NCBI GenBank assembly: GCA_947462105.1
Contig: CANHNJ010000012.1
Location: 1 to 64,000 of the forward strand
Direction: 5' to 3'
Source of the DNA: Alphaproteobacteria bacterium
GTDB lineage: Bacteria > Pseudomonadota > Alphaproteobacteria > Micropepsales > Micropepsaceae
DNA length: 64,000 nucleotides
The translations under genes were made by a program, and so were the position numbers. The notes below the pieces were generated by a model. The model was not told the origin of the DNA. It was given only the letters and a program-made list of their open reading frames with translations, and searched no databases. Below, piece by piece: positions 1-64,000 of the stretch; position 1 is the stretch's first letter, and each line of letters starts with the position of its first letter.

Positions 1-14
1 GGAGGGGTTTTAAA

Positions 15-1049
15 TCAGTACTGCTCGTTCGCCACGCGCAGGGCTGGCACCTGCGCCTGCTTCACCGGCTGTTCCGCCTTCTTGGCGGCAACGGTGCGCG
101 GCTTCCGGCGGGGCTTGACCGGCCCGGCCAGCGGATCGAACGGCACGGCCTGCATCACGACGGTGCGGTCGGGCACGCCGCCGGTCTGTTCGGCCACGGC
201 CAGGGCGGTCTGTTCCAGTTCCGCATTGACGACGGCGGCCTGGCGCTGCGGCTGGGGCTGGGGCGCCAGCGAACGCGGCGCGGCGGCCGCAATTTGGCGC
301 TGTGGGGCAGGGGTTTCGACCACCGGGATCGGCGGCGCGGGGCGGGGCGCGGCCTTCGCCACGCTGACGGGCCGGGGCGCTTCGGTCTTGGCGACGGCAA
401 CCGGCTTGGCCATCACCAGCTTGGGCAGTGCGGCCAGCGCCGGCAGCGGCGCCATCTGGTTGATCAGCGCCACGTTGCTGGCGATCTTCTCGTCACCGGG
501 CTTGGCCGTGCCCTGCGCCATCGCGATGTACTGGCGGGCCCCTTCCGGGTCCTTCGCCAGCATGCGCGACAGGGCGTAATTGTTCAGCACGCTGGCTTCG
601 CCCGGGCGCAACGTCAGGGCGCGCTCATAGGCGGCGCGGGCATTCACCTGGTCGCCAACCTGGTCATAGGCCACACCCAGCGCGGAATAGAAGGTCCAGT
701 CGTTGGGCGAAATCTCGATGGCGCGGCGCAGGAACTGGGTGGCGTCCTGGGCGCGGCCCTTCTGCGCCAGCGCCTTGCCATACTCGCCGATCACGCGGCC
801 GTCATCGGCGGCCACCAGCGCCAGCTGGGACAGAATCTGGATGGCTTCGTCATGCTTGCCCGCCAGCCGCAGCAACTGCGCCTGGCGCAGATTGCCGTCC
901 AGATCGTTGGCGACATTCTTCGGCACGGGCGGCTTGTCATTGACGCCAAGCTTTTCCTTCAGCTCCGGCGCACCACCCAGCATCGAGCAGGCGGACAGCG
1001 CGGCGGAAGCCATGAGAATGACAAGCAGACGGGGGGCAAAACGCGGCAT
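15..1049 (-). CDS. TPR-repeat lipoprotein, TadD-like
   Basis: This is a 344-residue protein with a lipoprotein signal peptide: a hydrophobic stretch at residues 8-20 ends in the lipobox LSAC, with the lipidated Cys at 21. Residues about 55-185 hold several tetratricopeptide repeats. One reads ALGVAYDQVGDQVNARAAYERAL. The last 130 residues are Pro/Ala/Lys-rich and low in complexity. TPR lipoproteins of this layout are usually named TadD, a pilotin-like assembly factor of the Tad/Flp pilus, but no other tad gene is in the window, so the pilus role is inferred only from family resemblance. An in-frame start 20 codons upstream exists. I chose the ATG at 1049 because the signal peptide begins there. 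It is divergent from the TAXI gene. Confidence 0.75.
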   Translation of the reverse strand: MPRFAPRLLVILMASAALSACSMLGGAPELKEKLGVNDKPPVPKNVANDLDGNLRQAQLLRLAGKHDEAIQILSQLALVAADDGRVIGEYGKALAQKGRAQDATQFLRRAIEISPNDWTFYSALGVAYDQVGDQVNARAAYERALTLRPGEASVLNNYALSRMLAKDPEGARQYIAMAQGTAKPGDEKIASNVALINQMAPLPALAALPKLVMAKPVAVAKTEAPRPVSVAKAAPRPAPPIPVVETPAPQRQIAAAAPRSLAPQPQPQRQAAVVNAELEQTALAVAEQTGGVPDRTVVMQAVPFDPLAGPVKPRRKPRTVAAKKAEQPVKQAQVPALRVANEQY

Positions 1050-1194
1050 GGAACGGCCCTGCATATAGAAGCGTGGCCGGATGATGCCGCCTTGCGGGTC
1101 AACAAACACTTAAGCATCTTTCTAGAAGGTGAGATAAAGCGTTGCCCAAGGCTTAGAACTTGCCGCCCGCAAGGAATTGTTAACCCGTAAAATC

Positions 1195-2214
1195 ATGCAA
1201 CAGCGTTTCGCCGCCCTTTTCGCGCTTGCCGCCTTCGCCGCCCTGGTGTTGTGGGGCCTGTCCTGGCGCGCCGCGCCGGTGGCCGGCCCGGATGGCGAAC
1301 GGGTGTCGTTCCAGATCGCCACCGGCCCCAGCGGCGGCACTTTCTTCACCATCGCCCAGGCCATCGCCGGCATCATCAGCCATCCGCCGGGGATGGGCCG
1401 CTGCGAAACCTCGATGGTCTGCGGCCCGTCGGGCACCATCCTGTCGGTGCGCACGGCGCAGGGCTCGTTCGACAATCTGCGCGCCGTCAATAACGGGCTG
1501 GTGGAATCGGCGCTGGTGCAATCCGACATGGCCGATGCCGCCGCGCGCGGGCAGGGCCCCTTCCGCCGCTTCGGGCCGCAGAAGAATGTCACCATCATTG
1601 CCGCGCTGTTCCCGGAAGAAGTGCACCTGGTCGCCGCCGCCCGCGCAGGCATCACTGATGTGCGCGGGCTGGCGCGCCGGCGGGTCTGGCTGGCGCCGCC
1701 CACCACCGATTCCGGCATCACCGCGCGCCGCATCCTGGCGGCGTTCCGCGTCTCGGTGCGGCTGGTCGAAGGCGATGATCCCGATGTGTTGCTGGCAGAC
1801 GGAAAGATCGACGCCTTCTTCCTCACCGCCGCCGCGCCGTTCGGCCCGGTGTCGCAGGCGCTGGCAGGCGGCAAGGCCGGGCTGGTTCCGATCACGGGCG
1901 ATGGCGTGGAACGCCTGCTGGCGCAGGAACCGCAATTGCAGCACGCCACCATTGCGGCGCAAACCTATCCGGGCGCACCCGCCCTCAACACCATCGCCAC
2001 CCGCACGCTGTGGGTGGTGAACGCCAGGGTGCCCGATGCCCTGGTCTATGGCATCACGCGGGCGCTGTTCAATCCGGCAAACCGCGCGGCACTGGTGGCC
2101 GGTCATCCGGCGGCGCATAAAATTGGTCTTGCCACCGCAGCATTGGAGCTGCCAGCGCCATTACATGCTGGGGCGAGGCGGTATTTCCGCGAGGCCGGGT
2201 TGTTGGCGCGCTAG
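1195..2214 (+). CDS. TAXI-family TRAP transporter solute-binding protein
   Basis: About 339 residues, with an N-terminal signal or anchor segment (residues 5-18) and then the TAXI-type periplasmic binding fold. The conserved GPSGGTFFTIAQAIA block near residue 40 is the ligand-pocket start typical of the family, and the later stretch around LVQSDMADAA matches the family core. TAXI proteins deliver a solute to a TRAP permease. No TRAP membrane subunit lies next to it, so it may be an orphan or serve a distant permease. The start is uncertain: a TTG at 1177 lies in frame directly after an AAGGAA, whereas the ATG at 1195 begins the hydrophobic segment. Its stop codon overlaps the GST stop on the opposite strand within a CTAG. 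Confidence 0.8.
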   Translation: MQQRFAALFALAAFAALVLWGLSWRAAPVAGPDGERVSFQIATGPSGGTFFTIAQAIAGIISHPPGMGRCETSMVCGPSGTILSVRTAQGSFDNLRAVNNGLVESALVQSDMADAAARGQGPFRRFGPQKNVTIIAALFPEEVHLVAAARAGITDVRGLARRRVWLAPPTTDSGITARRILAAFRVSVRLVEGDDPDVLLADGKIDAFFLTAAAPFGPVSQALAGGKAGLVPITGDGVERLLAQEPQLQHATIAAQTYPGAPALNTIATRTLWVVNARVPDALVYGITRALFNPANRAALVAGHPAAHKIGLATAALELPAPLHAGARRYFREAGLLAR

Positions 2215-2867
2215 GCGATACCGGCGTCGACGTCCTGCTGCGCCATGCGGCCCCAGGCGAGCATGCCGGGCAGCGCCATGACGCGCGCCATATAGGCGCT
2301 GACGCCGGGCGGCGTTTTCACGCCATAGGTGACGAAGCGCGACACCACCGGGGCATACATCGCGTCGGCGATGGAAAAGCGGCCGAACAGGAACGGGCCC
2401 TTATGCGCTTTCAGCGCCGAAGCCCATAGCGACAGGATGCGCGCGATCTCGGCTTGCGTGTTCTCGCGCAATGCCGGCAGCGGCCGTCTCTCGACGAAAT
2501 ACATGCTGAGCTGGTCGCGCACATTCGGAAAGCCGGAATGCATCTCGGCGGCATGGGCGCGGGCGATGGCGCGGGTGGCGGCGTCGGCGGGCCACAATCT
2601 TGCCTTGGGATGGCGCTCGGCCAGGGTCTCGCAGATGGCAAGGCTGTCCCACACCGTCACGGTCTTGCCCCGCTCGGTGATCTTCAGGGCAGGCACCTTG
2701 CCGGACGGCGAATGTTTCAGGATCGCCTTTTTCGTCTCGCCCTGCTGGCGCAGCCTGATCTTCACCGTCTCGAAGGGCATGCCGGCCTGGGTCAGCGCCA
2801 GCCAGGGCCGCAGGCTCCAGCTCGACCAGTTGGCGGTGCCGATCACGAGCGTATAGCGGGCGGGCAT
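2211..2867 (-). CDS. Glutathione S-transferase family protein
   Basis: 218 residues, the usual length for a soluble GST. The N-terminal thioredoxin-like half shows a Ser-rich catalytic loop (ANWSSWSLRPWLAL, residues about 9-22), the cis-Pro motif SGKVPALK and the glutathione-contact motif VWDSLAICE. The C-terminal half is all-helical. The start at 2867 is chosen over an upstream in-frame codon because AAGGAA sits 7 nt ahead of it. GSTs conjugate or isomerise electrophiles with glutathione in the cytosol, and the substrate cannot be read from sequence. It converges with the TAXI gene. Confidence 0.9.
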   Translation of the reverse strand: MPARYTLVIGTANWSSWSLRPWLALTQAGMPFETVKIRLRQQGETKKAILKHSPSGKVPALKITERGKTVTVWDSLAICETLAERHPKARLWPADAATRAIARAHAAEMHSGFPNVRDQLSMYFVERRPLPALRENTQAEIARILSLWASALKAHKGPFLFGRFSIADAMYAPVVSRFVTYGVKTPPGVSAYMARVMALPGMLAWGRMAQQDVDAGIA

Positions 2868-2934
2868 CGGGCTTTCCTTGCAACAAGCGCCCGCCATTCA
2901 TAGAGTCTGTACCAGAAGAAAATAAGAGCTATTC

Positions 2935-4386
2935 ATGCATCCCAGCCTCGTTCGCAGCGCCAGAAATGCCGTGCCGGTGCATCTGGTGACGGCCAAGGCG
3001 GCAAAGGCGTTTCTCGCCGCAGATCGCAACCGCGCCGCGCTCGCCGCCGCCGGTTTTGCCGGGCGCGATGGTGAACTGATGCCGCTGCTGGCCGGGGCAA
3101 AGGTCGCAGGCTGGGTGCTGGGTCTGGGCGAGGGCAATGACAGCTTCGCCGCCGCCACCCTGGCCGAGAAGCTGCCCGCTGGCGTCTATCGCCTGGCCGA
3201 GACAAAGCTGGATGCAACGCAGCTGACCCTGGCCTGGCTGCTGGGAACCTACGCATTCACCCGTTACAAGGCCAAGAAGACCCCTGCCCCGCAACTGGTC
3301 GTGCCGCCGGGCGTCGATGGGCAAGAAGTCTCGCGCATCGCGCAAGCCGTGTTCCTGGCGCGCGACCTGATCAACACGCCCGCCAACGACATGGGCCCCG
3401 CCGAGCTTGCCGCTGCGGCCAAGACGCTGGCGGCGCAGCACGGCGCGAAGGTCAGCGTCATCAGCGGCGCGGCGCTGAAGAAGAATTTCCCGCTGATCGA
3501 AGCGGTGGGGCGTGGCTCGTCGCGGCCCCCCTGCCTGATCGACCTGCGCTGGGGCCATCCAAAAGCGCCGCGCGTGACGCTGGTGGGCAAGGGCGTCTGT
3601 TTCGACACGGGCGGCCTCGACATCAAGTCATCCGCCGGCATGCTCACCATGAAGAAGGACATGGGCGGCGCCGCCGTCGCGCTGGCCGTGGCCGCGCTGG
3701 TAATGGGCGCTAAGCTGAAACTGAATCTGCGGGTGCTGATCCCGGCGGTGGAAAATTCCGTCTCCGGCGACGCCTTCCGTCCCGGCGATGTCTTCAAGAG
3801 CCGCAAGGGCCTGACGGTGGAGATCGGCAACACCGATGCCGAAGGCCGCCTCATCCTGGCCGATGCGCTGGCGCTGGCCGATGAGGAGACGCCAGAACTT
3901 CTGCTCGACATCGCCACGCTCACCGGCGCGGCGCGGGTCGCCACGGGCATGGAACTGCCGCCCTTCTTCACCAATGACGAGGCGCTGGCGGCAGACCTGT
4001 CGCGCCATGCGCTGTCGGTGCACGATCCCCTGTGGCGGCTGCCGCTGTGGCAGGGCTATGCATTTTCGCTCGGCAGCCGCGTCGCCGATCTCACCAACAA
4101 TCCGGCTTACAGTTATGCCGGCGCAATCACGGCGGCGCTGTTTCTGGGGCGTTTCGTGACGCAGACCAGGGGCTGGGGCCATCTTGACATTCCGGCCTGG
4201 AACGACCGCGTCCGTCCCGGCCGCCCCATCGGGGCCGAGGCCAACAGCGCCCGCGCGATCTATGCGCTGCTGCAGGAACGTTATGGCCCTCCCCCTGTGC
4301 GCGAAGCACATAAAGGGGTAGGGGACCGTCGCACGCAAACCGCGAAGCGGGCGTCGCGTGCGAAGGCCGGAGGGGGTGCGAAATGA
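2935..4386 (+). CDS. Leucyl aminopeptidase family protein (M17)
   Basis: 483 residues. The C-terminal catalytic domain carries the M17 hallmarks: VGKGVCFDTGGLDIK (metal-binding Lys and Asp, residues about 216-230) and the signature NTDAEGRL (about 299-306). It is a cytosolic dinuclear-metal aminopeptidase removing N-terminal residues from peptides. The N-terminal domain is short, as in the alphaproteobacterial second M17 paralogue. The last 32 residues (from about 452) are unlike the family: they are basic, Lys/Arg/Ala-rich, and encoded by an intergenic-type palindromic repeat at 4287-4376. The gene ends in ATGA overlap with the following NlpC/P60 gene, so the pair is likely co-translated. 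Confidence 0.93.
   Translation: MHPSLVRSARNAVPVHLVTAKAAKAFLAADRNRAALAAAGFAGRDGELMPLLAGAKVAGWVLGLGEGNDSFAAATLAEKLPAGVYRLAETKLDATQLTLAWLLGTYAFTRYKAKKTPAPQLVVPPGVDGQEVSRIAQAVFLARDLINTPANDMGPAELAAAAKTLAAQHGAKVSVISGAALKKNFPLIEAVGRGSSRPPCLIDLRWGHPKAPRVTLVGKGVCFDTGGLDIKSSAGMLTMKKDMGGAAVALAVAALVMGAKLKLNLRVLIPAVENSVSGDAFRPGDVFKSRKGLTVEIGNTDAEGRLILADALALADEETPELLLDIATLTGAARVATGMELPPFFTNDEALAADLSRHALSVHDPLWRLPLWQGYAFSLGSRVADLTNNPAYSYAGAITAALFLGRFVTQTRGWGHLDIPAWNDRVRPGRPIGAEANSARAIYALLQERYGPPPVREAHKGVGDRRTQTAKRASRAKAGGGAK
4287..4376. repeat. Palindromic repeat inside the 3' end of the M17 peptidase gene
   Basis: Outer arms are CCCTCCCCC (4287-4295) and GGAGGGGG (4369-4376). Inside are nested arms CGCACGC/GCGTGCG around CCGCgaaGCGG. 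The same style of element (runs of CCTCCCC with a GC-rich nested hairpin) recurs between genes at 5215-5258 and 7810-7911, which suggests a dispersed repeat. Here it is translated as the last 32 codons of the peptidase. Confidence 0.7.
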
Positions 4387-5210
4387 CATTTGATAAGCGC
4401 ATAACGCCCGCACGCGCCGATCTCGCCGCCGCGCATCTGCGGGGCAAGGTCGATGCCTTGCGCTTTGCGGAAGGCGAGGCTGCCTCCGTCGCGGTGGGCC
4501 GCGCCTCGCTCCGTGCCGCGCCTGCCTTCACGGCGGCACAGGATAGCGAACTGCTGCATGGCGAGCGCGTCATGGTCTATGAGCGCAAGGATGGCTGGGC
4601 CTGGATACAGGCGGCCAATGACGATTATGTCGGCTATGTCCGCGAAGAACAGCTTGCCGCGCCGTTTGATATTCATCTGCAGATCGCGGCGCTGATGACG
4701 CCGGTCTTCCCCGCCGCCGATTTCAAGACGCCGGTGAAAGACATGCTGCCCATGACTGCCGAAGTGAATTTGCTCACCCAGCTGGGCAACTTCATCCTGA
4801 TCGCGCCGGATACCTGGGTGCATCGCCACCATGTCGCCATGCTGGACGAAGTGCAGCCCGACTGGGTGGCGGTGGCGGAATCCTTTTTCGGCGTGCCCTA
4901 TGTCTGGGGCGGCAAGACTTTTGCGGGGCTCGACTGTTCCGGCCTGGTCCAGACTGCACTGGCGGCCAGCGGCATCCGCAGCCCGCGCGACACCGACATG
5001 ATGGAAAAGCACTTCCCGGATTCCGGGCCCGAGCTGGCGCGCGGCGACCTGGTGTTCTGGAAAGGTCATGTCGGCGTCATGCTGGATGGCGCGCAACTGC
5101 TGCACGCCAATGCCTTTCACATGATGGTCGCGATTGAACCCTTGCCCGACGCGATCCTGCGCATCGAAAAGAGCGCTGGGCCGATCACGTCTATAAAAAG
5201 ACCGCGCTGA
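4383..5210 (+). CDS. NlpC/P60 family cell-wall hydrolase with SH3b domain
   Basis: 275 residues. An SH3b-like domain spans about residues 38-85 (GRASLRAAP ... GYVREEQL), followed by a linker with a second SH3-like region. A C-terminal NlpC/P60 (C40) domain carries the catalytic Cys in DCSGLVQ, the His in KGHVGVM and a third polar residue in LLHANAFH. C40 enzymes of this architecture cleave gamma-D-Glu-diaminopimelate bonds in murein peptides. No signal peptide is visible, which fits a cytosolic recycling role like other SH3b-NlpC peptidases. ATGA overlap with the M17 aminopeptidase suggests both work in peptide or murein-peptide turnover. That functional link is inference. Confidence 0.92.
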   Translation: MTFDKRITPARADLAAAHLRGKVDALRFAEGEAASVAVGRASLRAAPAFTAAQDSELLHGERVMVYERKDGWAWIQAANDDYVGYVREEQLAAPFDIHLQIAALMTPVFPAADFKTPVKDMLPMTAEVNLLTQLGNFILIAPDTWVHRHHVAMLDEVQPDWVAVAESFFGVPYVWGGKTFAGLDCSGLVQTALAASGIRSPRDTDMMEKHFPDSGPELARGDLVFWKGHVGVMLDGAQLLHANAFHMMVAIEPLPDAILRIEKSAGPITSIKRPR

Positions 5211-5214
5211 TTTT

Positions 5215-5258
5215 CCTCCCCCGTTTACGGGGGAGGTGTCGCGCAGCGACGGAGGGGG
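5215..5258. repeat. Intergenic palindromic repeat, GC-rich hairpin
   Basis: A perfect 10-bp stem, CCTCCCCCGT (5215-5224) and ACGGGGGAGG (5227-5236), has a 2-nt loop. A second imperfect hairpin GTCGCGCAGCGAC and a closing GGAGGGGG follow. It lies just after the NlpC/P60 stop. It has no U-tract, so it looks like a dispersed repeat rather than an intrinsic terminator, though it could protect mRNA ends. Confidence 0.7.
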
Positions 5259-5262
5259 CAAC

Positions 5263-5295
5263 AAACAAAAAGGCCGGTCACGCGAATGACCGGCC
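5263..5295 (-). terminator. Rho-independent terminator of the cytochrome c gene
   Basis: Stem GGCCGGTCA (5272-5280) pairs with TGACCGGCC (5287-5295) around a 6-nt loop. Read on the minus strand the stem is followed by a T-rich tract (TTTTTGTTTGTTG). It sits 26 nt after the cytochrome stop. Confidence 0.85.
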
Positions 5296-5321
5296 CATGC
5301 GTTTTATTCTGAAGCCGCTGG

Positions 5322-6002
5322 CTAGTTCGCCGCCGGTGCGGCGGCAGGCGCAGCCTCGGCAGGCTTGGCGGCTTCGGCCGGTGCGGCAGCAGCACCCTCG
5401 GCAGGCTTGGCGCCTTCGGCGGGCGCGGCAGCCGGGGCCGCAGCTTCGGCGGGCTTGGGCGCGGGGATCGGCGCCTGTGTATCGGCATTGGTGCGCAGGA
5501 AGGCGATCAGGTTGATGCGGTCTTGGGAATTGCGCAGACCGGCAAAGCTCATCTTGGTGCCGGAGATGTAGGCGCCGGGCGAGCGCAGGAAGTGGTACAG
5601 CTCGTCATAGCTCCATGTGCCGCCCTTGGCCTTCATGGCCGCCGAGAAGGCGAAGCCATTGCGGCCTTCGCCCTTGGACTCGTCGACCACGGCATAGATG
5701 TTCGGGCCGATCTTGTTGGCGCCGCCCTTTTCGAGCGTGTGGCACTGCAGGCAGCGGCCGGAAACGTCCTTGCCCTTGGCGATATCGGCCGAGGCCAGCA
5801 CGGTGCCCCAGTCGGGCATCGTTTCGGCGGCGGCGGGCGCGGCGGGGCCGGGGCCTGTCTCGACCACGCCCTCGACGACATAGCCGGGCTTGGCAGGCTC
5901 TTCAGCCTCGTAGACAATCTCGGCGGCGGTCTTGATCACAAAAGCGAAGACCAGAGTGCCCAGCACAGCGCCGGCGATCTTGTTCCACTCAAAGGAATCC
6001 AT
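5322..6002 (-). CDS. cycM: Membrane-anchored cytochrome c (CycM-like)
   Basis: 226 residues. An uncleaved N-terminal anchor spans residues about 10-26. A class I cytochrome c domain follows, with heme-binding CLQCH at 84-88 and the Met axial ligand in GTKMSFAG (M151). An Ala/Pro/Lys/Glu-rich tail runs from about 178. The opening MDSFEWNKIAGAVLGT matches the CycM family, which carries electrons from the bc1 complex to the aa3 oxidase on the periplasmic face of the inner membrane. The start at 6002 is preferred over an upstream in-frame codon because GGGAG lies ahead of it and family members begin here. Divergent kdsB-pheA is the usual neighbour in alphaproteobacteria. Confidence 0.92.
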   Translation of the reverse strand: MDSFEWNKIAGAVLGTLVFAFVIKTAAEIVYEAEEPAKPGYVVEGVVETGPGPAAPAAAETMPDWGTVLASADIAKGKDVSGRCLQCHTLEKGGANKIGPNIYAVVDESKGEGRNGFAFSAAMKAKGGTWSYDELYHFLRSPGAYISGTKMSFAGLRNSQDRINLIAFLRTNADTQAPIPAPKPAEAAAPAAAPAEGAKPAEGAAAAPAEAAKPAEAAPAAAPAAN

Positions 6003-6172
6003 GCGGGCAAGCTCCCAAATGCGTGTTCCGTTTGGCCACGCGACAAGCCAAGACACCGGGCAGATTACCCGGCAGAAATACTGGGGGGACCTTACCCGCC
6101 CGGCCTTCGCCGTCATTGCGGCGTAGCGTCGCATAAAATATAGAGCCCACCAGACTTTAGAGCCCGTTCCCC

Positions 6173-6895
6173 ATGAAACCTGTGGTCATTATCCCGGCCC
6201 GTATGGCCTCGACCCGGCTCCCCAGTAAACCGCTCGCGGATATCGGGGGGGTGCCCATGATCGTCCGGGTCTGGGCCCAGGCCATGAAAGCCGGGATCGG
6301 CCCGGTGATCGTGGCCGCCGGGGACGCGGAAATCGCCGACGCGGTGGAGCGGGCGGGTGGCCATGCCGTCCTTACCCACCCGGACCTGCCCTCGGGCTCG
6401 GACCGGGTCTTTGCCGCCCTGGAGGGGGTGGATCCAGAAGGGCGGTACGACACGGTGATCAACCTGCAGGGCGACCTGCCCGCCCTCGACCCGGTCCAGC
6501 TCCAGGCGGTGGCCCAGGCCCTGGCCGGGCACGACATTGCCACCCTGGCCGCCCCCATCACCGACGAAGCCGATCGGGCCAACCCGGCGGTGGTCAAGGC
6601 GGTGGTGGCGTGGGAGCCGGATGGCAGAAGCGGCCGGGCCTTGTATTTCAGCCGTGCCACCGTCCCCACCGGGCCGGGCGAACATTTCTATCATGTCGGG
6701 ATTTACGCCTATCGCCGCGACGCGCTGGCCCGCTTTGTCCGCCTGCCGCCGTCACCGCTGGAGACGCGCGAGAAGCTGGAGCAGTTGCGCGCCCTGGAAG
6801 CGGGCATGTCCATTGCCGTGGCGCGGGTGGACAGCGCGCCGCTTTCGGTGGATACGCCTGAAGACCTCGAGTTTGCGCGGAAGATCATCAAGTGA
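6173..6895 (+). CDS. kdsB: 3-deoxy-manno-octulosonate cytidylyltransferase
   Basis: 240 residues, normal for KdsB. It opens with the nucleotidyltransferase motif IIPARMASTRLPSKPL and later shows HPDLPSGSDRV, which contacts CTP and Kdo. It activates Kdo as CMP-Kdo for lipid A core synthesis in the cytosol, so the organism makes Kdo-type LPS. The last codons overlap the GTG start of pheA (GTGA), so the two are co-translated. Confidence 0.96.
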   Translation: MKPVVIIPARMASTRLPSKPLADIGGVPMIVRVWAQAMKAGIGPVIVAAGDAEIADAVERAGGHAVLTHPDLPSGSDRVFAALEGVDPEGRYDTVINLQGDLPALDPVQLQAVAQALAGHDIATLAAPITDEADRANPAVVKAVVAWEPDGRSGRALYFSRATVPTGPGEHFYHVGIYAYRRDALARFVRLPPSPLETREKLEQLRALEAGMSIAVARVDSAPLSVDTPEDLEFARKIIK

Positions 6896-7749
6896 CGGAC
6901 GCCATCCAGAACGCCAAGCGCATCGCCTTTCAGGGCGAGCCCGGCGCCTATGCCAACCTGGCGGCGCAGCAGGCGGTGCCCAAGGCGCAGGCCATGCCGC
7001 AGCCCAGCTTCGAGGCGGCTGTCGAAGCGGTGCGCAGCGGTGATTGCGATCTCTGCATCATCCCGGTGGAAAATTCGCTGATCGGCCGCATCGCTGACAT
7101 CCATCACCTGCTGCCGGATTCCGGCCTGCACATTGTCGGCGAGCATTTCCTGCCCATCCGTCACCAGCTTCTGGGCCTGAAGGGTGCCACGCTCGAAGGC
7201 GTCAGCGATGTCTTCAGCCAGCTTCCGGCGCTGGCCCAGTGCCGCACCATCATCCGCGAGCGCAAGCTGAAGGAGCATCACTGGTACGACACGGCGGGCT
7301 CGGCCAAGCATGTCGCCGCACTGAAGGATCCGCAATGCGCCGCCATCGCCTCGCATTTGGCGGGCGAGATCTACGGCCTGCAGGTGCTGGCGGCCGATGT
7401 GGAAGACGAACATCACAACGCCACCCGCTTCCTCATCATGGCGCGCGCCGCGCAGTTGCCGAAGAATGAAGGCAAGGTGGTGACGACGCTGATCTTCCAG
7501 GTGAAGAACGCGCCCGCCTCGCTTTACAAGGCGATCGGCTGCTTCGCCACGGCGGGCATCAACATCACCAAGCTGGAATCGTATCAGCTCGGCGGCTCGT
7601 TCAACGCCACCCAGTTCTATGCCGATATCCAGGGCCATCCCGCCGCGCCCAATGTGCATCAGGCGCTGGAAGAACTGCGCTTCCAGACCGCGAAAATGAC
7701 GGTGATGGGCGTCTATCCGGCGTCGCCCTTCCGGGAAGACATGCCTTGA
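6892..7749 (+). CDS. pheA: Prephenate dehydratase with ACT domain
   Basis: 285 residues. The catalytic domain (about 6-185) begins IAFQGEPGAYANLAA and contains the conserved IPVENSLIG and NATRFLIM, whose TRF triplet is catalytic. The C-terminal ACT domain (about 200-275) is the phenylalanine sensor. Its usual ESRP-type effector motif reads LESYQ here, as in the stand-alone alphaproteobacterial branch, so feedback properties may differ. It converts prephenate to phenylpyruvate. There is no chorismate mutase domain. The start is GTG at 6892, overlapping the kdsB stop. Confidence 0.95.
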   Translation: MTDAIQNAKRIAFQGEPGAYANLAAQQAVPKAQAMPQPSFEAAVEAVRSGDCDLCIIPVENSLIGRIADIHHLLPDSGLHIVGEHFLPIRHQLLGLKGATLEGVSDVFSQLPALAQCRTIIRERKLKEHHWYDTAGSAKHVAALKDPQCAAIASHLAGEIYGLQVLAADVEDEHHNATRFLIMARAAQLPKNEGKVVTTLIFQVKNAPASLYKAIGCFATAGINITKLESYQLGGSFNATQFYADIQGHPAAPNVHQALEELRFQTAKMTVMGVYPASPFREDMP

Positions 7750-7756
7750 TTGAACC

Positions 7757-7922
7757 CCTCCGCCCTTCGCTGGCTTAATCGCCGCTGCGCGGCTGGCCAG
7801 CTACGGGCACCTCCCCTTCCGGCGTGCCGCCTCGCTGCGCTCGGCTAGGACCAGCTTTTCTAATTCGCTTCGTTCATAAGAAAAGCTAGGTCTTCGCACG
7901 CAAAGGGGAGGAGGGTCAGGGT
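7757..7922. repeat. Composite nested palindrome downstream of pheA
   Basis: Nested arms are CCTCCCCTT (7810-7818) with AAGGGGAGG (7903-7911), and AGCTTTTCT (7853-7861) with AGAAAAGCT (7879-7887), flanked by CCCCTCCGCCCTT and GGAGGGTCAGGG. The whole gap 7750-8032 is filled by this element and no ORF was found in it. It resembles the shorter CCTCCCC repeats at 4287 and 5215. Confidence 0.6.
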
Positions 7923-8032
7923 TTCGCGGCGGTCATGCGCGGGGCGCATGGGCGCTGTCTTGCGGCATAGGGCAGGCATGCCCAGATACCGTCTGCAGAA
8001 AAGCGGTGGCTGGCAGCCGCCGGGAGGTCCAG

Positions 8033-8896
8033 ATGAAGAAGATTGTGGAAGTTTTGCATGCCCAAGGCGGCCATTGGGTCGGCGACGGTTTTCCCGTCCG
8101 CTCGATCTTTTCCTATGACCGCCAGGCGCAGGAAAACAGCCCCTTCCTGCTCTTCGACTATGCCGGCCCCTACAATTTCCCGCCCGCCACCATCCCGCGC
8201 GGCGTCGGCCAGCATCCCCATCGCGGCTTCGAAACCGTGACCATCGCCTATGAGGGCGAAGTGGCGCACCGCGACTCCACCGGCGGCGGCGGCACGATCA
8301 AGCCGGGCGATGTCCAGTGGATGACGGCGGCGGGCGGCATCATCCACGAGGAATTCCATTCCCCGGCCTACACCAAGACCGGCGGGCCGTTCCGCATGGT
8401 GCAGCTGTGGGTGAACCTGCCGCAGAAGGACAAGATGACCAAGGCGGGCTACCAGGGCCTCACCAGCGACACCATCCCGGTGGTGGCACTGGCGGGCGGC
8501 GGCACGGCGCGCATCATCGCGGGCGAACTGGACGGCGCGAAAGGCCCCGCGCGCACCTTCAGCCCGATCAATTTGTGGGATGTGAAGCTCAAGGCCGGGT
8601 CGGAAGCGACACTCGATCTGCCGGAAGGCCACACCACGCTGGTGGCGGTGCTGTCGGGCCATGTCACGGTTGACGCGACCGGGGCGGGCGAGGCCGAGAT
8701 CATCCGCTTCACCCGCGAGGGCAGCGGCGTCACGATCCGGGCCGATGGCGACAGCCAGTTGCTGGTGCTGACCGGCGAACCGCTGAACGAGCCCGTCTTC
8801 GGCTATGGCCCCTTCGTCATGACCAGCGAGGCGGAAATCCGCCAGGCCATCACCGACTTCAACAGTGGCCGCTTCGGCCAGGTCGCGCCGGCCTGA
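8033..8896 (+). CDS. Pirin family protein (quercetinase-like bicupin)
   Basis: 287 residues. The N-terminal cupin has the metal-ligand pattern HPHRGFE (H61, H63) and IIHEEF (H105, E107), which matches the three-His-one-Glu site of YhhW-type pirins. The C-terminal cupin is degenerate. Family members bind Fe or Ni and some show quercetin 2,3-dioxygenase activity, while the physiological substrate is usually unknown. The start at 8033 is supported by GGGAGG 6 nt upstream. It is followed by convergent minus-strand genes. Confidence 0.9.
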   Translation: MKKIVEVLHAQGGHWVGDGFPVRSIFSYDRQAQENSPFLLFDYAGPYNFPPATIPRGVGQHPHRGFETVTIAYEGEVAHRDSTGGGGTIKPGDVQWMTAAGGIIHEEFHSPAYTKTGGPFRMVQLWVNLPQKDKMTKAGYQGLTSDTIPVVALAGGGTARIIAGELDGAKGPARTFSPINLWDVKLKAGSEATLDLPEGHTTLVAVLSGHVTVDATGAGEAEIIRFTREGSGVTIRADGDSQLLVLTGEPLNEPVFGYGPFVMTSEAEIRQAITDFNSGRFGQVAPA

Positions 8897-8916
8897 GGCC
8901 CGGTTGCGCGCGCCTT

Positions 8917-9096
8917 CTAGTGCGCGCGCTTCTTCTTCTCGATGATCTCTGCCGCCATGCGCGTATAGCGCGCGGCTTCGGCCAGCCCGCCCAGCGCCAG
9001 ATAGGCGCTGGCGCGGCGCAGGCAGGCGGCGGGGTCACGCTCCGGGGGCAATGCCTGCGGCTTTGGCGCGATCCGTGGGGCGTGGTTCAGTTTCAT
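8917..9096 (-). CDS. Small hypothetical protein, 59 aa
   Basis: A short ORF starting at the ATG at 9096. The product has a Pro-rich basic N-terminus and a helical second half (CLRRASAYLALGGLAEAARY) that looks like a single TPR-like helical pair, and it ends in a Lys/Arg cluster. It lies 89 nt downstream of nudC on the same strand. No strong ribosome binding site was seen. Its amphipathic helix pattern and normal codon use argue for a real gene, but the family is not recognised. Confidence 0.5.
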   Translation of the reverse strand: MKLNHAPRIAPKPQALPPERDPAACLRRASAYLALGGLAEAARYTRMAAEIIEKKKRAH

Positions 9097-9185
9097 GCGG
9101 GCGGGACTCTGCCCCAGGCGCGGCGCAAAGCAATACACGCGAATAGGGGGTTGCGGTTGCATCCGTGACTGCCGACCCGGGCCGC

Positions 9186-10055
9186 TCAGCCTTCCGCCCA
9201 GTCCTTCAGCAGATGATGCGCGATGGCGATGGCGGCGGGCACGCGCATCTCGTCCATCACTTCGTCCTGCAGCCACTGGCGCGCCTGGGCCTTGGTGACC
9301 CAGCGGGCCTCGACGATCTCGGCCCCGTCGATCACGACATCCTGCGACGTCACCTCGGCAAAGCAGCCCAGCATCAGCGCCGACGGAAACGGCCAGGGCT
9401 GGCTCCTGTGATAGCGCACCGCGCCCACCGCCAAGCCGGTTTCCTCGCGCAGCTCGCGCTTCACCGCTTCTTCCATGGTCTCGCCCGGCTCGACGAAACC
9501 GGCGAAGGCCGAGAACAGGCCGTTGATGAACCGCACATTGCGCCCCACCAGGGCTTCGTCGCCAAAGGTGGGCAGCATGATCACCACCGGATCGGTGCGG
9601 GGAAAATGCTCGGCGGCACAGGCCGTGCAGGCGCGGCGATAGCCGCCATCGCGCATGGCGGTGGCGTGGCCGCAATTGGGGCAGAAGCTTTGGCGCGCAT
9701 GCCAGTCCAGCAGCGCCTTGGCCTGTCCGGCGATGGCGGTGTCGCGGCCGGGCAGCACAAAGGCGGCGGCGCGCAGCTCCTTGAATTCGCCGTTCAGTTC
9801 CGGCGGGGTCTCGTCGCTCCCAAGGTCCACCGCGAACAGGGGCTGGCCGCCATCCAGGCCCAGGAAAATTTGCGGCCGGGTTTCCCACTCCGCCCGCCAG
9901 GGCAGGAAACGGGCGCGGTCCTCCAGCAACAGGGGCTTGAGCTGCCACAGGGGCAGGAACAGCCCGGCCTGCCGCCGGGCCGCCAGCCAGTCCTCGCCCG
10001 GCCGCTCGGCGCTGGCCCGGTCCAGGGGATTTCCGGCAAAAGTGATGGGGTCCAT
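9186..10055 (-). CDS. nudC: NAD+/NADH diphosphatase (NudC-type Nudix)
   Basis: 289 residues in three parts: an N-terminal NudC-specific domain, a zinc ribbon (C125, C128, C143, C146) and a Nudix domain. The Nudix box is complete at 186-208 (GFVEPGETMEEAV then REETGL), followed by SQPWPFP at 218-224, the motif that separates NADH pyrophosphatases from other Nudix enzymes. It hydrolyses NAD(H) to NMN(H) and AMP, and relatives remove NAD caps from RNA. MDPITFAGNPLDR is the family start. The GGGAGG motif abuts this ATG without a spacer, so initiation may be weak or the start slightly different. It is divergent from ffs. Confidence 0.94.
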   Translation of the reverse strand: MDPITFAGNPLDRASAERPGEDWLAARRQAGLFLPLWQLKPLLLEDRARFLPWRAEWETRPQIFLGLDGGQPLFAVDLGSDETPPELNGEFKELRAAAFVLPGRDTAIAGQAKALLDWHARQSFCPNCGHATAMRDGGYRRACTACAAEHFPRTDPVVIMLPTFGDEALVGRNVRFINGLFSAFAGFVEPGETMEEAVKRELREETGLAVGAVRYHRSQPWPFPSALMLGCFAEVTSQDVVIDGAEIVEARWVTKAQARQWLQDEVMDEMRVPAAIAIAHHLLKDWAEG

Positions 10056-10097
10056 CCTCCCGGACTCGCATTTTTTGGCGCCATTGCCTATATCCCC

Positions 10098-10197
10098 CGG
10101 CGGAAGTCGGTGGACGCAACTGTCGCTAACCTGGTCAGGACCGGAAGGTAGCAGCCACACCGAATTTGTTGCGGGTCGCCGGCTTCCACCTTTCCAC
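10098..10197 (+). ncRNA. ffs: Signal recognition particle RNA (4.5S)
   Basis: The universally conserved SRP RNA domain IV core CTGGTCAGGACCGGAAGG followed by TAGCAGCC is at 10131-10155. The flanks pair into the expected long hairpin: GGAAGTCGG..CGCAAC (from 10102) with GTTGCG..GCCGGCTTCC (to 10187). It binds Ffh to target membrane proteins. The position between nudC and dnaX is the usual one in alphaproteobacteria. The exact ends are estimates from the outer helix. Confidence 0.93.
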
Positions 10198-10251
10198 ACT
10201 TTATTCCTGGGTCTTCCGACTCCTGCTGGAGCCGGTTGCTATAGTCCCGTC

Positions 10252-11982
10252 ATGGCCGAAGCCCCGCAGCCCTATCGCGTTCTTGCCCGCAAATACCGCC
10301 CCGCCGATTTCACCGGCCTGATCGGGCAGGAAGCGCTGGTCCGCACCCTGTCCAACGCCTTCGCCACCGGCCGCATCGCCCATGCCTTCATGCTCACCGG
10401 CGTGCGCGGCGTCGGCAAGACCACCACGGCGCGCATCATCGCCCGCGCCCTGAACTGCATCGGGGCGGACGGCAAGGGCAAGGCCCCCACCATCCAGCCC
10501 TGCGGCGTCTGCGAGCCCTGCACCTCCATTGCCGAGTCGCGCAATGTCGATGTGCAGGAGATGGACGCCGCCTCGCGCACCGGCATCGACGATATCCGCG
10601 AGATCATCGAAGGCGTGCGCTATGCCCCCGTCGCGGCGCGCTACAAGGTCTATATCATCGACGAAGTCCACATGCTGTCGAAGCAGGCCTTCAATGGCCT
10701 GCTCAAGACGCTGGAAGAACCGCCGCCGCATGTGAAGTTCGTCTTCGCGACGACGGAAATCCGCAAGGTGCCGGTGACGGTGCTGTCGCGCTGCCAGCGC
10801 TTCGACCTGCGCCGGATCGAGAGCGCCGAGCTGGCCGCCTATCTCGGCACCCTGGCGCAAAAGGAAAATGTGAAGATCGAGGACGCCGCGCTCGCCCTCA
10901 TCGCCCGCGCCGCCGAAGGGTCGGCCCGCGACGGGCTTTCGCTGCTGGATCAGGCCATCGCGCATGGTGCGCTCGAAGGCGGCACGATCACCGGCGAGAT
11001 GGTCCGCACCATGCTGGGCCTGGCCGACCGTGGCCGCGTCCTCGATCTTTTCGAAAAGGTCATGGGCGGCAAGCTGCCCGAAGCCCTGGCCGATGTGACC
11101 GCGCTGTACGATGCCGGGGCCGATCCGCTGGCGGTGATGCAGGATCTGCTGGAGACGACGCATTTCCTCACCCGCATCAAGGTTGCGCCCGCCGCGCAGG
11201 GTTTCTTCGATGGCGGCAGCGCCGAGGCAAAGCGCGCCGGCGAACTGGCGGGCAAGCTGTCGGTGCCCGCGCTCACCCGCGCCTGGCAGATGCTGCTCAG
11301 GGGCCTGATGGAAGTGCGCGACGCCACCCGCCCGATTTCGGCACTGGAGATGGCGCTGATCCGCGTCGCCCATGCCGCCGACCTGCCGCCCACCGAAAAG
11401 CTGGTGCGTGACTTGATCGAGAATGGCGCGGCGTCCGCCCCGCGCGGTGGTAGTGCGCCCGCGCCGTCTTCTGCTCCCCGCGTGCCAACGTCCCAGGCCT
11501 CGGTCACCACGGGCTCGGCGCAACGGGCGCCCCAGCCGCAAATGGCGGAAGCGCAATCCGCCCCCACCCTGCGCAATCTGGAAGACATCGTGGCGCTGGC
11601 GATGGCCAATCATGCGCCGATCCTGCGGGTGCAGATCGAGAACAACATGCACCTGGTGCGGCTGGAACAGTCGGACACCGCTGGCCTGCTGGAATTCCGC
11701 CCCAACGCCGCCGCGCCGCGCAGCCTGGCCGGCGACCTGCAGCAGAAACTCAATGCCTGGACCGGCCTGCGCTGGAACATCTCCATCGCCCGCGAAGGTG
11801 GCGCGCCCACCCTGTCGGAACAGAAAAAGGCCGCCAAGGTTGCGCGCCTGGAAAGCGTTAGCCAGGAACCGATGGTGCGCGCCGTGCTGGATCGTTTCCC
11901 CGGTGCCGAGATCGTGCAGGTGCGCGAAACGGTGGCGCTCGACATTGCCGCGCCCATGCCGGACGCGGACGAAAACGCTTAA
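10252..11982 (+). CDS. dnaX: DNA polymerase III subunits gamma/tau
   Basis: 576 residues. The AAA+ clamp-loader module starts at about residue 8 with YRVLARKYRPADF. It has Walker A GVRGVGKT at 50-57, zinc-binding cysteines C69, C84, C87 and C90, and Walker B YIIDEVH at 134-140. A Pro/Ala-rich linker follows at about 395-440, and then the tau-type C-terminal domain. It loads the beta clamp and links polymerase to helicase. The open frame extends far upstream through ffs. I placed the start at the ATG 10252 because MAEAPQPYRVLARKYRP is the family N-terminus. recR follows after 9 nt. Confidence 0.96.
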   Translation: MAEAPQPYRVLARKYRPADFTGLIGQEALVRTLSNAFATGRIAHAFMLTGVRGVGKTTTARIIARALNCIGADGKGKAPTIQPCGVCEPCTSIAESRNVDVQEMDAASRTGIDDIREIIEGVRYAPVAARYKVYIIDEVHMLSKQAFNGLLKTLEEPPPHVKFVFATTEIRKVPVTVLSRCQRFDLRRIESAELAAYLGTLAQKENVKIEDAALALIARAAEGSARDGLSLLDQAIAHGALEGGTITGEMVRTMLGLADRGRVLDLFEKVMGGKLPEALADVTALYDAGADPLAVMQDLLETTHFLTRIKVAPAAQGFFDGGSAEAKRAGELAGKLSVPALTRAWQMLLRGLMEVRDATRPISALEMALIRVAHAADLPPTEKLVRDLIENGAASAPRGGSAPAPSSAPRVPTSQASVTTGSAQRAPQPQMAEAQSAPTLRNLEDIVALAMANHAPILRVQIENNMHLVRLEQSDTAGLLEFRPNAAAPRSLAGDLQQKLNAWTGLRWNISIAREGGAPTLSEQKKAAKVARLESVSQEPMVRAVLDRFPGAEIVQVRETVALDIAAPMPDADENA

Positions 11983-11991
11983 GCACCCGCC

Positions 11992-12582
11992 ATGCCCGCC
12001 CTCGGTTCCGAAATCGAACGCCTGATCCAGCTCCTGTCGAAGCTGCCCGGCCTGGGGCCACGCTCCGCCCGCCGCGCCGCGCTGGTGCTGCTGAAAAAGC
12101 GCGACACGCTGCTGGGCCCGCTGGCCGAAGCCATGACGGCAGCGGCGTCTGCCATCCGTGACTGCGCCATTTGCGGCAACCTCGACACCCAGAGCCCCTG
12201 CGCCATCTGCACCGATGGCCGCCGCGACAGCCATGTGCTGTGCGTGGTGGAAGACGTCGCCGACCTCTGGGCGCTGGAGCGCGCGGGCGTCTTCCGTGGC
12301 CGCTATCATGTGCTGGGCGGGGCGCTGTCGGCGCTGGATGGCGTGACGCCGGACCGGCTCAACGTCGCCACGCTGGTGGACCGCGCCCGCGAAGGCGTTG
12401 ACGAAGTCATCCTGGCGATGAACGCCACGGTCGAAGGCCAGACCACGGCGCATTACTTGATGGATCTGCTGACCGACGTGAAAGTGACGCGCCTGGCGCA
12501 TGGCGTGCCGGTGGGCGGCGAACTCGATTATCTCGACGAAGGCACGCTGTCGGCTGCCTTCAAGGCCCGGCGCAGTCTTTAG
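11992..12582 (+). CDS. recR: Recombination mediator RecR
   Basis: 196 residues, standard length. The helix-hairpin-helix [12 protein letters not shown] (17-28) is followed by a four-Cys zinc motif (C58, C61, C70, C73) and a Toprim domain ([15 protein letters not shown] ... GGALSALDG). With RecF/RecO it loads RecA on gapped DNA. The ebfC/ybaB gene that usually sits between dnaX and recR is absent here, because only 9 nt separate them. Confidence 0.95.
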
Positions 12583-12591
12583 GCGCGGTTC

Positions 12592-12672
12592 TTTTGCGTC
12601 GTGAGTTCGTCGCGCCTTCGCTCATGTACGCTTCAGTACACATCGCTCGGGGCTCCTGCTCACGCCGCAAAA
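12592..12672. repeat. Inverted repeat with 14-nt arms after recR
   Basis: Arms TTTTGCGTCGTGAG (12592-12605) and CTCACGCCGCAAAA (12659-12672) match with one mismatch, with an inner near-palindrome ATGTACgcttcaGTACACAT. The gap from recR to the next small ORF holds this and a C/G-rich stretch without recognisable coding. Confidence 0.6.
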
Positions 12673-12806
12673 TTACTCGCGCTTCGACGCGCTATCCACA
12701 CGCGGTTTTGCGCCATTTTCCCTTGCCCGCGAACAGTTTGCTGCGCTTTTCGCCGCTACGCATATCCCCGGTGCTATCCAACAGTGACATGCGCCATGCT
12801 GGCGGC

Positions 12807-13088
12807 ATGATGAAAAAACCCGACGCCACGCCCCAAGACTTCCTCTCCGACCAGCTTGCCCTCTGTACCGAGGCCTTGCGCGAGTCTTTCGAAGGCGTGC
12901 GCGCCGCCCGTGCCGGCCAGGATCCGAATGGCTATCGCCGCGTCGCCGAACTGAACGGCGCCATCGCCATCCTCGCGGCCAGCGCCAATGTCGGCCTGGC
13001 CGTGGCCAAGATCAACGGCGAATTCCGCCAGGACATCACGGTGCGGCGGGGGGAGGGGGGTGCGAAATCCGGTGGTTCAAATGGGTAA
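12807..13088 (+). CDS. Small hypothetical protein, 93 aa
   Basis: The product is mainly helical and soluble: an acidic N-terminal helix (DFLSDQLALCTEALRES) leads to a conserved-looking core (RRVAELNGAIAILAASANVGLAVAKI). I do not recognise a family with confidence. The start is uncertain: ATG codons at 12807, 12810 and 12789 are in frame and none has a strong ribosome binding site. The last 8 nt overlap the start of the next small ORF (ATGGGTAA), a sign of translational coupling. Small ORF pairs of this type with a GAPRGN motif partner are common in alphaproteobacteria near phage packaging genes, but no phage gene is visible here. Confidence 0.5.
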   Translation: MMKKPDATPQDFLSDQLALCTEALRESFEGVRAARAGQDPNGYRRVAELNGAIAILAASANVGLAVAKINGEFRQDITVRRGEGGAKSGGSNG

Positions 13089-13269
13089 GCGCACCGGCAA
13101 GCCACGCGGTGCACCACGCGGCAACACCAACCGTCTGATCCATGGCCGCTACGCCAGGGCCACCATCGCCCATCGCGCTGCCCGCGCGCCGCAATCCGCC
13201 TGCTGCTGGCCCGTTGCGACCTCGCCATCGCCTCCGCCTGGGCCTTGGCAAGGTGCGGCACCCGGCGGC
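13081..13269 (+). pseudogene. Small basic GAPxGN-motif protein, probably frameshifted
   Basis: It starts MGKRTGKPRGAPRGNTNRLI and HGRY follows. The GAPRGN-N-HGRY pattern is a recurrent alphaproteobacterial small-protein motif. After about 36 codons the frame turns into low-quality Cys/Pro-rich sequence, while another frame picks up a plausible helix (AAIRLLLARCDLAIASAWAL). The switch falls at a CGCGCG tract near 13178-13186, so a 2-nt slip is the simplest reading. The restored frame runs into the convergent rmuC 3' end without a stop, so the gene also lacks a clear natural end. Function unknown. Confidence 0.35.
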
Positions 13270-14307
13270 TCAATCCCCTGTCAGTGCGGGCGGCTCGCCC
13301 AGTTCGACCTGGGCGATCTTCTCGGCATGGCGGCCGATGCCCTTCATCGAGGTTTCGATCAGGCCGATATCCTTGTTCGTGGTCTCGAAATGGTCGCGCA
13401 GCTTTTCCACCCGCTCGCCCAGCCGCCGCACATCCTGCAGCAGCGATCCCACCGCCGCCTGGATGGCATGGGCCTGCTCGCGCATCTTAGCGTCGCGCAT
13501 CAGGCTCTGGATGGTGCCGATCACCAGCATGAAGACATGGGGAGAAACAATCACCACCTGGTCCTGCCGCGCCTTGCGCAGCGTTTCCGGAAAATTGGCA
13601 TGCAGTTCGGCATAAATCGAATCCGACGGCACGAACATGATGGCGGGCGTCTGCACCTCGCCGGGGATCAGGTATTTCTCCTTGATGTCCTTCACATGCT
13701 TCTGGATATCGCCCCGCACCGCCACCATCGCGGCCTTGCGCTGCTCCTCGGTCTCGGCCTTGCGCAGCAATTCGAAGGCTTCGAGCGGAAACTTGGAATC
13801 CACCACGATGCGCGCCGCCACATTGGGAATGCGGATGGCGCAGTCCGGGCGGGAATTGTTCGACAGCGTCGCCTGGAACTCATACTGGTCCGGGGCCAGG
13901 TGTTCGGCGACGATGGCCTCCATCTGGTCCTGGCTGATGGCGCCGCGCGCCTGCTTGTCGGAAAAAATCGCCTTCAGCGACACGACATGGGTGGAAAGCT
14001 CGCTGATATTCTTCTGGGCGGCGTCGATCACGCCCAGCCGCTCGGTAATGGAGACGAAAGTCTCGCCGGTCTTCTGGGCGCTGGCCGCCAGGCTCTCGCC
14101 CATCTTCTCCTTCAGGGCGTCGATCTGCGCCGTCAGCGCCGCATTGGCGGCGCTGGTCTGGCGGAACTGTTCGGCGATGGTGGCCTGGCCCTGCAGCACC
14201 GTGTCCAGCCGGGGGTCGGCCACCGGCGCGGGCGCGCGCCGGGCAAAGGCCAGCATCGCCGCCGCCGCGACCACTGCAACCGCCAGACTTATCAGCGCGA
14301 TTTCCAT
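13270..14307 (-). CDS. rmuC: DNA recombination protein RmuC
   Basis: 345 residues. There is an N-terminal membrane anchor (residues 4-22), a coiled coil (about 35-115), then the conserved RmuC nuclease-like core with VVDSKFPLEAFELLRKAE, a PD-(D/E)XK-like Asp-Ser-Lys block, followed by KYLIPGEVQTPAIMFVPSDS. E. coli rmuC loss raises inversion at short inverted repeats, hence its name. The biochemical activity is not settled. The start at 14307 has AAAGGG 8 nt upstream. It is divergent from def with a 99-bp shared promoter region. Confidence 0.94.
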   Translation of the reverse strand: MEIALISLAVAVVAAAAMLAFARRAPAPVADPRLDTVLQGQATIAEQFRQTSAANAALTAQIDALKEKMGESLAASAQKTGETFVSITERLGVIDAAQKNISELSTHVVSLKAIFSDKQARGAISQDQMEAIVAEHLAPDQYEFQATLSNNSRPDCAIRIPNVAARIVVDSKFPLEAFELLRKAETEEQRKAAMVAVRGDIQKHVKDIKEKYLIPGEVQTPAIMFVPSDSIYAELHANFPETLRKARQDQVVIVSPHVFMLVIGTIQSLMRDAKMREQAHAIQAAVGSLLQDVRRLGERVEKLRDHFETTNKDIGLIETSMKGIGRHAEKIAQVELGEPPALTGD

Positions 14308-14406
14308 AACTTGACCCTTTGGCGATCAAGGCATATCTCAGCCTTTGAATTATGTGGTCGCGGTTCCGGACGGAAAACCGCTACGCACTTTTCCTGGACC
14401 CGCTCG

Positions 14407-14925
14407 ATGACCATCCGCCCCATCCTGACCGCACCCGATCCGCGCCTCAAGGCTGTCTCGACCGATGTCGAGGCCGTGGATAGCGCGATTCGCGCGCTTG
14501 TGGACGACATGGCCGACAGCATGTACGCCGCCGACGGCATCGGCCTGGCCGCCGTCCAGATCGGCGTGCCGGTGCGGGTGCTGGTGATCGACCTGGACCA
14601 GAAAGAAGGCAAGAAGAACCCGGTCGCCTATATCAACCCCAAGATCGTCTGGGCCTCGGACGAGATGGCGGTGTTCGAGGAAGGCTGCCTCTCGGTGCCG
14701 GAAATCTGGGACGATGTCGAACGCCCCGCCCGCATCAGGTGCGAGTATCTCGACCGCGACGGCAAGAAGCAGCTGCTGGAAGCCGATGGCATGCTGGCGA
14801 CCTGCCTGCAGCACGAGATGGACCATCTGAACGGCGTGCTGTTCATCGATCACCTCTCGCGCCTGAAGCGCGGCATGGCGATCAAGAAGCTGACCAAGCT
14901 CAAAAAGCTCTCAGAGCCGGCGTGA
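14407..14925 (+). CDS. def: Peptide deformylase
   Basis: 172 residues. All three metal-site motifs are present: GIGLAAVQ (44-51), EGCLS with metal ligand C94, and QHEMDH with H136, E137 and H140. It removes the formyl group from nascent proteins. The open frame continues far upstream antisense to rmuC, and MTIRPILTAPDPRLK is the family start. It is followed by fmt after a repeat-filled 79-bp gap. The def-fmt pair sets and removes N-formylmethionine. Confidence 0.96.
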   Translation: MTIRPILTAPDPRLKAVSTDVEAVDSAIRALVDDMADSMYAADGIGLAAVQIGVPVRVLVIDLDQKEGKKNPVAYINPKIVWASDEMAVFEEGCLSVPEIWDDVERPARIRCEYLDRDGKKQLLEADGMLATCLQHEMDHLNGVLFIDHLSRLKRGMAIKKLTKLKKLSEPA

Positions 14926-14926
14926 T

Positions 14927-14998
14927 GCTCACCCTTCGACAGGCTCAGGGTGAGGATGAAAGCAAGACCCTCATGCTGAGCCTGTCGAAGCATGAGGG
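14927..14998. repeat. Double-hairpin repeat filling the def-fmt gap
   Basis: Hairpin one is CTCACCCT (14928-14935) with AGGGTGAG (14947-14954). Hairpin two is CCCTCATGCT (14968-14977) with AGCATGAGGG (14989-14998). The two halves also mirror each other: CTTCGACAGGCTCAG at 14934-14948 is the reverse complement of 14976-14990. This CTTCGACAGGCTCAG core is a widespread dispersed repeat of alphaproteobacteria. The element starts 2 nt after the def stop, ends 6 nt before the fmt ATG, and its GAGGG could act as the fmt ribosome binding site. Confidence 0.8.
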
Positions 14999-15004
14999 CT
15001 GGTC

Positions 15005-15922
15005 ATGACTCTACGCCTCGCATTCATGGGCACCCCCGACTTCGCGGTGCCGACGCTGGCCGAATTGCTGGCGCAGGGCCATGACATCGCCGCCGTCTAT
15101 TCCCAGCCGCCGCGCCCCAGGGGCCGGGGCCTGGAAACCGAGCCCGGCCCGGTTCACAAATTCGCCGCCGCGCATGGCATCGAAGTCCGCACGCCATTGT
15201 CGCTGAAGGGCGAGGCCGAGCAGGCCGCGTTCGCCGCCCTCGATCTCGATGCCGCCATCGTCGTCGCGTATGGCCTGCTGCTGCCGCAAGCTATTCTCGA
15301 TGCCCCCAGGCTGGGCTGTTTCAACCTGCATGGCTCGCTGTTGCCGCGCTGGCGCGGTGCCGCCCCGATCCAGCGTGCCGTCATGGCAGGCGATCTTGAG
15401 ACCGGCGTGATCGTGATGCAGATGGAAGCGGGACTCGATACCGGCCCCATGCTGATGGCCGAGCGCGTCACGATAGGCCGCAAGACCAGCGGCGAACTGA
15501 CCGAACACTTGTCGCGGCTGGGCGCCGACCTGATGGTGCGGACGCTGGGCGCGCTGGAGCGCGGCGCTGTCGCGGCCCATCCGCAGCCGGAAGACGGCGT
15601 TACTTATGCCAAGAAGATCACCAAGGACGAGGCGCGCATCGACTGGTCGAAAAGCGCGGGCGAGATCGACGCGCTGGTGCGCGGACTGTCGCCTTGGCCC
15701 GGCGCTTTCACCGAGGTGAAGGGCGAGCGTCTGAAAGTGCTCTACGCTGAACCTGTGGCTGGAAGCGGCGCGCCGGGCGAAGTCATCAGCGACGATCTCA
15801 CCATTGCCTGCGGTGACGGGGCTTTGCGCCTGAAGCGGGTGCAGCGCGCGGGATCGAAAGTGATGGCGGCGGATGAGCTGCTGAAGGGCTTCCCGCTTGC
15901 GCCCGGCACGAAGCTGGGCTGA
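15005..15922 (+). CDS. fmt: Methionyl-tRNA formyltransferase
   Basis: 305 residues. The N-terminal formyltransferase domain starts [18 protein letters not shown] and contains the signature [17 protein letters not shown], with the catalytic Asn-His-Asp set, and LDTGPML. The C-terminal domain that grips tRNA begins near residue 205. It formylates initiator Met-tRNA using 10-formyl-THF. The start overlaps nothing, but the upstream repeat supplies the nearest Shine-Dalgarno-like bases. The stop shares TGATG with truA. Confidence 0.96.
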
Positions 15923-16659
15923 TGCCGCGCTATCGCCTGATCCTCGAATATGACGGCGCACCCTTTGTCGGCTGGCAGCGGCAGGCGGAAGGCGCGTCGG
16001 TGCAGGGCGCGCTGGAAGACGCCATCGAGAAGCTCAGCCAGAGCCGCGTGACCGTGACGGGCGCGGGCCGCACCGATGCCGGCGTGCATGCGCTGGGGCA
16101 GGTGGCGCATTTCGATCTGGACAAGGCATTCGCCGCCGACAAGGTACGCGATGCGCTGAATCACTATCTGCGCCCCTCGCCCATCGTGGTGGTGGAGGCG
16201 GCCGTCACGGCGGAAGATTTCCACGCCCGCTTTTCCGCCACGGGGCGGCATTATCTTTTTCGCATCCTCAATCGCCGCGCCCCGCCCGCACTCGAAGCGG
16301 GAAAAGTCTGGCATGTGCCGGTGGCGCTGGATGCCGGTGCCATGCACCATGCAGCGCAGGTTTTGCTGGGCAGCCACGACTTCACCACCTTCCGCGCGGC
16401 GGAATGCCAGGCGCAATCGCCGGTCAAGACGCTGGACATGATCGATGTCTCGCGCCGGGGCGAAGAAATCCACCTCACCACCTCGGCCCGCTCCTTCCTG
16501 CATCACCAGGTACGCTCCTTTGTCGGCTCGCTGAAACAGGTGGGCGAAGGCAAGTGGCGCGCGCGCGATCTGAAAGATGCGCTGGAGGCGCGCGACCGCA
16601 GCGCCTGCGGCCCGGTCTGCCCGCCCGATGGGCTTTATCTGGTGAAGGTGGATTACTGA
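15922..16659 (+). CDS. truA: tRNA pseudouridine(38-40) synthase
   Basis: 245 residues. The catalytic Asp is D52 in [14 protein letters not shown], the TruA signature, followed by [16 protein letters not shown]. It makes pseudouridine at positions 38-40 of the anticodon arm. The start codon shares one base with the fmt stop, so the three-gene unit def-fmt-truA is one operon for translation quality. No intrinsic terminator was seen. A repeat follows. Confidence 0.95.
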
Positions 16660-16670
16660 TTTTTTGTAAT

Positions 16671-16773
16671 TGTCATGGCCCACCGGAGTGTGGGCCATCC
16701 AGTTGGGCTGGCGAATTGCTTGAAAATGAAACCAAGACGTCACCTGGATGGCCCGCATTTGCAGGCCATGACA
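16671..16773. repeat. Long inverted repeat between truA and murI
   Basis: Outer arms are TGTCATGGCC (16671-16680) and GGCCATGACA (16764-16773). Inner arms are GGGCCATCCAG (16692-16702) and CTGGATGGCCC (16744-16754). Each end also folds into its own small hairpin (TGGCCCAC..GTGGGCCA). It fills the gap between two convergent genes, where it may block read-through. Confidence 0.75.
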
Positions 16774-16777
16774 GAAA

Positions 16778-17572
16778 TCACAGATCGACGAGCGTCACGC
16801 TGCCAGGATCGATCGGCTCGCCCAGGAAGATCTCACCCAGATGGGCGAAACGCCCCGGCGCATCGGTGCAAAGAAAGCGCTGGCGGCCTTCGCCGGTCGC
16901 CAGCATGCTGTTCGCGCGCAGGATGGCTTCCACCGCCTTGGCCGTGGTCTCGGCGCTGTCGATGATGGCGACATCCGCGCCCGCGACCTGCGCGATGATA
17001 TCCTTCAGCACCGGGAAATGGGTGCAGCCCAGCACCAGTCCCTTCGGTCTTGGCAGTGTCGCCAGCAGCGGCGACAAGTAGCGTTCCGCCACCAGCCGCG
17101 CGATCTCTCCGGTTGCCAAGCCTTCCTCCGCCAGGGCCACGAATAGCGGCGCCGCCTGCTGCACCACTGGCATGTTGGGCGCGATGGCTTGAATGGCCCG
17201 CACATACGCACCACCTCTCACGGTGCCCTCGGTGGCGATGATGGCGATGGGGCCTTGCGGCGCCGCCTCTATGGCGGCGGCGGCGCCCGGCGCGATCACC
17301 CCCACCACGGGCAAGGGCAGTGTCTCGGTCAGCGCCGGCAGCGCGGCGGCCGATGCGGTGTTGCAGGCCACCACCAGCAGCTTGATGTCATGTGTCAGCA
17401 ATGCTCTGGCGGCCTGGATTGCGTATCGTGTCACCGTCTCGGCGCTCTTGGTGCCATAGGGCAGGCGGGCCGTATCGCCCAGGTAGAGGAAGGATTCACC
17501 CGGCAGCCGCGCCTTCAGCGCCCGCATCACGGTCAGGCCACCCATGCCGGAGTCGAAGATACCTATCGTCAC
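16778..17572 (-). CDS. murI: Glutamate racemase
   Basis: 264 residues from the GTG at 17572. The two catalytic cysteines are present: C70 in VACNTASA and C183 in LGCTHFP, plus the N-terminal [10 protein letters not shown] with D7 and S8. It supplies D-glutamate for peptidoglycan. The GTG overlaps the dapE stop (GTGA) and the protein begins [12 protein letters not shown]. The longer open frame upstream is inside dapE and is not used. It is the last gene of the HAD-dapD-dapE-murI operon, which feeds D-Glu and meso-diaminopimelate into cell wall synthesis. Confidence 0.95.
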
Positions 17573-18709
17573 TTCGGCGGGTTCTCGAAATAGGCTTCCA
17601 GCAGCGCGGTATAAATGTCGGCCAGGGCCTCGATCTCGGCCACCGGCACGCACTCATCGACCTTGTGCATGGTACTGCCTGCCAGGCCCAGTTCCACCAC
17701 CGGGCAGCCATCCTTGATGAAGCGCGCGTCAGACGTGCCGCCGCTGGTCGAAAACACCGGTGCACTGCCGGTGACGCTCTGCACCGCTTCGGACACCAGC
17801 GTGGTGAAGGCGCCCGGCGCGGTGAGGAAAGACACGCCACTAATCTGCGGCGTCACCGCGATTTCGGCATCGGTCTCGGCCACCACCTTGGCGACCTCGT
17901 TCTCGATCCAGCCGATCAGGCTGGCGGGTGTATGCAGGTCGTTGAAGCGGATGTTCAGCCGCGCCCGCGCTTCGCCCGGGATCACGTTGGTGGTGGGGTT
18001 GCCGACATCGATGGTGGTGAAGCTCAGCGTCGAAGGATCGAAATGCGGGCTGCCATCATCCAGCTTGTGGGCGCACAGCCGGGTCACCAGCAGCGCCAGC
18101 GGCGGAATGGGGTTCTTGGCCCGGGCAGGATAGCCGACATGACCCTGCACGCCGGTTGCCGCCAGTTCGATGTTGATCGAACCGCGCCGTCCGATCTTCA
18201 GCGTGTCGCCTGCCTTTGCCGTGGCGGTGGGCTCGCCCACGACGCAATGGTCGATCCGCTCGCCCTGTTCCTGCAGCCAGCCCAGCACCTTGATGGTGCC
18301 ATTGATGCTGATGCCTTCCTCGTCGCCGGTGATCAGAAGGCTGATGGAACCTTGTTCCGGCTCGCCATGCCGGGCCGCCGCCGCGACAAAGGCGGCGATG
18401 GCGGATTTCATGTCAGCAGCGCCGCGGCCAAACAGCGTGCCGTCCGCGATCACGGCGGCAAAGGGATCGTGCCGCCAGCCTTCGCCCGGTGGCACCACAT
18501 CGGTATGACCGGCAAAACAGAAATTCGGCGCGTCATCGCCCAGCCGGGCATAGAGATTGTCGACATCGCCAAAGGGCAGGCGGCGGCAGGAAAAGCCCAG
18601 CTCTTCCAGCACGCCCTGCAGGATATCCAGCGCGCCCGCATCGACCGGCGTCACCGACGGACAGCGGATCAGGTCCTGGGCCAGGGCAATGGGATCGATG
18701 GCGGCCGGA

Positions 18710-18717
<8 letters not shown>
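17569..18717 (-). CDS. dapE: Succinyl-diaminopimelate desuccinylase
   Basis: 382 residues, M20-type dizinc hydrolase. Metal-binding motifs: [11 protein letters not shown] (His and Asp), [10 protein letters not shown] (bridging Asp) and ITGDEEG (catalytic Glu-Glu pair). It cleaves N-succinyl-LL-2,6-diaminopimelate to LL-DAP and succinate in lysine and murein synthesis. The start is a GTG at 18717 that overlaps the end of dapD by 8 nt. The product begins [20 protein letters not shown], a normal family N-terminus. Confidence 0.95.
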
Positions 18718-19531
<814 letters not shown>

Positions 19532-19534
19532 TGT

Positions 19535-20254
19535 TCAGATCCTGATGGCGTGAAGAAAGGCGGTGAGGTTGTCGGTTTCGTGATCAATATGGCCGTTGCA
19601 GGCGGCGACTTGTGGCCCGCCATCGGAGAAGTCCGAGCCGGTATTGAGCCACACGGTGGTCATGCCCAGCCCCCGCGCCGCCAGCAGGTTGTGCGGAATG
19701 TCATCGAACATCGCTGCCGCGTCGGGTGCAAGGCCGGATGCCGCCACCACCGTTTCATAGGCGGCCGCGTTGGGCTTGGGTGTGAAGCCGATGGTGCGAA
19801 TGTCCCAGATGGCCTCGAACAGGTGATCCAGCCCGATGCGGGACAGGATGCGGGCCGCATGATGGCGGCAGCCATTGGTGAAGATGGTGCGCTGTCCCGG
19901 CAGCCGGGTCACCGCCGCCGTCAGCGCCGCATCGGGCGACAGCGGCGACAGGTCGATATCGTGCACGAAGTTCAGATATTCGTCCGGCGCGATGCCATGC
20001 AGCTTCATCATCCCGTTCAGGGTGGTGCCGTGCTGGCGATAGAGCGACTTCTGCAGCGCCCGCGCTTCGTCGCGGGCCAGGCCGGTGAAGTTCGCGACAT
20101 AGTCTGTCATGCGCTGTTCGATCTGGGCGAAGACGCCGCAATGGGCATCGTACAGCGTATTGTCCAGGTCGAAGATCCAGTGCCGCACATGCCGGAAATC
20201 GGGACCGGAATCCGGCCCGGCAAGGGTGTCCTGAGCGGTATCGGGCGCGCGCAT
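19535..20254 (-). CDS. HAD-family pyrimidine 5'-nucleotidase
   Basis: About 239 residues. HAD motifs: FDLDNTLY (nucleophile and acid Asp), TNG (motif II), the motif III Lys in GFTPKPN and FDDIPHN (motif IV). The arrangement matches the SDT1/PHM8-like pyrimidine 5'-nucleotidase group, which dephosphorylates UMP or CMP and related compounds. Three in-frame ATGs (20308, 20266, 20254) are possible. I use 20254 because the HAD domain starts soon after it, but 20308 has a fair AGAGG upstream. It heads the operon with dapD, dapE and murI. A metabolic link to lysine synthesis is not evident. Confidence 0.85.
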   Translation of the reverse strand: MRAPDTAQDTLAGPDSGPDFRHVRHWIFDLDNTLYDAHCGVFAQIEQRMTDYVANFTGLARDEARALQKSLYRQHGTTLNGMMKLHGIAPDEYLNFVHDIDLSPLSPDAALTAAVTRLPGQRTIFTNGCRHHAARILSRIGLDHLFEAIWDIRTIGFTPKPNAAAYETVVAASGLAPDAAAMFDDIPHNLLAARGLGMTTVWLNTGSDFSDGGPQVAACNGHIDHETDNLTAFLHAIRI

Positions 20255-20376
20255 GGCCCGGAACATGGCCCGGTCGCCGCGCCCGCGCAAGACAACGTTA
20301 ACGCACATCCACCATGCCTCTTTATGGCCTGTTAAAGCGCAGGGCGGACAATCGGCCGGCAAGGAAGAAATCGGCC

Positions 20377-21642
20377 ATGACCCCACGCGACAGCAACAGC
20401 CGCGCCCCCGCCCCGGAGGCGCTCGATGGCCGTTCGGCGCTGGAAATTCTCGAGGCCCGCACCCGGCAAGCGCAGGATGTGCTGGCGCGACGCGACGTTG
20501 CCGGGCCCGAAGTGCTGCACTATCTCGCCAGCCAGGGCGCGCCCGCCACCCGCGCCGCCGTCGCCGCCAATCCCGGCGCCAGTGCCGCCACAAATCGCCT
20601 GCTGGCCGATGACGCCGAGACCGAGGTGCGCGCCGAACTGGCGGTGAAGATCGCCCGGCTGATGCCCGGCCTGTCGCGGGAAGACAATGCGCACATCTTC
20701 GCCCTGACGCTGGAGACGCTGGACCAGCTGGCCCGCGATGCCGTCGTCAGGGTGCGCGCCACCCTGGCGGAAGAGATCAAGACCCTGACCTGCATACCGC
20801 GCGCTATCATCCTGCGCCTGGCGCAGGATGCCGAGACGATCGTCGCCGCGCCGATCCTGGAATATTCGCCGCTGCTGTCGGATGCCGACCTGATAGAGAT
20901 CATTGCCTGCGGCCAGGCCAACGAAGCGCTGGCAGCGGTGGCGCGGCGCAGGCCGGTGAATGAGGATGTCAGCGCCACCATCGCCATGTCTCTGGACATC
21001 CCGGCCATCGCCGCGCTGCTGACCAATCCCGATGCCCGTATCCGCAAGGACACGCTGGATGGCATCATCGAGCAGGCGCAAAGTGTCAGCGACTGGCATG
21101 TGCCCTTGGCCTTGCGCGCCGATCTTTCCGCCCGCGCCATCCGCCGCATTGCCGGTTTTGTCGGTGCTGCCCTGGTCGAACGGCTGGTGGCGCGGCACGA
21201 TCTCAGCGATGCGACCCGCCAGCATCTGGCGCGCGAACTGCGCCTGCGCGTGTCTGAAAGCGAAATCGTGGCAGGTGCGCCGGCCGCACCGGGCCGCGCC
21301 GCCGAGCTGGTCGCCAAGGCGAAGGAACAAGGCAGGCTCGACGCCATCTTCCTGGAGCAGGTGGCGCAGTCGGGCAACCGCGAACTCACGCTGCTGGCGC
21401 TGGCCGAATTGTCGGGGGTGCCGCCCGCCACGGTGCGGCGCATCCTGTCCGCGCGCAACGCCAAGCCCATCGTGGCGCTGGTGTGGCATGCGCACCTGCC
21501 CATGCGTGCGGCGTTCAAGATCCAGACTGCCATCATGCGGCTGCCGGCCCATGAGCTGCTGCCGGCACGCGGCGGCACGGGCTTTCCGCTTTCCAAGGAA
21601 GAGATGCGCTGGCATCTCGACTATTTCGCTATCGCAGGCTGA
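20377..21642 (+). CDS. DUF2336 domain protein
   Basis: 421 residues, almost wholly alpha-helical, with HEAT-like helical pairs through residues about 20-260 (for example VRVRATLAEEIKTLTCIP and ILEYSPLLSDADLIEI). This is the DUF2336 family, which is restricted largely to alphaproteobacteria and has no assigned biochemical role. AAGGAAG sits 8-9 nt ahead of the ATG at 20377, so I prefer it to the in-frame ATG at 20314. It is divergent from the HAD gene with a 122-bp gap and convergent with the DUF1036 gene. Confidence 0.85.
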   Translation: MTPRDSNSRAPAPEALDGRSALEILEARTRQAQDVLARRDVAGPEVLHYLASQGAPATRAAVAANPGASAATNRLLADDAETEVRAELAVKIARLMPGLSREDNAHIFALTLETLDQLARDAVVRVRATLAEEIKTLTCIPRAIILRLAQDAETIVAAPILEYSPLLSDADLIEIIACGQANEALAAVARRRPVNEDVSATIAMSLDIPAIAALLTNPDARIRKDTLDGIIEQAQSVSDWHVPLALRADLSARAIRRIAGFVGAALVERLVARHDLSDATRQHLARELRLRVSESEIVAGAPAAPGRAAELVAKAKEQGRLDAIFLEQVAQSGNRELTLLALAELSGVPPATVRRILSARNAKPIVALVWHAHLPMRAAFKIQTAIMRLPAHELLPARGGTGFPLSKEEMRWHLDYFAIAG

Positions 21643-21648
21643 AGCGGC

Positions 21649-22653
21649 CTATTTTGCCTTCGCCGCCGTCATCAGGCCCGTGTTGCCGATGCGCGCGGTA
21701 AAGCCTGCCAGCCCGCCTGTCTGGGTGCGCACGAAGCCGGCTTCTTCCTGTTTGCGGGCAGCGCAATCGCCGCGCGCGTGGATCTCGAAGGCGGCGGGCG
21801 CGATGCAGAATTTCTCGGCGCCGGCCGCGACGGCCATGCCATCCTTGTGGCGGGCAAAGAGGAAATATGTTCCATCGGCGGGCAGCGATGCGGTCAGGAT
21901 GCGGGCGCAGGCATTCCTTGGCACCGTCCACCAGCCGCGCGAAACCGGCTTGCCCTTGATCACTTCGGCCAGTGCCACATCCAGCACAGCGTCACCGTCA
22001 TTGCAGGCGGTGTAGCCGGTGGGAGCGGTGATCTTGCGCGCTTCGCTTTCCAGCCGCGCGAACAGCGCCGCATTGTCTAGTTTCTCCGCCCCGAACTTCT
22101 TGCGCGCGGCGGTCAGCGCCGCGCCGGTCTGTTTGGCGGGCGCACTATTGATCGGCCCCGGATCGAAACCATTGTCGCGCAGCAGGCGTTTGACGCCTGC
22201 CAGTTGCGCCGCCACCAGCGAAGGCAGCATGGGCTGCTCGTCCAGCGTCATCGTCCAGTTGGGCCGCCCGCCGGTATCCAGCGCCGCAAAGGGCAGGGAA
22301 AAGCTGCCTTCGGTATTGCACACCGCCATGGCGCCAGCGTGGCTGAGCGTGAAATCGGTGTCTTTCACGCACATCGGAAAGCTGCCGCCCCAGGCCCGCG
22401 CCGGGCCCGAATGGGCCAGCGACGAGCGTGCATGCACCAGATAGGTCTCGGTGGTGAGCACTTCCTTGCGCGCCACCTGGCACTCGCCGGGCGCGATGCG
22501 GGTCCAGCCTTGCGTCTGCGATTGCGGGCTCTTGATCGCCGCCGTTGCCGCATACAGCAAATAGCTGGTGCGGTTGCACAGGTTGAGCGCTGCCTGCGCA
22601 GGCAGTACGGCGCCCAGCAGCAGGGCCGCGAAAACCAGCGCCGCCAGCCTCAT
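21649..22653 (-). CDS. Exported DUF1036 protein with two copies of the domain
   Basis: 334 residues. A cleavable signal peptide (residues 1-21, [12 protein letters not shown]) leads into a DUF1036 domain ([14 protein letters not shown] ... [11 protein letters not shown]). A middle helical segment (about 145-190, [14 protein letters not shown]) looks like a peptidoglycan-binding-type three-helix motif. A second, divergent DUF1036 copy follows ([15 protein letters not shown] ... [10 protein letters not shown]). Pairs of Cys in each copy suggest disulfides, consistent with the periplasm. Function is unknown for the family. It overlaps argB by ATGA and is the last gene of the rpmH operon. Confidence 0.85.
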
Positions 22654-23579
22654 TCCGCAGTGATGAGCGTGCCCGCGCCGTGCTCGGTGAAGAGTTCGAG
22701 CAGCAGAACGTGCGGGATGCGCCCGTCCAGGATGACGGCGGCCTTGACGCCGGCTTCCACCGCATCGATCGCGGTCTGGATCTTGGGAATCATGCCGCCG
22801 GAAATCGTGCCGTCGGCGATCAGTGCGCGCGCCTCGCGCACCGTCAGCTTGGGAACCAGCTTGCGGTCCTTGTCCAGCACGCCCTCGACATCGGTCAGCA
22901 GCACCAGGCGCTCGGCGTTCAGCGCGCCCGCCACCGCACCGGCCACCGTGTCGGCGTTGATGTTGTAGGTCTCGCCCTTGGTGCCGACGCCGATGGGCGC
23001 GATCACCGGGATGATCTCCGACTTCATCATGGTGTGCAGCACTTCGGGATTGACGCGATCCGGCTCGCCGACAAAGCCCAAATCGACCGCTTCCTTCTGG
23101 CCGGTATCGGGATTGGTCTTGGTCATGGCGACCTTGCGCGCCACGACAAGGTTGCCGTCCTTGCCCGACAGGCCGACGGCGCGGCCGCCAGCGGCGTTGA
23201 TGGCGGTGACGATCTGCTTGTTGATCGAGCCAGTCAGCACCATCTCGACGATCTCGACCGCCGCAGCGTCGGTGACGCGCAGCCCATCGATGAAGGTGGA
23301 GTTGATGTTCATCTTCTTCAGCATGGCGCCGATCTGCGGCCCGCCGCCATGAACCACGACGGGGTCGATGCCGGTCTGTTTCATCAGGACGATGTCCTGG
23401 CTGAAATCATCGGTGCCGCCTTCGCCGGTCATGGCGTTGCCGCCATATTTCACCACGATGGTCTTCTGGTCGTAGTTGAGGATGTAGGGCAATGCCTCGA
23501 TCAGCACCCGGCCAGTCTGGCGCCAGCGCGCCATCACCCGCAGGTTGCGATCTTCGGCAGTGTCGTCGGACCCGGCCAT
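22650..23579 (-). CDS. argB: Acetylglutamate kinase
   Basis: 309 residues, amino-acid kinase fold. Motifs: [10 protein letters not shown] (ATP phosphate binding), [11 protein letters not shown] (substrate binding), [13 protein letters not shown] and [11 protein letters not shown]. It phosphorylates N-acetyl-L-glutamate in arginine synthesis, usually feedback-inhibited by arginine. Starts at 23591 (TTG), 23585 and 23579 are possible. GAGG lies 8 nt before 23579, the best spacing. It follows engB after 69 bp on the same strand, the conserved alphaproteobacterial order. Confidence 0.95.
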
Positions 23580-23648
23580 GGCCATCCTCAAGGAAAACAG
23601 GCGGGGGCCTTATAGAACCCCGGCCCCATGATTCCAATGGATTAAAGC

Positions 23649-24293
23649 TTAACCACCGGTCAGGGCAAAGAGATGTTCGCGCAAGGCCGGAACGCCTTCG
23701 CCGGTCTGGGCAGAGGTGGCGATGATTTCCTGCAAGGCCACGGTGTGGCGCGCGGCTTCGGCCTGGGTCGCCGCCAGCACGGCGGCGCGGTCCTTTTGCG
23801 CCAGCTCGTCGAACTTGGTCAGCACCACCAGGGTGGAAACTGCCGCCTGGTTGAGCAGCTCCAGCACCTGGCGGTCGCTGTCCATGGGCCCACGCCGCGC
23901 ATCCACCAGCAGCAGCACCCGGCGCAGGGGCGCCCGGCCGCACAGATAGCTGTAGATCATCTCCTGCCAGGCAGCGGCCTCGGTCTTGGACACCTTGGCA
24001 AAGCCGAAACCCGGCAGGTCGGCCAGCATCAGCTTTTGGCCAAGGTCGAAGAAATTGATCTGCCGCGTCGCGCCCGGCGTCTGCGACACACGGGCCAGCG
24101 TCTTGCGGCCGGTGAGTGCATTGACCAGGCTGGACTTGCCGACATTGGAGCGGCCAACGAACGCGACTTCCGCAAACTTGCCCGGCGGAAAGGCGTCACC
24201 GGTCTTCTGCGTGCCCCAGACAAAGTCGCAGGGCCCGGCGAACAGCTTGCGCGCAGCTTCGCCCACGTCGGATTTGTGGGCTTGCGCCGTCAT
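23649..24293 (-). CDS. engB: Ribosome biogenesis GTP-binding protein YihA/YsxC/EngB
   Basis: 214 residues. G1 P-loop GRSNVGKS at 47-54, G2 TPGATRQIN, G3 DLPGFG at 92-97 and G4 TKFD at 159-162 are all intact. It is a small TRAFAC GTPase needed for large ribosomal subunit maturation. The ATG overlaps the yidC stop (ATGA). Confidence 0.95.
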   Translation of the reverse strand: MTAQAHKSDVGEAARKLFAGPCDFVWGTQKTGDAFPPGKFAEVAFVGRSNVGKSSLVNALTGRKTLARVSQTPGATRQINFFDLGQKLMLADLPGFGFAKVSKTEAAAWQEMIYSYLCGRAPLRRVLLLVDARRGPMDSDRQVLELLNQAAVSTLVVLTKFDELAQKDRAAVLAATQAEAARHTVALQEIIATSAQTGEGVPALREHLFALTGG

Positions 24294-26083
24294 TCCGCCG
24301 CCGGCTTCTTCTTGCCGAAATTCTCGAACAGGTGAATTTCCACGCCTTCACGCCGCATGATGAACCATTGCTGGATGATCGTGAGGATGTTGTTCCAGGT
24401 GTAGTAGATCACCAGGCCGGCCGGGAAGGTGGCGAACAGGAAGGTGAAGATGAGCGGCATGAAGGCGAACATCTTCTGCTGCACCGGGTCGGTCGGCGCC
24501 GGATTCAGCTTCTGCTGCACCCACATGGTGAGGCCATAAAGAATCGGCCACACGCCCAGCGACAAGAACAGCAGGACCTGCGGCAAGGCGGTGTGCGGGT
24601 TGAACGGCAAGAGGCCGAACAGGTTGATGTAGGAGGTCGGGTCCGCCGCCGAGAGATCGTGGACCCAGCCATAGAAGGGCGCGTGGCGCATCTCGATGGT
24701 GACGAACAGCACCTTGTAGAGCGCGAAGAAGACCGGGATGGTCAGCAGGATCGGCACGCAGCCCGCGATCGGGTTGGCGTTCTCGCGCTTGTACAGCTCC
24801 ATCATTGCGGTCTGGAACTTCTGCGGGTCGTCAGTGTGTTCCTTCTTCAGCTGCTCCATCTGCGGCTGCAGCTTCTTCATCTTGCTCATGGCGCGGAACG
24901 ACGCGTTGGCAAGCGGGAAGAATAGGATCTTCACCACCACGGTGAGCGCCAGGATGGCGAGGCCGAAATTGCCCAGCGCCTTGTTGAACCAGTCCAGCAC
25001 CGTGAAGAAGGGGCGGGTGAGGAACCAGAACCAGCCCCAGTCCACCGCATTGGTGAACTTGGCGATCTGCTGGCGGTCTTCATATTCCTTGAGCGTGCTG
25101 ACCACCTTGGCGCCGGCAAACAGGCGATGGGTGACGACGGCATTGCCGCCCGCATTCAGGCGGCGCGCGCCCAGGCGGTAATTGGCCTGGTAGGCATCGA
25201 CACCGCTGGCAGTCTTGGAACCGAGATACTGGCCGTCAAACACCTCGTTCTGCGGCGGGATCACGGCGGCCATCCAGAACTTGTCGGTGATGCCGGCCCA
25301 GCCGCCCGTGGAATTGAAATTCACCGGCGGGGTGCCCGGCTCCTTGAAGGCGTCATACTTGGCATCGATCTGGCTGTTGTTGGCGACGCCGACAAAGCCG
25401 GTATGCAGGATGAAGTTGCCTTCATGCAGCGGTGCGTTCTGCCGCTCGATCGCGCCATAGGGATACAGCGTGACCTGGCGGCCGGTATTGTTCTTCACGC
25501 TGTCGGCGACGGTGAACATGTACTTGTCGTCGATGGCGACGACGCGGCTGAAGACCAGGCCCTGGCCATTGTCCCAGGTCAGCGTCACCGGCTTGCCCGG
25601 CGACAGCGTGGCGCCGCTGGTCTGTGTCCAGACGCTCTGGGCGTTGGGCGTGCGCACACCCTGCGCCACCCAGCCGAACTCGGCGTAATACGGATAGGCG
25701 GTGCTGCGCGGCGCCAGCAGTACGATCTCGTCGCTCTTGGGGTCGATGGTCTCGTGGTAATTCTTCAGGCGCAGGTCATCCAGGCGCGCGCCGGTGAGCT
25801 GGATCGAACCGTCCACCATCGGCGCATCGATGGCGACGCGCGGTCCGCCTGCCTTCAGCGCGGCCAGGCGGGTCTGCGGGCTGCCGGGCACAGTGACGCC
25901 CTGCATGCCGGGCGCACCTGGTGCGCCGGGCGCGGCTACCGGCTTTTCCTGCTTGGTCAGCACGGCCTGGCGCGCCTGCTCCGCCTTCATCTGCGGCGTG
26001 GCGACGAAATACTGCCAGACCGCGAAGACCAGCAGCGACAGCGCCAGCGCGATCAGGAAATTCTTGTTGTTGCCTTCATTCAT
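24290..26083 (-). CDS. yidC: Membrane protein insertase YidC
   Basis: 597 residues, the Gram-negative form: TM1 at about 8-25 ([20 protein letters not shown]), a large periplasmic beta-rich domain (about 60-360), then the conserved insertase core of five membrane segments ([38 protein letters not shown] and following). The tail is positively charged. It inserts and folds inner-membrane proteins with or without SecYEG. The start at 26083 is preferred to an upstream in-frame codon. It overlaps the yidD 3' end by 8 nt. The Ala/Pro/Gly-rich linker at 45-75 is typical of alphaproteobacterial YidC. Confidence 0.96.
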
Positions 26084-26369
26084 GGGTGCAGGTCTTGCTC
26101 TGAGAAGAGGGGCCGTGAGTATGGGGAACCGGGTCGAAGCCGGACGAACCACCCAGCCAGGTCAGCGGATGGCAGCGCGACAGGCGGCGCAGCGTCAGGG
26201 CACAGCCCTTTAGCACGCCATGTTCGGCGATGGCGTCCAGCGCATAGGCCGAACAGGTTGGCGTGAAGCGGCAGCTTGGCGGCAGCAGCGGCGACAGGAA
26301 ACGGCGATAGAAATGGATTGGAGTCCCGGCGATGCGCGCAGCCAGTCCAATCTTGCCATGCGCGCTCAA
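26076..26369 (-). CDS. yidD: Membrane protein insertion efficiency factor YidD
   Basis: 97 residues. The conserved block [21 protein letters not shown] with the following YALDAI and [16 protein letters not shown] is diagnostic of YidD. It is a small amphipathic, membrane-associated helper of the insertion pathway. The start is a TTG at 26369 overlapping the rnpA TGA (TTGA), with GGAGAGG about 6 nt upstream. No ATG is available in frame before the conserved core. Confidence 0.93.
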
Positions 26370-26725
26370 ATGCCCTCTCCCGTCATGCGGTCCAGCTTCT
26401 GGTGCGCCGATTTGAGGGCTGCTGTCACATCCGCCAGCAAGCCATCGAACGCCCGCGTTCCGGTGCTTGCCCGCGCGACCAGAACATAGTCATGCCCCTT
26501 GCGGGCCAAAAGGGGCAGGAGCTGCGACGCGGCGGCACGCAGGCGGCGCTTGGCGCGATTGCGCGCCACCGCATTGCCGACCTTGCGGCTGGCGGTGAAG
26601 CCGACACGCCAGGGTCCGCCGGTGATATCCGAGGGCTGACAGATTTCCAGGGTGATGGCGCCTTCTACGCGGCGCACGCCCTTGGCGGCTCGCAGGAAGT
26701 CGGCGCGTTTTTTCAGGCGTTCCAT
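26366..26725 (-). CDS. rnpA: Ribonuclease P protein component
   Basis: 119 residues. The RNR motif region [21 protein letters not shown] is intact (family signature). The protein binds the P RNA and helps process the 5' end of tRNA precursors. Two starts are possible: ATG 26725 with GGAG 3 nt ahead, or TTG 26734. I use the ATG. It is coupled to yidD by TTGA overlap. Confidence 0.95.
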
Positions 26726-26759
26726 GGGCTCCAAGTCTCAGAGCCCGGAGCGGGCGCGA

Positions 26760-26894
26760 TTAGGCAGACAGGCGCTTGCGGCCATGGGCGCGGCGGCGGG
26801 CGACGACCTTGCGGCCGCCGGCAGTGGCCATGCGCGAACGATAGCCATGACGGCGCTTGCGCACGAGTTTGCTCGGCTGATAGGTGCGCTTCAT
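26760..26894 (-). CDS. rpmH: 50S ribosomal protein L34
   Basis: 44 residues, starting [20 protein letters not shown] and ending [10 protein letters not shown], which is L34 end to end. It is the first gene of the rpmH-rnpA-yidD-yidC-engB-argB-DUF1036 unit, and GGAG lies about 10 nt before the ATG. A sigma-70 type promoter is visible at 26961-26989. Confidence 0.97.
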
Positions 26895-26960
26895 GACGGC
26901 AGGCTCCGAAAAGGCTGTTTTCCGCCCAAAAATGCTTTTGGACGGGCGAAAGAGCGCGGT

Positions 26961-26989
26961 TTCTAGAGGCTAGGCGGCTAGGCTGTCAA
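26961..26989 (-). promoter_or_regulatory. Sigma-70-type promoter of the rpmH operon
   Basis: On the minus strand TTGACA (26989-26984) is followed after exactly 17 nt by CTAGAA (26966-26961). Transcription would start about 60 nt upstream of rpmH. The -35 box is consensus and the -10 is weaker. Confidence 0.6.
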
Positions 26990-27032
26990 CCTGCTGGTTT
27001 TCAAGGTTCGGCCAAGGGCTTGGGTAATAAAA

Positions 27033-28736
27033 TTACTCGCCGACCACGACCCCGTCCCGCCGGGGGTCGGCCCCGCCCAGATAGCCGCCCGGGACCTTCT
27101 GGACGACGTGCAGGCCGCTGCCTTCGACCGTGGCCCTGCGGACGGTATGGCCCATGGCGGTCAGCTGGGGGGTGATCTGCTCGGCCCAGGGAGAGGTCTC
27201 CAACAAGGTGCCGGCATTGGTGTTGAGATGCCGGGGCAGGCTGATCGCGTCCTGGGGCGTCATCCCACCGTCCAGGATCGCCACCAGCGACTGGGCGACA
27301 TAGGAAATGATCGCCGGCCCGCCGGGCGAGCCGATTCCCAGCACGAAGTTGCCCTGCCTGTCGAAGACGATGGTGGGCGACATGGCCGACAGCGGCCGCT
27401 TGCCCGGCGCCGGCGCGTTGGCAACGGGCGCGCCATTGCGCACCGGCTCGAACGAGAAATCGGTCAGCGTGTTGTTGAGGACGAAGCCGCCCGCCATGAT
27501 CTTGGCGCCAAAGGCGCTCTCCACCGATGTGGTCATGGCGATCACCTGGCCGCTCTCGTCCACGATGGTCATGTGGCTGGTGCCGTGATTGGCGCCGGAA
27601 ATTTGTGGCGCATACTGTGTGTGCTGTTCCGGCGGATTGCCCGCCTGGGCTGTGCCCATGTCCTTCGCCGGATCGATCAGCGCGGCCCTACTGGCGATGT
27701 AACCCTTGTCCAACAGGCCTTTGAGCGGCACCGCCACCGCAGACGTGTCGCCCAGATATTTGGCGCGGTCGGCATAGGCCAGGCGGCTGGCCTGGGTGAA
27801 GCGCTGTGTTTCGCTCAGGGAATTGGGCTTCAGATCGCTGGCGGGGAAGCGTTCCAGCATGCCCAGGATCTGCACGATGGCGACGCCGCCGGAAGATGGC
27901 GGCCCCATCGAGCAGACGACATAGATGCGATACGCGCCGCAGACCGGCTCCAGCTCGCGGGGTTGGAAACTGGCCAGGTCGGCCAGCGTCATGCCCGCCG
28001 GATTGCGCGGCGCCTGCTGGATGGCAGTAACGATCGCTTCCGCGATGGCGCCGGTATAGAAGGCGCGCGCGCCACCCGCTGCGATAGCGCGCAGGCTCTT
28101 CGCCAGTTCGGGATTCTTGAAGATCTCACCCGCCTTGTAGGGCGAACCGTCGGCATGAAAGAAGGTGCGGGCGATGTCCGGCATGCTGCGCTGCGCGCCC
28201 GCGATGCTGCGCGCCAGCTTCGGCCCCACCGGGAAGCCATTCTCGGACAGCCGGATGGCGGGCTGGAACAGCCGGGCCCAGGGCAGCCGGCCATATTTTT
28301 TGTGCGCCATTTCCAGCATGCCGACCACGCCGGGGATGCCCACTGACAGGCCGCCTGGAATGACATCGCCCCGGCCGCGCGCCGTGCCCTTGGCGTCCAG
28401 GAACATCTCCGGCGTCGCCGAGGCGGGCGCGACTTCGCGGCCATCGAAGCTGGTGGTCTTCTTTTCCTTCGGGTCGAAGACCAGCATGAAGGCGCCGCCG
28501 CCGATGCCCGACGATTCCGGCTCGACCAGATTCAGCACCAGTTGGGCGGCAATGGCGGCGTCCACCGCCGAGCCGTGCGCCTTCAGCATCTCCAGTGCGG
28601 CGGCGGCGGCCAGTGGATTGGCGGCAGCGACCATCGCATGGGCGGCGAAGTTGCGCGGGCCTTGCGCCGTTGCCGGAACAAGCGTGCAGGCGAGCAGCAG
28701 AAAAACGCGCGCGTGTTTCAGGGGCCGTGCCGTCAT
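27033..28736 (-). CDS. ggt: Gamma-glutamyltranspeptidase
   Basis: 567 residues with an N-terminal signal peptide (residues 8-25). It is an Ntn hydrolase made as a proenzyme. The new N-terminal nucleophile after self-cleavage is T386 in NHGTSHMTIVD, and the substrate-binding Arg is R100 in FDGREVAP. SSGIGGGAFML near 75-85 and GPPSSGG near 278 are family motifs. It cleaves glutathione and gamma-glutamyl peptides in the periplasm. It lies upstream of rpmH on the same strand but is separated by 138 bp and the rpmH promoter. It is preceded by a terminator, so it is probably monocistronic. Confidence 0.95.
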   Translation of the reverse strand: MTARPLKHARVFLLLACTLVPATAQGPRNFAAHAMVAAANPLAAAAALEMLKAHGSAVDAAIAAQLVLNLVEPESSGIGGGAFMLVFDPKEKKTTSFDGREVAPASATPEMFLDAKGTARGRGDVIPGGLSVGIPGVVGMLEMAHKKYGRLPWARLFQPAIRLSENGFPVGPKLARSIAGAQRSMPDIARTFFHADGSPYKAGEIFKNPELAKSLRAIAAGGARAFYTGAIAEAIVTAIQQAPRNPAGMTLADLASFQPRELEPVCGAYRIYVVCSMGPPSSGGVAIVQILGMLERFPASDLKPNSLSETQRFTQASRLAYADRAKYLGDTSAVAVPLKGLLDKGYIASRAALIDPAKDMGTAQAGNPPEQHTQYAPQISGANHGTSHMTIVDESGQVIAMTTSVESAFGAKIMAGGFVLNNTLTDFSFEPVRNGAPVANAPAPGKRPLSAMSPTIVFDRQGNFVLGIGSPGGPAIISYVAQSLVAILDGGMTPQDAISLPRHLNTNAGTLLETSPWAEQITPQLTAMGHTVRRATVEGSGLHVVQKVPGGYLGGADPRRDGVVVGE

Positions 28737-28764
28737 AGCCGCATGTTACGAGCCGCGCAGGCAA

Positions 28765-28790
28765 TAAAAAAGCCCCGCCGAAGCGGGGCT
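28765..28790 (-). terminator. Intrinsic terminator after the coiled-coil lipoprotein gene
   Basis: The 8-bp stem AGCCCCGC (28771-28778) with GCGGGGCT (28783-28790) has a 4-nt loop and is followed on the minus strand by a T-run (TTTTTTATT). It lies 22 nt after the lipoprotein stop. Confidence 0.85.
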
Positions 28791-28812
28791 TTTCAGATCG
28801 ATGATGGCGCTG

Positions 28813-29982
28813 TTAGCGCACGAAGACGCGGACTTCGTTGCCGCCGGCGCCCGGATCGGTGGTGGAGGCCACGCCCAAACGGGTGGCGGGCACGCCCATG
28901 TCGGTCATGGAGCGCATCACGTCCTGGGCATGGCGGCGGGCGGTGGTCTGGGCGATCTGCACCGAGGCGGCGTTGCCCTTGCTCGGCGAGACGGCGACGA
29001 CTTCGAAGCCGGCGCTGGGGCGGCTCTGCAGCGCCTGGTTCAGCGCGGCGTAGAGGATCTGCTGGTAATCGACGTCGGGACGGTCGAACTTGATCACCAC
29101 CAGCGGCGATCCGGCCGAAGCCAGTTGCTGGCTGCTCGTGATGCCGGCGCCGATCGGGGTGGTCAGCGCGCCGTAAAGCTCACCGCTCTTGATGGCGTTG
29201 CCCAGCACCGTGAGGTTGGAACGCTCATTGGCGGCATAGGCCGTCGAACGCTGGACGTTGTCCGAGATTTCCTTCAGCAGGCGGTCGATCAGCACGGTGG
29301 TCTGGCTGGTCTCGTCCTCGAGCAGGGCAAGCTGGCGATGATCCTCGTCCACCGCGCCCGAAACGTTGCGGGTGGCGGCGATCTGGTTGAGCGCGAAATG
29401 CGCGCCCGAGGAATCGTTGGTGACCTCGGTGCCCAGCGCGTTAAGGGCATTGATGTTGCCCGACAGCGAGTCCAGCGAGGTCTGGGCGGTGTTCCACTCG
29501 GCCACCAGCTCGGGATTGCCACGGGTGGTGCCGATCTGCAGGCGCGCCGTGATGCGGGCCTTGGAACCCTGGTAGGACTGGGCCGCACCAGCGCCCTGAT
29601 TGCGCAGGTCGGACAGGCGGCCGGCGCTGGACGCGATCTTCTGCTGCAGGCCCTGAATCTGGGCCCGGATGGACTGGATGGTGCGGTTTACCTGGGTGCC
29701 GGTGTCGGCCCCGGCACTGATCTGGATCGGGGTGATGGTGGCGACCAGGGCGCTGCCGCTGGCGGGAGCTGCCGAAACGGGCATCGGCACGTTGACATTG
29801 CCGTAGCCGCCGGTGGTCGGCGGCGCGACGGCAGCAGGTGCCACGTCCATCGCGGCCAGGTCGGCTTCATCGCCGAACAGTGCCGTGTCCAGGTCCGCAC
29901 AGCCCGTCAGGCTGGCGCCCGCGAGCGCAAACGCCAGAAAAAGCCCCGGACGGAGCCTTAGCTTAGCTGGAAATCCCCTCAT
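28813..29982 (-). CDS. Lipoprotein with coiled coil and OmpA-like C-terminus
   Basis: 389 residues. The signal peptide ends in lipobox SLTGC (Cys at about 28). A Pro/Ala-rich linker follows, and a long coiled coil covers about 95-270 (for example IRAQIQGLQQKIASSAGRLS). The C-terminal 90 residues have the beta-alpha-beta layout of OmpA-type peptidoglycan binding domains: VVIKFDRPDVDYQQ, then RRHAQDVMRSMTDMGVPATRLGVAS. The match is distant and the usual Asp-Arg pair is only partly recognisable. Good Shine-Dalgarno GGAGAG at the ATG 29982. It may tether the outer membrane to murein. That role is inference. Confidence 0.65.
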   Translation of the reverse strand: MRGFPAKLRLRPGLFLAFALAGASLTGCADLDTALFGDEADLAAMDVAPAAVAPPTTGGYGNVNVPMPVSAAPASGSALVATITPIQISAGADTGTQVNRTIQSIRAQIQGLQQKIASSAGRLSDLRNQGAGAAQSYQGSKARITARLQIGTTRGNPELVAEWNTAQTSLDSLSGNINALNALGTEVTNDSSGAHFALNQIAATRNVSGAVDEDHRQLALLEDETSQTTVLIDRLLKEISDNVQRSTAYAANERSNLTVLGNAIKSGELYGALTTPIGAGITSSQQLASAGSPLVVIKFDRPDVDYQQILYAALNQALQSRPSAGFEVVAVSPSKGNAASVQIAQTTARRHAQDVMRSMTDMGVPATRLGVASTTDPGAGGNEVRVFVR

Positions 29983-30312
29983 TACTGCTCTCCGCTGCCC
30001 CGGCGCTTGCCCCATGCCCCGTACCTTTGACGGTATCGCGGCCATAAGCGCCCAAACCCATCCGGACTTCGCGCCAAGGAGGCGCGCAGTCATCGGCTTT
30101 TAAGTCTTAACGAGGGCAGGGGGGCGGGACAAGGGACCACAATGCCGCTTCCCCAGAGATTCACCGCCAAATTCTCATGAAATGGCCGGGACTTGCCGTT
30201 CGGCTGCCGCCGATGGCCGCTTTTGCCCCCACCGGAGCGCGGAGCGGCATATTCAGGCATTCCTTTGACTTGCGTTTGGTGAGCCGCCCCCATAGGTTCG
30301 CGCGCTCAAAAC

Positions 30313-30389
30313 GCACCCGTAGCTCAGCTGGATAGAGCACCAGACTACGAATCTGGGGGTCAGAGGTTCGAATCCTTTCGGGTGCGCCA
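30313..30389 (+). tRNA. tRNA-Arg (anticodon ACG)
   Basis: 77 nt with encoded CCA. Acceptor arms are GCACCCG and CGGGTGC, the D arm has AGCTCAGCTGGATAGAGC, and the anticodon stem CCAGA/TCTGG has loop CTACGAA, so the anticodon is ACG at 30347-30349. T arm GGTTCGAATCC. It reads CGU, CGC and CGA after A34 is converted to inosine. Confidence 0.98.
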
Positions 30390-30833
30390 TTTATCTCCTG
30401 CCGATTTCGCGTTTGACGGATTTCCGGCCCTTCGCTGCCGCTCCGGGCGTTCGCCGCTGGCAACATCCTATCGGATGCTGCCTCGCCTGACGGCGATCGC
30501 GACTCACCCTTTCGGATGCGCCAGTTTTTCTTGGTGAGCGAAGCGCGTTTAGAGAAACTGAGCGCCACGGAGGGCCGCGATAGCGGCCCGCGTGGGCGTC
30601 AATCATCATCCCTTAAAACCAAGCATGCGTTGCCACTCAAGGTCTGAGAGGCATTACAGGGATTGGGCGCTGCAGCATTTTGCGGCGTCCAAGGGCACAT
30701 CTAACACTTGGACAGATAAAGAGCCGGTCATGACCGGCCGCCGCCCGGTCCAGAGGGCATCGAGAGGAAGCTTGCAGTACGCCGTTCCCGCAGGGAGCCG
30801 GCTGGCTGACGGGCAACAAACCAGGGAGTTCGC
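30390..30833. other. Non-coding stretch between tRNA-Arg and the NHL gene
   Basis: About 440 nt without a convincing gene in any frame. Short ORFs on both strands lack ribosome binding sites or family features. A tRNA-proximal island attachment site was considered, but no integrase or repeated tRNA 3' end was seen. The last bases carry GGGAG 7 nt before the NHL gene ATG. Confidence 0.6.
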
Positions 30834-32147
30834 ATGTCGACATTCCGCCGTACTGCAAAAGTGCTGCTCGCCACCACGGCCGTCGCACTGACCATTCCGT
30901 TCGCCGCCAGCTTCGCCCAGCGCGCCGGTGGCGCCGCGCCGCAGGTGGACATCGTGGCCACCACACCGCAGCCGCCGCCGCCGGATATGCCGGCGCTGAC
31001 ACCGCAGGAAATCCTGAATCGCCAGAGCCGTGGCGCTGCCGCGCGCGGTTCGCAGCCTGCGCCCAACTACAACATTTCGCGCCGGTCGGATTTCGACAAG
31101 CAGCTGCCCAATCCCTACGTCCCCAACCAGACCTGGTACACCATGCCCAAGGGCCGCTTCCTGGGCGGCATCAGCGGCATCATGGTCGACAATGACGGCC
31201 GCTCGATCTGGGTGGCGGAACGTTGCGGCGGCACCGGCAATTGCTGGGCCTCGCCCGATGTCGATCCCATCATCAAGTTCGGTCCCGACGGCAAGGTCGT
31301 GACGACGTTCGGCAAAGGCCTGATCAGCTATCCGCATGGCCTGTGGATCGATGCCGACAATAATGTGTGGGTCACCGATACCGTGTCGAACGTGATGGCG
31401 ACGGCCGGCGGCGCGACGCCGCCCAAGCCTGCCATTGCTGCTGGCGCGCAGGTGCTGAAGTTCAGCCCCACCGGCCGCCTGCTGCTGCGCCTGGGGACCC
31501 CGGGCATCTATGGCAATGACGAAGCGCATCTGAGCCAGCCCTCTGACGTCGTCACCGACCGCCAAGGCAACATCTATGTCGCCGACTCCCACGACTCGCC
31601 GCCCACCAACAGCCGCATCGTCAAGTATGACAGGACCGGCAAGTTCCTGAAGGCATGGGATAGCTGCCATCCCAGCTATGCGCGCCAGATCGACTGCAGC
31701 CATTCGATCGAGATCGACACCCAGGGCCGCATCTTCGTCGCCAACCGTGCCAACAACCAGATCGACATCTTCGACCAGGAAGGCAAGCGCCTGGCGGTGT
31801 GGCCGCATTTCGGCAAGCCGACCGGTCTGTACATCGACAGGAACGACATTCTCTATGTCGCCGACTCGCAGACCAGCCTGGCCAGCGGCTTCGTGAAGGG
31901 CACCCATATCGGCAGCGCCCGCACCGGAATCGTCACCGCCTTCATTCCCGATCCGCTGGGCAACGCCGCCCCCTGGTCGGGCCCGGGCACGCTCAGCCCC
32001 GAAGGCGTCACCGCCGATCGTGATGGCAATATCTATACGGCCTCGGTCCGGCCGCAGGGCATCACGCGCTGGTCCATCACCACCAACACCCGTCCCTGGC
32101 CTGCGCCTGCGGGCCGCGGTGGTCGCGGCGGCGGCGACGGCGAATAG
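30834..32147 (+). CDS. Exported NHL-repeat beta-propeller protein
   Basis: 437 residues. The signal peptide ends near 28 (AASFAQ). From about 105 the protein is a six-bladed propeller built of NHL-type repeats, each with a SYPHGLWIDADNNVWVTDT-like core. Repeats are seen near 115, 170, 240, 290, 325 and 380. The C-terminus is Gly/Arg-rich (AGRGGRGGGDGE). NHL propellers bind ligands or act as lyases and lactonases, and no catalytic set can be assigned here. It is the first gene of an accessory block of exported proteins, with the cupin gene 161 bp downstream. Confidence 0.8.
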   Translation: MSTFRRTAKVLLATTAVALTIPFAASFAQRAGGAAPQVDIVATTPQPPPPDMPALTPQEILNRQSRGAAARGSQPAPNYNISRRSDFDKQLPNPYVPNQTWYTMPKGRFLGGISGIMVDNDGRSIWVAERCGGTGNCWASPDVDPIIKFGPDGKVVTTFGKGLISYPHGLWIDADNNVWVTDTVSNVMATAGGATPPKPAIAAGAQVLKFSPTGRLLLRLGTPGIYGNDEAHLSQPSDVVTDRQGNIYVADSHDSPPTNSRIVKYDRTGKFLKAWDSCHPSYARQIDCSHSIEIDTQGRIFVANRANNQIDIFDQEGKRLAVWPHFGKPTGLYIDRNDILYVADSQTSLASGFVKGTHIGSARTGIVTAFIPDPLGNAAPWSGPGTLSPEGVTADRDGNIYTASVRPQGITRWSITTNTRPWPAPAGRGGRGGGDGE

Positions 32148-32308
32148 GATTTCCTGCTGGCGTGCGCAAAACCGCCGCTGGTTCCGGCGGCAAAAGCTTC
32201 GACGGCGTGTTGCAGCGCACATTCGCTGCATGAGCGCGCGCGTTTGACAGCAACGTGCGCTGGCGATGGAAATCACCCTCATTCAAAGCGCAACGGAGGC
32301 TGGGGCCC

Positions 32309-33412
32309 ATGCAAGCAAAAATCTTCTCGAGAAAATCAAGGATGACCGCGCTCGCGCTTGGCGTGATGGCGCTGGCCGTGCCGCTCACGGACGCCATGTC
32401 ACAGGCGCAGGCACAGGCACAGGCCCCGGCGGCGGAAGCCGGTCGTGGTGCCGGGCGTGGCGGCGGCGGTGGCCGCGGCGCTGGTGGTCCGGCCAAGACC
32501 TGGTGGGTCGAGAAGCTTCCCGCTGGCGGCATGGCCTACAAAGGGCCGATGCGCCCGCTGTGGAAACTGTCGGACCTCAAGGCGATGCATGCCGGCCAGC
32601 ACAACTGGTCGACGCCGATCATCAAGGACCTCTACCAGGACGTGACCTACCAGTCGGCCGCGCCCGGCACCAAGTTCAACCCCCGCATTCATCCCAACAC
32701 GCCGATGTCCATCGTGGTCACGGGCGGCCTGATCAATTTCCAGATCGAAGGCCAGCAGCCCTTCACTGCCAAGCGCGGTTCGATCGTGCTGGTGCCGGCC
32801 CACACGGTCTATTCCTACGAAGTAGCGGGTAACGAAGACGCCCTGTTCGTCGTGACCCACAATCTCGACTACCAGACGCTCTATCCGTCGTCTGAACCGG
32901 CGCCCAGGGCAACCGGAGGCGGCCAGGTCATCCAGGTTTCCTGGAACAACACTCCGCAGGCTTATCCGGCCGGCCAGTTGCCGCACTGGAACCTGTTCGA
33001 CGCCATCGCGGCGTGCCAGCCGATGGGCGTCAAGGTGCGGGTCGATCACATCCAGTTTCAGCCGCTGCTCGGCTGGTTTAACCCGGCCGACAACAAGTGC
33101 GAGGCGGGCGGACGCGGCAACGCCCCCGCTGCGGCGCCGGCGCCAATCGACACCAAGGGCACGACCTTCGGTCACCTGCACAAGGGTCCGGCTGAGTGGT
33201 GGATCGTCCAGGCCGGCCAGATCCAGGGCAATTTCGAGAATCAGGGCACCTTCCTCGCGAACGAAGGCGATGTGCTCTACGCCCAGCCTGACATGTGGCA
33301 CCAGATGTATGCCGTCGGGCCGTCCGGTCCGTCGGTGCGACTTGCGGCCTATGGCGCGCTGGGCCCCAACCTGGGCAACACCGCGAATGCGGGGCGCGGC
33401 GGCGGCGACTAG
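32309..33412 (+). CDS. Exported bicupin protein with Gly/Arg-rich termini
   Basis: 367 residues from the ATG 32309 (GGAGG about 10 nt upstream). The signal peptide ends near residue 34. A Gly/Arg-rich stretch (AGRGAGRGGGGGRGAGG) follows. Two cupin halves follow: the first around IHPNTPMSIVVTGGLINFQI, the second around GHLHKGPAEWWIVQAGQIQG with HLH and downstream DMWHQM as possible metal ligands. The C-terminus repeats the Gly/Arg motif (AGRGGGD). The substrate is unknown. The context with an NHL propeller and a CE15-like esterase suggests a role outside the cytoplasm in breaking down a complex compound. Confidence 0.75.
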   Translation: MQAKIFSRKSRMTALALGVMALAVPLTDAMSQAQAQAQAPAAEAGRGAGRGGGGGRGAGGPAKTWWVEKLPAGGMAYKGPMRPLWKLSDLKAMHAGQHNWSTPIIKDLYQDVTYQSAAPGTKFNPRIHPNTPMSIVVTGGLINFQIEGQQPFTAKRGSIVLVPAHTVYSYEVAGNEDALFVVTHNLDYQTLYPSSEPAPRATGGGQVIQVSWNNTPQAYPAGQLPHWNLFDAIAACQPMGVKVRVDHIQFQPLLGWFNPADNKCEAGGRGNAPAAAPAPIDTKGTTFGHLHKGPAEWWIVQAGQIQGNFENQGTFLANEGDVLYAQPDMWHQMYAVGPSGPSVRLAAYGALGPNLGNTANAGRGGGD

Positions 33413-33434
33413 CCGCTCCGCCACGACACAGACC

Positions 33435-33467
33435 AGGCCCTGCCGGCGATGGCGGGGCCTTTTCTTT
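33435..33467 (+). terminator. Intrinsic terminator after the bicupin gene
   Basis: Stem AGGCCCTGCC (33435-33444) pairs with GGCGGGGCCT (33451-33460) with one G-U-type step and a 6-nt loop, followed by TTTCTTT. It separates the NHL-cupin pair from the esterase gene. Confidence 0.75.
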
Positions 33468-33618
33468 GGCGGCCCTTAATCCTTTGCATCAATCGCCTTA
33501 TGCTCTTGCCACGCTGCGGTGTCGTGTCGTTGCAGGCTGCGCTGTTGCGGGCCTGCGTGGAATCTCCTTTGATGGTGGCAAGCGGTTCACAAGCAACCGC
33601 GCCTGAGGGAGAACCGGC

Positions 33619-35070
33619 ATGAAAACGACCACCCGCCTGGCCTGCGCGCTGATGCTCGCGGCGGCCACGACCGCAGCAACGGCGCAGATGGTCACGCCGC
33701 TCATTCCCAGCGATGCGCTGGCGCGGCCGCGCTCGCCCGAAGCGCAGGCTGTTCTCGATGCTTCGACCAGGGAGCTGATGCGCGAGATGGGCTTGCTGCA
33801 GCTCAATGCGCTGCGCCCGCCCAAGAATGCGGTGAACCCGACGGGCCCGAACTTCACCAACTATGAAGAGCGGCTGGCCAATCCTTATCCGCTGCCTGAC
33901 CTGCTGGCCTTCAAGAACGGCAAGTCGGTGAAAACCCGCGCTGACTGGAATCGCCGCCGCGTCGAGATCAAGCAGATGTTCGACAGCGAAGTGTACGGCA
34001 AGTTTCCTGCGGTCATCCCCAAAGTGACCTGGAGGGTGGACAGCACCGAGAGCCTCACCGTCGAAGGCATCGCGGTGGTGGCCAAGCATGTCACCGGCAC
34101 GGTGGACAATGCCGCCTATCCGGCGATCAGCATCGCGATCAAGGTCGATGTGGTGACGCCGGCTTCGGCCAAGGGTCGCCGCGTGCCGGTGATCATCGGC
34201 GGCGGGGCGCTGCCGCCGCCACCCGCGCCGGGTGCGGCGCCGCTGCCGGGACGCGGCGCGCCCAATCCACGCCTGGCCGGGCCGCCCACGGATTCGTCCG
34301 CGAAGCAGTTGCTGGAAAAGGGTTGGGGCTTCGTCTCGGTCAATGCCAACCAGGTGCAGGCCGACAACGCCGCCGGCCTGACCAGTGGCATCATTGGCCT
34401 GGTCAACAAGGGTGGCCCACGCAAGCTGGATGACTGGGGCGTGCTGCGCGCCTGGGCCTGGGCGCAAAGCCGCGCCATGGATTATCTCGTCACCGACCGC
34501 GATGTCGATGGTGGCAAGGTCGGCGTCTTCGGCCATTCGCGCGGCGGCAAGGCGGCGCTGATCGCGCTGGTGGACGATCCGCGCTTCGCCATCGGGTTCA
34601 TTTCGTCCTCGGGCGCGGGCGGGGCCAATCTCTATCGCCGCAACTATGGCGAGCTGTCGGAGAATCTCTGTGCCCCGAACGAGTTTCACTGGATGGCGGG
34701 CAACTTCCTGAAATACTGCGCCGCCGGTCACACCATCGACGAACTGCCGGTTGATGCGCATGAATTCATCGCCCTGGCCGCGCCGCGTAGCGTCTTCATC
34801 GGCGGCGGCGGCCTGATCATGGAACCGGGCATGATCCCGGGCGATGCCTGGCAGGACGCCAAGGGCATGTTCATGGCGGCTGCGGCGGCCAGCCCAGCCT
34901 GGGAATTCCATGGCAGGAAGGGCCTGCCCACCGCGACCATGCCGCCGATGGAAACGGCGCTGGCATCGGGCAGCGTCGCCTTCCGCCAGCATCCCTATGG
35001 CCATGTCGCGACACCCAACTGGTCGCATTTTATTGCCTTCGCGGCCCAGGAGTTCGCCAAGGGAAAATAA
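33619..35070 (+). CDS. Exported CE15-like carbohydrate esterase
   Basis: 483 residues with a signal peptide (residues 1-22). It is an alpha/beta hydrolase of the glucuronoyl esterase type: nucleophile S307 in FGHSRGGKAAL, acid E345 in the block SGAGGANLYRRNYGE, and a histidine near 457-462 in QHPYGHVATPNW. The RRNYGE-type motif and the later ALAAPRSVFIGGG are characteristic of bacterial CE15. Such enzymes cut ester bonds between lignin and glucuronoxylan, so a plant-polymer role is plausible but not proven. A Pro/Ala-rich insert (about 198-215) precedes the lid. GGGAG lies upstream of the ATG. The M3 peptidase follows after 35 bp. Confidence 0.78.
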   Translation: MKTTTRLACALMLAAATTAATAQMVTPLIPSDALARPRSPEAQAVLDASTRELMREMGLLQLNALRPPKNAVNPTGPNFTNYEERLANPYPLPDLLAFKNGKSVKTRADWNRRRVEIKQMFDSEVYGKFPAVIPKVTWRVDSTESLTVEGIAVVAKHVTGTVDNAAYPAISIAIKVDVVTPASAKGRRVPVIIGGGALPPPPAPGAAPLPGRGAPNPRLAGPPTDSSAKQLLEKGWGFVSVNANQVQADNAAGLTSGIIGLVNKGGPRKLDDWGVLRAWAWAQSRAMDYLVTDRDVDGGKVGVFGHSRGGKAALIALVDDPRFAIGFISSSGAGGANLYRRNYGELSENLCAPNEFHWMAGNFLKYCAAGHTIDELPVDAHEFIALAAPRSVFIGGGGLIMEPGMIPGDAWQDAKGMFMAAAAASPAWEFHGRKGLPTATMPPMETALASGSVAFRQHPYGHVATPNWSHFIAFAAQEFAKGK

Positions 35071-35105
35071 TCGGCTAGCATCGTCCACCTTTCCCGGAGG
35101 GACGA

Positions 35106-37247
35106 ATGTCGCCGCTGCATCGCGTAATGCCTGCCATCCTGCTGACCGGTATCGGCGTCGCCGCCATCTATGCCGCCAGCCTGCCAGCGCACCGGATCAC
35201 GCCGCCAGCGATTGCTTTCTCCGAGCCCAGTCCGCTGCCTTACCAGGCGCCGCAATTCGACAAGATCAAGGATGGCGATTTTGCGCCTGCCCTGGCCGAG
35301 GGTATGCGCCGCCAGCGCGCCGAGATCGACGCTATTGCGGGTGATCCGGCGGCGCCGACCTTCGACAACACGCTGGTGGCGATGGAACGCTCGGGTCAGA
35401 TGCTGAGCCGCGTCGCCAGCGTCTTCTTCCACCTGGCGCAGGCCAATACCAACGACACGCTGCAAAAGGTGGAAGCCGACACCGCGCCGAAACTGGCGGC
35501 GCATCGCGACGCCATCTACCTGGACGCCAGGCTGTTCGCGCGTGTGCAGGCGCTTTACGCGCAGCGCGATGCGCTGACGCTGGACGCTGAATCGCGCCAG
35601 TTGCTGGAAGTCACGCACCGCGAGTTCATCCATGCGGGCGCGCAACTTCCCGAGGATGCCAAGACCAAGATGCGCGATCTCAACCAGCGCATCTCCACCC
35701 TGGAAACCAGCTTCGAGCACAAGCTGCTGGCTGCGACCAAGGCGGCGGCGCTGGTGGTGGACGACAAGGCGCAGCTTGCGGGCCTCTCCGACGACGCCAT
35801 CGCCACGGCGGCCAAGGACGCTGCCGACCGCAAGCTTTCGGAAAAATTTGTCATTCCTCTGCAGAACACGACGCAGCAGCCGCTGTTGCCACAGCTCACC
35901 GACCGCGCCGTCCGCCAGCGTCTGTTCGAGGCCAAGTGGAACAGTGCCGAGAAGGGCGACGCCAACGACACCCGCGCCGGTATCTCGGAACTGGCGCAAT
36001 TGCGGGCGCAGAAGGCGGCGCTGCTGGGTTATGCGAGCTGGGCCGACTACAAGCTCTATGACCAGATGGCGAAGAATTCCGGCACGGTACAGGCCTTCCT
36101 GCAACAGTTGGGGCCGGTGACGGCAGCGGCGGGCCGCCGCGAGGCGGGCGTGCTGCAGGGCCAGATCGACAAGGCCAGCGGTGGTTTCCAGCTGCGGCCC
36201 TGGGACTGGGATTTCTACGCCGAGCGTCTGCGCAAGGCGCAATACGATCTGGATGAAAGCCAGTTGCGGCCCTATTTCGAGCTCAACCGCGTTCTCAATG
36301 ACGGCGTCTTCTATGCGGCCAACGGGCTGTACGGCATTACCTTTCACAAGCGCACCGACTTCCCGGTCTGGCAGCCCGATGTGCAGGTCTATGAAGTGCG
36401 CGACAAGGATGGCCGCCATCTTGGCCTGATGTATTTCGACTTCTTCAAGCGCGACAACAAGTCGGGCGGCGCCTGGATGAGCACGCTGGTGGACCAGTCG
36501 AAACTGTTCGGCCTCAGCCCCGTGATCTTCAACGTCTCCAACTTCACCAAGCCTGCAGCAGGACAACCGGCGCTGCTGACGTCGGACGATGTCATCACCA
36601 TGTTCCATGAATTCGGCCATGCGCTGCATGGCCTGTTCGCCGACCAGCAATATCCGTCGCTGTCGGGCACGGCAGTGGCGCGGGACTTTGTCGAGTTTCC
36701 GTCCCAGTTCAACGAGCACTGGGCATTGCAGCCTGAGGTGCTGAAGAATTATGCCCGGCACAACAAGACCGGTGCGCCCATGCCGCAGGCACTGGCGGAC
36801 CGCATCAAGCGCGCCGCCGCCTTCAACCAGGGCTATGCCTTCGGTGAATTGCTGGCGGCAGCCAGGCTGGACATGAGCTGGCACGCGCTGAAGGCGGGCG
36901 ATCCGCGCCAGGATGTTGATGCCTTCGAGGCGCGCACCCTCAAGGAGATGGGGCTGGCGGCGGAGTTTATCCCGCCACGCTACCGGTCGAGCTATTTCCT
37001 GCACATCTGGGGCAATGGTTATTCCGCCGCCTATTACGCCTATATCTGGACCCAGATGCTGGACAACGCCGCCTATGACTGGTTCGAGAAGAATGGCGGG
37101 CTGACGCGTGCGAATGGCCAGCGTTTCCGCGACCTGATCCTGTCGCGCGGCAACACCCTGGAGCTGGCGCCGATGTACCGCGCCTTTTATGGCCGCGACC
37201 CCGATACCGGGCCGTTGCTGAAGCATCTTGGTTTCGCGCCCGGTTAG
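35106..37247 (+). CDS. dcp: M3 family metallopeptidase, dipeptidyl carboxypeptidase-like
   Basis: 713 residues with an N-terminal hydrophobic segment (residues 8-25) that should export or anchor it. The gluzincin motif HEFGH is at H501-H505, with the usual third ligand Glu downstream (GYAFGELLAAA region). The whole chain is helical, as in neurolysin-type peptidases. Dcp removes C-terminal dipeptides and is periplasmic in several alphaproteobacteria. GGAGGG just before the ATG 35106 is a strong ribosome binding site. The short spacing to the esterase gene suggests co-transcription. Confidence 0.9.
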   Translation: MSPLHRVMPAILLTGIGVAAIYAASLPAHRITPPAIAFSEPSPLPYQAPQFDKIKDGDFAPALAEGMRRQRAEIDAIAGDPAAPTFDNTLVAMERSGQMLSRVASVFFHLAQANTNDTLQKVEADTAPKLAAHRDAIYLDARLFARVQALYAQRDALTLDAESRQLLEVTHREFIHAGAQLPEDAKTKMRDLNQRISTLETSFEHKLLAATKAAALVVDDKAQLAGLSDDAIATAAKDAADRKLSEKFVIPLQNTTQQPLLPQLTDRAVRQRLFEAKWNSAEKGDANDTRAGISELAQLRAQKAALLGYASWADYKLYDQMAKNSGTVQAFLQQLGPVTAAAGRREAGVLQGQIDKASGGFQLRPWDWDFYAERLRKAQYDLDESQLRPYFELNRVLNDGVFYAANGLYGITFHKRTDFPVWQPDVQVYEVRDKDGRHLGLMYFDFFKRDNKSGGAWMSTLVDQSKLFGLSPVIFNVSNFTKPAAGQPALLTSDDVITMFHEFGHALHGLFADQQYPSLSGTAVARDFVEFPSQFNEHWALQPEVLKNYARHNKTGAPMPQALADRIKRAAAFNQGYAFGELLAAARLDMSWHALKAGDPRQDVDAFEARTLKEMGLAAEFIPPRYRSSYFLHIWGNGYSAAYYAYIWTQMLDNAAYDWFEKNGGLTRANGQRFRDLILSRGNTLELAPMYRAFYGRDPDTGPLLKHLGFAPG

Positions 37248-37375
37248 TGCGTCCGCGCCGTTCCCGGCGGGCCCATCTCGTTCCAAGCCCTTGCCGGGCC
37301 TGACATTTTCGCTGCCCCTGCCGTGCTCAAAAGCCGGTGGATTCGCCGGGGCTTAGCCATTATGGTCCCGCCGCC

Positions 37376-37981
37376 ATGGACAAATTCAACAAGCTCGAGG
37401 GCGTCGCCGCCCCCCTCCCGATGATCAATGTCGACACCGACATGATCATTCCCAAGCAATTCCTGAAGACCATCCACCGCACCGGGCTGGGCAAGGCCCT
37501 GTTCGACGAGATGCGCTATGCCAAGGATGGCAGCGAGATTGCCGATTTCGTGCTGAACAAGCCGGCCTATCGCAAGGCGCAGATCCTGGTGACGGGCGAC
37601 AATTTCGGCTGCGGCTCCAGCCGCGAGCATGCGCCCTGGGCGCTGCTGGATTTCGGCATCCGCTGCGTCATTGCGCCCAGCTTCGCCGATATTTTCTACA
37701 ACAACTGTTTCAAGAACGGCATCCTGCCGATCAAGCTGCCGCAGGAAATGGTCGACAAGCTGATGGACGACGCCGAGCGCGGCGCCAATGCCGTCGTCAC
37801 CATCGACCTGGAAGCGCAGGAAATTCGCGGCCCCGATGGCGGCATGATCAAGTTCGAGGTCGATGCCTTCCGCCGCCAGTGCCTGCTCAATGGCTGGGAC
37901 GATATCGGCCTGACCCTGCGCGACGAAGACAAGATCTCGGCTTACGAGAAGAACCACAAAGCCCAGGCCCCCTGGGTCTGA
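37376..37981 (+). CDS. leuD: 3-isopropylmalate dehydratase small subunit
   Basis: 201 residues. The aconitase-swivel domain has the typical [13 protein letters not shown] start, [18 protein letters not shown] (active-site loop) and [17 protein letters not shown]. It pairs with LeuC to isomerise isopropylmalate in leucine synthesis. leuC, usually adjacent, is not in this window. The start at 37376 gives the family N-terminus MDKFNKLEG. The ribosome binding site is weak. leuB follows after a region that contains a duplicated copy of the leuB 5' end. Confidence 0.95.
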
Positions 37982-37996
37982 GTTCGAGATTCCATC

Positions 37997-38092
37997 GTGA
38001 ACGAATACAAGCTGCTCCTGGTGCCGGGTGACGGTAGGGGCGCAGGCGAGAGCCGGAGCGACCGTAAAATGATGCGGAAGAAAGCACGATGA
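37997..38092 (+). CDS. 31-codon leader ORF, partial copy of the leuB 5' end
   Basis: A GTG-started frame encodes [13 protein letters not shown], identical to the LeuB N-terminus, then diverges into a basic tail ([18 protein letters not shown]). Its TGA overlaps the leuB ATG (ATGA), so translation of this ORF would deliver ribosomes to leuB. The 39 nt at 37998-38036 are identical to 38090-38128. The ORF contains three consecutive Leu codons, but these belong to the copied LeuB N-terminus, so an attenuation role is only speculation. No strong Shine-Dalgarno precedes the GTG. Confidence 0.4.
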
Positions 38093-38128
38093 ACGAATAC
38101 AAGCTGCTCCTGGTGCCGGGTGACGGTA
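37998..38128 (+). repeat. Direct repeat of the leuB start region (39 nt, two copies)
   Basis: Copy one is 37998-38036 and copy two is 38090-38128, offset 92 nt. Identity begins at the TGAACGAATACAAG just after the start-codon first base (GTG versus ATG) and ends at GACGGTA. The 53 nt between copies carry GGAAG at 38076-38080, 8 nt before the leuB ATG, so the inserted segment now supplies the leuB ribosome binding site. Confidence 0.95.
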
Positions 38129-39192
38129 TCGGCCCGGAAGTGCTGGACGCCACCATGCGGGTGGTCGGCTGGTATGGTCACAAGGGCCTTCCTTACCAGA
38201 CCGAGGAAGCCCTGCTGGGCGGCGCCGCGATTGATGCCACCGGCCGGCCCGATCCCGACGAGACCTTCGTAAAGGCCCTTGCCGTCGACGCCGTCCTGAT
38301 GGGTTCGGTGGGTGGTCCCAAGTGGGATGGCCTGCCCTTCGCACAGCGCGCCGAACGCGGCCTGTTGCGCCTGCGCAAGGACATGGGCGTCTACGCCAAC
38401 CTGCGCCCCGCTTTGTGTTTCGACGCTCTCAAGGATGCTTCAACCCTGAAGCCGGAAATCGTGGCCGGGCTCGACATCCTGATCGTGCGCGAACTCATGG
38501 GTGGCGTTTATTTCGGCGAACCCAAGGAAACCACCACCTTGGCCGACGGCCAGAAGCGCGCCGTCGATAGCGGCGTCTATACCACCAGCGAGATCGAGCG
38601 GGTCTGCCGCGTCGCCTTCGACATGGCGCGTCTGCGCGGCAACAAGGTGCACAGCGCCGAAAAGTCCAACGTGATGGTCACTGGCGTGCTGTGGAAGGAG
38701 GTCGTCACCGATCTGCACAAGCGCGAATATAGCGACGTGGAACTGCATCACATCCTGGCCGACAATGCCGCGATGCAGCTGGTGCGCAATCCCAAGCAGT
38801 TCGACGTGCTGGTGACCGACAATCTGTTCGGCGACGTCCTGTCGGACGAGGCGGCGCAGCTCACCGGCTCCATCGGCATGCTGCCGTCCGCATCCTTGGG
38901 CGACAAACAGGCCAATGGCCTGCCGTCGGCGCTCTATGAACCGATTCACGGTTCGGCGCCGGACATTGCTGGCAAGGGCGTTGCTAATCCCATCGCGTCC
39001 ATCCTCTCTTTTGCCATGTGCCTGCGCTATTCCTTCGGCCTGAAGGACGAAGCGGCGCGGCTGGAAAAGGCGGTGGACACGGTGCTGGCGCAGGGTTTCC
39101 GCACCGGCGACATCATGCAGCCGGGCATGAACCTGGTCGGCACCACGGCGATGACTGACGCGATTCTGAAGGCGCTCGCCGCCGCGGCCTGA
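38089..39192 (+). CDS. leuB: 3-isopropylmalate dehydrogenase
   Basis: 367 residues. The N-terminus [20 protein letters not shown] and the NAD/metal-site regions are intact ([40 protein letters not shown]). It oxidises and decarboxylates 3-isopropylmalate in leucine synthesis. It has a good ribosome binding site GGAAG and overlaps the leader ORF by ATGA. A strong terminator follows. Confidence 0.97.
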
Positions 39193-39210
39193 TCGAAGCC
39201 GCAGACACAA

Positions 39211-39243
39211 AAAAGCCCGCGCAGCAATGCGCGGGCTTTTTCT
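39211..39243. terminator. Bidirectional intrinsic terminator between leuB and glcB
   Basis: The 13-bp perfect stem AAAAGCCCGCGCA (39211-39223) with TGCGCGGGCTTTT (39228-39240) has a GCAA loop. It is flanked by an A-run on the left and a T-run on the right, so it can end both convergent transcripts. Confidence 0.92.
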
Positions 39244-39259
39244 TTGGCCATGACGGCGA

Positions 39260-41401
39260 TCAGTCGCCCTTCAGTTCCCGCCGCGCCTTGTGCAGCAGCG
39301 GCTCGGTATAGCCCGAAGGCTGTTCTTTGCCCTTGAACACCAGGTCGCTGGCGGCCTTGAAGGCGATGCCGTCAAACGCAGGCGCCATCGGCTGGTAGAG
39401 CGGATCGCCGGCATTCTGCTGGTCCACCACCGCCGCCATGCGCTTCAGGGTTTCGGTCACCTGCGCCGTATTGGTGATGCCATGCTCCAGCCAGTTGGCG
39501 ATGTGCTGCGAAGAGATGCGCAGCGTGGCGCGGTCTTCCATCAGGCCGACATTGTTGATGTCCGGCACCTTGGAGCAGCCGACGCCCTGGTCGACCCAGC
39601 GCACGACATAACCCAGGATGCCTTGCGCGTTGTTGTCCAGCTCCTTCTGCACCGCGTCGGCCTGCCAGTTGGGGCGGTCGGCCACCGGGATGGTGAGGAT
39701 GTCCGACAGCTTGGCGCGCGGGCGCGACTTAAGCTCCTGTTGCTTCACGGCGACGCTGACCTGGTGGTAGTGCAGCGCGTGCAGGGTTGCCGCCGTGGGT
39801 GACGGCACCCAGGCGCAGCTTGCGCCCGACTGCGGATGGCCGATCTTGGCCTTCAGCATGTCGGCCATCCTGTCCGGCATTGCCCACATGCCCTTGCCGA
39901 TCTGCGCCTTGCCCGGCAGGCCGCAGCTGAGGCCGATTTCGACATTCTGGTTCTCATAGGCGAGCAGCCAGGCGCTGGTCTTCATTTCGCCCTTGGGCAC
40001 CATCGGGCCGGCCTGCATCGAGGTGTGCATCTCGTCGCCGGTGCGGTCGAGGAAGCCTGTATTGATGAAGACGATGCGGTCCTGTACCGACCGGATCACT
40101 TCCTTGAGGTTGGCAGAGGTCCGGCGTTCCTCGTCCATCACGCCGATCTTCATGGTGTGGCGCGGCAGAGCAAGCAGGTCTTCCACCGCGTCGAACAGCG
40201 TGTTGGCGAACGCGACTTCCGCAGGGCCATGCATCTTGGGCTTGACGATGTAGATCGAACCCTTGCGGCTGTTGGAAAGCTTGCCGGTGTGCTTGAGGTC
40301 GTGCAGCGACACCAGGCTGGTGACCACGCCGTCCAGGATGCCTTCGGGGATCTCGCTGCCGTCCTGCAGCAGGATGGCGTCGTTGGTCATCAAGTGACCG
40401 ACATTGCGGATGAAAAGCAGGCTGCGGCCTGGCAGCGTCAGCGCCGATCCGTCCGCGCCGGTATAGACGCGGTCCGGGGCGAGGGCGCGGGTCATGGTCT
40501 TGCCGCCCTTGTCGAAGCTGGCGGTGAGCGAACCGTTCATCAGGCCCAGCCAGTTGCGATAGGCCACCACCTTGTCCTCGGCATCCACGGCGGCGATGGA
40601 GTCTTCGCAGTCCATGATGGTGGTGATGGCGCTTTCCAGCACCACATCGCTGATGCCCGCCTTGTCGCTTTTGCCGATCGGCGTGGATGCGTCGAAATGC
40701 ACTTCGAGGTGCAGGCCGTTTTGCTCCAGCAGCACCAGCGCCGGCGCGGCAGCGTCGCCGGTATGGCCCTTGAACTGGGACGGGTTCTTCAATGACGGCG
40801 TCAGCGCGCCATTTTTCACCGAAAAACCGCTGGCGTCCTTCCACGATCCGGCCGCCAGCGGCGCCGCCTGGTCCAGCGCATCGCGCGCGAAGGCGATCGC
40901 GGCCTGGCCGCGCTTCTCGTTATAACTCTTGCCCGCTGCCAGATCGCCGTCCTGCGCAATCGCGTCGGTGCCATAGAGCGCATCATACAGGCTGCCCCAG
41001 CGCGCATTGGCGGCGTTCAGGGCGAAGCGGGCATTGGTCAGCGGCACCACCAGCTGCGGCCCCGCCACGGTGGCGATTTCCGGATCGACATTCTGGGTGG
41101 TGATCTGGAAGTCGGCGCCTTCGGGCACCAAGTAGCCGATGCTCTCCAGGAAAGCGCGATACGCGGCGGCGTCGTGCGGCTTGCCCCGGTGGGCCTTGTG
41201 CCAGTCGTCGATCGCGGTTTGCAGCCGGTCGCGTTCCGCCAGCAACGCCTTGTTCTGTGGCGCCAGGCGGTGGGCCAGGGCGGCAAAGCCCGACCAGAAG
41301 GCGTCGGCGGCGATGCCGGTGCCGGGCAGGGCTTCGGCCGCGATGAAATCGTGCAGCGCGCGGGCGACCTGCAGGCCGTGGACAGAAATGCGATCCGACA
41401 T
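39260..41401 (-). CDS. glcB: Malate synthase G
   Basis: 713 residues, the length of the G isoform. Family blocks include [34 protein letters not shown], the acetyl-CoA/metal region [16 protein letters not shown] and, near the C-terminus, [20 protein letters not shown]. It condenses glyoxylate with acetyl-CoA. The start at 41401 gives [16 protein letters not shown], and a TTG 30 nt upstream is in frame but less likely. It lies downstream of a glycolate/lactate permease gene on the same strand, as in the E. coli glc operon. No isocitrate lyase gene is in the window. Confidence 0.96.
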
Positions 41402-41461
41402 ATTTTCTTCTATTCCCAAGGAGAGGCCCAAGCCTAGAGCCGCGCTCCGGCAGGGTCAAAA

Positions 41462-41490
41462 TGAAAAAGGCCGGGACTGCTCCCGGCCTT
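41462..41490 (-). terminator. Intrinsic terminator between the permease gene and glcB
   Basis: The 10-bp stem AAGGCCGGGA (41467-41476) with TCCCGGCCTT (41481-41490) has a CTGC loop. On the minus strand it is followed by TTTTTCAT. It ends the permease transcript about 28 nt after the stop, so glcB probably also has its own promoter. Confidence 0.85.
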
Positions 41491-41517
41491 TCTGCATGGC
41501 TTGTCGCTTGCCGCCAC

Positions 41518-43122
41518 CTAGTGGGGCGGGATCATCCAGGGCCAGACATGCTGCTGGAGGAACACGATGATACCCAGGATCACCGTGAAGACGATCGAGT
41601 GGATGAAGGTGCGGCGGAAGATCAGCGATTCCTGACCCTTGAGGTCGGAAACCGCCACGCCCGTCGCGATGTTCTGCGGCGAGATCATCTTGGCGAAGAC
41701 GCCGCCCGACGAGTTGGTCGCCGCCATCAGAACCGGGTCGAGGCCCAGCTTGTTGGCCGCGACAACCTGCAGGTTGCCGAACAGGGCGTTGCCCGAGGAG
41801 TCGCTGCCCGACAGGAACACTGCCAGCCAGCCCAGGAAGGCCGACAGCAGCGGGAACAGGACGCCCGAAGCGGCGACGCCCAGGCCCAGCGTGTAGGTCA
41901 GGCCCGAATAGTTCATCAGGTAGGCCAAGCCCACGATGGTGGCGACGGTCAGCGACGGCAGCAGGATCTGCTTGAAGGCCGTGCTCACGGCCTGGAAGAA
42001 GTTGCTGATGCTGAGGCCCACGGCGATGGCCGTGATGATCGCCGTCACCAGGATGGCGGTGCCGGTGGCGAAGGGCTGGAAATTCCAGATCGCCGCATAG
42101 GGCTTCTCATACAGGGTGATGAAGACCTGGTTGTGCAGGCCCGGCCACTGGATCGGCTGGGCGAACTTTGTGGCGATGGCGTAGTGGGTCCAGACCAGAA
42201 CCACGGCGCACATGATCAGCCAGGGCAGCCAGCCCTGCCACAGCGGAACGTTACGGTGCGGCGAGTTGGGATCCTCGGCCGGGACGACCAGCGCATACTC
42301 GGCATTGTAGGCCGGCTTCCAGACCTTGAGGAACAGCACGGTGCAGATCAGCGAGGAGCCCGCCGAGATCACGTCTGTCAGTTCGTAGGTGTAGTTGGAG
42401 GCGACGAACTGGCCCAGCGCGAAGGAGAAGCCGGCGACAAAGATGACCGGGAAGATCTCGCGCACCGACTTCAGGCCGCCATACATCGCGATGACATAGA
42501 AGGGCAGCAGCATGGCGAAGAAGGGCAGCTGGCGGCCGACCATCGAGCCCAGCGTCTGGGCGGGAAGGCCCGTGACGCCGGCCAGGGTGGTGATCGGGAT
42601 GCCCAGCGAGCCAAAGGCCACCGGCGCGGTGTTGAAGATCAAGGCATAGACGACGGCGTCCAGCGACTTGAAGCCCAGCATGATCAGCAGCGAGGCGGTG
42701 ATCGCCACCGGCGCGCCGAAGCCCGACACGCCTTCCAGCAGCGAGCCGAAGCCATAGCCCAGCACGATGAGGACGATGCGCTTGTCGTTGGGCAGGTTGG
42801 CCAGCACCCAGCGACGGAAGGCATCGAAGCGGCCCGACAGCAGGGCGATATTGTAGAGAATGAGAGCGGCGAACACGATCCACATGATCGGCCACAGCGC
42901 GAAGGCGACACCCGCAGCGGTGGCGTTGAGCGCCATGCCCGCCGGCATCTGCCAGAAGGCAATGGCGATGATCAGGGCGCTGGCCAGGCCCGCGATGGAG
43001 GATTGCCATGCCGGGCGGCGCAGCACACCCAGCATCACCAGCACCACGATGACCGGAATGGACGCCACCAGGAACGACAGCGGCAGGCTGCCGCCGATGG
43101 GTGTCAGTAATTGTTGGAACAT
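41518..43122 (-). CDS. L-lactate/glycolate permease (LctP/GlcA family)
   Basis: 534 residues, about 13 hydrophobic segments, matching the LctP family in length. Conserved blocks: GFGSLLEGVSGFGAPVAI, IFNTAPVAFGSLGIPI and, near the C-terminus, GSDSSGNALFGNLQ and ATNSSGGVFAKMISPQNIA. LctP proteins are proton symporters for lactate, glycolate and related 2-hydroxy acids. Its position before glcB favours glycolate (GlcA-like) but does not prove it. The start at 43122 has GAGAGG close upstream. The 288 bp before it carry only the promoter region and no gene. Confidence 0.9.
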   Translation of the reverse strand: MFQQLLTPIGGSLPLSFLVASIPVIVVLVMLGVLRRPAWQSSIAGLASALIIAIAFWQMPAGMALNATAAGVAFALWPIMWIVFAALILYNIALLSGRFDAFRRWVLANLPNDKRIVLIVLGYGFGSLLEGVSGFGAPVAITASLLIMLGFKSLDAVVYALIFNTAPVAFGSLGIPITTLAGVTGLPAQTLGSMVGRQLPFFAMLLPFYVIAMYGGLKSVREIFPVIFVAGFSFALGQFVASNYTYELTDVISAGSSLICTVLFLKVWKPAYNAEYALVVPAEDPNSPHRNVPLWQGWLPWLIMCAVVLVWTHYAIATKFAQPIQWPGLHNQVFITLYEKPYAAIWNFQPFATGTAILVTAIITAIAVGLSISNFFQAVSTAFKQILLPSLTVATIVGLAYLMNYSGLTYTLGLGVAASGVLFPLLSAFLGWLAVFLSGSDSSGNALFGNLQVVAANKLGLDPVLMAATNSSGGVFAKMISPQNIATGVAVSDLKGQESLIFRRTFIHSIVFTVILGIIVFLQQHVWPWMIPPH

Positions 43123-43410
43123 CTCGCCTCTCCATTGGCGGCGCCGGATGGCGCCGCGTTTCCCCACATCACCTGGTTGTGTCCGGTGATGCTTCTGTTG
43201 TTCGGGAATTTCCGTTGCGCGGGTGCAAACGATCTTCCGGACCGATCACTCGGCGCCGTAGGTCACGGTTGCTCTCGCAGATCCCCTTCGTGCGTGGGGC
43301 CTGTTAGAGCAAAAAAATCGGTTTCAGAAAAGGTAATTGCCTGTGTGCAGTGCAGCAACGAAAGGTGCAGTGCGGTCCAAATGGTCGCGCTGCGGCGATG
43401 CTGACGCGGC

Positions 43411-43776
43411 CTATTTATTCCAGGTCGAGGCAACGTGGTCGGGATCGTCCTGCGAGCTGCGTTCGGAGAGCAGGAAGTCGAAATAGCCGCAGGTTCTGCC
43501 GCCGGGATATTCGCGGCAGATGGTCGGGCGCGCCGTGTAAATGGTGCAGCCGCGCTTTTCCGTATCGAAGAAGCGGCAGATGCGGCCGAAATGCTCATCG
43601 TCCTTGCGGCGCATGGCATAGGGCTCGTCGCCCTCGACCTTGGTGAACTTCTTGCGCGCGTCCTTGAAGGACAGGCCGAAATGATCGGCCAGCCGCTCCA
43701 CATCGCGCTTCTTGAGGGGGATCACCGGGTAGGAGCAGCAATAACCCGGACACTTCGAACAATTATAGACCGCCAC
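43411..43776 (-). CDS. YkgJ family CxxCxxCC metal-binding protein
   Basis: 121 residues from a GTG at 43776 (AGGG 6 nt upstream). The Cys cluster CSKCPGYCC opens the protein, with further Cys in RICRFFD, RGCTIY, ICREYPG and TCGYF, the YkgJ/UPF0153 arrangement that is predicted to bind Zn or an Fe-S cluster. Function is not known. It has no operon partner: the permease gene is downstream on the same strand after 288 bp. Confidence 0.85.
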   Translation of the reverse strand: MAVYNCSKCPGYCCSYPVIPLKKRDVERLADHFGLSFKDARKKFTKVEGDEPYAMRRKDDEHFGRICRFFDTEKRGCTIYTARPTICREYPGGRTCGYFDFLLSERSSQDDPDHVASTWNK

Positions 43777-44198
43777 GATGCCCTGCGCGTGATGCTGCTT
43801 CGACCCTTATAACGTGAGGCGGCTCGCATGGTGTGGCCATGTCGTCGCGCCGTCATCCAGGCTTGTGGAGAAGCCCTGCGGCTCGCTTCGGTGGGCCCCC
43901 GGTGCGCCGGGTCGCCGCGCCCAGCGGGCGCCCGTCTTGGGGCAAGCCGTAAAACATAATTAAGTTCATGATTATGCTTGATATTTATAGAAATTCAGAC
44001 CCGCGTCATTTCTGCGATTGGCTCGCAACATGCCAAAGGATCGCAGGCCACGCACATCTGTCATGTTGCGCCGCAAATGGCGGCATGGTGACATAGCGCG
44101 TAAATCTAATAAGAAGCGGGCAAATTCCCTGTGCCTTCCCTCAGCTTAGGGGGCGGGACGGGTATTCATGCCCGCGATAGGCACTTTTGGGGTTTAGT
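43777..44198. other. Long intergenic region upstream of gltB
   Basis: The left half is GC-rich and repeat-like (GGGCCCCCGGTGCGCCGGG, GCGCCCAGCGGGCGC). An AT-rich island at about 43945-43995 stands out from the rest of the window and includes TTCATG, 16 nt, TATAGA, a possible sigma-70 promoter for gltBD. No gene is seen. A regulator site for nitrogen control would be expected here, but I cannot point to a clear operator. Confidence 0.5.
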
Positions 44199-48830
<4,632 letters not shown>

Positions 48831-48835
48831 GAACC

Positions 48836-50287
48836 ATGGGAAAAATCACAGGCTTCCTCGAGATCGACCGGCTGGATCGCGGCTATGAAAAGCCCGACAC
48901 GCGCCTGCACAACTACAAGGAATTCGTCCATCCGCTGCCCTATGCGGAAGTGGGCCGCCAGGCGGCGCGCTGCATGGATTGCGGCATTCCCTTCTGTCAC
49001 AATGGCTGCCCGGTCAACAATCTGATCCCGGACTGGAACAACCTGGTCTATCGCGACCAGTGGCGCAGTGCCCTCGAGACGCTGCACTCCACCAACAACT
49101 TCCCGGAATTCACCGGCCGCGTTTGCCCCGCGCCTTGCGAGTCCAGTTGCACGCTCAACATCCAGGACACGCCGGTCACCATCAAGACCATCGAATGCCA
49201 GATCGTCGATCGTGGCTGGGAAGAAGGCTGGATCCAGCCGGTGCTGGCGCCCAGTAAGAGCGGCAAGACGGTGGCGGTGGTGGGTTCGGGCCCGGCGGGC
49301 CTGGCCTGCGCCCAGCAACTGGCGCGCGCCGGTCATTCGGTGACGCTGTTCGAAAAGAGCGACCGCATCGGCGGCCTGCTCCGTTACGGCATTCCCGATT
49401 TCAAGATGGAAAAGCATCCCATCGACCGCCGCATGCGCCAGATGGAGGCCGAAGGCGTGATCTTCCGTCCGGGCGTCGAGGTTGGCGCCGGCACCTCGGT
49501 GCAGCAGCTTCTCACCGACTATGATGCGCTGGTGATGTCGGGTGGCGCCGAAGCGCCGCGCGACCTGGCCGTGCAGAACCGCGAACTGGATGGCATCCAT
49601 TTCGCGATGGACTTCCTCACCCAGCAGAACAAGCGGGTGGCGGGTGATGCCGAGGAAAAGGCGGCCCCGAACGGAACGCTGACCGCCAAGGGAAAGCATG
49701 TCGTGGTGATCGGCGGTGGCGATACCGGCTCGGACTGCATTGGCACCTCCAACCGTCATGGCGCGCTATCGGTGACGCAGCTGGAAATCATGCCCAAGCC
49801 GCCGGCGAAGGAAAACAAGCAGCTGGTGTGGCCCGACTGGCCCCTGAAGCTGCGCACCTCCTCGTCGCATGACGAGGGTGCGGGCCGTGACTGGGCCGTC
49901 TCGGCCAAGCGTGCTGTCGGCGAGAACGGCAAGATCACGGGTCTTGAGTGCGTTCGCGTCGAGTGGAAGCTGGGCGATGGTGGCAAGATGAACATGGTCG
50001 ATGTCCCGGGCAGCGAATTCACCCTGAAGGCAGATCTGGTGCTGCTGGCGATGGGCTTTGTCGGCACGCGCAAGGCTGGCCTGGTGGAGCAGGCGGGCGT
50101 GGCGCTGGATCCGCGCGGCAATGTTGCGGCCAATACCGCCGACTACAAGAGCAGCCAGGACAAGGTCTTTGCCTGTGGCGACATGCGCCGGGGCCAGTCC
50201 CTCGTCGTATGGGCGATCCGCGAAGGCCGCCAGTGCGCGCGCTCGGTGGATGAATTCCTGATGGGAAGTACACAATTGCCGCGCTAA
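48836..50287 (+). CDS. gltD: Glutamate synthase (NADPH) small subunit
   Basis: 483 residues. N-terminal Cys motifs C46, C49, C54 and C58 ([13 protein letters not shown]) and CPAPCESSC hold the 4Fe-4S clusters. The FAD site is [19 protein letters not shown] and the NADPH site [12 protein letters not shown]. It passes electrons from NADPH to GltB. Translation is probably coupled to gltB (5 nt gap). It converges with the exopolysaccharide locus. Confidence 0.97.
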
Positions 50288-50310
50288 GGCGCAGCACCGC
50301 TTCCTGCTCG

Positions 50311-51325
50311 CTAACTTGCCAGCACCAGTCCGACCGGCGCCGCGCTGGCGTTTTGCAACGCCTGCGTCGCATGGACCAGCGAACGCGCCTGCAGCTTGTC
50401 GCGCCGCGACACCAGCAGCGTGGCGTCGGCGTGGCGCGCGATCAGCGATGCATCGGGCCCCGAAAGCGTGGGCCCGCAATCCAGGATCACGAAATCACAG
50501 GCATCGCGCAGGATATCAATCAGCCGCGCCATCTGGGGTGACGCGAACATGGTGGCGGCGTTGGTGGGCCGCGCCTTCAGCGTCAGCAGGAAGGCCTGGC
50601 CGCGTGGGTCCTTCACCAGCGCATCGTTCAGCGTCACCGCGCCGCTCAGCACTTCCAGCAGGCCGGCGCTGCCGTCGGCGCCCAGCGCGGCGGCGGTGCG
50701 GTGCGCCGGATCGCAATCGATGATGATGGTCTTTTTGCCCATGCGCGCCGCAGCGCGGGCCATCGCCACCGCGATCACGCTCTTGGCATCGCCGGGCTCG
50801 GGCGCGGTCAGTGCCACCACCGAACCTTCGCCGCCGCGCTACTCCAGCTGGCGCAGCAGCGAGACGGTGGCGTGGGCGAAGCGGCTGGAAGGCCAGTCCA
50901 CCACATAGTCGGCGGCCTTGAGTGAGCCGGTATTGCTGATCTCGCCCAGGATGGGCGGTCCATGCCATTCCACGTCGGCGGTGGCGGGCAGGCGGCGCGC
51001 CAGCCGTCCTTGCGCCGTGCCGTTGCGGCGCATGGCGCGTGGTCGCAGCAGGTAGCCGAACTTTTCCAGCAGCAGCGCCAGCAGCGTCCCCAGCATCAGG
51101 CCCAGCGGCAGCGCTGCGCCGATGATCATCTTGCGCTTGGGCGATGCGGGCGATTGCGGCACGGCGGCGGGGCTGAGCAGGCGCGCCTCGGTGGTCAGCG
51201 CCGAGTCCTGGTCCTGCGCGTTGCGCAGGCGGCCGATGAAGGCTTCATAGGCGGTGCGGGTGGAGGTGGCGTTGGCTTCCATCGACGCCAGCTCGCCGTG
51301 CGCCAGGCTCTGGCTGGCCGCATCA
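50311..51325 (-). pseudogene. Wzc-type chain-length determinant/tyrosine kinase, 5'-truncated, with internal stop
   Basis: Two open stretches in the same frame (down to 50839 and from 50838 to 50311) are interrupted only by TAG at 50839-50841. Upstream part: the end of the Wzz/Wzc coiled coil (SLAHGELASMEANATSTRTA), a membrane segment (MIIGAALPLGLMLGTLLALLLE) and the linker to the kinase. Downstream part: the BY-kinase domain with Walker A in PEPGDAKS, Walker A' in TIIIDCDP and Walker B FVILDCGP. The missing residue reads like a Trp (TGG to TAG) between LLRQLE and RGGEGS. The N-terminal Wzz domain is gone: sequence before about 51325 belongs to a flippase in another frame. A GTG at 50820 with GAAGG could restart a free kinase domain. 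Confidence 0.75.
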
Positions 51326-52127
51326 GCAGCATGCCCAGCGCCGGCAGCGCGAAGGCGCCGGGACCGGCGATCAGGGTGACGAGATAGGCATGGGCATTGA
51401 GCGTGGCTTCGGTCAGCGCCACGCCCAGCAGCGACCAGCCGGTGAGTTCGCGGAAGATCGGGAAATAGGCTTTGAGGCGGCCCTTGCGCAGCGCCTGCCA
51501 CTGGCCGAGGAAGAAGGGCTTGCCGAAGGGCAGGAAGCTCAGCAGCGATGCCAGCAGCAGGAGCTGGCCGCCACGCGCCAGCGTCGTGGTCCGGGTGAAT
51601 TCCATTATCCCCAGGCCGATGACGATGATGACGCTATAGACCAGGTCGGACAGGATCGCCGACACCATGCGGTTTTCGACATAGGCCAGCGCGCGGGCGA
51701 ACCAGCGATAGCCGAACAGCGCGCCGAACAGCGCCAGCGGCACCGTCTCGGCCATGCCCGCGCCACTGAACAGCAGCAGCGCGCCGATCAGCAGCGTGAA
51801 GAGGACGCTGACCGCCAGGCTCATCTTGAAGCAGGCGTTGGTGTCGCGCTTCTCGCCGGCAATGACGCTGCGGGTGGCGGGCAGCACGAAGCCCGCGCCG
51901 GCGATGCTCACGGCGAAGGCGCCGATGATCAATACGAAGGAGAAGAGGCCGAACTTGTCGGCGGTCAGGTCACGCAGGAAGACGACCGAGGCGATGAAAT
52001 GCGCCCCCGACACCGCCACCAGTCCCATCGTGGAAACGCCATAGCGCCAGGCAAGCGCCAGCAACGCTTGCAGCCGCCCGCTTTGTGGGGACGGCGCCAG
52101 GCCCAGGGCGGATGCCGGCAGTGACAT
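51195..52127 (-). pseudogene. Polysaccharide flippase (Wzx-like), 3'-truncated by deletion
   Basis: The first about 270 residues are a normal MATE-like oligosaccharide flippase: the start MSLPASALGLAPSPQSG, then eight or so membrane segments, up to AGPGAFALPALGMLLMRP. After about 51317 the frame enters the wzc remnant out of phase and yields an Arg/Pro-rich tail (WKPTPPPPAPPMKPSS) that ends at 51195. Flippases have 12 to 14 segments, so a third or more of the protein is lost and function is unlikely. This junction, with wzc on the same strand, is best explained by one deletion that removed the flippase end, any genes between, and the wzc start. Confidence 0.75.
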
Positions 52128-52139
52128 GAACGGTCTTTC

Positions 52140-53027
52140 TTACGCGGCGAGAACCTGCAGGTCCGCTTCGGCCACGGTGACAGGTGCTTCGACCGCCCCA
52201 TTGGTACGGGTCAAAAGTAAAAAAACCGCCAGCGGATTGGTCACGGCATAACGCCAGAACAACCTTTTGGGCTCGCGGGCCAGGCGGTAGAGCCATTCCA
52301 GGCCCGTCGCCTGCATCCAGTCCGGCGCGCGCTTGTAGGCGCCGGTGACGAAATTGAAGCAGCCGCCACAGGTGACCAGCCAGCCGGCCTTGAGCCGGTA
52401 CTTGTTGCGCACGGCGAATTCATATTCGCGCGGCACCGACAGGCCGCCCCAGATCACATCGGGCTGGGTGAGGTTAATTTCGTCAACGATATCGTCTTCT
52501 TCATATTCGCTGAAATAGCCGTGCAGGCGGCCGACAATCTGAATTCCAGGATAGGTTTCGGAAAGAATCCGCGCCGACTCCGCATTGGCTTCCTCGGTCG
52601 CACCCAGCAGGAAGAAACGCAGGCCATGTTCGGCGCCAATCTTGGAAGCGTCACGGATGAAGTCGGTGGTGGCGCTGCGCTCGGGAATCGGCGTGGCGGT
52701 CAACAGGCGCGAGGCGAACACCGCCGCCTGGCCATCGGCATGGATGATGTCGGCCTGGGCGAAGGTGGCGCCGAAAGTCTTGTCCTGCGCCGCCAGCGCG
52801 ATGGCATGCCCGTTGGACGCAAAGACCAGCTTGGGCGGATGGATGTCGGTGCGCCGCGCCGCCAGGCAGTCGGCGAGCATCAGGCGGGCCATCTCGTCGC
52901 GCGACAGGCAAGCGGTCTTGAGGCCACCCAGCATGATCTCGGCATAGCTGTCATTGGCGGCGCTTTGCGGCGCCGTGAAGACTTCGTATTGCGGCGGCAG
53001 TTCCGGGGAGTTGATCGAGGTGCGCAT
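52140..53027 (-). CDS. WecG/TagA/CpsF family glycosyltransferase
   Basis: 295 residues. The GT26 core starts near residue 75 with PKLVFASNGHAIALAAQ, continues through ADGQAAVFASRLL and FFLLGATEEANAESARIL, and ends GWLVTCGGCFNFVTGAYKRAPDWM, the family signature end. GT26 enzymes add the second sugar (for example N-acetylmannosaminuronate or glucosyl) to a lipid-linked exopolysaccharide unit at the membrane. It overlaps the sugar transferase by one base (TGATG), so it acts on that enzyme's product. Start ATG 53027. Confidence 0.88.
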   Translation of the reverse strand: MRTSINSPELPPQYEVFTAPQSAANDSYAEIMLGGLKTACLSRDEMARLMLADCLAARRTDIHPPKLVFASNGHAIALAAQDKTFGATFAQADIIHADGQAAVFASRLLTATPIPERSATTDFIRDASKIGAEHGLRFFLLGATEEANAESARILSETYPGIQIVGRLHGYFSEYEEDDIVDEINLTQPDVIWGGLSVPREYEFAVRNKYRLKAGWLVTCGGCFNFVTGAYKRAPDWMQATGLEWLYRLAREPKRLFWRYAVTNPLAVFLLLTRTNGAVEAPVTVAEADLQVLAA

Positions 53028-53680
53028 CAGTGGGCGTTCCTGCCGCTGAGCACGGCCAGCGGGGTGCGCAGCAGGATCAGCAGGTCGTGGGTGACGGTGG
53101 TGTGCTCGACATACCAATTGTCCAGCGCGATGCGCTTTTCCATGTCGGCAAGTTCGGGCGTCTCGCCGCGCGCGCCATTCACCTGGGCCCAGCCGGTGAT
53201 GCCGGGCTTGACGCGCTGGCGTTGCGCATAGGCGGGAATGCGGGCGCCGTAATATTCGTCATGGGCGATGGCGTGGGGGCGCGGGCCCACCAGGCTCATC
53301 TCGCCGGACAGCACATTGAAGAGCTGCGGCAGCTCGTCGATGCTGGAGCTGCGCAGGAAGCGGCCGATGCGGGCGTCGTTCGCCGTCGCCTGCACCACAT
53401 TGTCACCATCCTCCAGCACGTGCATGGAGCGGAATTTCAGGATGCCGAAGACCTCGCCATTGCGGCCGTGGCGGCGCTGGCAGAACAGCACGGGGCCACG
53501 GGAATCCAGCACGATGGCCAGGCTGACCAGGGCCAGCAGCGGCAGCAGGAACAGGATGGCGGTCAGGCTGACGGCGATGTCCAGCACGCGCTTGGCGTCG
53601 AGTGCCGGTGCGCGCGAGGGTACCCAGAGGCGCAAGTCCTCGAAGGTGGAAAGGGCGGGGGTCTGATCCTGAATCGGCAC
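53027..53680 (-). CDS. Undecaprenyl-phosphate sugar-1-phosphate transferase
   Basis: 217 residues from a GTG at 53680. It is a monotopic phosphoglycosyltransferase core of the WcaJ/PssY type: one hydrophobic segment (about 32-57), then FCQRRHGRNGEVFGILKFRSM, the catalytic Asp in SSSIDELPQLFNVL, GEMSLVGPRPH and GITGWAQVNGARG. It starts exopolysaccharide synthesis by loading the first sugar on the lipid carrier. It lacks the extra N-terminal membrane helices of long WbaP-type enzymes. Gene order transferase-GT26-flippase-wzc fits an EPS biosynthesis operon. Confidence 0.92.
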   Translation of the reverse strand: MPIQDQTPALSTFEDLRLWVPSRAPALDAKRVLDIAVSLTAILFLLPLLALVSLAIVLDSRGPVLFCQRRHGRNGEVFGILKFRSMHVLEDGDNVVQATANDARIGRFLRSSSIDELPQLFNVLSGEMSLVGPRPHAIAHDEYYGARIPAYAQRQRVKPGITGWAQVNGARGETPELADMEKRIALDNWYVEHTTVTHDLLILLRTPLAVLSGRNAH

Positions 53681-53847
53681 GCTCTTGGCCTGTGAATGGC
53701 TTCTGCGAGCAGTCGTTGCAGGGGACGGGCCAAGGGGAACCCGGCCGAAAACCCCGGTTTATGTGGGATTTGGCACGGAATTTGGCCCGTCCGGTCCCGA
53801 AATGGGAGGTGGCCGCCGCACCGAGCCGGTGCGCAGGCCGGTTGGGT

Positions 53848-54879
53848 TCAGGCCAGGGACGCCTGCCAGGACCGGAGCCGGGCGTTGCCCGCGAAGAGCA
53901 GGGGCACCAGGGAGGCGATGTGGTTGTCCCGGGGCCCCAGGCCATAGCGGGGCAGCAGCCAGGGATTGCCCCCCGCCGACAGGGAGCCGGACAGGGTGGT
54001 GAACGCGTGGCTGAAGCCGGCATCGCGTACCGCCTGCCACGCCTTGGCGCCCACATCCGGCTTGTTGCCGAAGGGATAGGCGAAGAAACGGCAGGGGCCG
54101 ACTTCCCGTTCAATCACGGCCTTGGCGCCTGCCGCTTGCTGGCGCAGATATTCTTCGTCCTGCGCCGCATGCATCGGCCAATGGGTGTCGGCATGCGCGC
54201 CGATGGTGACGCCGCGCTTGGCCAGCGCGCGCACTTCGTTCCAGTCCAGGAAATGTTCAGAAGAGAAATTCTCCACCAGCGCTTCCAGCGCGCCGGGTGC
54301 AAAGGCGCTGCGCATCATCGCCAGGGCTTCCTCGGCCTTCGCGGCGGGCAGGAAGCGTAGATGGTCCGAGCCCAATCGTGCCCATTTCATGCGGCTTTCG
54401 TCGCCGTCCAGCCGTACCACTTCGGCGAAATGCGGCAGGCGATATGCGCCGCGCGGCGCGCGCAGGAAGAACAGCCAGGTAAGAAAGACGGGATTGGGCA
54501 GGCCGCTGCCGATATGGGCGGTGCTGACAAACAGCGTCCAGGGCATGCGGAATTCGTCCAGGATGTCGGCCGCCACGCCCAGCGTGTTGCGATAGCCGTC
54601 ATCCGACATCAGGAAGAGGCTGCGGCTGTACTTCTCCGGCTGGGCCATGACATCGTCGATGGCGTCCAGCGGCAGGACGTCGAAATCAAACTGCTTCAGC
54701 GCCGACAGGATGGCGCGGAAGTGCGCGACCTCGTGGTGATTGGTCTGCAGTTGCGGGTCGCGGGTGCGGCGCTCGACGCCATGAAAGAAGAGCGCGGCAG
54801 GCTGGCCGGTACGGCGCAGCGCGGCCGGGGGTATCCACCGGCCGAGTTCACGCGCGATCCGTCCAGCGGCAAGACCCAT
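53848..54879 (-). CDS. Polysaccharide deacetylase family protein
   Basis: 343 residues. The NodB-type metal site is LMSDDGYR (catalytic and metal Asp), GAHADTHWPM (two His) and RFFAYPFG (the Arg/Pro motif 3), so it is a CE4 deacetylase. There is no clear signal peptide, only a hydrophobic helix-poor start. It probably trims acetyl groups from the nascent or exported polysaccharide of the adjacent EPS locus. The link is inferred from position. It is separated from the sugar transferase by 167 bp that hold no gene. Confidence 0.88.
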   Translation of the reverse strand: MGLAAGRIARELGRWIPPAALRRTGQPAALFFHGVERRTRDPQLQTNHHEVAHFRAILSALKQFDFDVLPLDAIDDVMAQPEKYSRSLFLMSDDGYRNTLGVAADILDEFRMPWTLFVSTAHIGSGLPNPVFLTWLFFLRAPRGAYRLPHFAEVVRLDGDESRMKWARLGSDHLRFLPAAKAEEALAMMRSAFAPGALEALVENFSSEHFLDWNEVRALAKRGVTIGAHADTHWPMHAAQDEEYLRQQAAGAKAVIEREVGPCRFFAYPFGNKPDVGAKAWQAVRDAGFSHAFTTLSGSLSAGGNPWLLPRYGLGPRDNHIASLVPLLFAGNARLRSWQASLA

Positions 54880-54932
54880 ACCCTATATTGGCTAACCCGG
54901 CTTAACCGGAGGTTGCCGGGACGCCAATCCGG

Positions 54933-55547
54933 TCAGCCCATGCCCAGCGAGGCGCTGAGGGCGTGGAAGGCCCGCATGACCAGCCCGGGGAAGGCGATGA
55001 TGGCGACCGCCCAGATGGCCGTGGCGGCGGCGTTGGGGATCTGGAAGTGCCAGAACTTCACTTCGCTCATCCCCGCCACCAGCGGCACGATGGAACGGAA
55101 GGGGCCGGTGAAGCGGCCGATAAAGACGGCCCAGACCTCCCAGCGGCGGAAGAAATCCAGGCCCTTTTCCAGTTGGGCTTCGAAATGGCGGAATGGCCAT
55201 AAGTGTATAATCTTATGGTGGTATTTCACGCCGATGGCATAGCAGATCCAGTCGCCCGCCATCGAGCCCAGAAAGGCGCCCGTGATGGCCGGAAAGATGG
55301 AGATGTGGCTGGCCTCGATCACCCCGCCCATCGTCAGCAGCAGGACGGTGCCGGGGATCAGGGCGGAAATGCCGACAAACGATTCCGTGAAGGCGATGAT
55401 GGCGGCGATGGGAAAGCACCAGAGGGGATGGGCGCGCGCGGTTTCTTGCACGAAGATGAACAGGTCGTGAAACAGCTCCTGAAACACGCTTTGTCCCAAT
55501 TCTTGTCCGGGCCCGGGCCCGGTATTGCCGCGAAGGTCAGGCTGCAC
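54933..55547 (-). CDS. DedA family membrane protein
   Basis: 204 residues, 4-5 membrane segments. Family motifs: FTESFVGISALIPGTVLLL, GAFLGSMAGDWICYAIG and the Arg-rich loop FIGRFTGPFRSIVPLVAGM. DedA proteins are lipid-carrier scramblases, and some recycle undecaprenyl phosphate. That would fit beside polysaccharide genes. The start is uncertain: GTG 55547 or GTG 55487. Both lack a strong ribosome binding site. It is divergent from the RND adaptor gene. Confidence 0.88.
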   Translation of the reverse strand: MQPDLRGNTGPGPGQELGQSVFQELFHDLFIFVQETARAHPLWCFPIAAIIAFTESFVGISALIPGTVLLLTMGGVIEASHISIFPAITGAFLGSMAGDWICYAIGVKYHHKIIHLWPFRHFEAQLEKGLDFFRRWEVWAVFIGRFTGPFRSIVPLVAGMSEVKFWHFQIPNAAATAIWAVAIIAFPGLVMRAFHALSASLGMG

Positions 55548-55744
55548 ATAGCGCGCCCGTCACAGATGTACCAGCCGCCCAGGAAACTGGGACAGATTCG
55601 ACATATTTTCGGTTCAAGTGGCTGCTATCTCACGCCCCAGCACTAGGGTATAGGTGCCGGGATTCCAGCCCTTTGCGGCGGTAACATCCCTGTTCCGACG
55701 CCCCTGTCCAACTTTTGCTCTTAGAATTTCGAAACGGACCGCCA

Positions 55745-57361
55745 ATGACCATCGACCGCCCGCGCCATGACGAAGACCTGACCACTTGGGGCAAGGTGAG
55801 ACGCTGGAACGCAAACCATCCGCGCATCTCGCGCGTCGTGTGGTTCGGGCTGGCGCTGGCCCTGCTGGCGGGCCTGGTCTACGCCCTGACGCCGGACCCG
55901 CGCCTTGGCTTCCGCACCGCCGGTGGTCCGGGCGGTGGACGCGGTGGCCCGGGTGGTGCGCAGCAGGCGCAGCCGGTGGGCGTCGCCACTGCCGTGCGCG
56001 GCCCGATCAATGTCTCGGTCAATGCGCTGGGCACCGTCACGCCGCTGGCCACCGCCACGGTGCGGCCGCAGGCTTCGGGCATGCTGATGAAGATCAATTT
56101 CACCGAAGGCCAGTTGGTCCGCGCCGGCGATGTGCTGGCCGAGATCGATCCGCGTCCCTACCAGGCGACGCTGGCGCAGGTCGAAGCCGTGCTGGCGCGC
56201 GACCAGGCCACGCTCACCAACCAGAAGACCGACCTGGCGCGCTATGAAGAGCTGGCCAAGCAGAACGCCATCTCGCAGCAGCAGCTGGCGACCAGCCGCG
56301 CCCAGGTGGCCGCGACATCCGCGACCATCCAGGCCGACCAGGCCAACGTCCAGACTGCGCGCATCAATCTTGGCTATACCCGCGTCGTCTCGCCGGTGAC
56401 CGGCCGCGTCGGCCTGCACCTGGTCGATGTCGGCAACATCGTCTCCAACGGCCAGGCCGGCGGCCTGGTGGTGGTGACGCAGCTGGATCCCATGTCGGTG
56501 CTGTTCACCGTGCCGGAAGATAATGTCTCCGCCATCATGCGCCGCATGAGCGAGGGCAACACGCTGAACGTGGATGCCTATGATCGCAGCCAGACCGCGC
56601 TCATTACTTCGGGCAGCCTCGCCACCGTGGACAATGTGATCGATCCCACCACCGGTTCGGTGAAGCTGCGCGCCCTCTTCGACAACAAGGAAGGCAAGCT
56701 CTTCCCCAGCCAGTTCGTCAATGTGCGCCTGCTGGTCGATACGCTGCAGGATCAGGTCATCGTGCCGCTGCCGGCGATCCAGCGCGGTTCAGACGGCACC
56801 TTCGTCTTCATCGTCACGCCCGAAAAGACCGTGATGACGCGCACGGTGAAGACCGGCGTGGAAGACGGCGAGCGCATCGCCATCACCGAGGGTCTGCAGC
56901 CCGGCGATACGGTTGTGGTGGACGGCGCCGATCGCCTGCGCGACGGCGCCACGGTCACCGTTCCCGCCCGCACCGCCGCCATCGCGCCGCCCTCCGCCGG
57001 TGCTGGTGCGCCGGGCCGTGCGGCCGGCCGTGGCTTCAGCCCGGCGCAGATCGCGCGCGTCAAGGCGGCCTGTGGTGACGACATCAAGAAGCTTTGCTCG
57101 ACGCCGGAACAGCTTGCGGCCCGTGGTCCGGCGGGCGGCGGCGGCGCCAATCGCGGTGCCGCTGGCGGCGGCGCTGCTGGCGGTGGTGGTGCTGCTGGCG
57201 GCGGCGCTGCGGCGCGTGGCCCGCAGACGCCCGACATGCAGATGGTGCGTTGCCTGACGCGCAATCGCGAAGAACTTGGCCGCCAGTGCACGGCGGCGCT
57301 GCCTGCGGGCCGTGGCCGTGGCGGCAACTTCGCCGGCGGTGGCGGCGGCGGTTTCCCCTGA
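55745..57361 (+). CDS. RND efflux periplasmic adaptor (MdtA-like) with Cys-rich C-terminal tail
   Basis: 538 residues. N-terminal anchor (about 34-49), lipoyl and beta-barrel domains of a membrane fusion protein (VSVNALGTVTPLATATVRPQ, PVTGRVGLHLVDVGNIVSNG, MSVLFTVPEDNVSAIM) through about 415. Then comes an unusual tail: C443-x7-C451, a Gly/Ala-rich insert (about 461-492), and C503-x11-C515. The pattern CGDDIKKLC ... CLTRNREELGRQC resembles the Cys-rich GLG1-type repeat, not seen in standard MdtA. A Gly/Arg-rich stretch also follows the anchor. It is the first gene of the operon, with the two permeases following after 26 and 9 nt. Confidence 0.92.
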   Translation: MTIDRPRHDEDLTTWGKVRRWNANHPRISRVVWFGLALALLAGLVYALTPDPRLGFRTAGGPGGGRGGPGGAQQAQPVGVATAVRGPINVSVNALGTVTPLATATVRPQASGMLMKINFTEGQLVRAGDVLAEIDPRPYQATLAQVEAVLARDQATLTNQKTDLARYEELAKQNAISQQQLATSRAQVAATSATIQADQANVQTARINLGYTRVVSPVTGRVGLHLVDVGNIVSNGQAGGLVVVTQLDPMSVLFTVPEDNVSAIMRRMSEGNTLNVDAYDRSQTALITSGSLATVDNVIDPTTGSVKLRALFDNKEGKLFPSQFVNVRLLVDTLQDQVIVPLPAIQRGSDGTFVFIVTPEKTVMTRTVKTGVEDGERIAITEGLQPGDTVVVDGADRLRDGATVTVPARTAAIAPPSAGAGAPGRAAGRGFSPAQIARVKAACGDDIKKLCSTPEQLAARGPAGGGGANRGAAGGGAAGGGGAAGGGAAARGPQTPDMQMVRCLTRNREELGRQCTAALPAGRGRGGNFAGGGGGGFP

Positions 57362-57387
57362 TCCTTCAGTATTAGGCTATTGTTGAC

Positions 57388-60300
57388 ATGAATCCCTGCG
57401 CACCTTTCATCCAGCGGCCGGTCGCCACCTCCCTGTTGGCCATCGCGATCCTGCTGGTGGGCCTGACCGGCTTTAAATACCTGCCGCTCTCGGCCCTGCC
57501 GGAAGTGGATTATCCCACCATCCAGGTGCAGGCCTTCTATCCGGGCGCCAGCCCGGACGTGATGGCGACGTCCGTCACGGCGGTGCTGGAGCGCAATTTC
57601 GGCCAGATGCCGGGCCTGAAGGAAATGACCTCGGTCTCCTCCGGCGGCCAGTCCATCGTCACGCTGCAGTTCGACCTGACGCTCAGCCTCGACATCGCCG
57701 AACAGCAGGTCCAGGCCGCGATCAACCAGGGCGGCTCGCTGCTGCCCGCACTGCCGCAGCCGCCGATCTACCGCAAGGTCAATCCGGCCGACGCGCCCGT
57801 GATCACGCTGGCGCTGCATTCCAAGACCATGCGGCTGACCGAGGTGCAGGACATTGCCGACACCCGCATCGCCCAGAAGATCTCGCAGCTTCCCGGCGTC
57901 GGCGTCGTCTCCATGCCCGGCGCGCCGCGCCCGGCCGTGCGCGTGCAGGCCAACCTGCAGCAGCTCTCGGCCTATGGCCTGAACATCGACGACCTGCGCA
58001 CCACCATCTCGAACAACAATTCCAATGCCGCCAAGGGTACCTTTGACGGCGCCACCCAGTCCTACACCATCAACGCCAACGACCAGTTGCGCACCGCCGA
58101 CGAGTATCGCCGCATCATCGTCACCTACAAGAACGGCGCCCCGGTCTATCTCGCCGATGTCGCGTCGGTGGTCGAAAGCGCTGAGAACAACATGCTGGGC
58201 AGCTGGGCCGGTCTGGCCGGCGGCAACGGCACCATCCCGGCCGTGCTGGTCAATGTGCAGCGCCAGCCGCTGGCCAACGTCATCGGCGTGGTCGACGCCA
58301 TCAAGGCCCTGGTGCCGCAGATGCGCGCCAACCTGCCCGGTTCGATGACGCTGGACATTCTCACCGACCGCACCGATTCGATCCGCGCCTCGGTCCATGA
58401 CACCCAGATCGAATTGGTGCTGGCCGTGATCCTGGTCGTGCTGGTGATCTTCGTCTTCCTGCGCAACATCCCGGCCACCATCATCCCGGGCCTGTCGGTG
58501 CCGCTCTCCATCATCGGCACCTTTGCGGTGATGTACCTGCTGGGCTTCTCGCTCAACAACCTGTCGCTGATGGCGCTCACCATCTCCGCCGGCTTCGTGG
58601 TCGATGACGCCATCGTGATGATCGAGAACATCTCGCGCTATCTCGAACAGGGTGAAACCCCGTTCAACGCCGCCATGCGGGGCGCGGGCGAAATCGGCTT
58701 CACCATCGTCTCGCTGACCGTGTCGCTGATCGCGGTGCTGATCCCGCTGCTGTTCATGGAAGATGTCGTGGGGCGCCTGTTCCGCGAATTCGCCCTGACC
58801 CTGACCATCTGCATCCTGATCTCGGCCGTGGTGTCGCTCACCGTGGTGCCGATGCTCTGCGCCAAGCTGATGCACAGCCACGATCCGGCCCATCCCCAGC
58901 TGCATGGCAAGTTCTTCACCGTGACCGAGGAATGGTACGAGAAGCTGGTCGCCGGCTATGACCGCATCCTGGTCTGGGTGCTGAACTATCAGCGTTTCAC
59001 CCTGATGGTGGCGGTAGGCACGCTGGCGCTGACGGTGCTGATGTACACTTTCATTCCCAAGGGCTTCTTCCCGCTGCAGGACACCGGCTTCGTCCAGGCC
59101 ATTACCGAGGCTGGCCCCACCGTTTCCTATGAAGCGATGGCGCGCCGCCAGGACGATCTGGCCCGCGAAGTGCTCAAGGACCCGGCGGTGGACAGCCTGT
59201 CGTCCTTCATCGGCGTCGACGGCACCAACAACACGCTCAACAGCGGCCGCTTCATGATCAAGCTCAAGGCCAAGGGCGAGCGCGACAACATCACGGCGGT
59301 CGTGGCCCGCCTGAAGCAGCTGGGCAGCGTCGTGCCCGGCATCACCTTCTATCTGCAGCCGGTGCAGGATCTTTCCACCGACTCCGCCGTCGGCCGCGCC
59401 CAGTACAATTTCGTGCTGCAGTCCGCCTCGACCGCCGAGCTCACCGCCTTTGTCCCCAAGCTGATGGACCAGTTGGCCAAGACGCCGGGTGTCGCCAACG
59501 CCACCACGCCGTTCCTGGCCAAGGGCCTTTCCGCCTATCTGGTGCTGGACCGCGACACCGCCGCCCGCTTCGGCATCACCTCGGTCACCATCGCCAATGC
59601 GCTCTATTCCAGCTTCGGCCAGCGCATCGTCACCACCATGTACACCCAGTCCAACCAGTATCGCGTGATCCTGGAAGCCGACCCCAAGGTGCAGGATTCG
59701 ATCCGCTCGCTGGAGGAGATCTATGTCCCGGCGGCCGGTGGCGGCCAGGTGCAGCTCGCCACCGTGGCGAAGGTCGAACAGCGCACCGTGCCGCTGCAGA
59801 TCACCCATCTGGGCCAGTTCCCCTCCGCCAACATCTCCTTCGATGTGGCGCCGGGCTATTCGCTGGGCGCCACGGTCAATGCGATCCTCGAGGCGCAGCA
59901 GGCGGCGGGCATGCCGCCCTCCATCACCGCCCAGTTCCAGGGTTCGGCCAACTCGTTCCAGTCGGCGCTTTCGAGCCAGGTGCTCCTGCTCATCGCCGCC
60001 ATCATCACGGTCTATATCGTGCTGGGCGTGCTGTATGAGAGCTTCATCCACCCGGTGACCATCCTCTCCACCCTGCCGTCGGCGGGCGTGGGCGCGCTGC
60101 TGGCGCTGATCCTGACCGGCCGCGACCTATCCATCGTCTCGATCATCGGCATCATTCTGCTGATCGGCATCGTGATGAAGAACGCGATCATGATGATCGA
60201 CTTCGCGCTCGAAGCCGAGCGCAACGAGGGCAAGGATGCCACCACGGCCATCCACCAGGCGGCGCGCCTGCGCTTCCGTCCTATCCTGATGACCACCGTG

Positions 60301-60531
60301 GCGGCGCTGTTCGGTGCCCTGCCGCTGGTGTTCGGTTCGGGCATGGGCGCGGAACTGCGCCAGCCGCTGGGCATCTCGATCTGCGGCGGCCTGATCATGA
60401 GCCAGCTGCTCACGCTCTTCACCACGCCGGTGATCTATATTTACTTCAGCCGGCTGGGCGATGATTTCCAGGCCTGGCGGAACCGCCGTCGCGGCGTTCC
60501 CGCCACCCCGGCACCGCAGACAAACGGATAG
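57388..60531 (+). CDS. RND multidrug efflux permease (MdtB-like)
   Basis: 1047 residues, normal length for HAE1-type permeases. N-terminal TM1 leads to two large periplasmic loops and 12 membrane helices. The proton-relay pair is intact in TM4: D406-D407 in GFVVDDAIVMIENISRYLE. The C-terminal half carries PSAGVGALLALILTGRD and FRPILMTTVAALFGALPLVF. It forms a hetero-trimer with the next gene in MdtBC-type pumps and exports drugs, bile salts or metals by proton antiport. Confidence 0.95.
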   Translation: MNPCAPFIQRPVATSLLAIAILLVGLTGFKYLPLSALPEVDYPTIQVQAFYPGASPDVMATSVTAVLERNFGQMPGLKEMTSVSSGGQSIVTLQFDLTLSLDIAEQQVQAAINQGGSLLPALPQPPIYRKVNPADAPVITLALHSKTMRLTEVQDIADTRIAQKISQLPGVGVVSMPGAPRPAVRVQANLQQLSAYGLNIDDLRTTISNNNSNAAKGTFDGATQSYTINANDQLRTADEYRRIIVTYKNGAPVYLADVASVVESAENNMLGSWAGLAGGNGTIPAVLVNVQRQPLANVIGVVDAIKALVPQMRANLPGSMTLDILTDRTDSIRASVHDTQIELVLAVILVVLVIFVFLRNIPATIIPGLSVPLSIIGTFAVMYLLGFSLNNLSLMALTISAGFVVDDAIVMIENISRYLEQGETPFNAAMRGAGEIGFTIVSLTVSLIAVLIPLLFMEDVVGRLFREFALTLTICILISAVVSLTVVPMLCAKLMHSHDPAHPQLHGKFFTVTEEWYEKLVAGYDRILVWVLNYQRFTLMVAVGTLALTVLMYTFIPKGFFPLQDTGFVQAITEAGPTVSYEAMARRQDDLAREVLKDPAVDSLSSFIGVDGTNNTLNSGRFMIKLKAKGERDNITAVVARLKQLGSVVPGITFYLQPVQDLSTDSAVGRAQYNFVLQSASTAELTAFVPKLMDQLAKTPGVANATTPFLAKGLSAYLVLDRDTAARFGITSVTIANALYSSFGQRIVTTMYTQSNQYRVILEADPKVQDSIRSLEEIYVPAAGGGQVQLATVAKVEQRTVPLQITHLGQFPSANISFDVAPGYSLGATVNAILEAQQAAGMPPSITAQFQGSANSFQSALSSQVLLLIAAIITVYIVLGVLYESFIHPVTILSTLPSAGVGALLALILTGRDLSIVSIIGIILLIGIVMKNAIMMIDFALEAERNEGKDATTAIHQAARLRFRPILMTTVAALFGALPLVFGSGMGAELRQPLGISICGGLIMSQLLTLFTTPVIYIYFSRLGDDFQAWRNRRRGVPATPAPQTNG

Positions 60532-60540
60532 GATCGCGCC

Positions 60541-63500
60541 ATGATCTCTGCCTTTGTGCGCCGCCCGATCGCCACCACCCTGCTGGCCATAGGGTTGGCG
60601 CTGTCGGGCATCGGCGCCTTGTCGCTGCTGCCGGTGGCGCCGATGCCGAACATCGACATTCCCACCATCAACGTCTCGGCCAACCTGCCGGGCGCCAGCC
60701 CAGAGACGATGTCCTCGGCGGTGGCGACGCCGCTGGAGCGCCATCTGGGCGCCATCGCCTATGTCACCGAGATGACGTCGCGCTCCAGCCTGGGCAGCAC
60801 CAACGTCACGCTGCAATTCGACATCAGCCGCGACATTGACGGCGCGCTGCGCGGCGTGCAGGCCGCGATCCAGGCGGCGATGACCGACCTGCCATCCTCG
60901 CTGCGCAACCCGCCCAATGCCCGCAAGTTCAACCCCGCGCAGCAGCCCATCCTGTCGCTGGCCCTGACCTCCTCGACCATGACGCCGGCGCAGATCTACG
61001 ACCAGGCGTCCAACATCCTGCAGCAGCGCCTGTCCCAGATTCCCGGCGTCGGTGACGCCACGCCGCAAGGCGCCTCGGCCCCCGCCGTGCGGGTGGAGCT
61101 CAATCCCCGCGCCGTCTTCAAGCTGGGCATCAACCTCAACACCGTCCGCAATGCCATTTCGTCGGCCAATGCCGGCGCCAACAGCCCCAAGGGCTCCATC
61201 GAGCAGGGCGACCAGCGGGTCCAGATCTACGCCAACGACAATGCCTCGGCCGCCAAGGACTTCCAGAACCTGATCGTCGCCTACCGCAACAATTCGCCGG
61301 TGCGGCTGTCGGATGTCGCCACCGTCTATGACGGCCAGGAAAATGTGCGCAATCTGGGCGTCGCCAACGGCAAGCCGGCGGTGATCATCAATGTCACCCA
61401 GCAGCCGGGCAGCAACGTCATCCAGGTGGTGGACCGCATCAAGGCGATCCTGCCGGAGCTGCAAAAGTCGCTGCCCTCCGCCATCGACCCCATCGTGGTG
61501 GTGCAGGACCCCACCGTCTCGATCCGCAACTCGGTGCGCCATGTCGAGATGACGCTGATCCTCTCCACCCTGCTGGTGGTGCTGGTGGTCTTCGCCTTCC
61601 TGCGCAATGTCCGCGCCACGATGGTGCCGGCGGTCTCGGTGCCGCTGGCGCTGCTGGGCACCTTCAGCGGCATGTATGTGATGGGCTACAGCCTGAACAA
61701 TTTCTCGCTGATGGCGCTGATCATCTCGACCGGGTTCGTGGTCGATAACGCCATTGTCGTGCTGGAAAACGTCACCCGCCATCTCGAAGCCGGCCGCAAC
61801 CGGCTGGAAGCGGCGATGATCGGCACCAGCGAAGTCGCCTTCACCGTGATCTCGATGAGCATTTCGCTGATCGCGGTGTTCATCCCGATCCTGATGATGC
61901 CGGGCATCGTCGGCAAGGTGTTCCACGAATTCGCCATGGTACTTTGCATCGCCATCGCCGTCTCGATGATCATTTCGCTCAGCGTCACGCCGATGATGTG
62001 CTCGTTCCTCAGCGTGCCCGACCCGGACAGGGAAAATGCGCTGGCGCGCGGCGCCCGCAAGATTTTCGACATCAGCCTGGATTTCTATCGCCGCACGCTC
62101 GGCTGGGCGCTGGACAATCCCAAGACCATCATGGCGACGCTGGCCGTCGCCATCTATCTCACCATCCATCTCTATTCGATCCTGCCCACCGGCTTCTTCC
62201 CGCAGACCGACGAAGGCCGCCTCAACGGCAATATCCGCGGCGACCAGACCGCGTCGTTTGAATCGATGCGGCCCAAATTCCTGAAGTTCATGGACATCAT
62301 CCGCCAGGACCCTGCGGTCGCGACCGTGGCCGGTTCACTGGGCGGCGGCGGTGGCTTCGGCGGCGGCGGTGGTGCCAACGGCAATCTGTGGATCACGCTC
62401 AAGTCCCCGGCCGAGCGCGGCTATGTCACCAGCGAGGAAGTCCGCGTCCGCCTGATGCCGAAATTCGCCGACATCACTGGCGCCCGCGCCTTCCTCAATT
62501 CGGTGAGCTCCACCGGCGTGCGCGCCGGCGCCCGCCAGGGCACCGGCAATTACCAGTACACCGTGCAGGCCGACACGATTGAAGACCTGAAGGAATGGGT
62601 GCCCAAGATCCAGGACGCGCTCTTCAACGTGCCCGAAATCGAATCCGTGGACCCCGACCAGCAGCCAGGTGGCCTGGAGCTGCAGTTGCAGATTGATCGC
62701 CAGACCGCCGCGCGCATGGGCCTGGCCACCAACCTGATCTCCGGCACGCTGGGCAATCTGTTCAGCCAGGCGGCGGTCTCGACCATCTATCAGGACAAGA
62801 ACCAGTATCGCGTCATCATGGAAGTGGCGCCCAGCTTCTGGAAGAGCCCGGATTCGCTGCGCGACGTCTATGTCTCGACCTCCGGCAACGTTTCCGGCTC
62901 GCAGGCCACTGCCGGCAGCGTTGCCAGCAACGTCGCGCCCGCAGGCTCCGACGCCGGCGCGCTGTCCTCGGCCCAGGCTGCGGCGGAAGCGGTGCGCAAC
63001 CAGCAGCAGAACGCGCTGTCCGGGCGCGCCGGCAACACCAGCGCCGCCGTCTCGACCCGCGTCGAGAAGATGGTGCCGCTGTCGGCCTTCGTCACGATGG
63101 CCCCGGGCACCTCGCCGCTGTCGGTCAACCATCAGGGCCCGTTCGTAGCCACCACCTTCTCCTATGGCGTGCCGGAAGGCATTTCGGTGGGGCAGGCGAC
63201 GGATGCGATCAACAAGACGCTGGAGCGCATCAACGTGCCGATCTCGGTACATGGCGGCTTCGCCGGCACCGCCCAGCTCGCCAACAATTCGATGGCGGCG
63301 ATCCCGATGCTGATCCTGGCGGCGATCGTCATCATCTACATCGTGCTGGGCATGCTCTATGAGAGCTACATCCACCCACTCACCATCCTGTCGACGCTGC
63401 CGTCGGCGGGTGTGGGTGCGCTGCTGGCGCTGCTGCTGTTCCGCATCGAGTTCAGCCTGATCGCCTTCATCGGCGTGATGCTGCTGATCGGCGTGGTCAA

Positions 63501-63861
63501 GAAGAACGCCATCATCATGATCGACTTCGCCATCCAGTTGCAGCGGGCCGAAAATCTGAGCCCGCGCGATGCGATCTACCGCGCGTCGGTGATGCGCTTC
63601 CGTCCCATCATGATGACCACGCTGGGCGCCATCCTGGGCGCGCTGCCGCTGGCCATCGGCATCGGCGAGGGTTACGAACTGCGCCAGCCCTTGGGTATCG
63701 CCACCGTGGGCGGCCTGGTGGTCAGCCAGGCGCTGACGCTCTACACCACGCCGGTGATCTACATGTATCTCGACCGCTTCGGCTCCTGGTGCACCCGCAC
63801 CTGGCACCGCCTGTATGGCGGCCTGTTCCGCCAGGCCCCGGCCGTGGCGCCGGCCGAGTAA
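60541..63861 (+). CDS. RND multidrug efflux permease (MdtC-like), enlarged
   Basis: 1106 residues, about 60-70 longer than normal. Two inserts are visible: a Gly-rich segment near 601-614 and a Ser/Ala/Gln-rich loop at about 781-840 (SGNVSGSQATAGSVASNVAP and following) in the C-terminal periplasmic part. The TM4 proton pair reads D402-N403 (GFVVDNAIVVLENVTRHLE), so the second acidic residue is replaced by Asn. The rest (PSAGVGALLALLLFRIE, MRFRPIMMTTLGAILGALPL) is standard. It pairs with the upstream permease and adaptor. No TolC gene follows on this strand. A terminator is at 63881. Confidence 0.94.
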   Translation: MISAFVRRPIATTLLAIGLALSGIGALSLLPVAPMPNIDIPTINVSANLPGASPETMSSAVATPLERHLGAIAYVTEMTSRSSLGSTNVTLQFDISRDIDGALRGVQAAIQAAMTDLPSSLRNPPNARKFNPAQQPILSLALTSSTMTPAQIYDQASNILQQRLSQIPGVGDATPQGASAPAVRVELNPRAVFKLGINLNTVRNAISSANAGANSPKGSIEQGDQRVQIYANDNASAAKDFQNLIVAYRNNSPVRLSDVATVYDGQENVRNLGVANGKPAVIINVTQQPGSNVIQVVDRIKAILPELQKSLPSAIDPIVVVQDPTVSIRNSVRHVEMTLILSTLLVVLVVFAFLRNVRATMVPAVSVPLALLGTFSGMYVMGYSLNNFSLMALIISTGFVVDNAIVVLENVTRHLEAGRNRLEAAMIGTSEVAFTVISMSISLIAVFIPILMMPGIVGKVFHEFAMVLCIAIAVSMIISLSVTPMMCSFLSVPDPDRENALARGARKIFDISLDFYRRTLGWALDNPKTIMATLAVAIYLTIHLYSILPTGFFPQTDEGRLNGNIRGDQTASFESMRPKFLKFMDIIRQDPAVATVAGSLGGGGGFGGGGGANGNLWITLKSPAERGYVTSEEVRVRLMPKFADITGARAFLNSVSSTGVRAGARQGTGNYQYTVQADTIEDLKEWVPKIQDALFNVPEIESVDPDQQPGGLELQLQIDRQTAARMGLATNLISGTLGNLFSQAAVSTIYQDKNQYRVIMEVAPSFWKSPDSLRDVYVSTSGNVSGSQATAGSVASNVAPAGSDAGALSSAQAAAEAVRNQQQNALSGRAGNTSAAVSTRVEKMVPLSAFVTMAPGTSPLSVNHQGPFVATTFSYGVPEGISVGQATDAINKTLERINVPISVHGGFAGTAQLANNSMAAIPMLILAAIVIIYIVLGMLYESYIHPLTILSTLPSAGVGALLALLLFRIEFSLIAFIGVMLLIGVVKKNAIIMIDFAIQLQRAENLSPRDAIYRASVMRFRPIMMTTLGAILGALPLAIGIGEGYELRQPLGIATVGGLVVSQALTLYTTPVIYMYLDRFGSWCTRTWHRLYGGLFRQAPAVAPAE

Positions 63862-63880
63862 AAGTGGCTCCGCACAAACA

Positions 63881-63912
63881 AAAAAGGCGCCCATGAAGGG
63901 CGCCTTTTTCTT
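63881..63912 (+). terminator. Intrinsic terminator after the RND operon
   Basis: Perfect 12-bp stem AAAAAGGCGCCC (63881-63892) with GGGCGCCTTTTT (63898-63909), loop ATGAA, then TTCTTT. It ends the efflux operon and also the convergent minus-strand gene. Confidence 0.9.
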
Positions 63913-63930
63913 TGCGCTGGCGCGCAGTTC

Positions 63931-64000
63931 TCAGAAGTTCGGCAGGTCCTCGTTCGCCGCTTCGCCCCGGATCTGGGCGTTGCGGTTCTGGCGATAGAGG
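63931..64000 (-). CDS. C-terminus of an unidentified protein (gene runs off the window)
   Basis: A minus-strand frame open from the window edge ends at TGA 63931-63933 and encodes ...LYRQNRNAQIRGEAANEDLP, then NF. The stop lies just beyond the terminator, as expected for a convergent gene. The fragment is too short to name. Confidence 0.6.
   Translation of the reverse strand, partial: LYRQNRNAQIRGEAANEDLPNF

Follow-up and report, generated by a model that had tools for sequence, protein, structure and literature searches.

The stretch of DNA analysed here (64,000 nucleotides, referred to as the window) very probably, at odds of roughly nine in ten, carries an exopolysaccharide locus of the Wzx/Wzy type that has been scarred by a deletion. 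A single deletion of about 5-9 kb, a size taken from relatives, would have joined codon ~270 of a flippase gene to codon ~390 of the ~750 codons of a wzc gene. It would have removed the end of the flippase, two GT2 genes, probably the genes for the Wzy polymerase and the GH10 hydrolase, and the N-terminal half of Wzc, leaving a flippase that is cut short and ends in a nonsense tail, and a piece of Wzc that was split further by a TAG codon. The window belongs to contig C12 of a draft genome (G000; 2.17 Mb, 41 contigs, 98% complete), and the search covered 61 genomes including this one.

Junction and gene remnants

The near edge of the locus is marked by gltD (48836..50287, plus strand), a convergent neighbour, and the far edge by a gene for a DedA/VTT membrane protein (54933..55547, minus strand; PF09335, E=7.9e-17), which borders the polysaccharide locus in many relatives. 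Between them, all on the minus strand, three genes are complete: a full-length polysaccharide deacetylase (53848..54879; PF01522, E=3.9e-12), with 343 aa against 339 aa in G007; an initiating sugar-phosphate transferase of the Bac_transf family (53027..53680; PF02397, 1-178 of 179, E=1.1e-61); and a WecG/TagA/CpsF (GT26) glycosyltransferase (52140..53030; PF03808, 1-168 of 168, E=3.4e-51). They are followed by the 5' 270 codons of a Wzx-type flippase (51318..52127, minus strand), whose C-terminal third is gone. This part opens a chimeric ORF of 310 aa (51195..52127, minus strand), in which LPALGMLLMRP is followed by about 40 unrelated, out-of-frame residues up to a stop at 51195. When a 437-aa flippase of a relative was used as query, the match in the window was limited to residues 19-281 and ended at 51309. 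The flippase family PF01943 stayed below its cut-off in the window (16.1 vs 28.2 bits), while the flippase part used as query matched 28 of the 61 genomes, that is, the own genome and 27 relatives, all of one genus, with 32-53% identity in the relatives and open frames of 279-693 aa.

From 51312 on, another frame of the minus strand encodes the C-terminal half of Wzc. Its first piece (50842..51312) comprises the periplasmic end and the second membrane segment (GNVR; PF13807, E=2.9e-7; 64% identity to G007), and its second (50311..50838) the ATPase part (AAA_31; PF13614, E=1.3e-10), which stays open to its own stop and has a possible internal GTG start at 50820. An in-frame TAG (50839..50841), a second lesion, stands between the membrane part and the ATPase part. 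The full Wzc query matched residues 389-745 of 747 in the own genome with one TAG inside. The matching stretch was open at this site in 19/19 relatives (the remnant being read with X at the TAG), a set that includes G001 and G024, which are deletion remnants themselves. No internal stops were found in the flippase and ATPase remnants. The window thus lacks both a complete Wzx flippase and a Wzc with a Wzz domain, and beyond the junction a further inactivating mutation was observed in the Wzc remnant (the TAG) and none in the flippase part.

The last flippase-like codons meet the first Wzc-like codons at 51312..51320 (minus strand), where the frame of the chimeric ORF changes; this is inside the range of 51300-51335 given by the initial annotation. 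Its other claims, that a flippase of normal N-terminal two thirds ends abruptly near residue 271 and that both parts lie on the minus strand, agreed with the ORF list and the 437-aa query. It was also right, by Pfam, about the identity of a Wzc that lacks its N-terminal half in another frame, but placed the start a few bases off (about 51325 instead of 51312), and it passed over the TAG, though the deletion itself stood. The observation of fused flippase and Wzc remnants is therefore confirmed as real.

The fuller locus of relatives and the extent of the loss

The distance from the flippase site to the Wzc site in relatives was 4855-8648 bp (median 6026), with the same strand and order in 14/14 relatives that had both sites in one fetched stretch; L027 and L032 (short contigs), L034 (G027) and G007 were left out of this count. 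L034 holds a flippase copy with no Wzc in the 20 kb fetched, and another copy lies about 8 kb from a wzc in that genome. Because both sites keep one order and strand in all 14, the junction is not a chance encounter of two genes. These spans bear out the earlier proposal that one deletion took out several kilobases and glycosyltransferase genes with them, since the gap of 4.9-8.6 kb includes two GT2 genes. Comparison with the full locus of relatives, which had been suggested as a check, found longer orthologues spanning the junction in 14/14, and the same arrangement with an intact protein, feared as a refutation, was seen in none of the relatives read.

Wzc was a single frame of 705-814 aa from stop to stop in 9/9 relatives read, and the flippase frames measured 430-596 aa from stop to stop in 11/11. 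It is hardly credible, therefore, that the window shows a natural arrangement free of lesions, in which a shorter transporter is intact and co-polymerase and kinase are a split pair. Wzz and the kinase do have genes of their own elsewhere, namely prmF and prmG in the available part of PMC11340318, and the G007 locus has a full Wzc with no flippase or Wzy match. However, such an arrangement is absent from the relatives read, by both frame lengths and by the 19/19 relatives without a stop at the TAG site, and the window flippase ends at about 270 codons with an out-of-frame tail.

The gene order in relatives was flippase, GT2, Wzy, GT2, GH10 and Wzc, with some variation. For example, the gap genes of G013 and G011 were GT2, Wzy, GT2 and GH10 by Pfam; in G015, Pfam recognised Wzy, GT2 and GH10, and the first GT2 was assigned from its similarity. 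In the G035 locus no Wzy match was found and an ATP-grasp gene is present (L045 10295-11500), and in the G079 and G085 loci GH10 and the initiating transferase were not found. As the content varies in this way among relatives, we infer the exact list of lost genes. In G007 (L061 1312-8367), the nearest relative with a full Wzc, there was no flippase, Wzy or GH10 match in the locus and an ATP-grasp gene was present. Loci of the G007/G035 type are perhaps a variant with a different export route. In the Wzc ATPase of G030, G015, G011 and G035 (L025, L026, L030, L031), the Walker A lysine is, by eye, seemingly replaced (as in ESRS and ENRS), and inspection of the same proteins by eye showed no tail rich in tyrosine, so judged by their residues these Wzc may not be active tyrosine kinases.

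Profile searches for Wzz (PF02706), Wzy (PF04932) and GH10 (PF00331) gave no match in the own genome; the same families matched 8/14, 9/14 and 4/14 control genomes, respectively. A GT2b query from G007 returned nothing from the own genome but a weak 32% piece. We had considered that the missing segment moved elsewhere in this genome and rejected it, as no second copy was found with Wzz, Wzy, GH10, full flippase, full Wzc and GT2b queries in a draft that is incomplete. A single copy of a Wza-type protein (PF02563) is located elsewhere in the genome (G000:C4:89562).

From what is known of the pathway, the initiating transferase and GT26 would yield a lipid-linked disaccharide at most, and no polymer would be assembled or exported by this route, the flippase end, the later transferases, the polymerase and the co-polymerase being gone. 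According to the available part of PMC11340318, colonies remained mucoid when wzx alone or the GH10 gene alone was deleted from the prm cluster, and deletions of wzy, wzz, the kinase gene and wecG abolished the polymer. It follows that the loss of Wzy and Wzc is the stronger argument for a null phenotype and that the flippase loss alone is insufficient. The initial annotation held that export may have been lost while sugar transferase, GT26 and deacetylase remained intact. The three genes are indeed complete by Pfam, but the loss is wider than export and, to judge by the genes, is predicted to include later sugar addition, polymerisation and chain-length control. Disruption of cytosolic steps is detrimental via lipid-carrier recycling, as stated in the available part of PMC11813082, so that the leftover genes may not be expressed, may have little activity, or may have been stranded only recently.

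Repeated breakage across the genus

Stretches from 30 relatives, comprising 32 loci, were annotated, and a gltB plus gltD protein tree was built for 30 genomes. On this tree 24 genomes were scored, 12 as intact and 12 as broken (window included), 'intact' meaning that a flippase and a full Wzc were present, whatever else varied. G001, G007, G016, G071, G063 and G068 were left out of the scoring; G036 was scored intact though split over three contigs, and G086 and G090 were scored broken though their contigs end. The earlier description had treated one strain; its deletion holds, and the same locus is broken in 11 further genomes with differing breakpoints. The gltBD tree places G088 nearest to the window genome (SH-aLRT 93, not starred). 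Its deacetylase is broken: residues 1-198 remain, with a frameshift, and are followed by the last few wzc codons before gltD. G092 has GT26 residue ~107 joined to Wzc ~695. G017 kept Wzc 708-747, G014 kept 661-747 in a frameshifted form, and G024 kept 529-747, with the far flank outside the stretch seen. In G091, G089 and G077 DedA and gltD are present and nothing of the locus was detected between them, and in G081 other genes fill this place over 3.9 kb. The contig of G090 starts within wzc (Wzc ~604), and that of G086 breaks off at GT26. IS-like sequence lies at both of these contig ends, the end of L066 (G086) and the start of L059 (G090), and hints at IS-linked deletions. The short peptides at these contig ends are ones that we take to resemble IS3-family OrfA starts; Pfam gave no match for these end peptides (25-27 residues). 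The DedA/VTT gene is still present in the broken relatives G088, G017, G091, G089, G077, G092, G086 and G081. In G066, which was scored intact, a stop within the GT26 match was dismissed as a lesion, since it falls at the third-last residue of the match, the natural end.

At least 8 changes of state were needed on the gltBD tree, and a loss-only reading gave 11 broken groups, with 7/27 inner branches weakly supported. We lean slightly towards the view that, among those members of one alphaproteobacterial genus that have small genomes, one exopolysaccharide locus was lost repeatedly through separate deletions that differ in their endpoints.

The draft of G001 bears on how far the window can be trusted. 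One of its contigs holds the transferase and GT26, and in another the transferase end jumps to Wzc 480; the shared 131 bp (L048 1-131 vs L065 4704-4834) are 99.2% identical. This suggests that the draft holds a deletion allele and a fuller allele, a strain-level polymorphism. If intact and deleted (or differently deleted) strains were collapsed in the own genome as well, the assembler could have joined the sequence over a variable middle, and the scar would be an assembly or binning artefact. The two G001 contigs that share a transferase end, the G086 and G090 contigs that end inside the polysaccharide locus, and an own genome in as many as 41 contigs agree with this. Nevertheless, we regard an artefact as unlikely: gene order and orientation across the join are those of one operon, the Wzc remnant has a second lesion (the TAG), the missing parts that were searched for are nowhere else in the assembly, and comparable losses occur in several relatives with both flanks on one contig.

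For a genuine deletion, the age was approached by substitution counts. Synonymous sites compared with G007 were near saturation (NG86 dS 0.96-1.58), so the argument was built on relative-rate counts and on the number of stops to be expected. The synonymous distance to G088 over three genes was 0.45-0.55 (NG86) and 0.79-0.92 (YN00). Under neutral drift at d=0.22, about half the NG86 distance to G088, the 601 codons of the remnants should have gained 7.8 stops, and one stop or none has P=0.004; the YN00 distance would make this rarer still. With so few stops, the deletion probably happened after the lineage of G088 had split off, so the window genome and G088 probably lost the locus separately. 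The window deletion looks recent and like one of a series of separate losses, its age assuming neutrality and no constraint on the remnants. The GNVR remnant had 16-22 unique changes in G000 vs 5-12 in G007 with 7/7 outgroups. The complete DedA gene likewise had 20-34 vs 11-17 with 6/6 outgroups and gltD showed an excess in G000 over G007 with 6/7, so the GNVR excess speaks weakly for decay. GT26 and the initiating transferase showed no excess of unique changes in G000 compared with G007. At the breakpoint, a few shared bases at most are possible, judged by eye; the relatives are just 42-50% identical in the flippase part, and the parental bases are unreadable. At the G088 join a shared stretch of 6-7 bases, seen by eye, is suggestive.

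The ATPase remnant was not accelerated (11-16 unique changes in the window vs 15-19 in G007, 7 outgroups). It might be argued from this rate, which is no faster than that of the G007 copy, and from a frame open to the end, that this part is kept as a working stand-alone protein starting at the internal GTG 50820 after the TAG; the 3' end of wzc also survives in G024, G090, G014, G092 and G017. However, the G014 piece is frameshifted and those of G092 and G017 match about the last 40-53 residues alone, which argues that the ATPase part is not generally kept. Moreover, the neighbouring gltD may simply limit the reach of viable deletions, and low acceleration is also expected after a recent loss. 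Continued function of the fragment is therefore very unlikely, and we keep to the reading of a decaying remnant.

A short Poly_export lipoprotein-like gene, which some relatives have between gltB and the next gene, had no match in the window (43167-44187), and the Poly_export gene near gltB of G014 carries an in-frame stop. We dropped the idea that this gene was lost together with the locus and claim no coupling, because the stretches fetched from four intact-scored genomes (G008, G013, G070, G015) did not show it either.

Genome size differed between the two classes. Broken genomes measured 1.9-2.9 Mb (completeness-scaled) in 11/12 cases, the exception being G081 with 4.0 Mb and 6% contamination, and intact genomes 2.8-4.3 Mb in 12/12 (Mann-Whitney p=0.0005, with kinship ignored and sizes rounded). 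Independent pairs on starred branches gave no significant result (7 pairs, 4-5 for and 0 against, p 0.0625-0.125) at a size cut of 2.85 Mb that was set after the sizes were seen.

Taken alone, the window is one more deletion scar; with its relatives, it becomes part of a set of differing losses at a fixed address between gltD and the DedA/RND block. If repeated loss is true, the genus would offer natural replicates that show which parts of a lipid-linked glycan pathway are lost early and which linger (initiating transferase, GT26, DedA). Such a set allows a look at the order and tempo of surface polysaccharide loss, and bears on whether half-dismantled lipid-carrier pathways are tolerated.

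Comparison with known systems

Deletion decay of such loci is ordinary. The window, read from its genes, looks like ordinary gene decay and not a new system, somewhat interesting through repetition, because in relatives of the genus parts of this cluster are also gone, with breakpoints that differ. A literature search found no paper on the locus of this genus, although one may exist. In its fuller form, as seen in relatives, the locus resembles the promonan/holdfast kind. It has a parts list in common with the promonan (prm) cluster of freshwater Sphingomonas sp. LM7, as far as the available part of PMC11340318 describes it: initiating transferase, WecG-type GT26, Wzx, Wzy, GT2, GH10, Wzz and kinase. 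In the same available text, Wzz and kinase are separate prm genes and Wza is inside the cluster, whereas Wzc is one protein in the genus studied here. The short Poly_export gene, in contrast to prm, lies across gltBD in at least 6 gltD-linked relatives and beside wzc in G067. The window copy differs from prm in being without the Wzx end, the GT2s, Wzy, GH10 and half of Wzc.

HfsH is the deacetylase of the Caulobacter holdfast pathway. A deacetylase is part of the likeness between that pathway and the window locus, which is broken and known from genes alone. The likeness extends to the initiator, the WecG-family glycosyltransferase (HfsJ) and Wzx/Wzy-type assembly (hfs genes, with HfsE and HfsJ as given in the available part of PMC11340318). 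By analogy with the Und-P sequestration by stalled pathways in E. coli and Shigella (PMC11813082, available part), a locus that retains the early steps but has lost the late ones could trap lipid carrier. Finally, genome streamlining in pelagic freshwater bacteria such as Methylophilaceae (PMC6794327, available part) is alike in that gene loss leads to small genomes; the words 'polysaccharide' and 'deletion' are absent from the available text of that paper, whereas here the deletion breakpoints of one locus can be compared.
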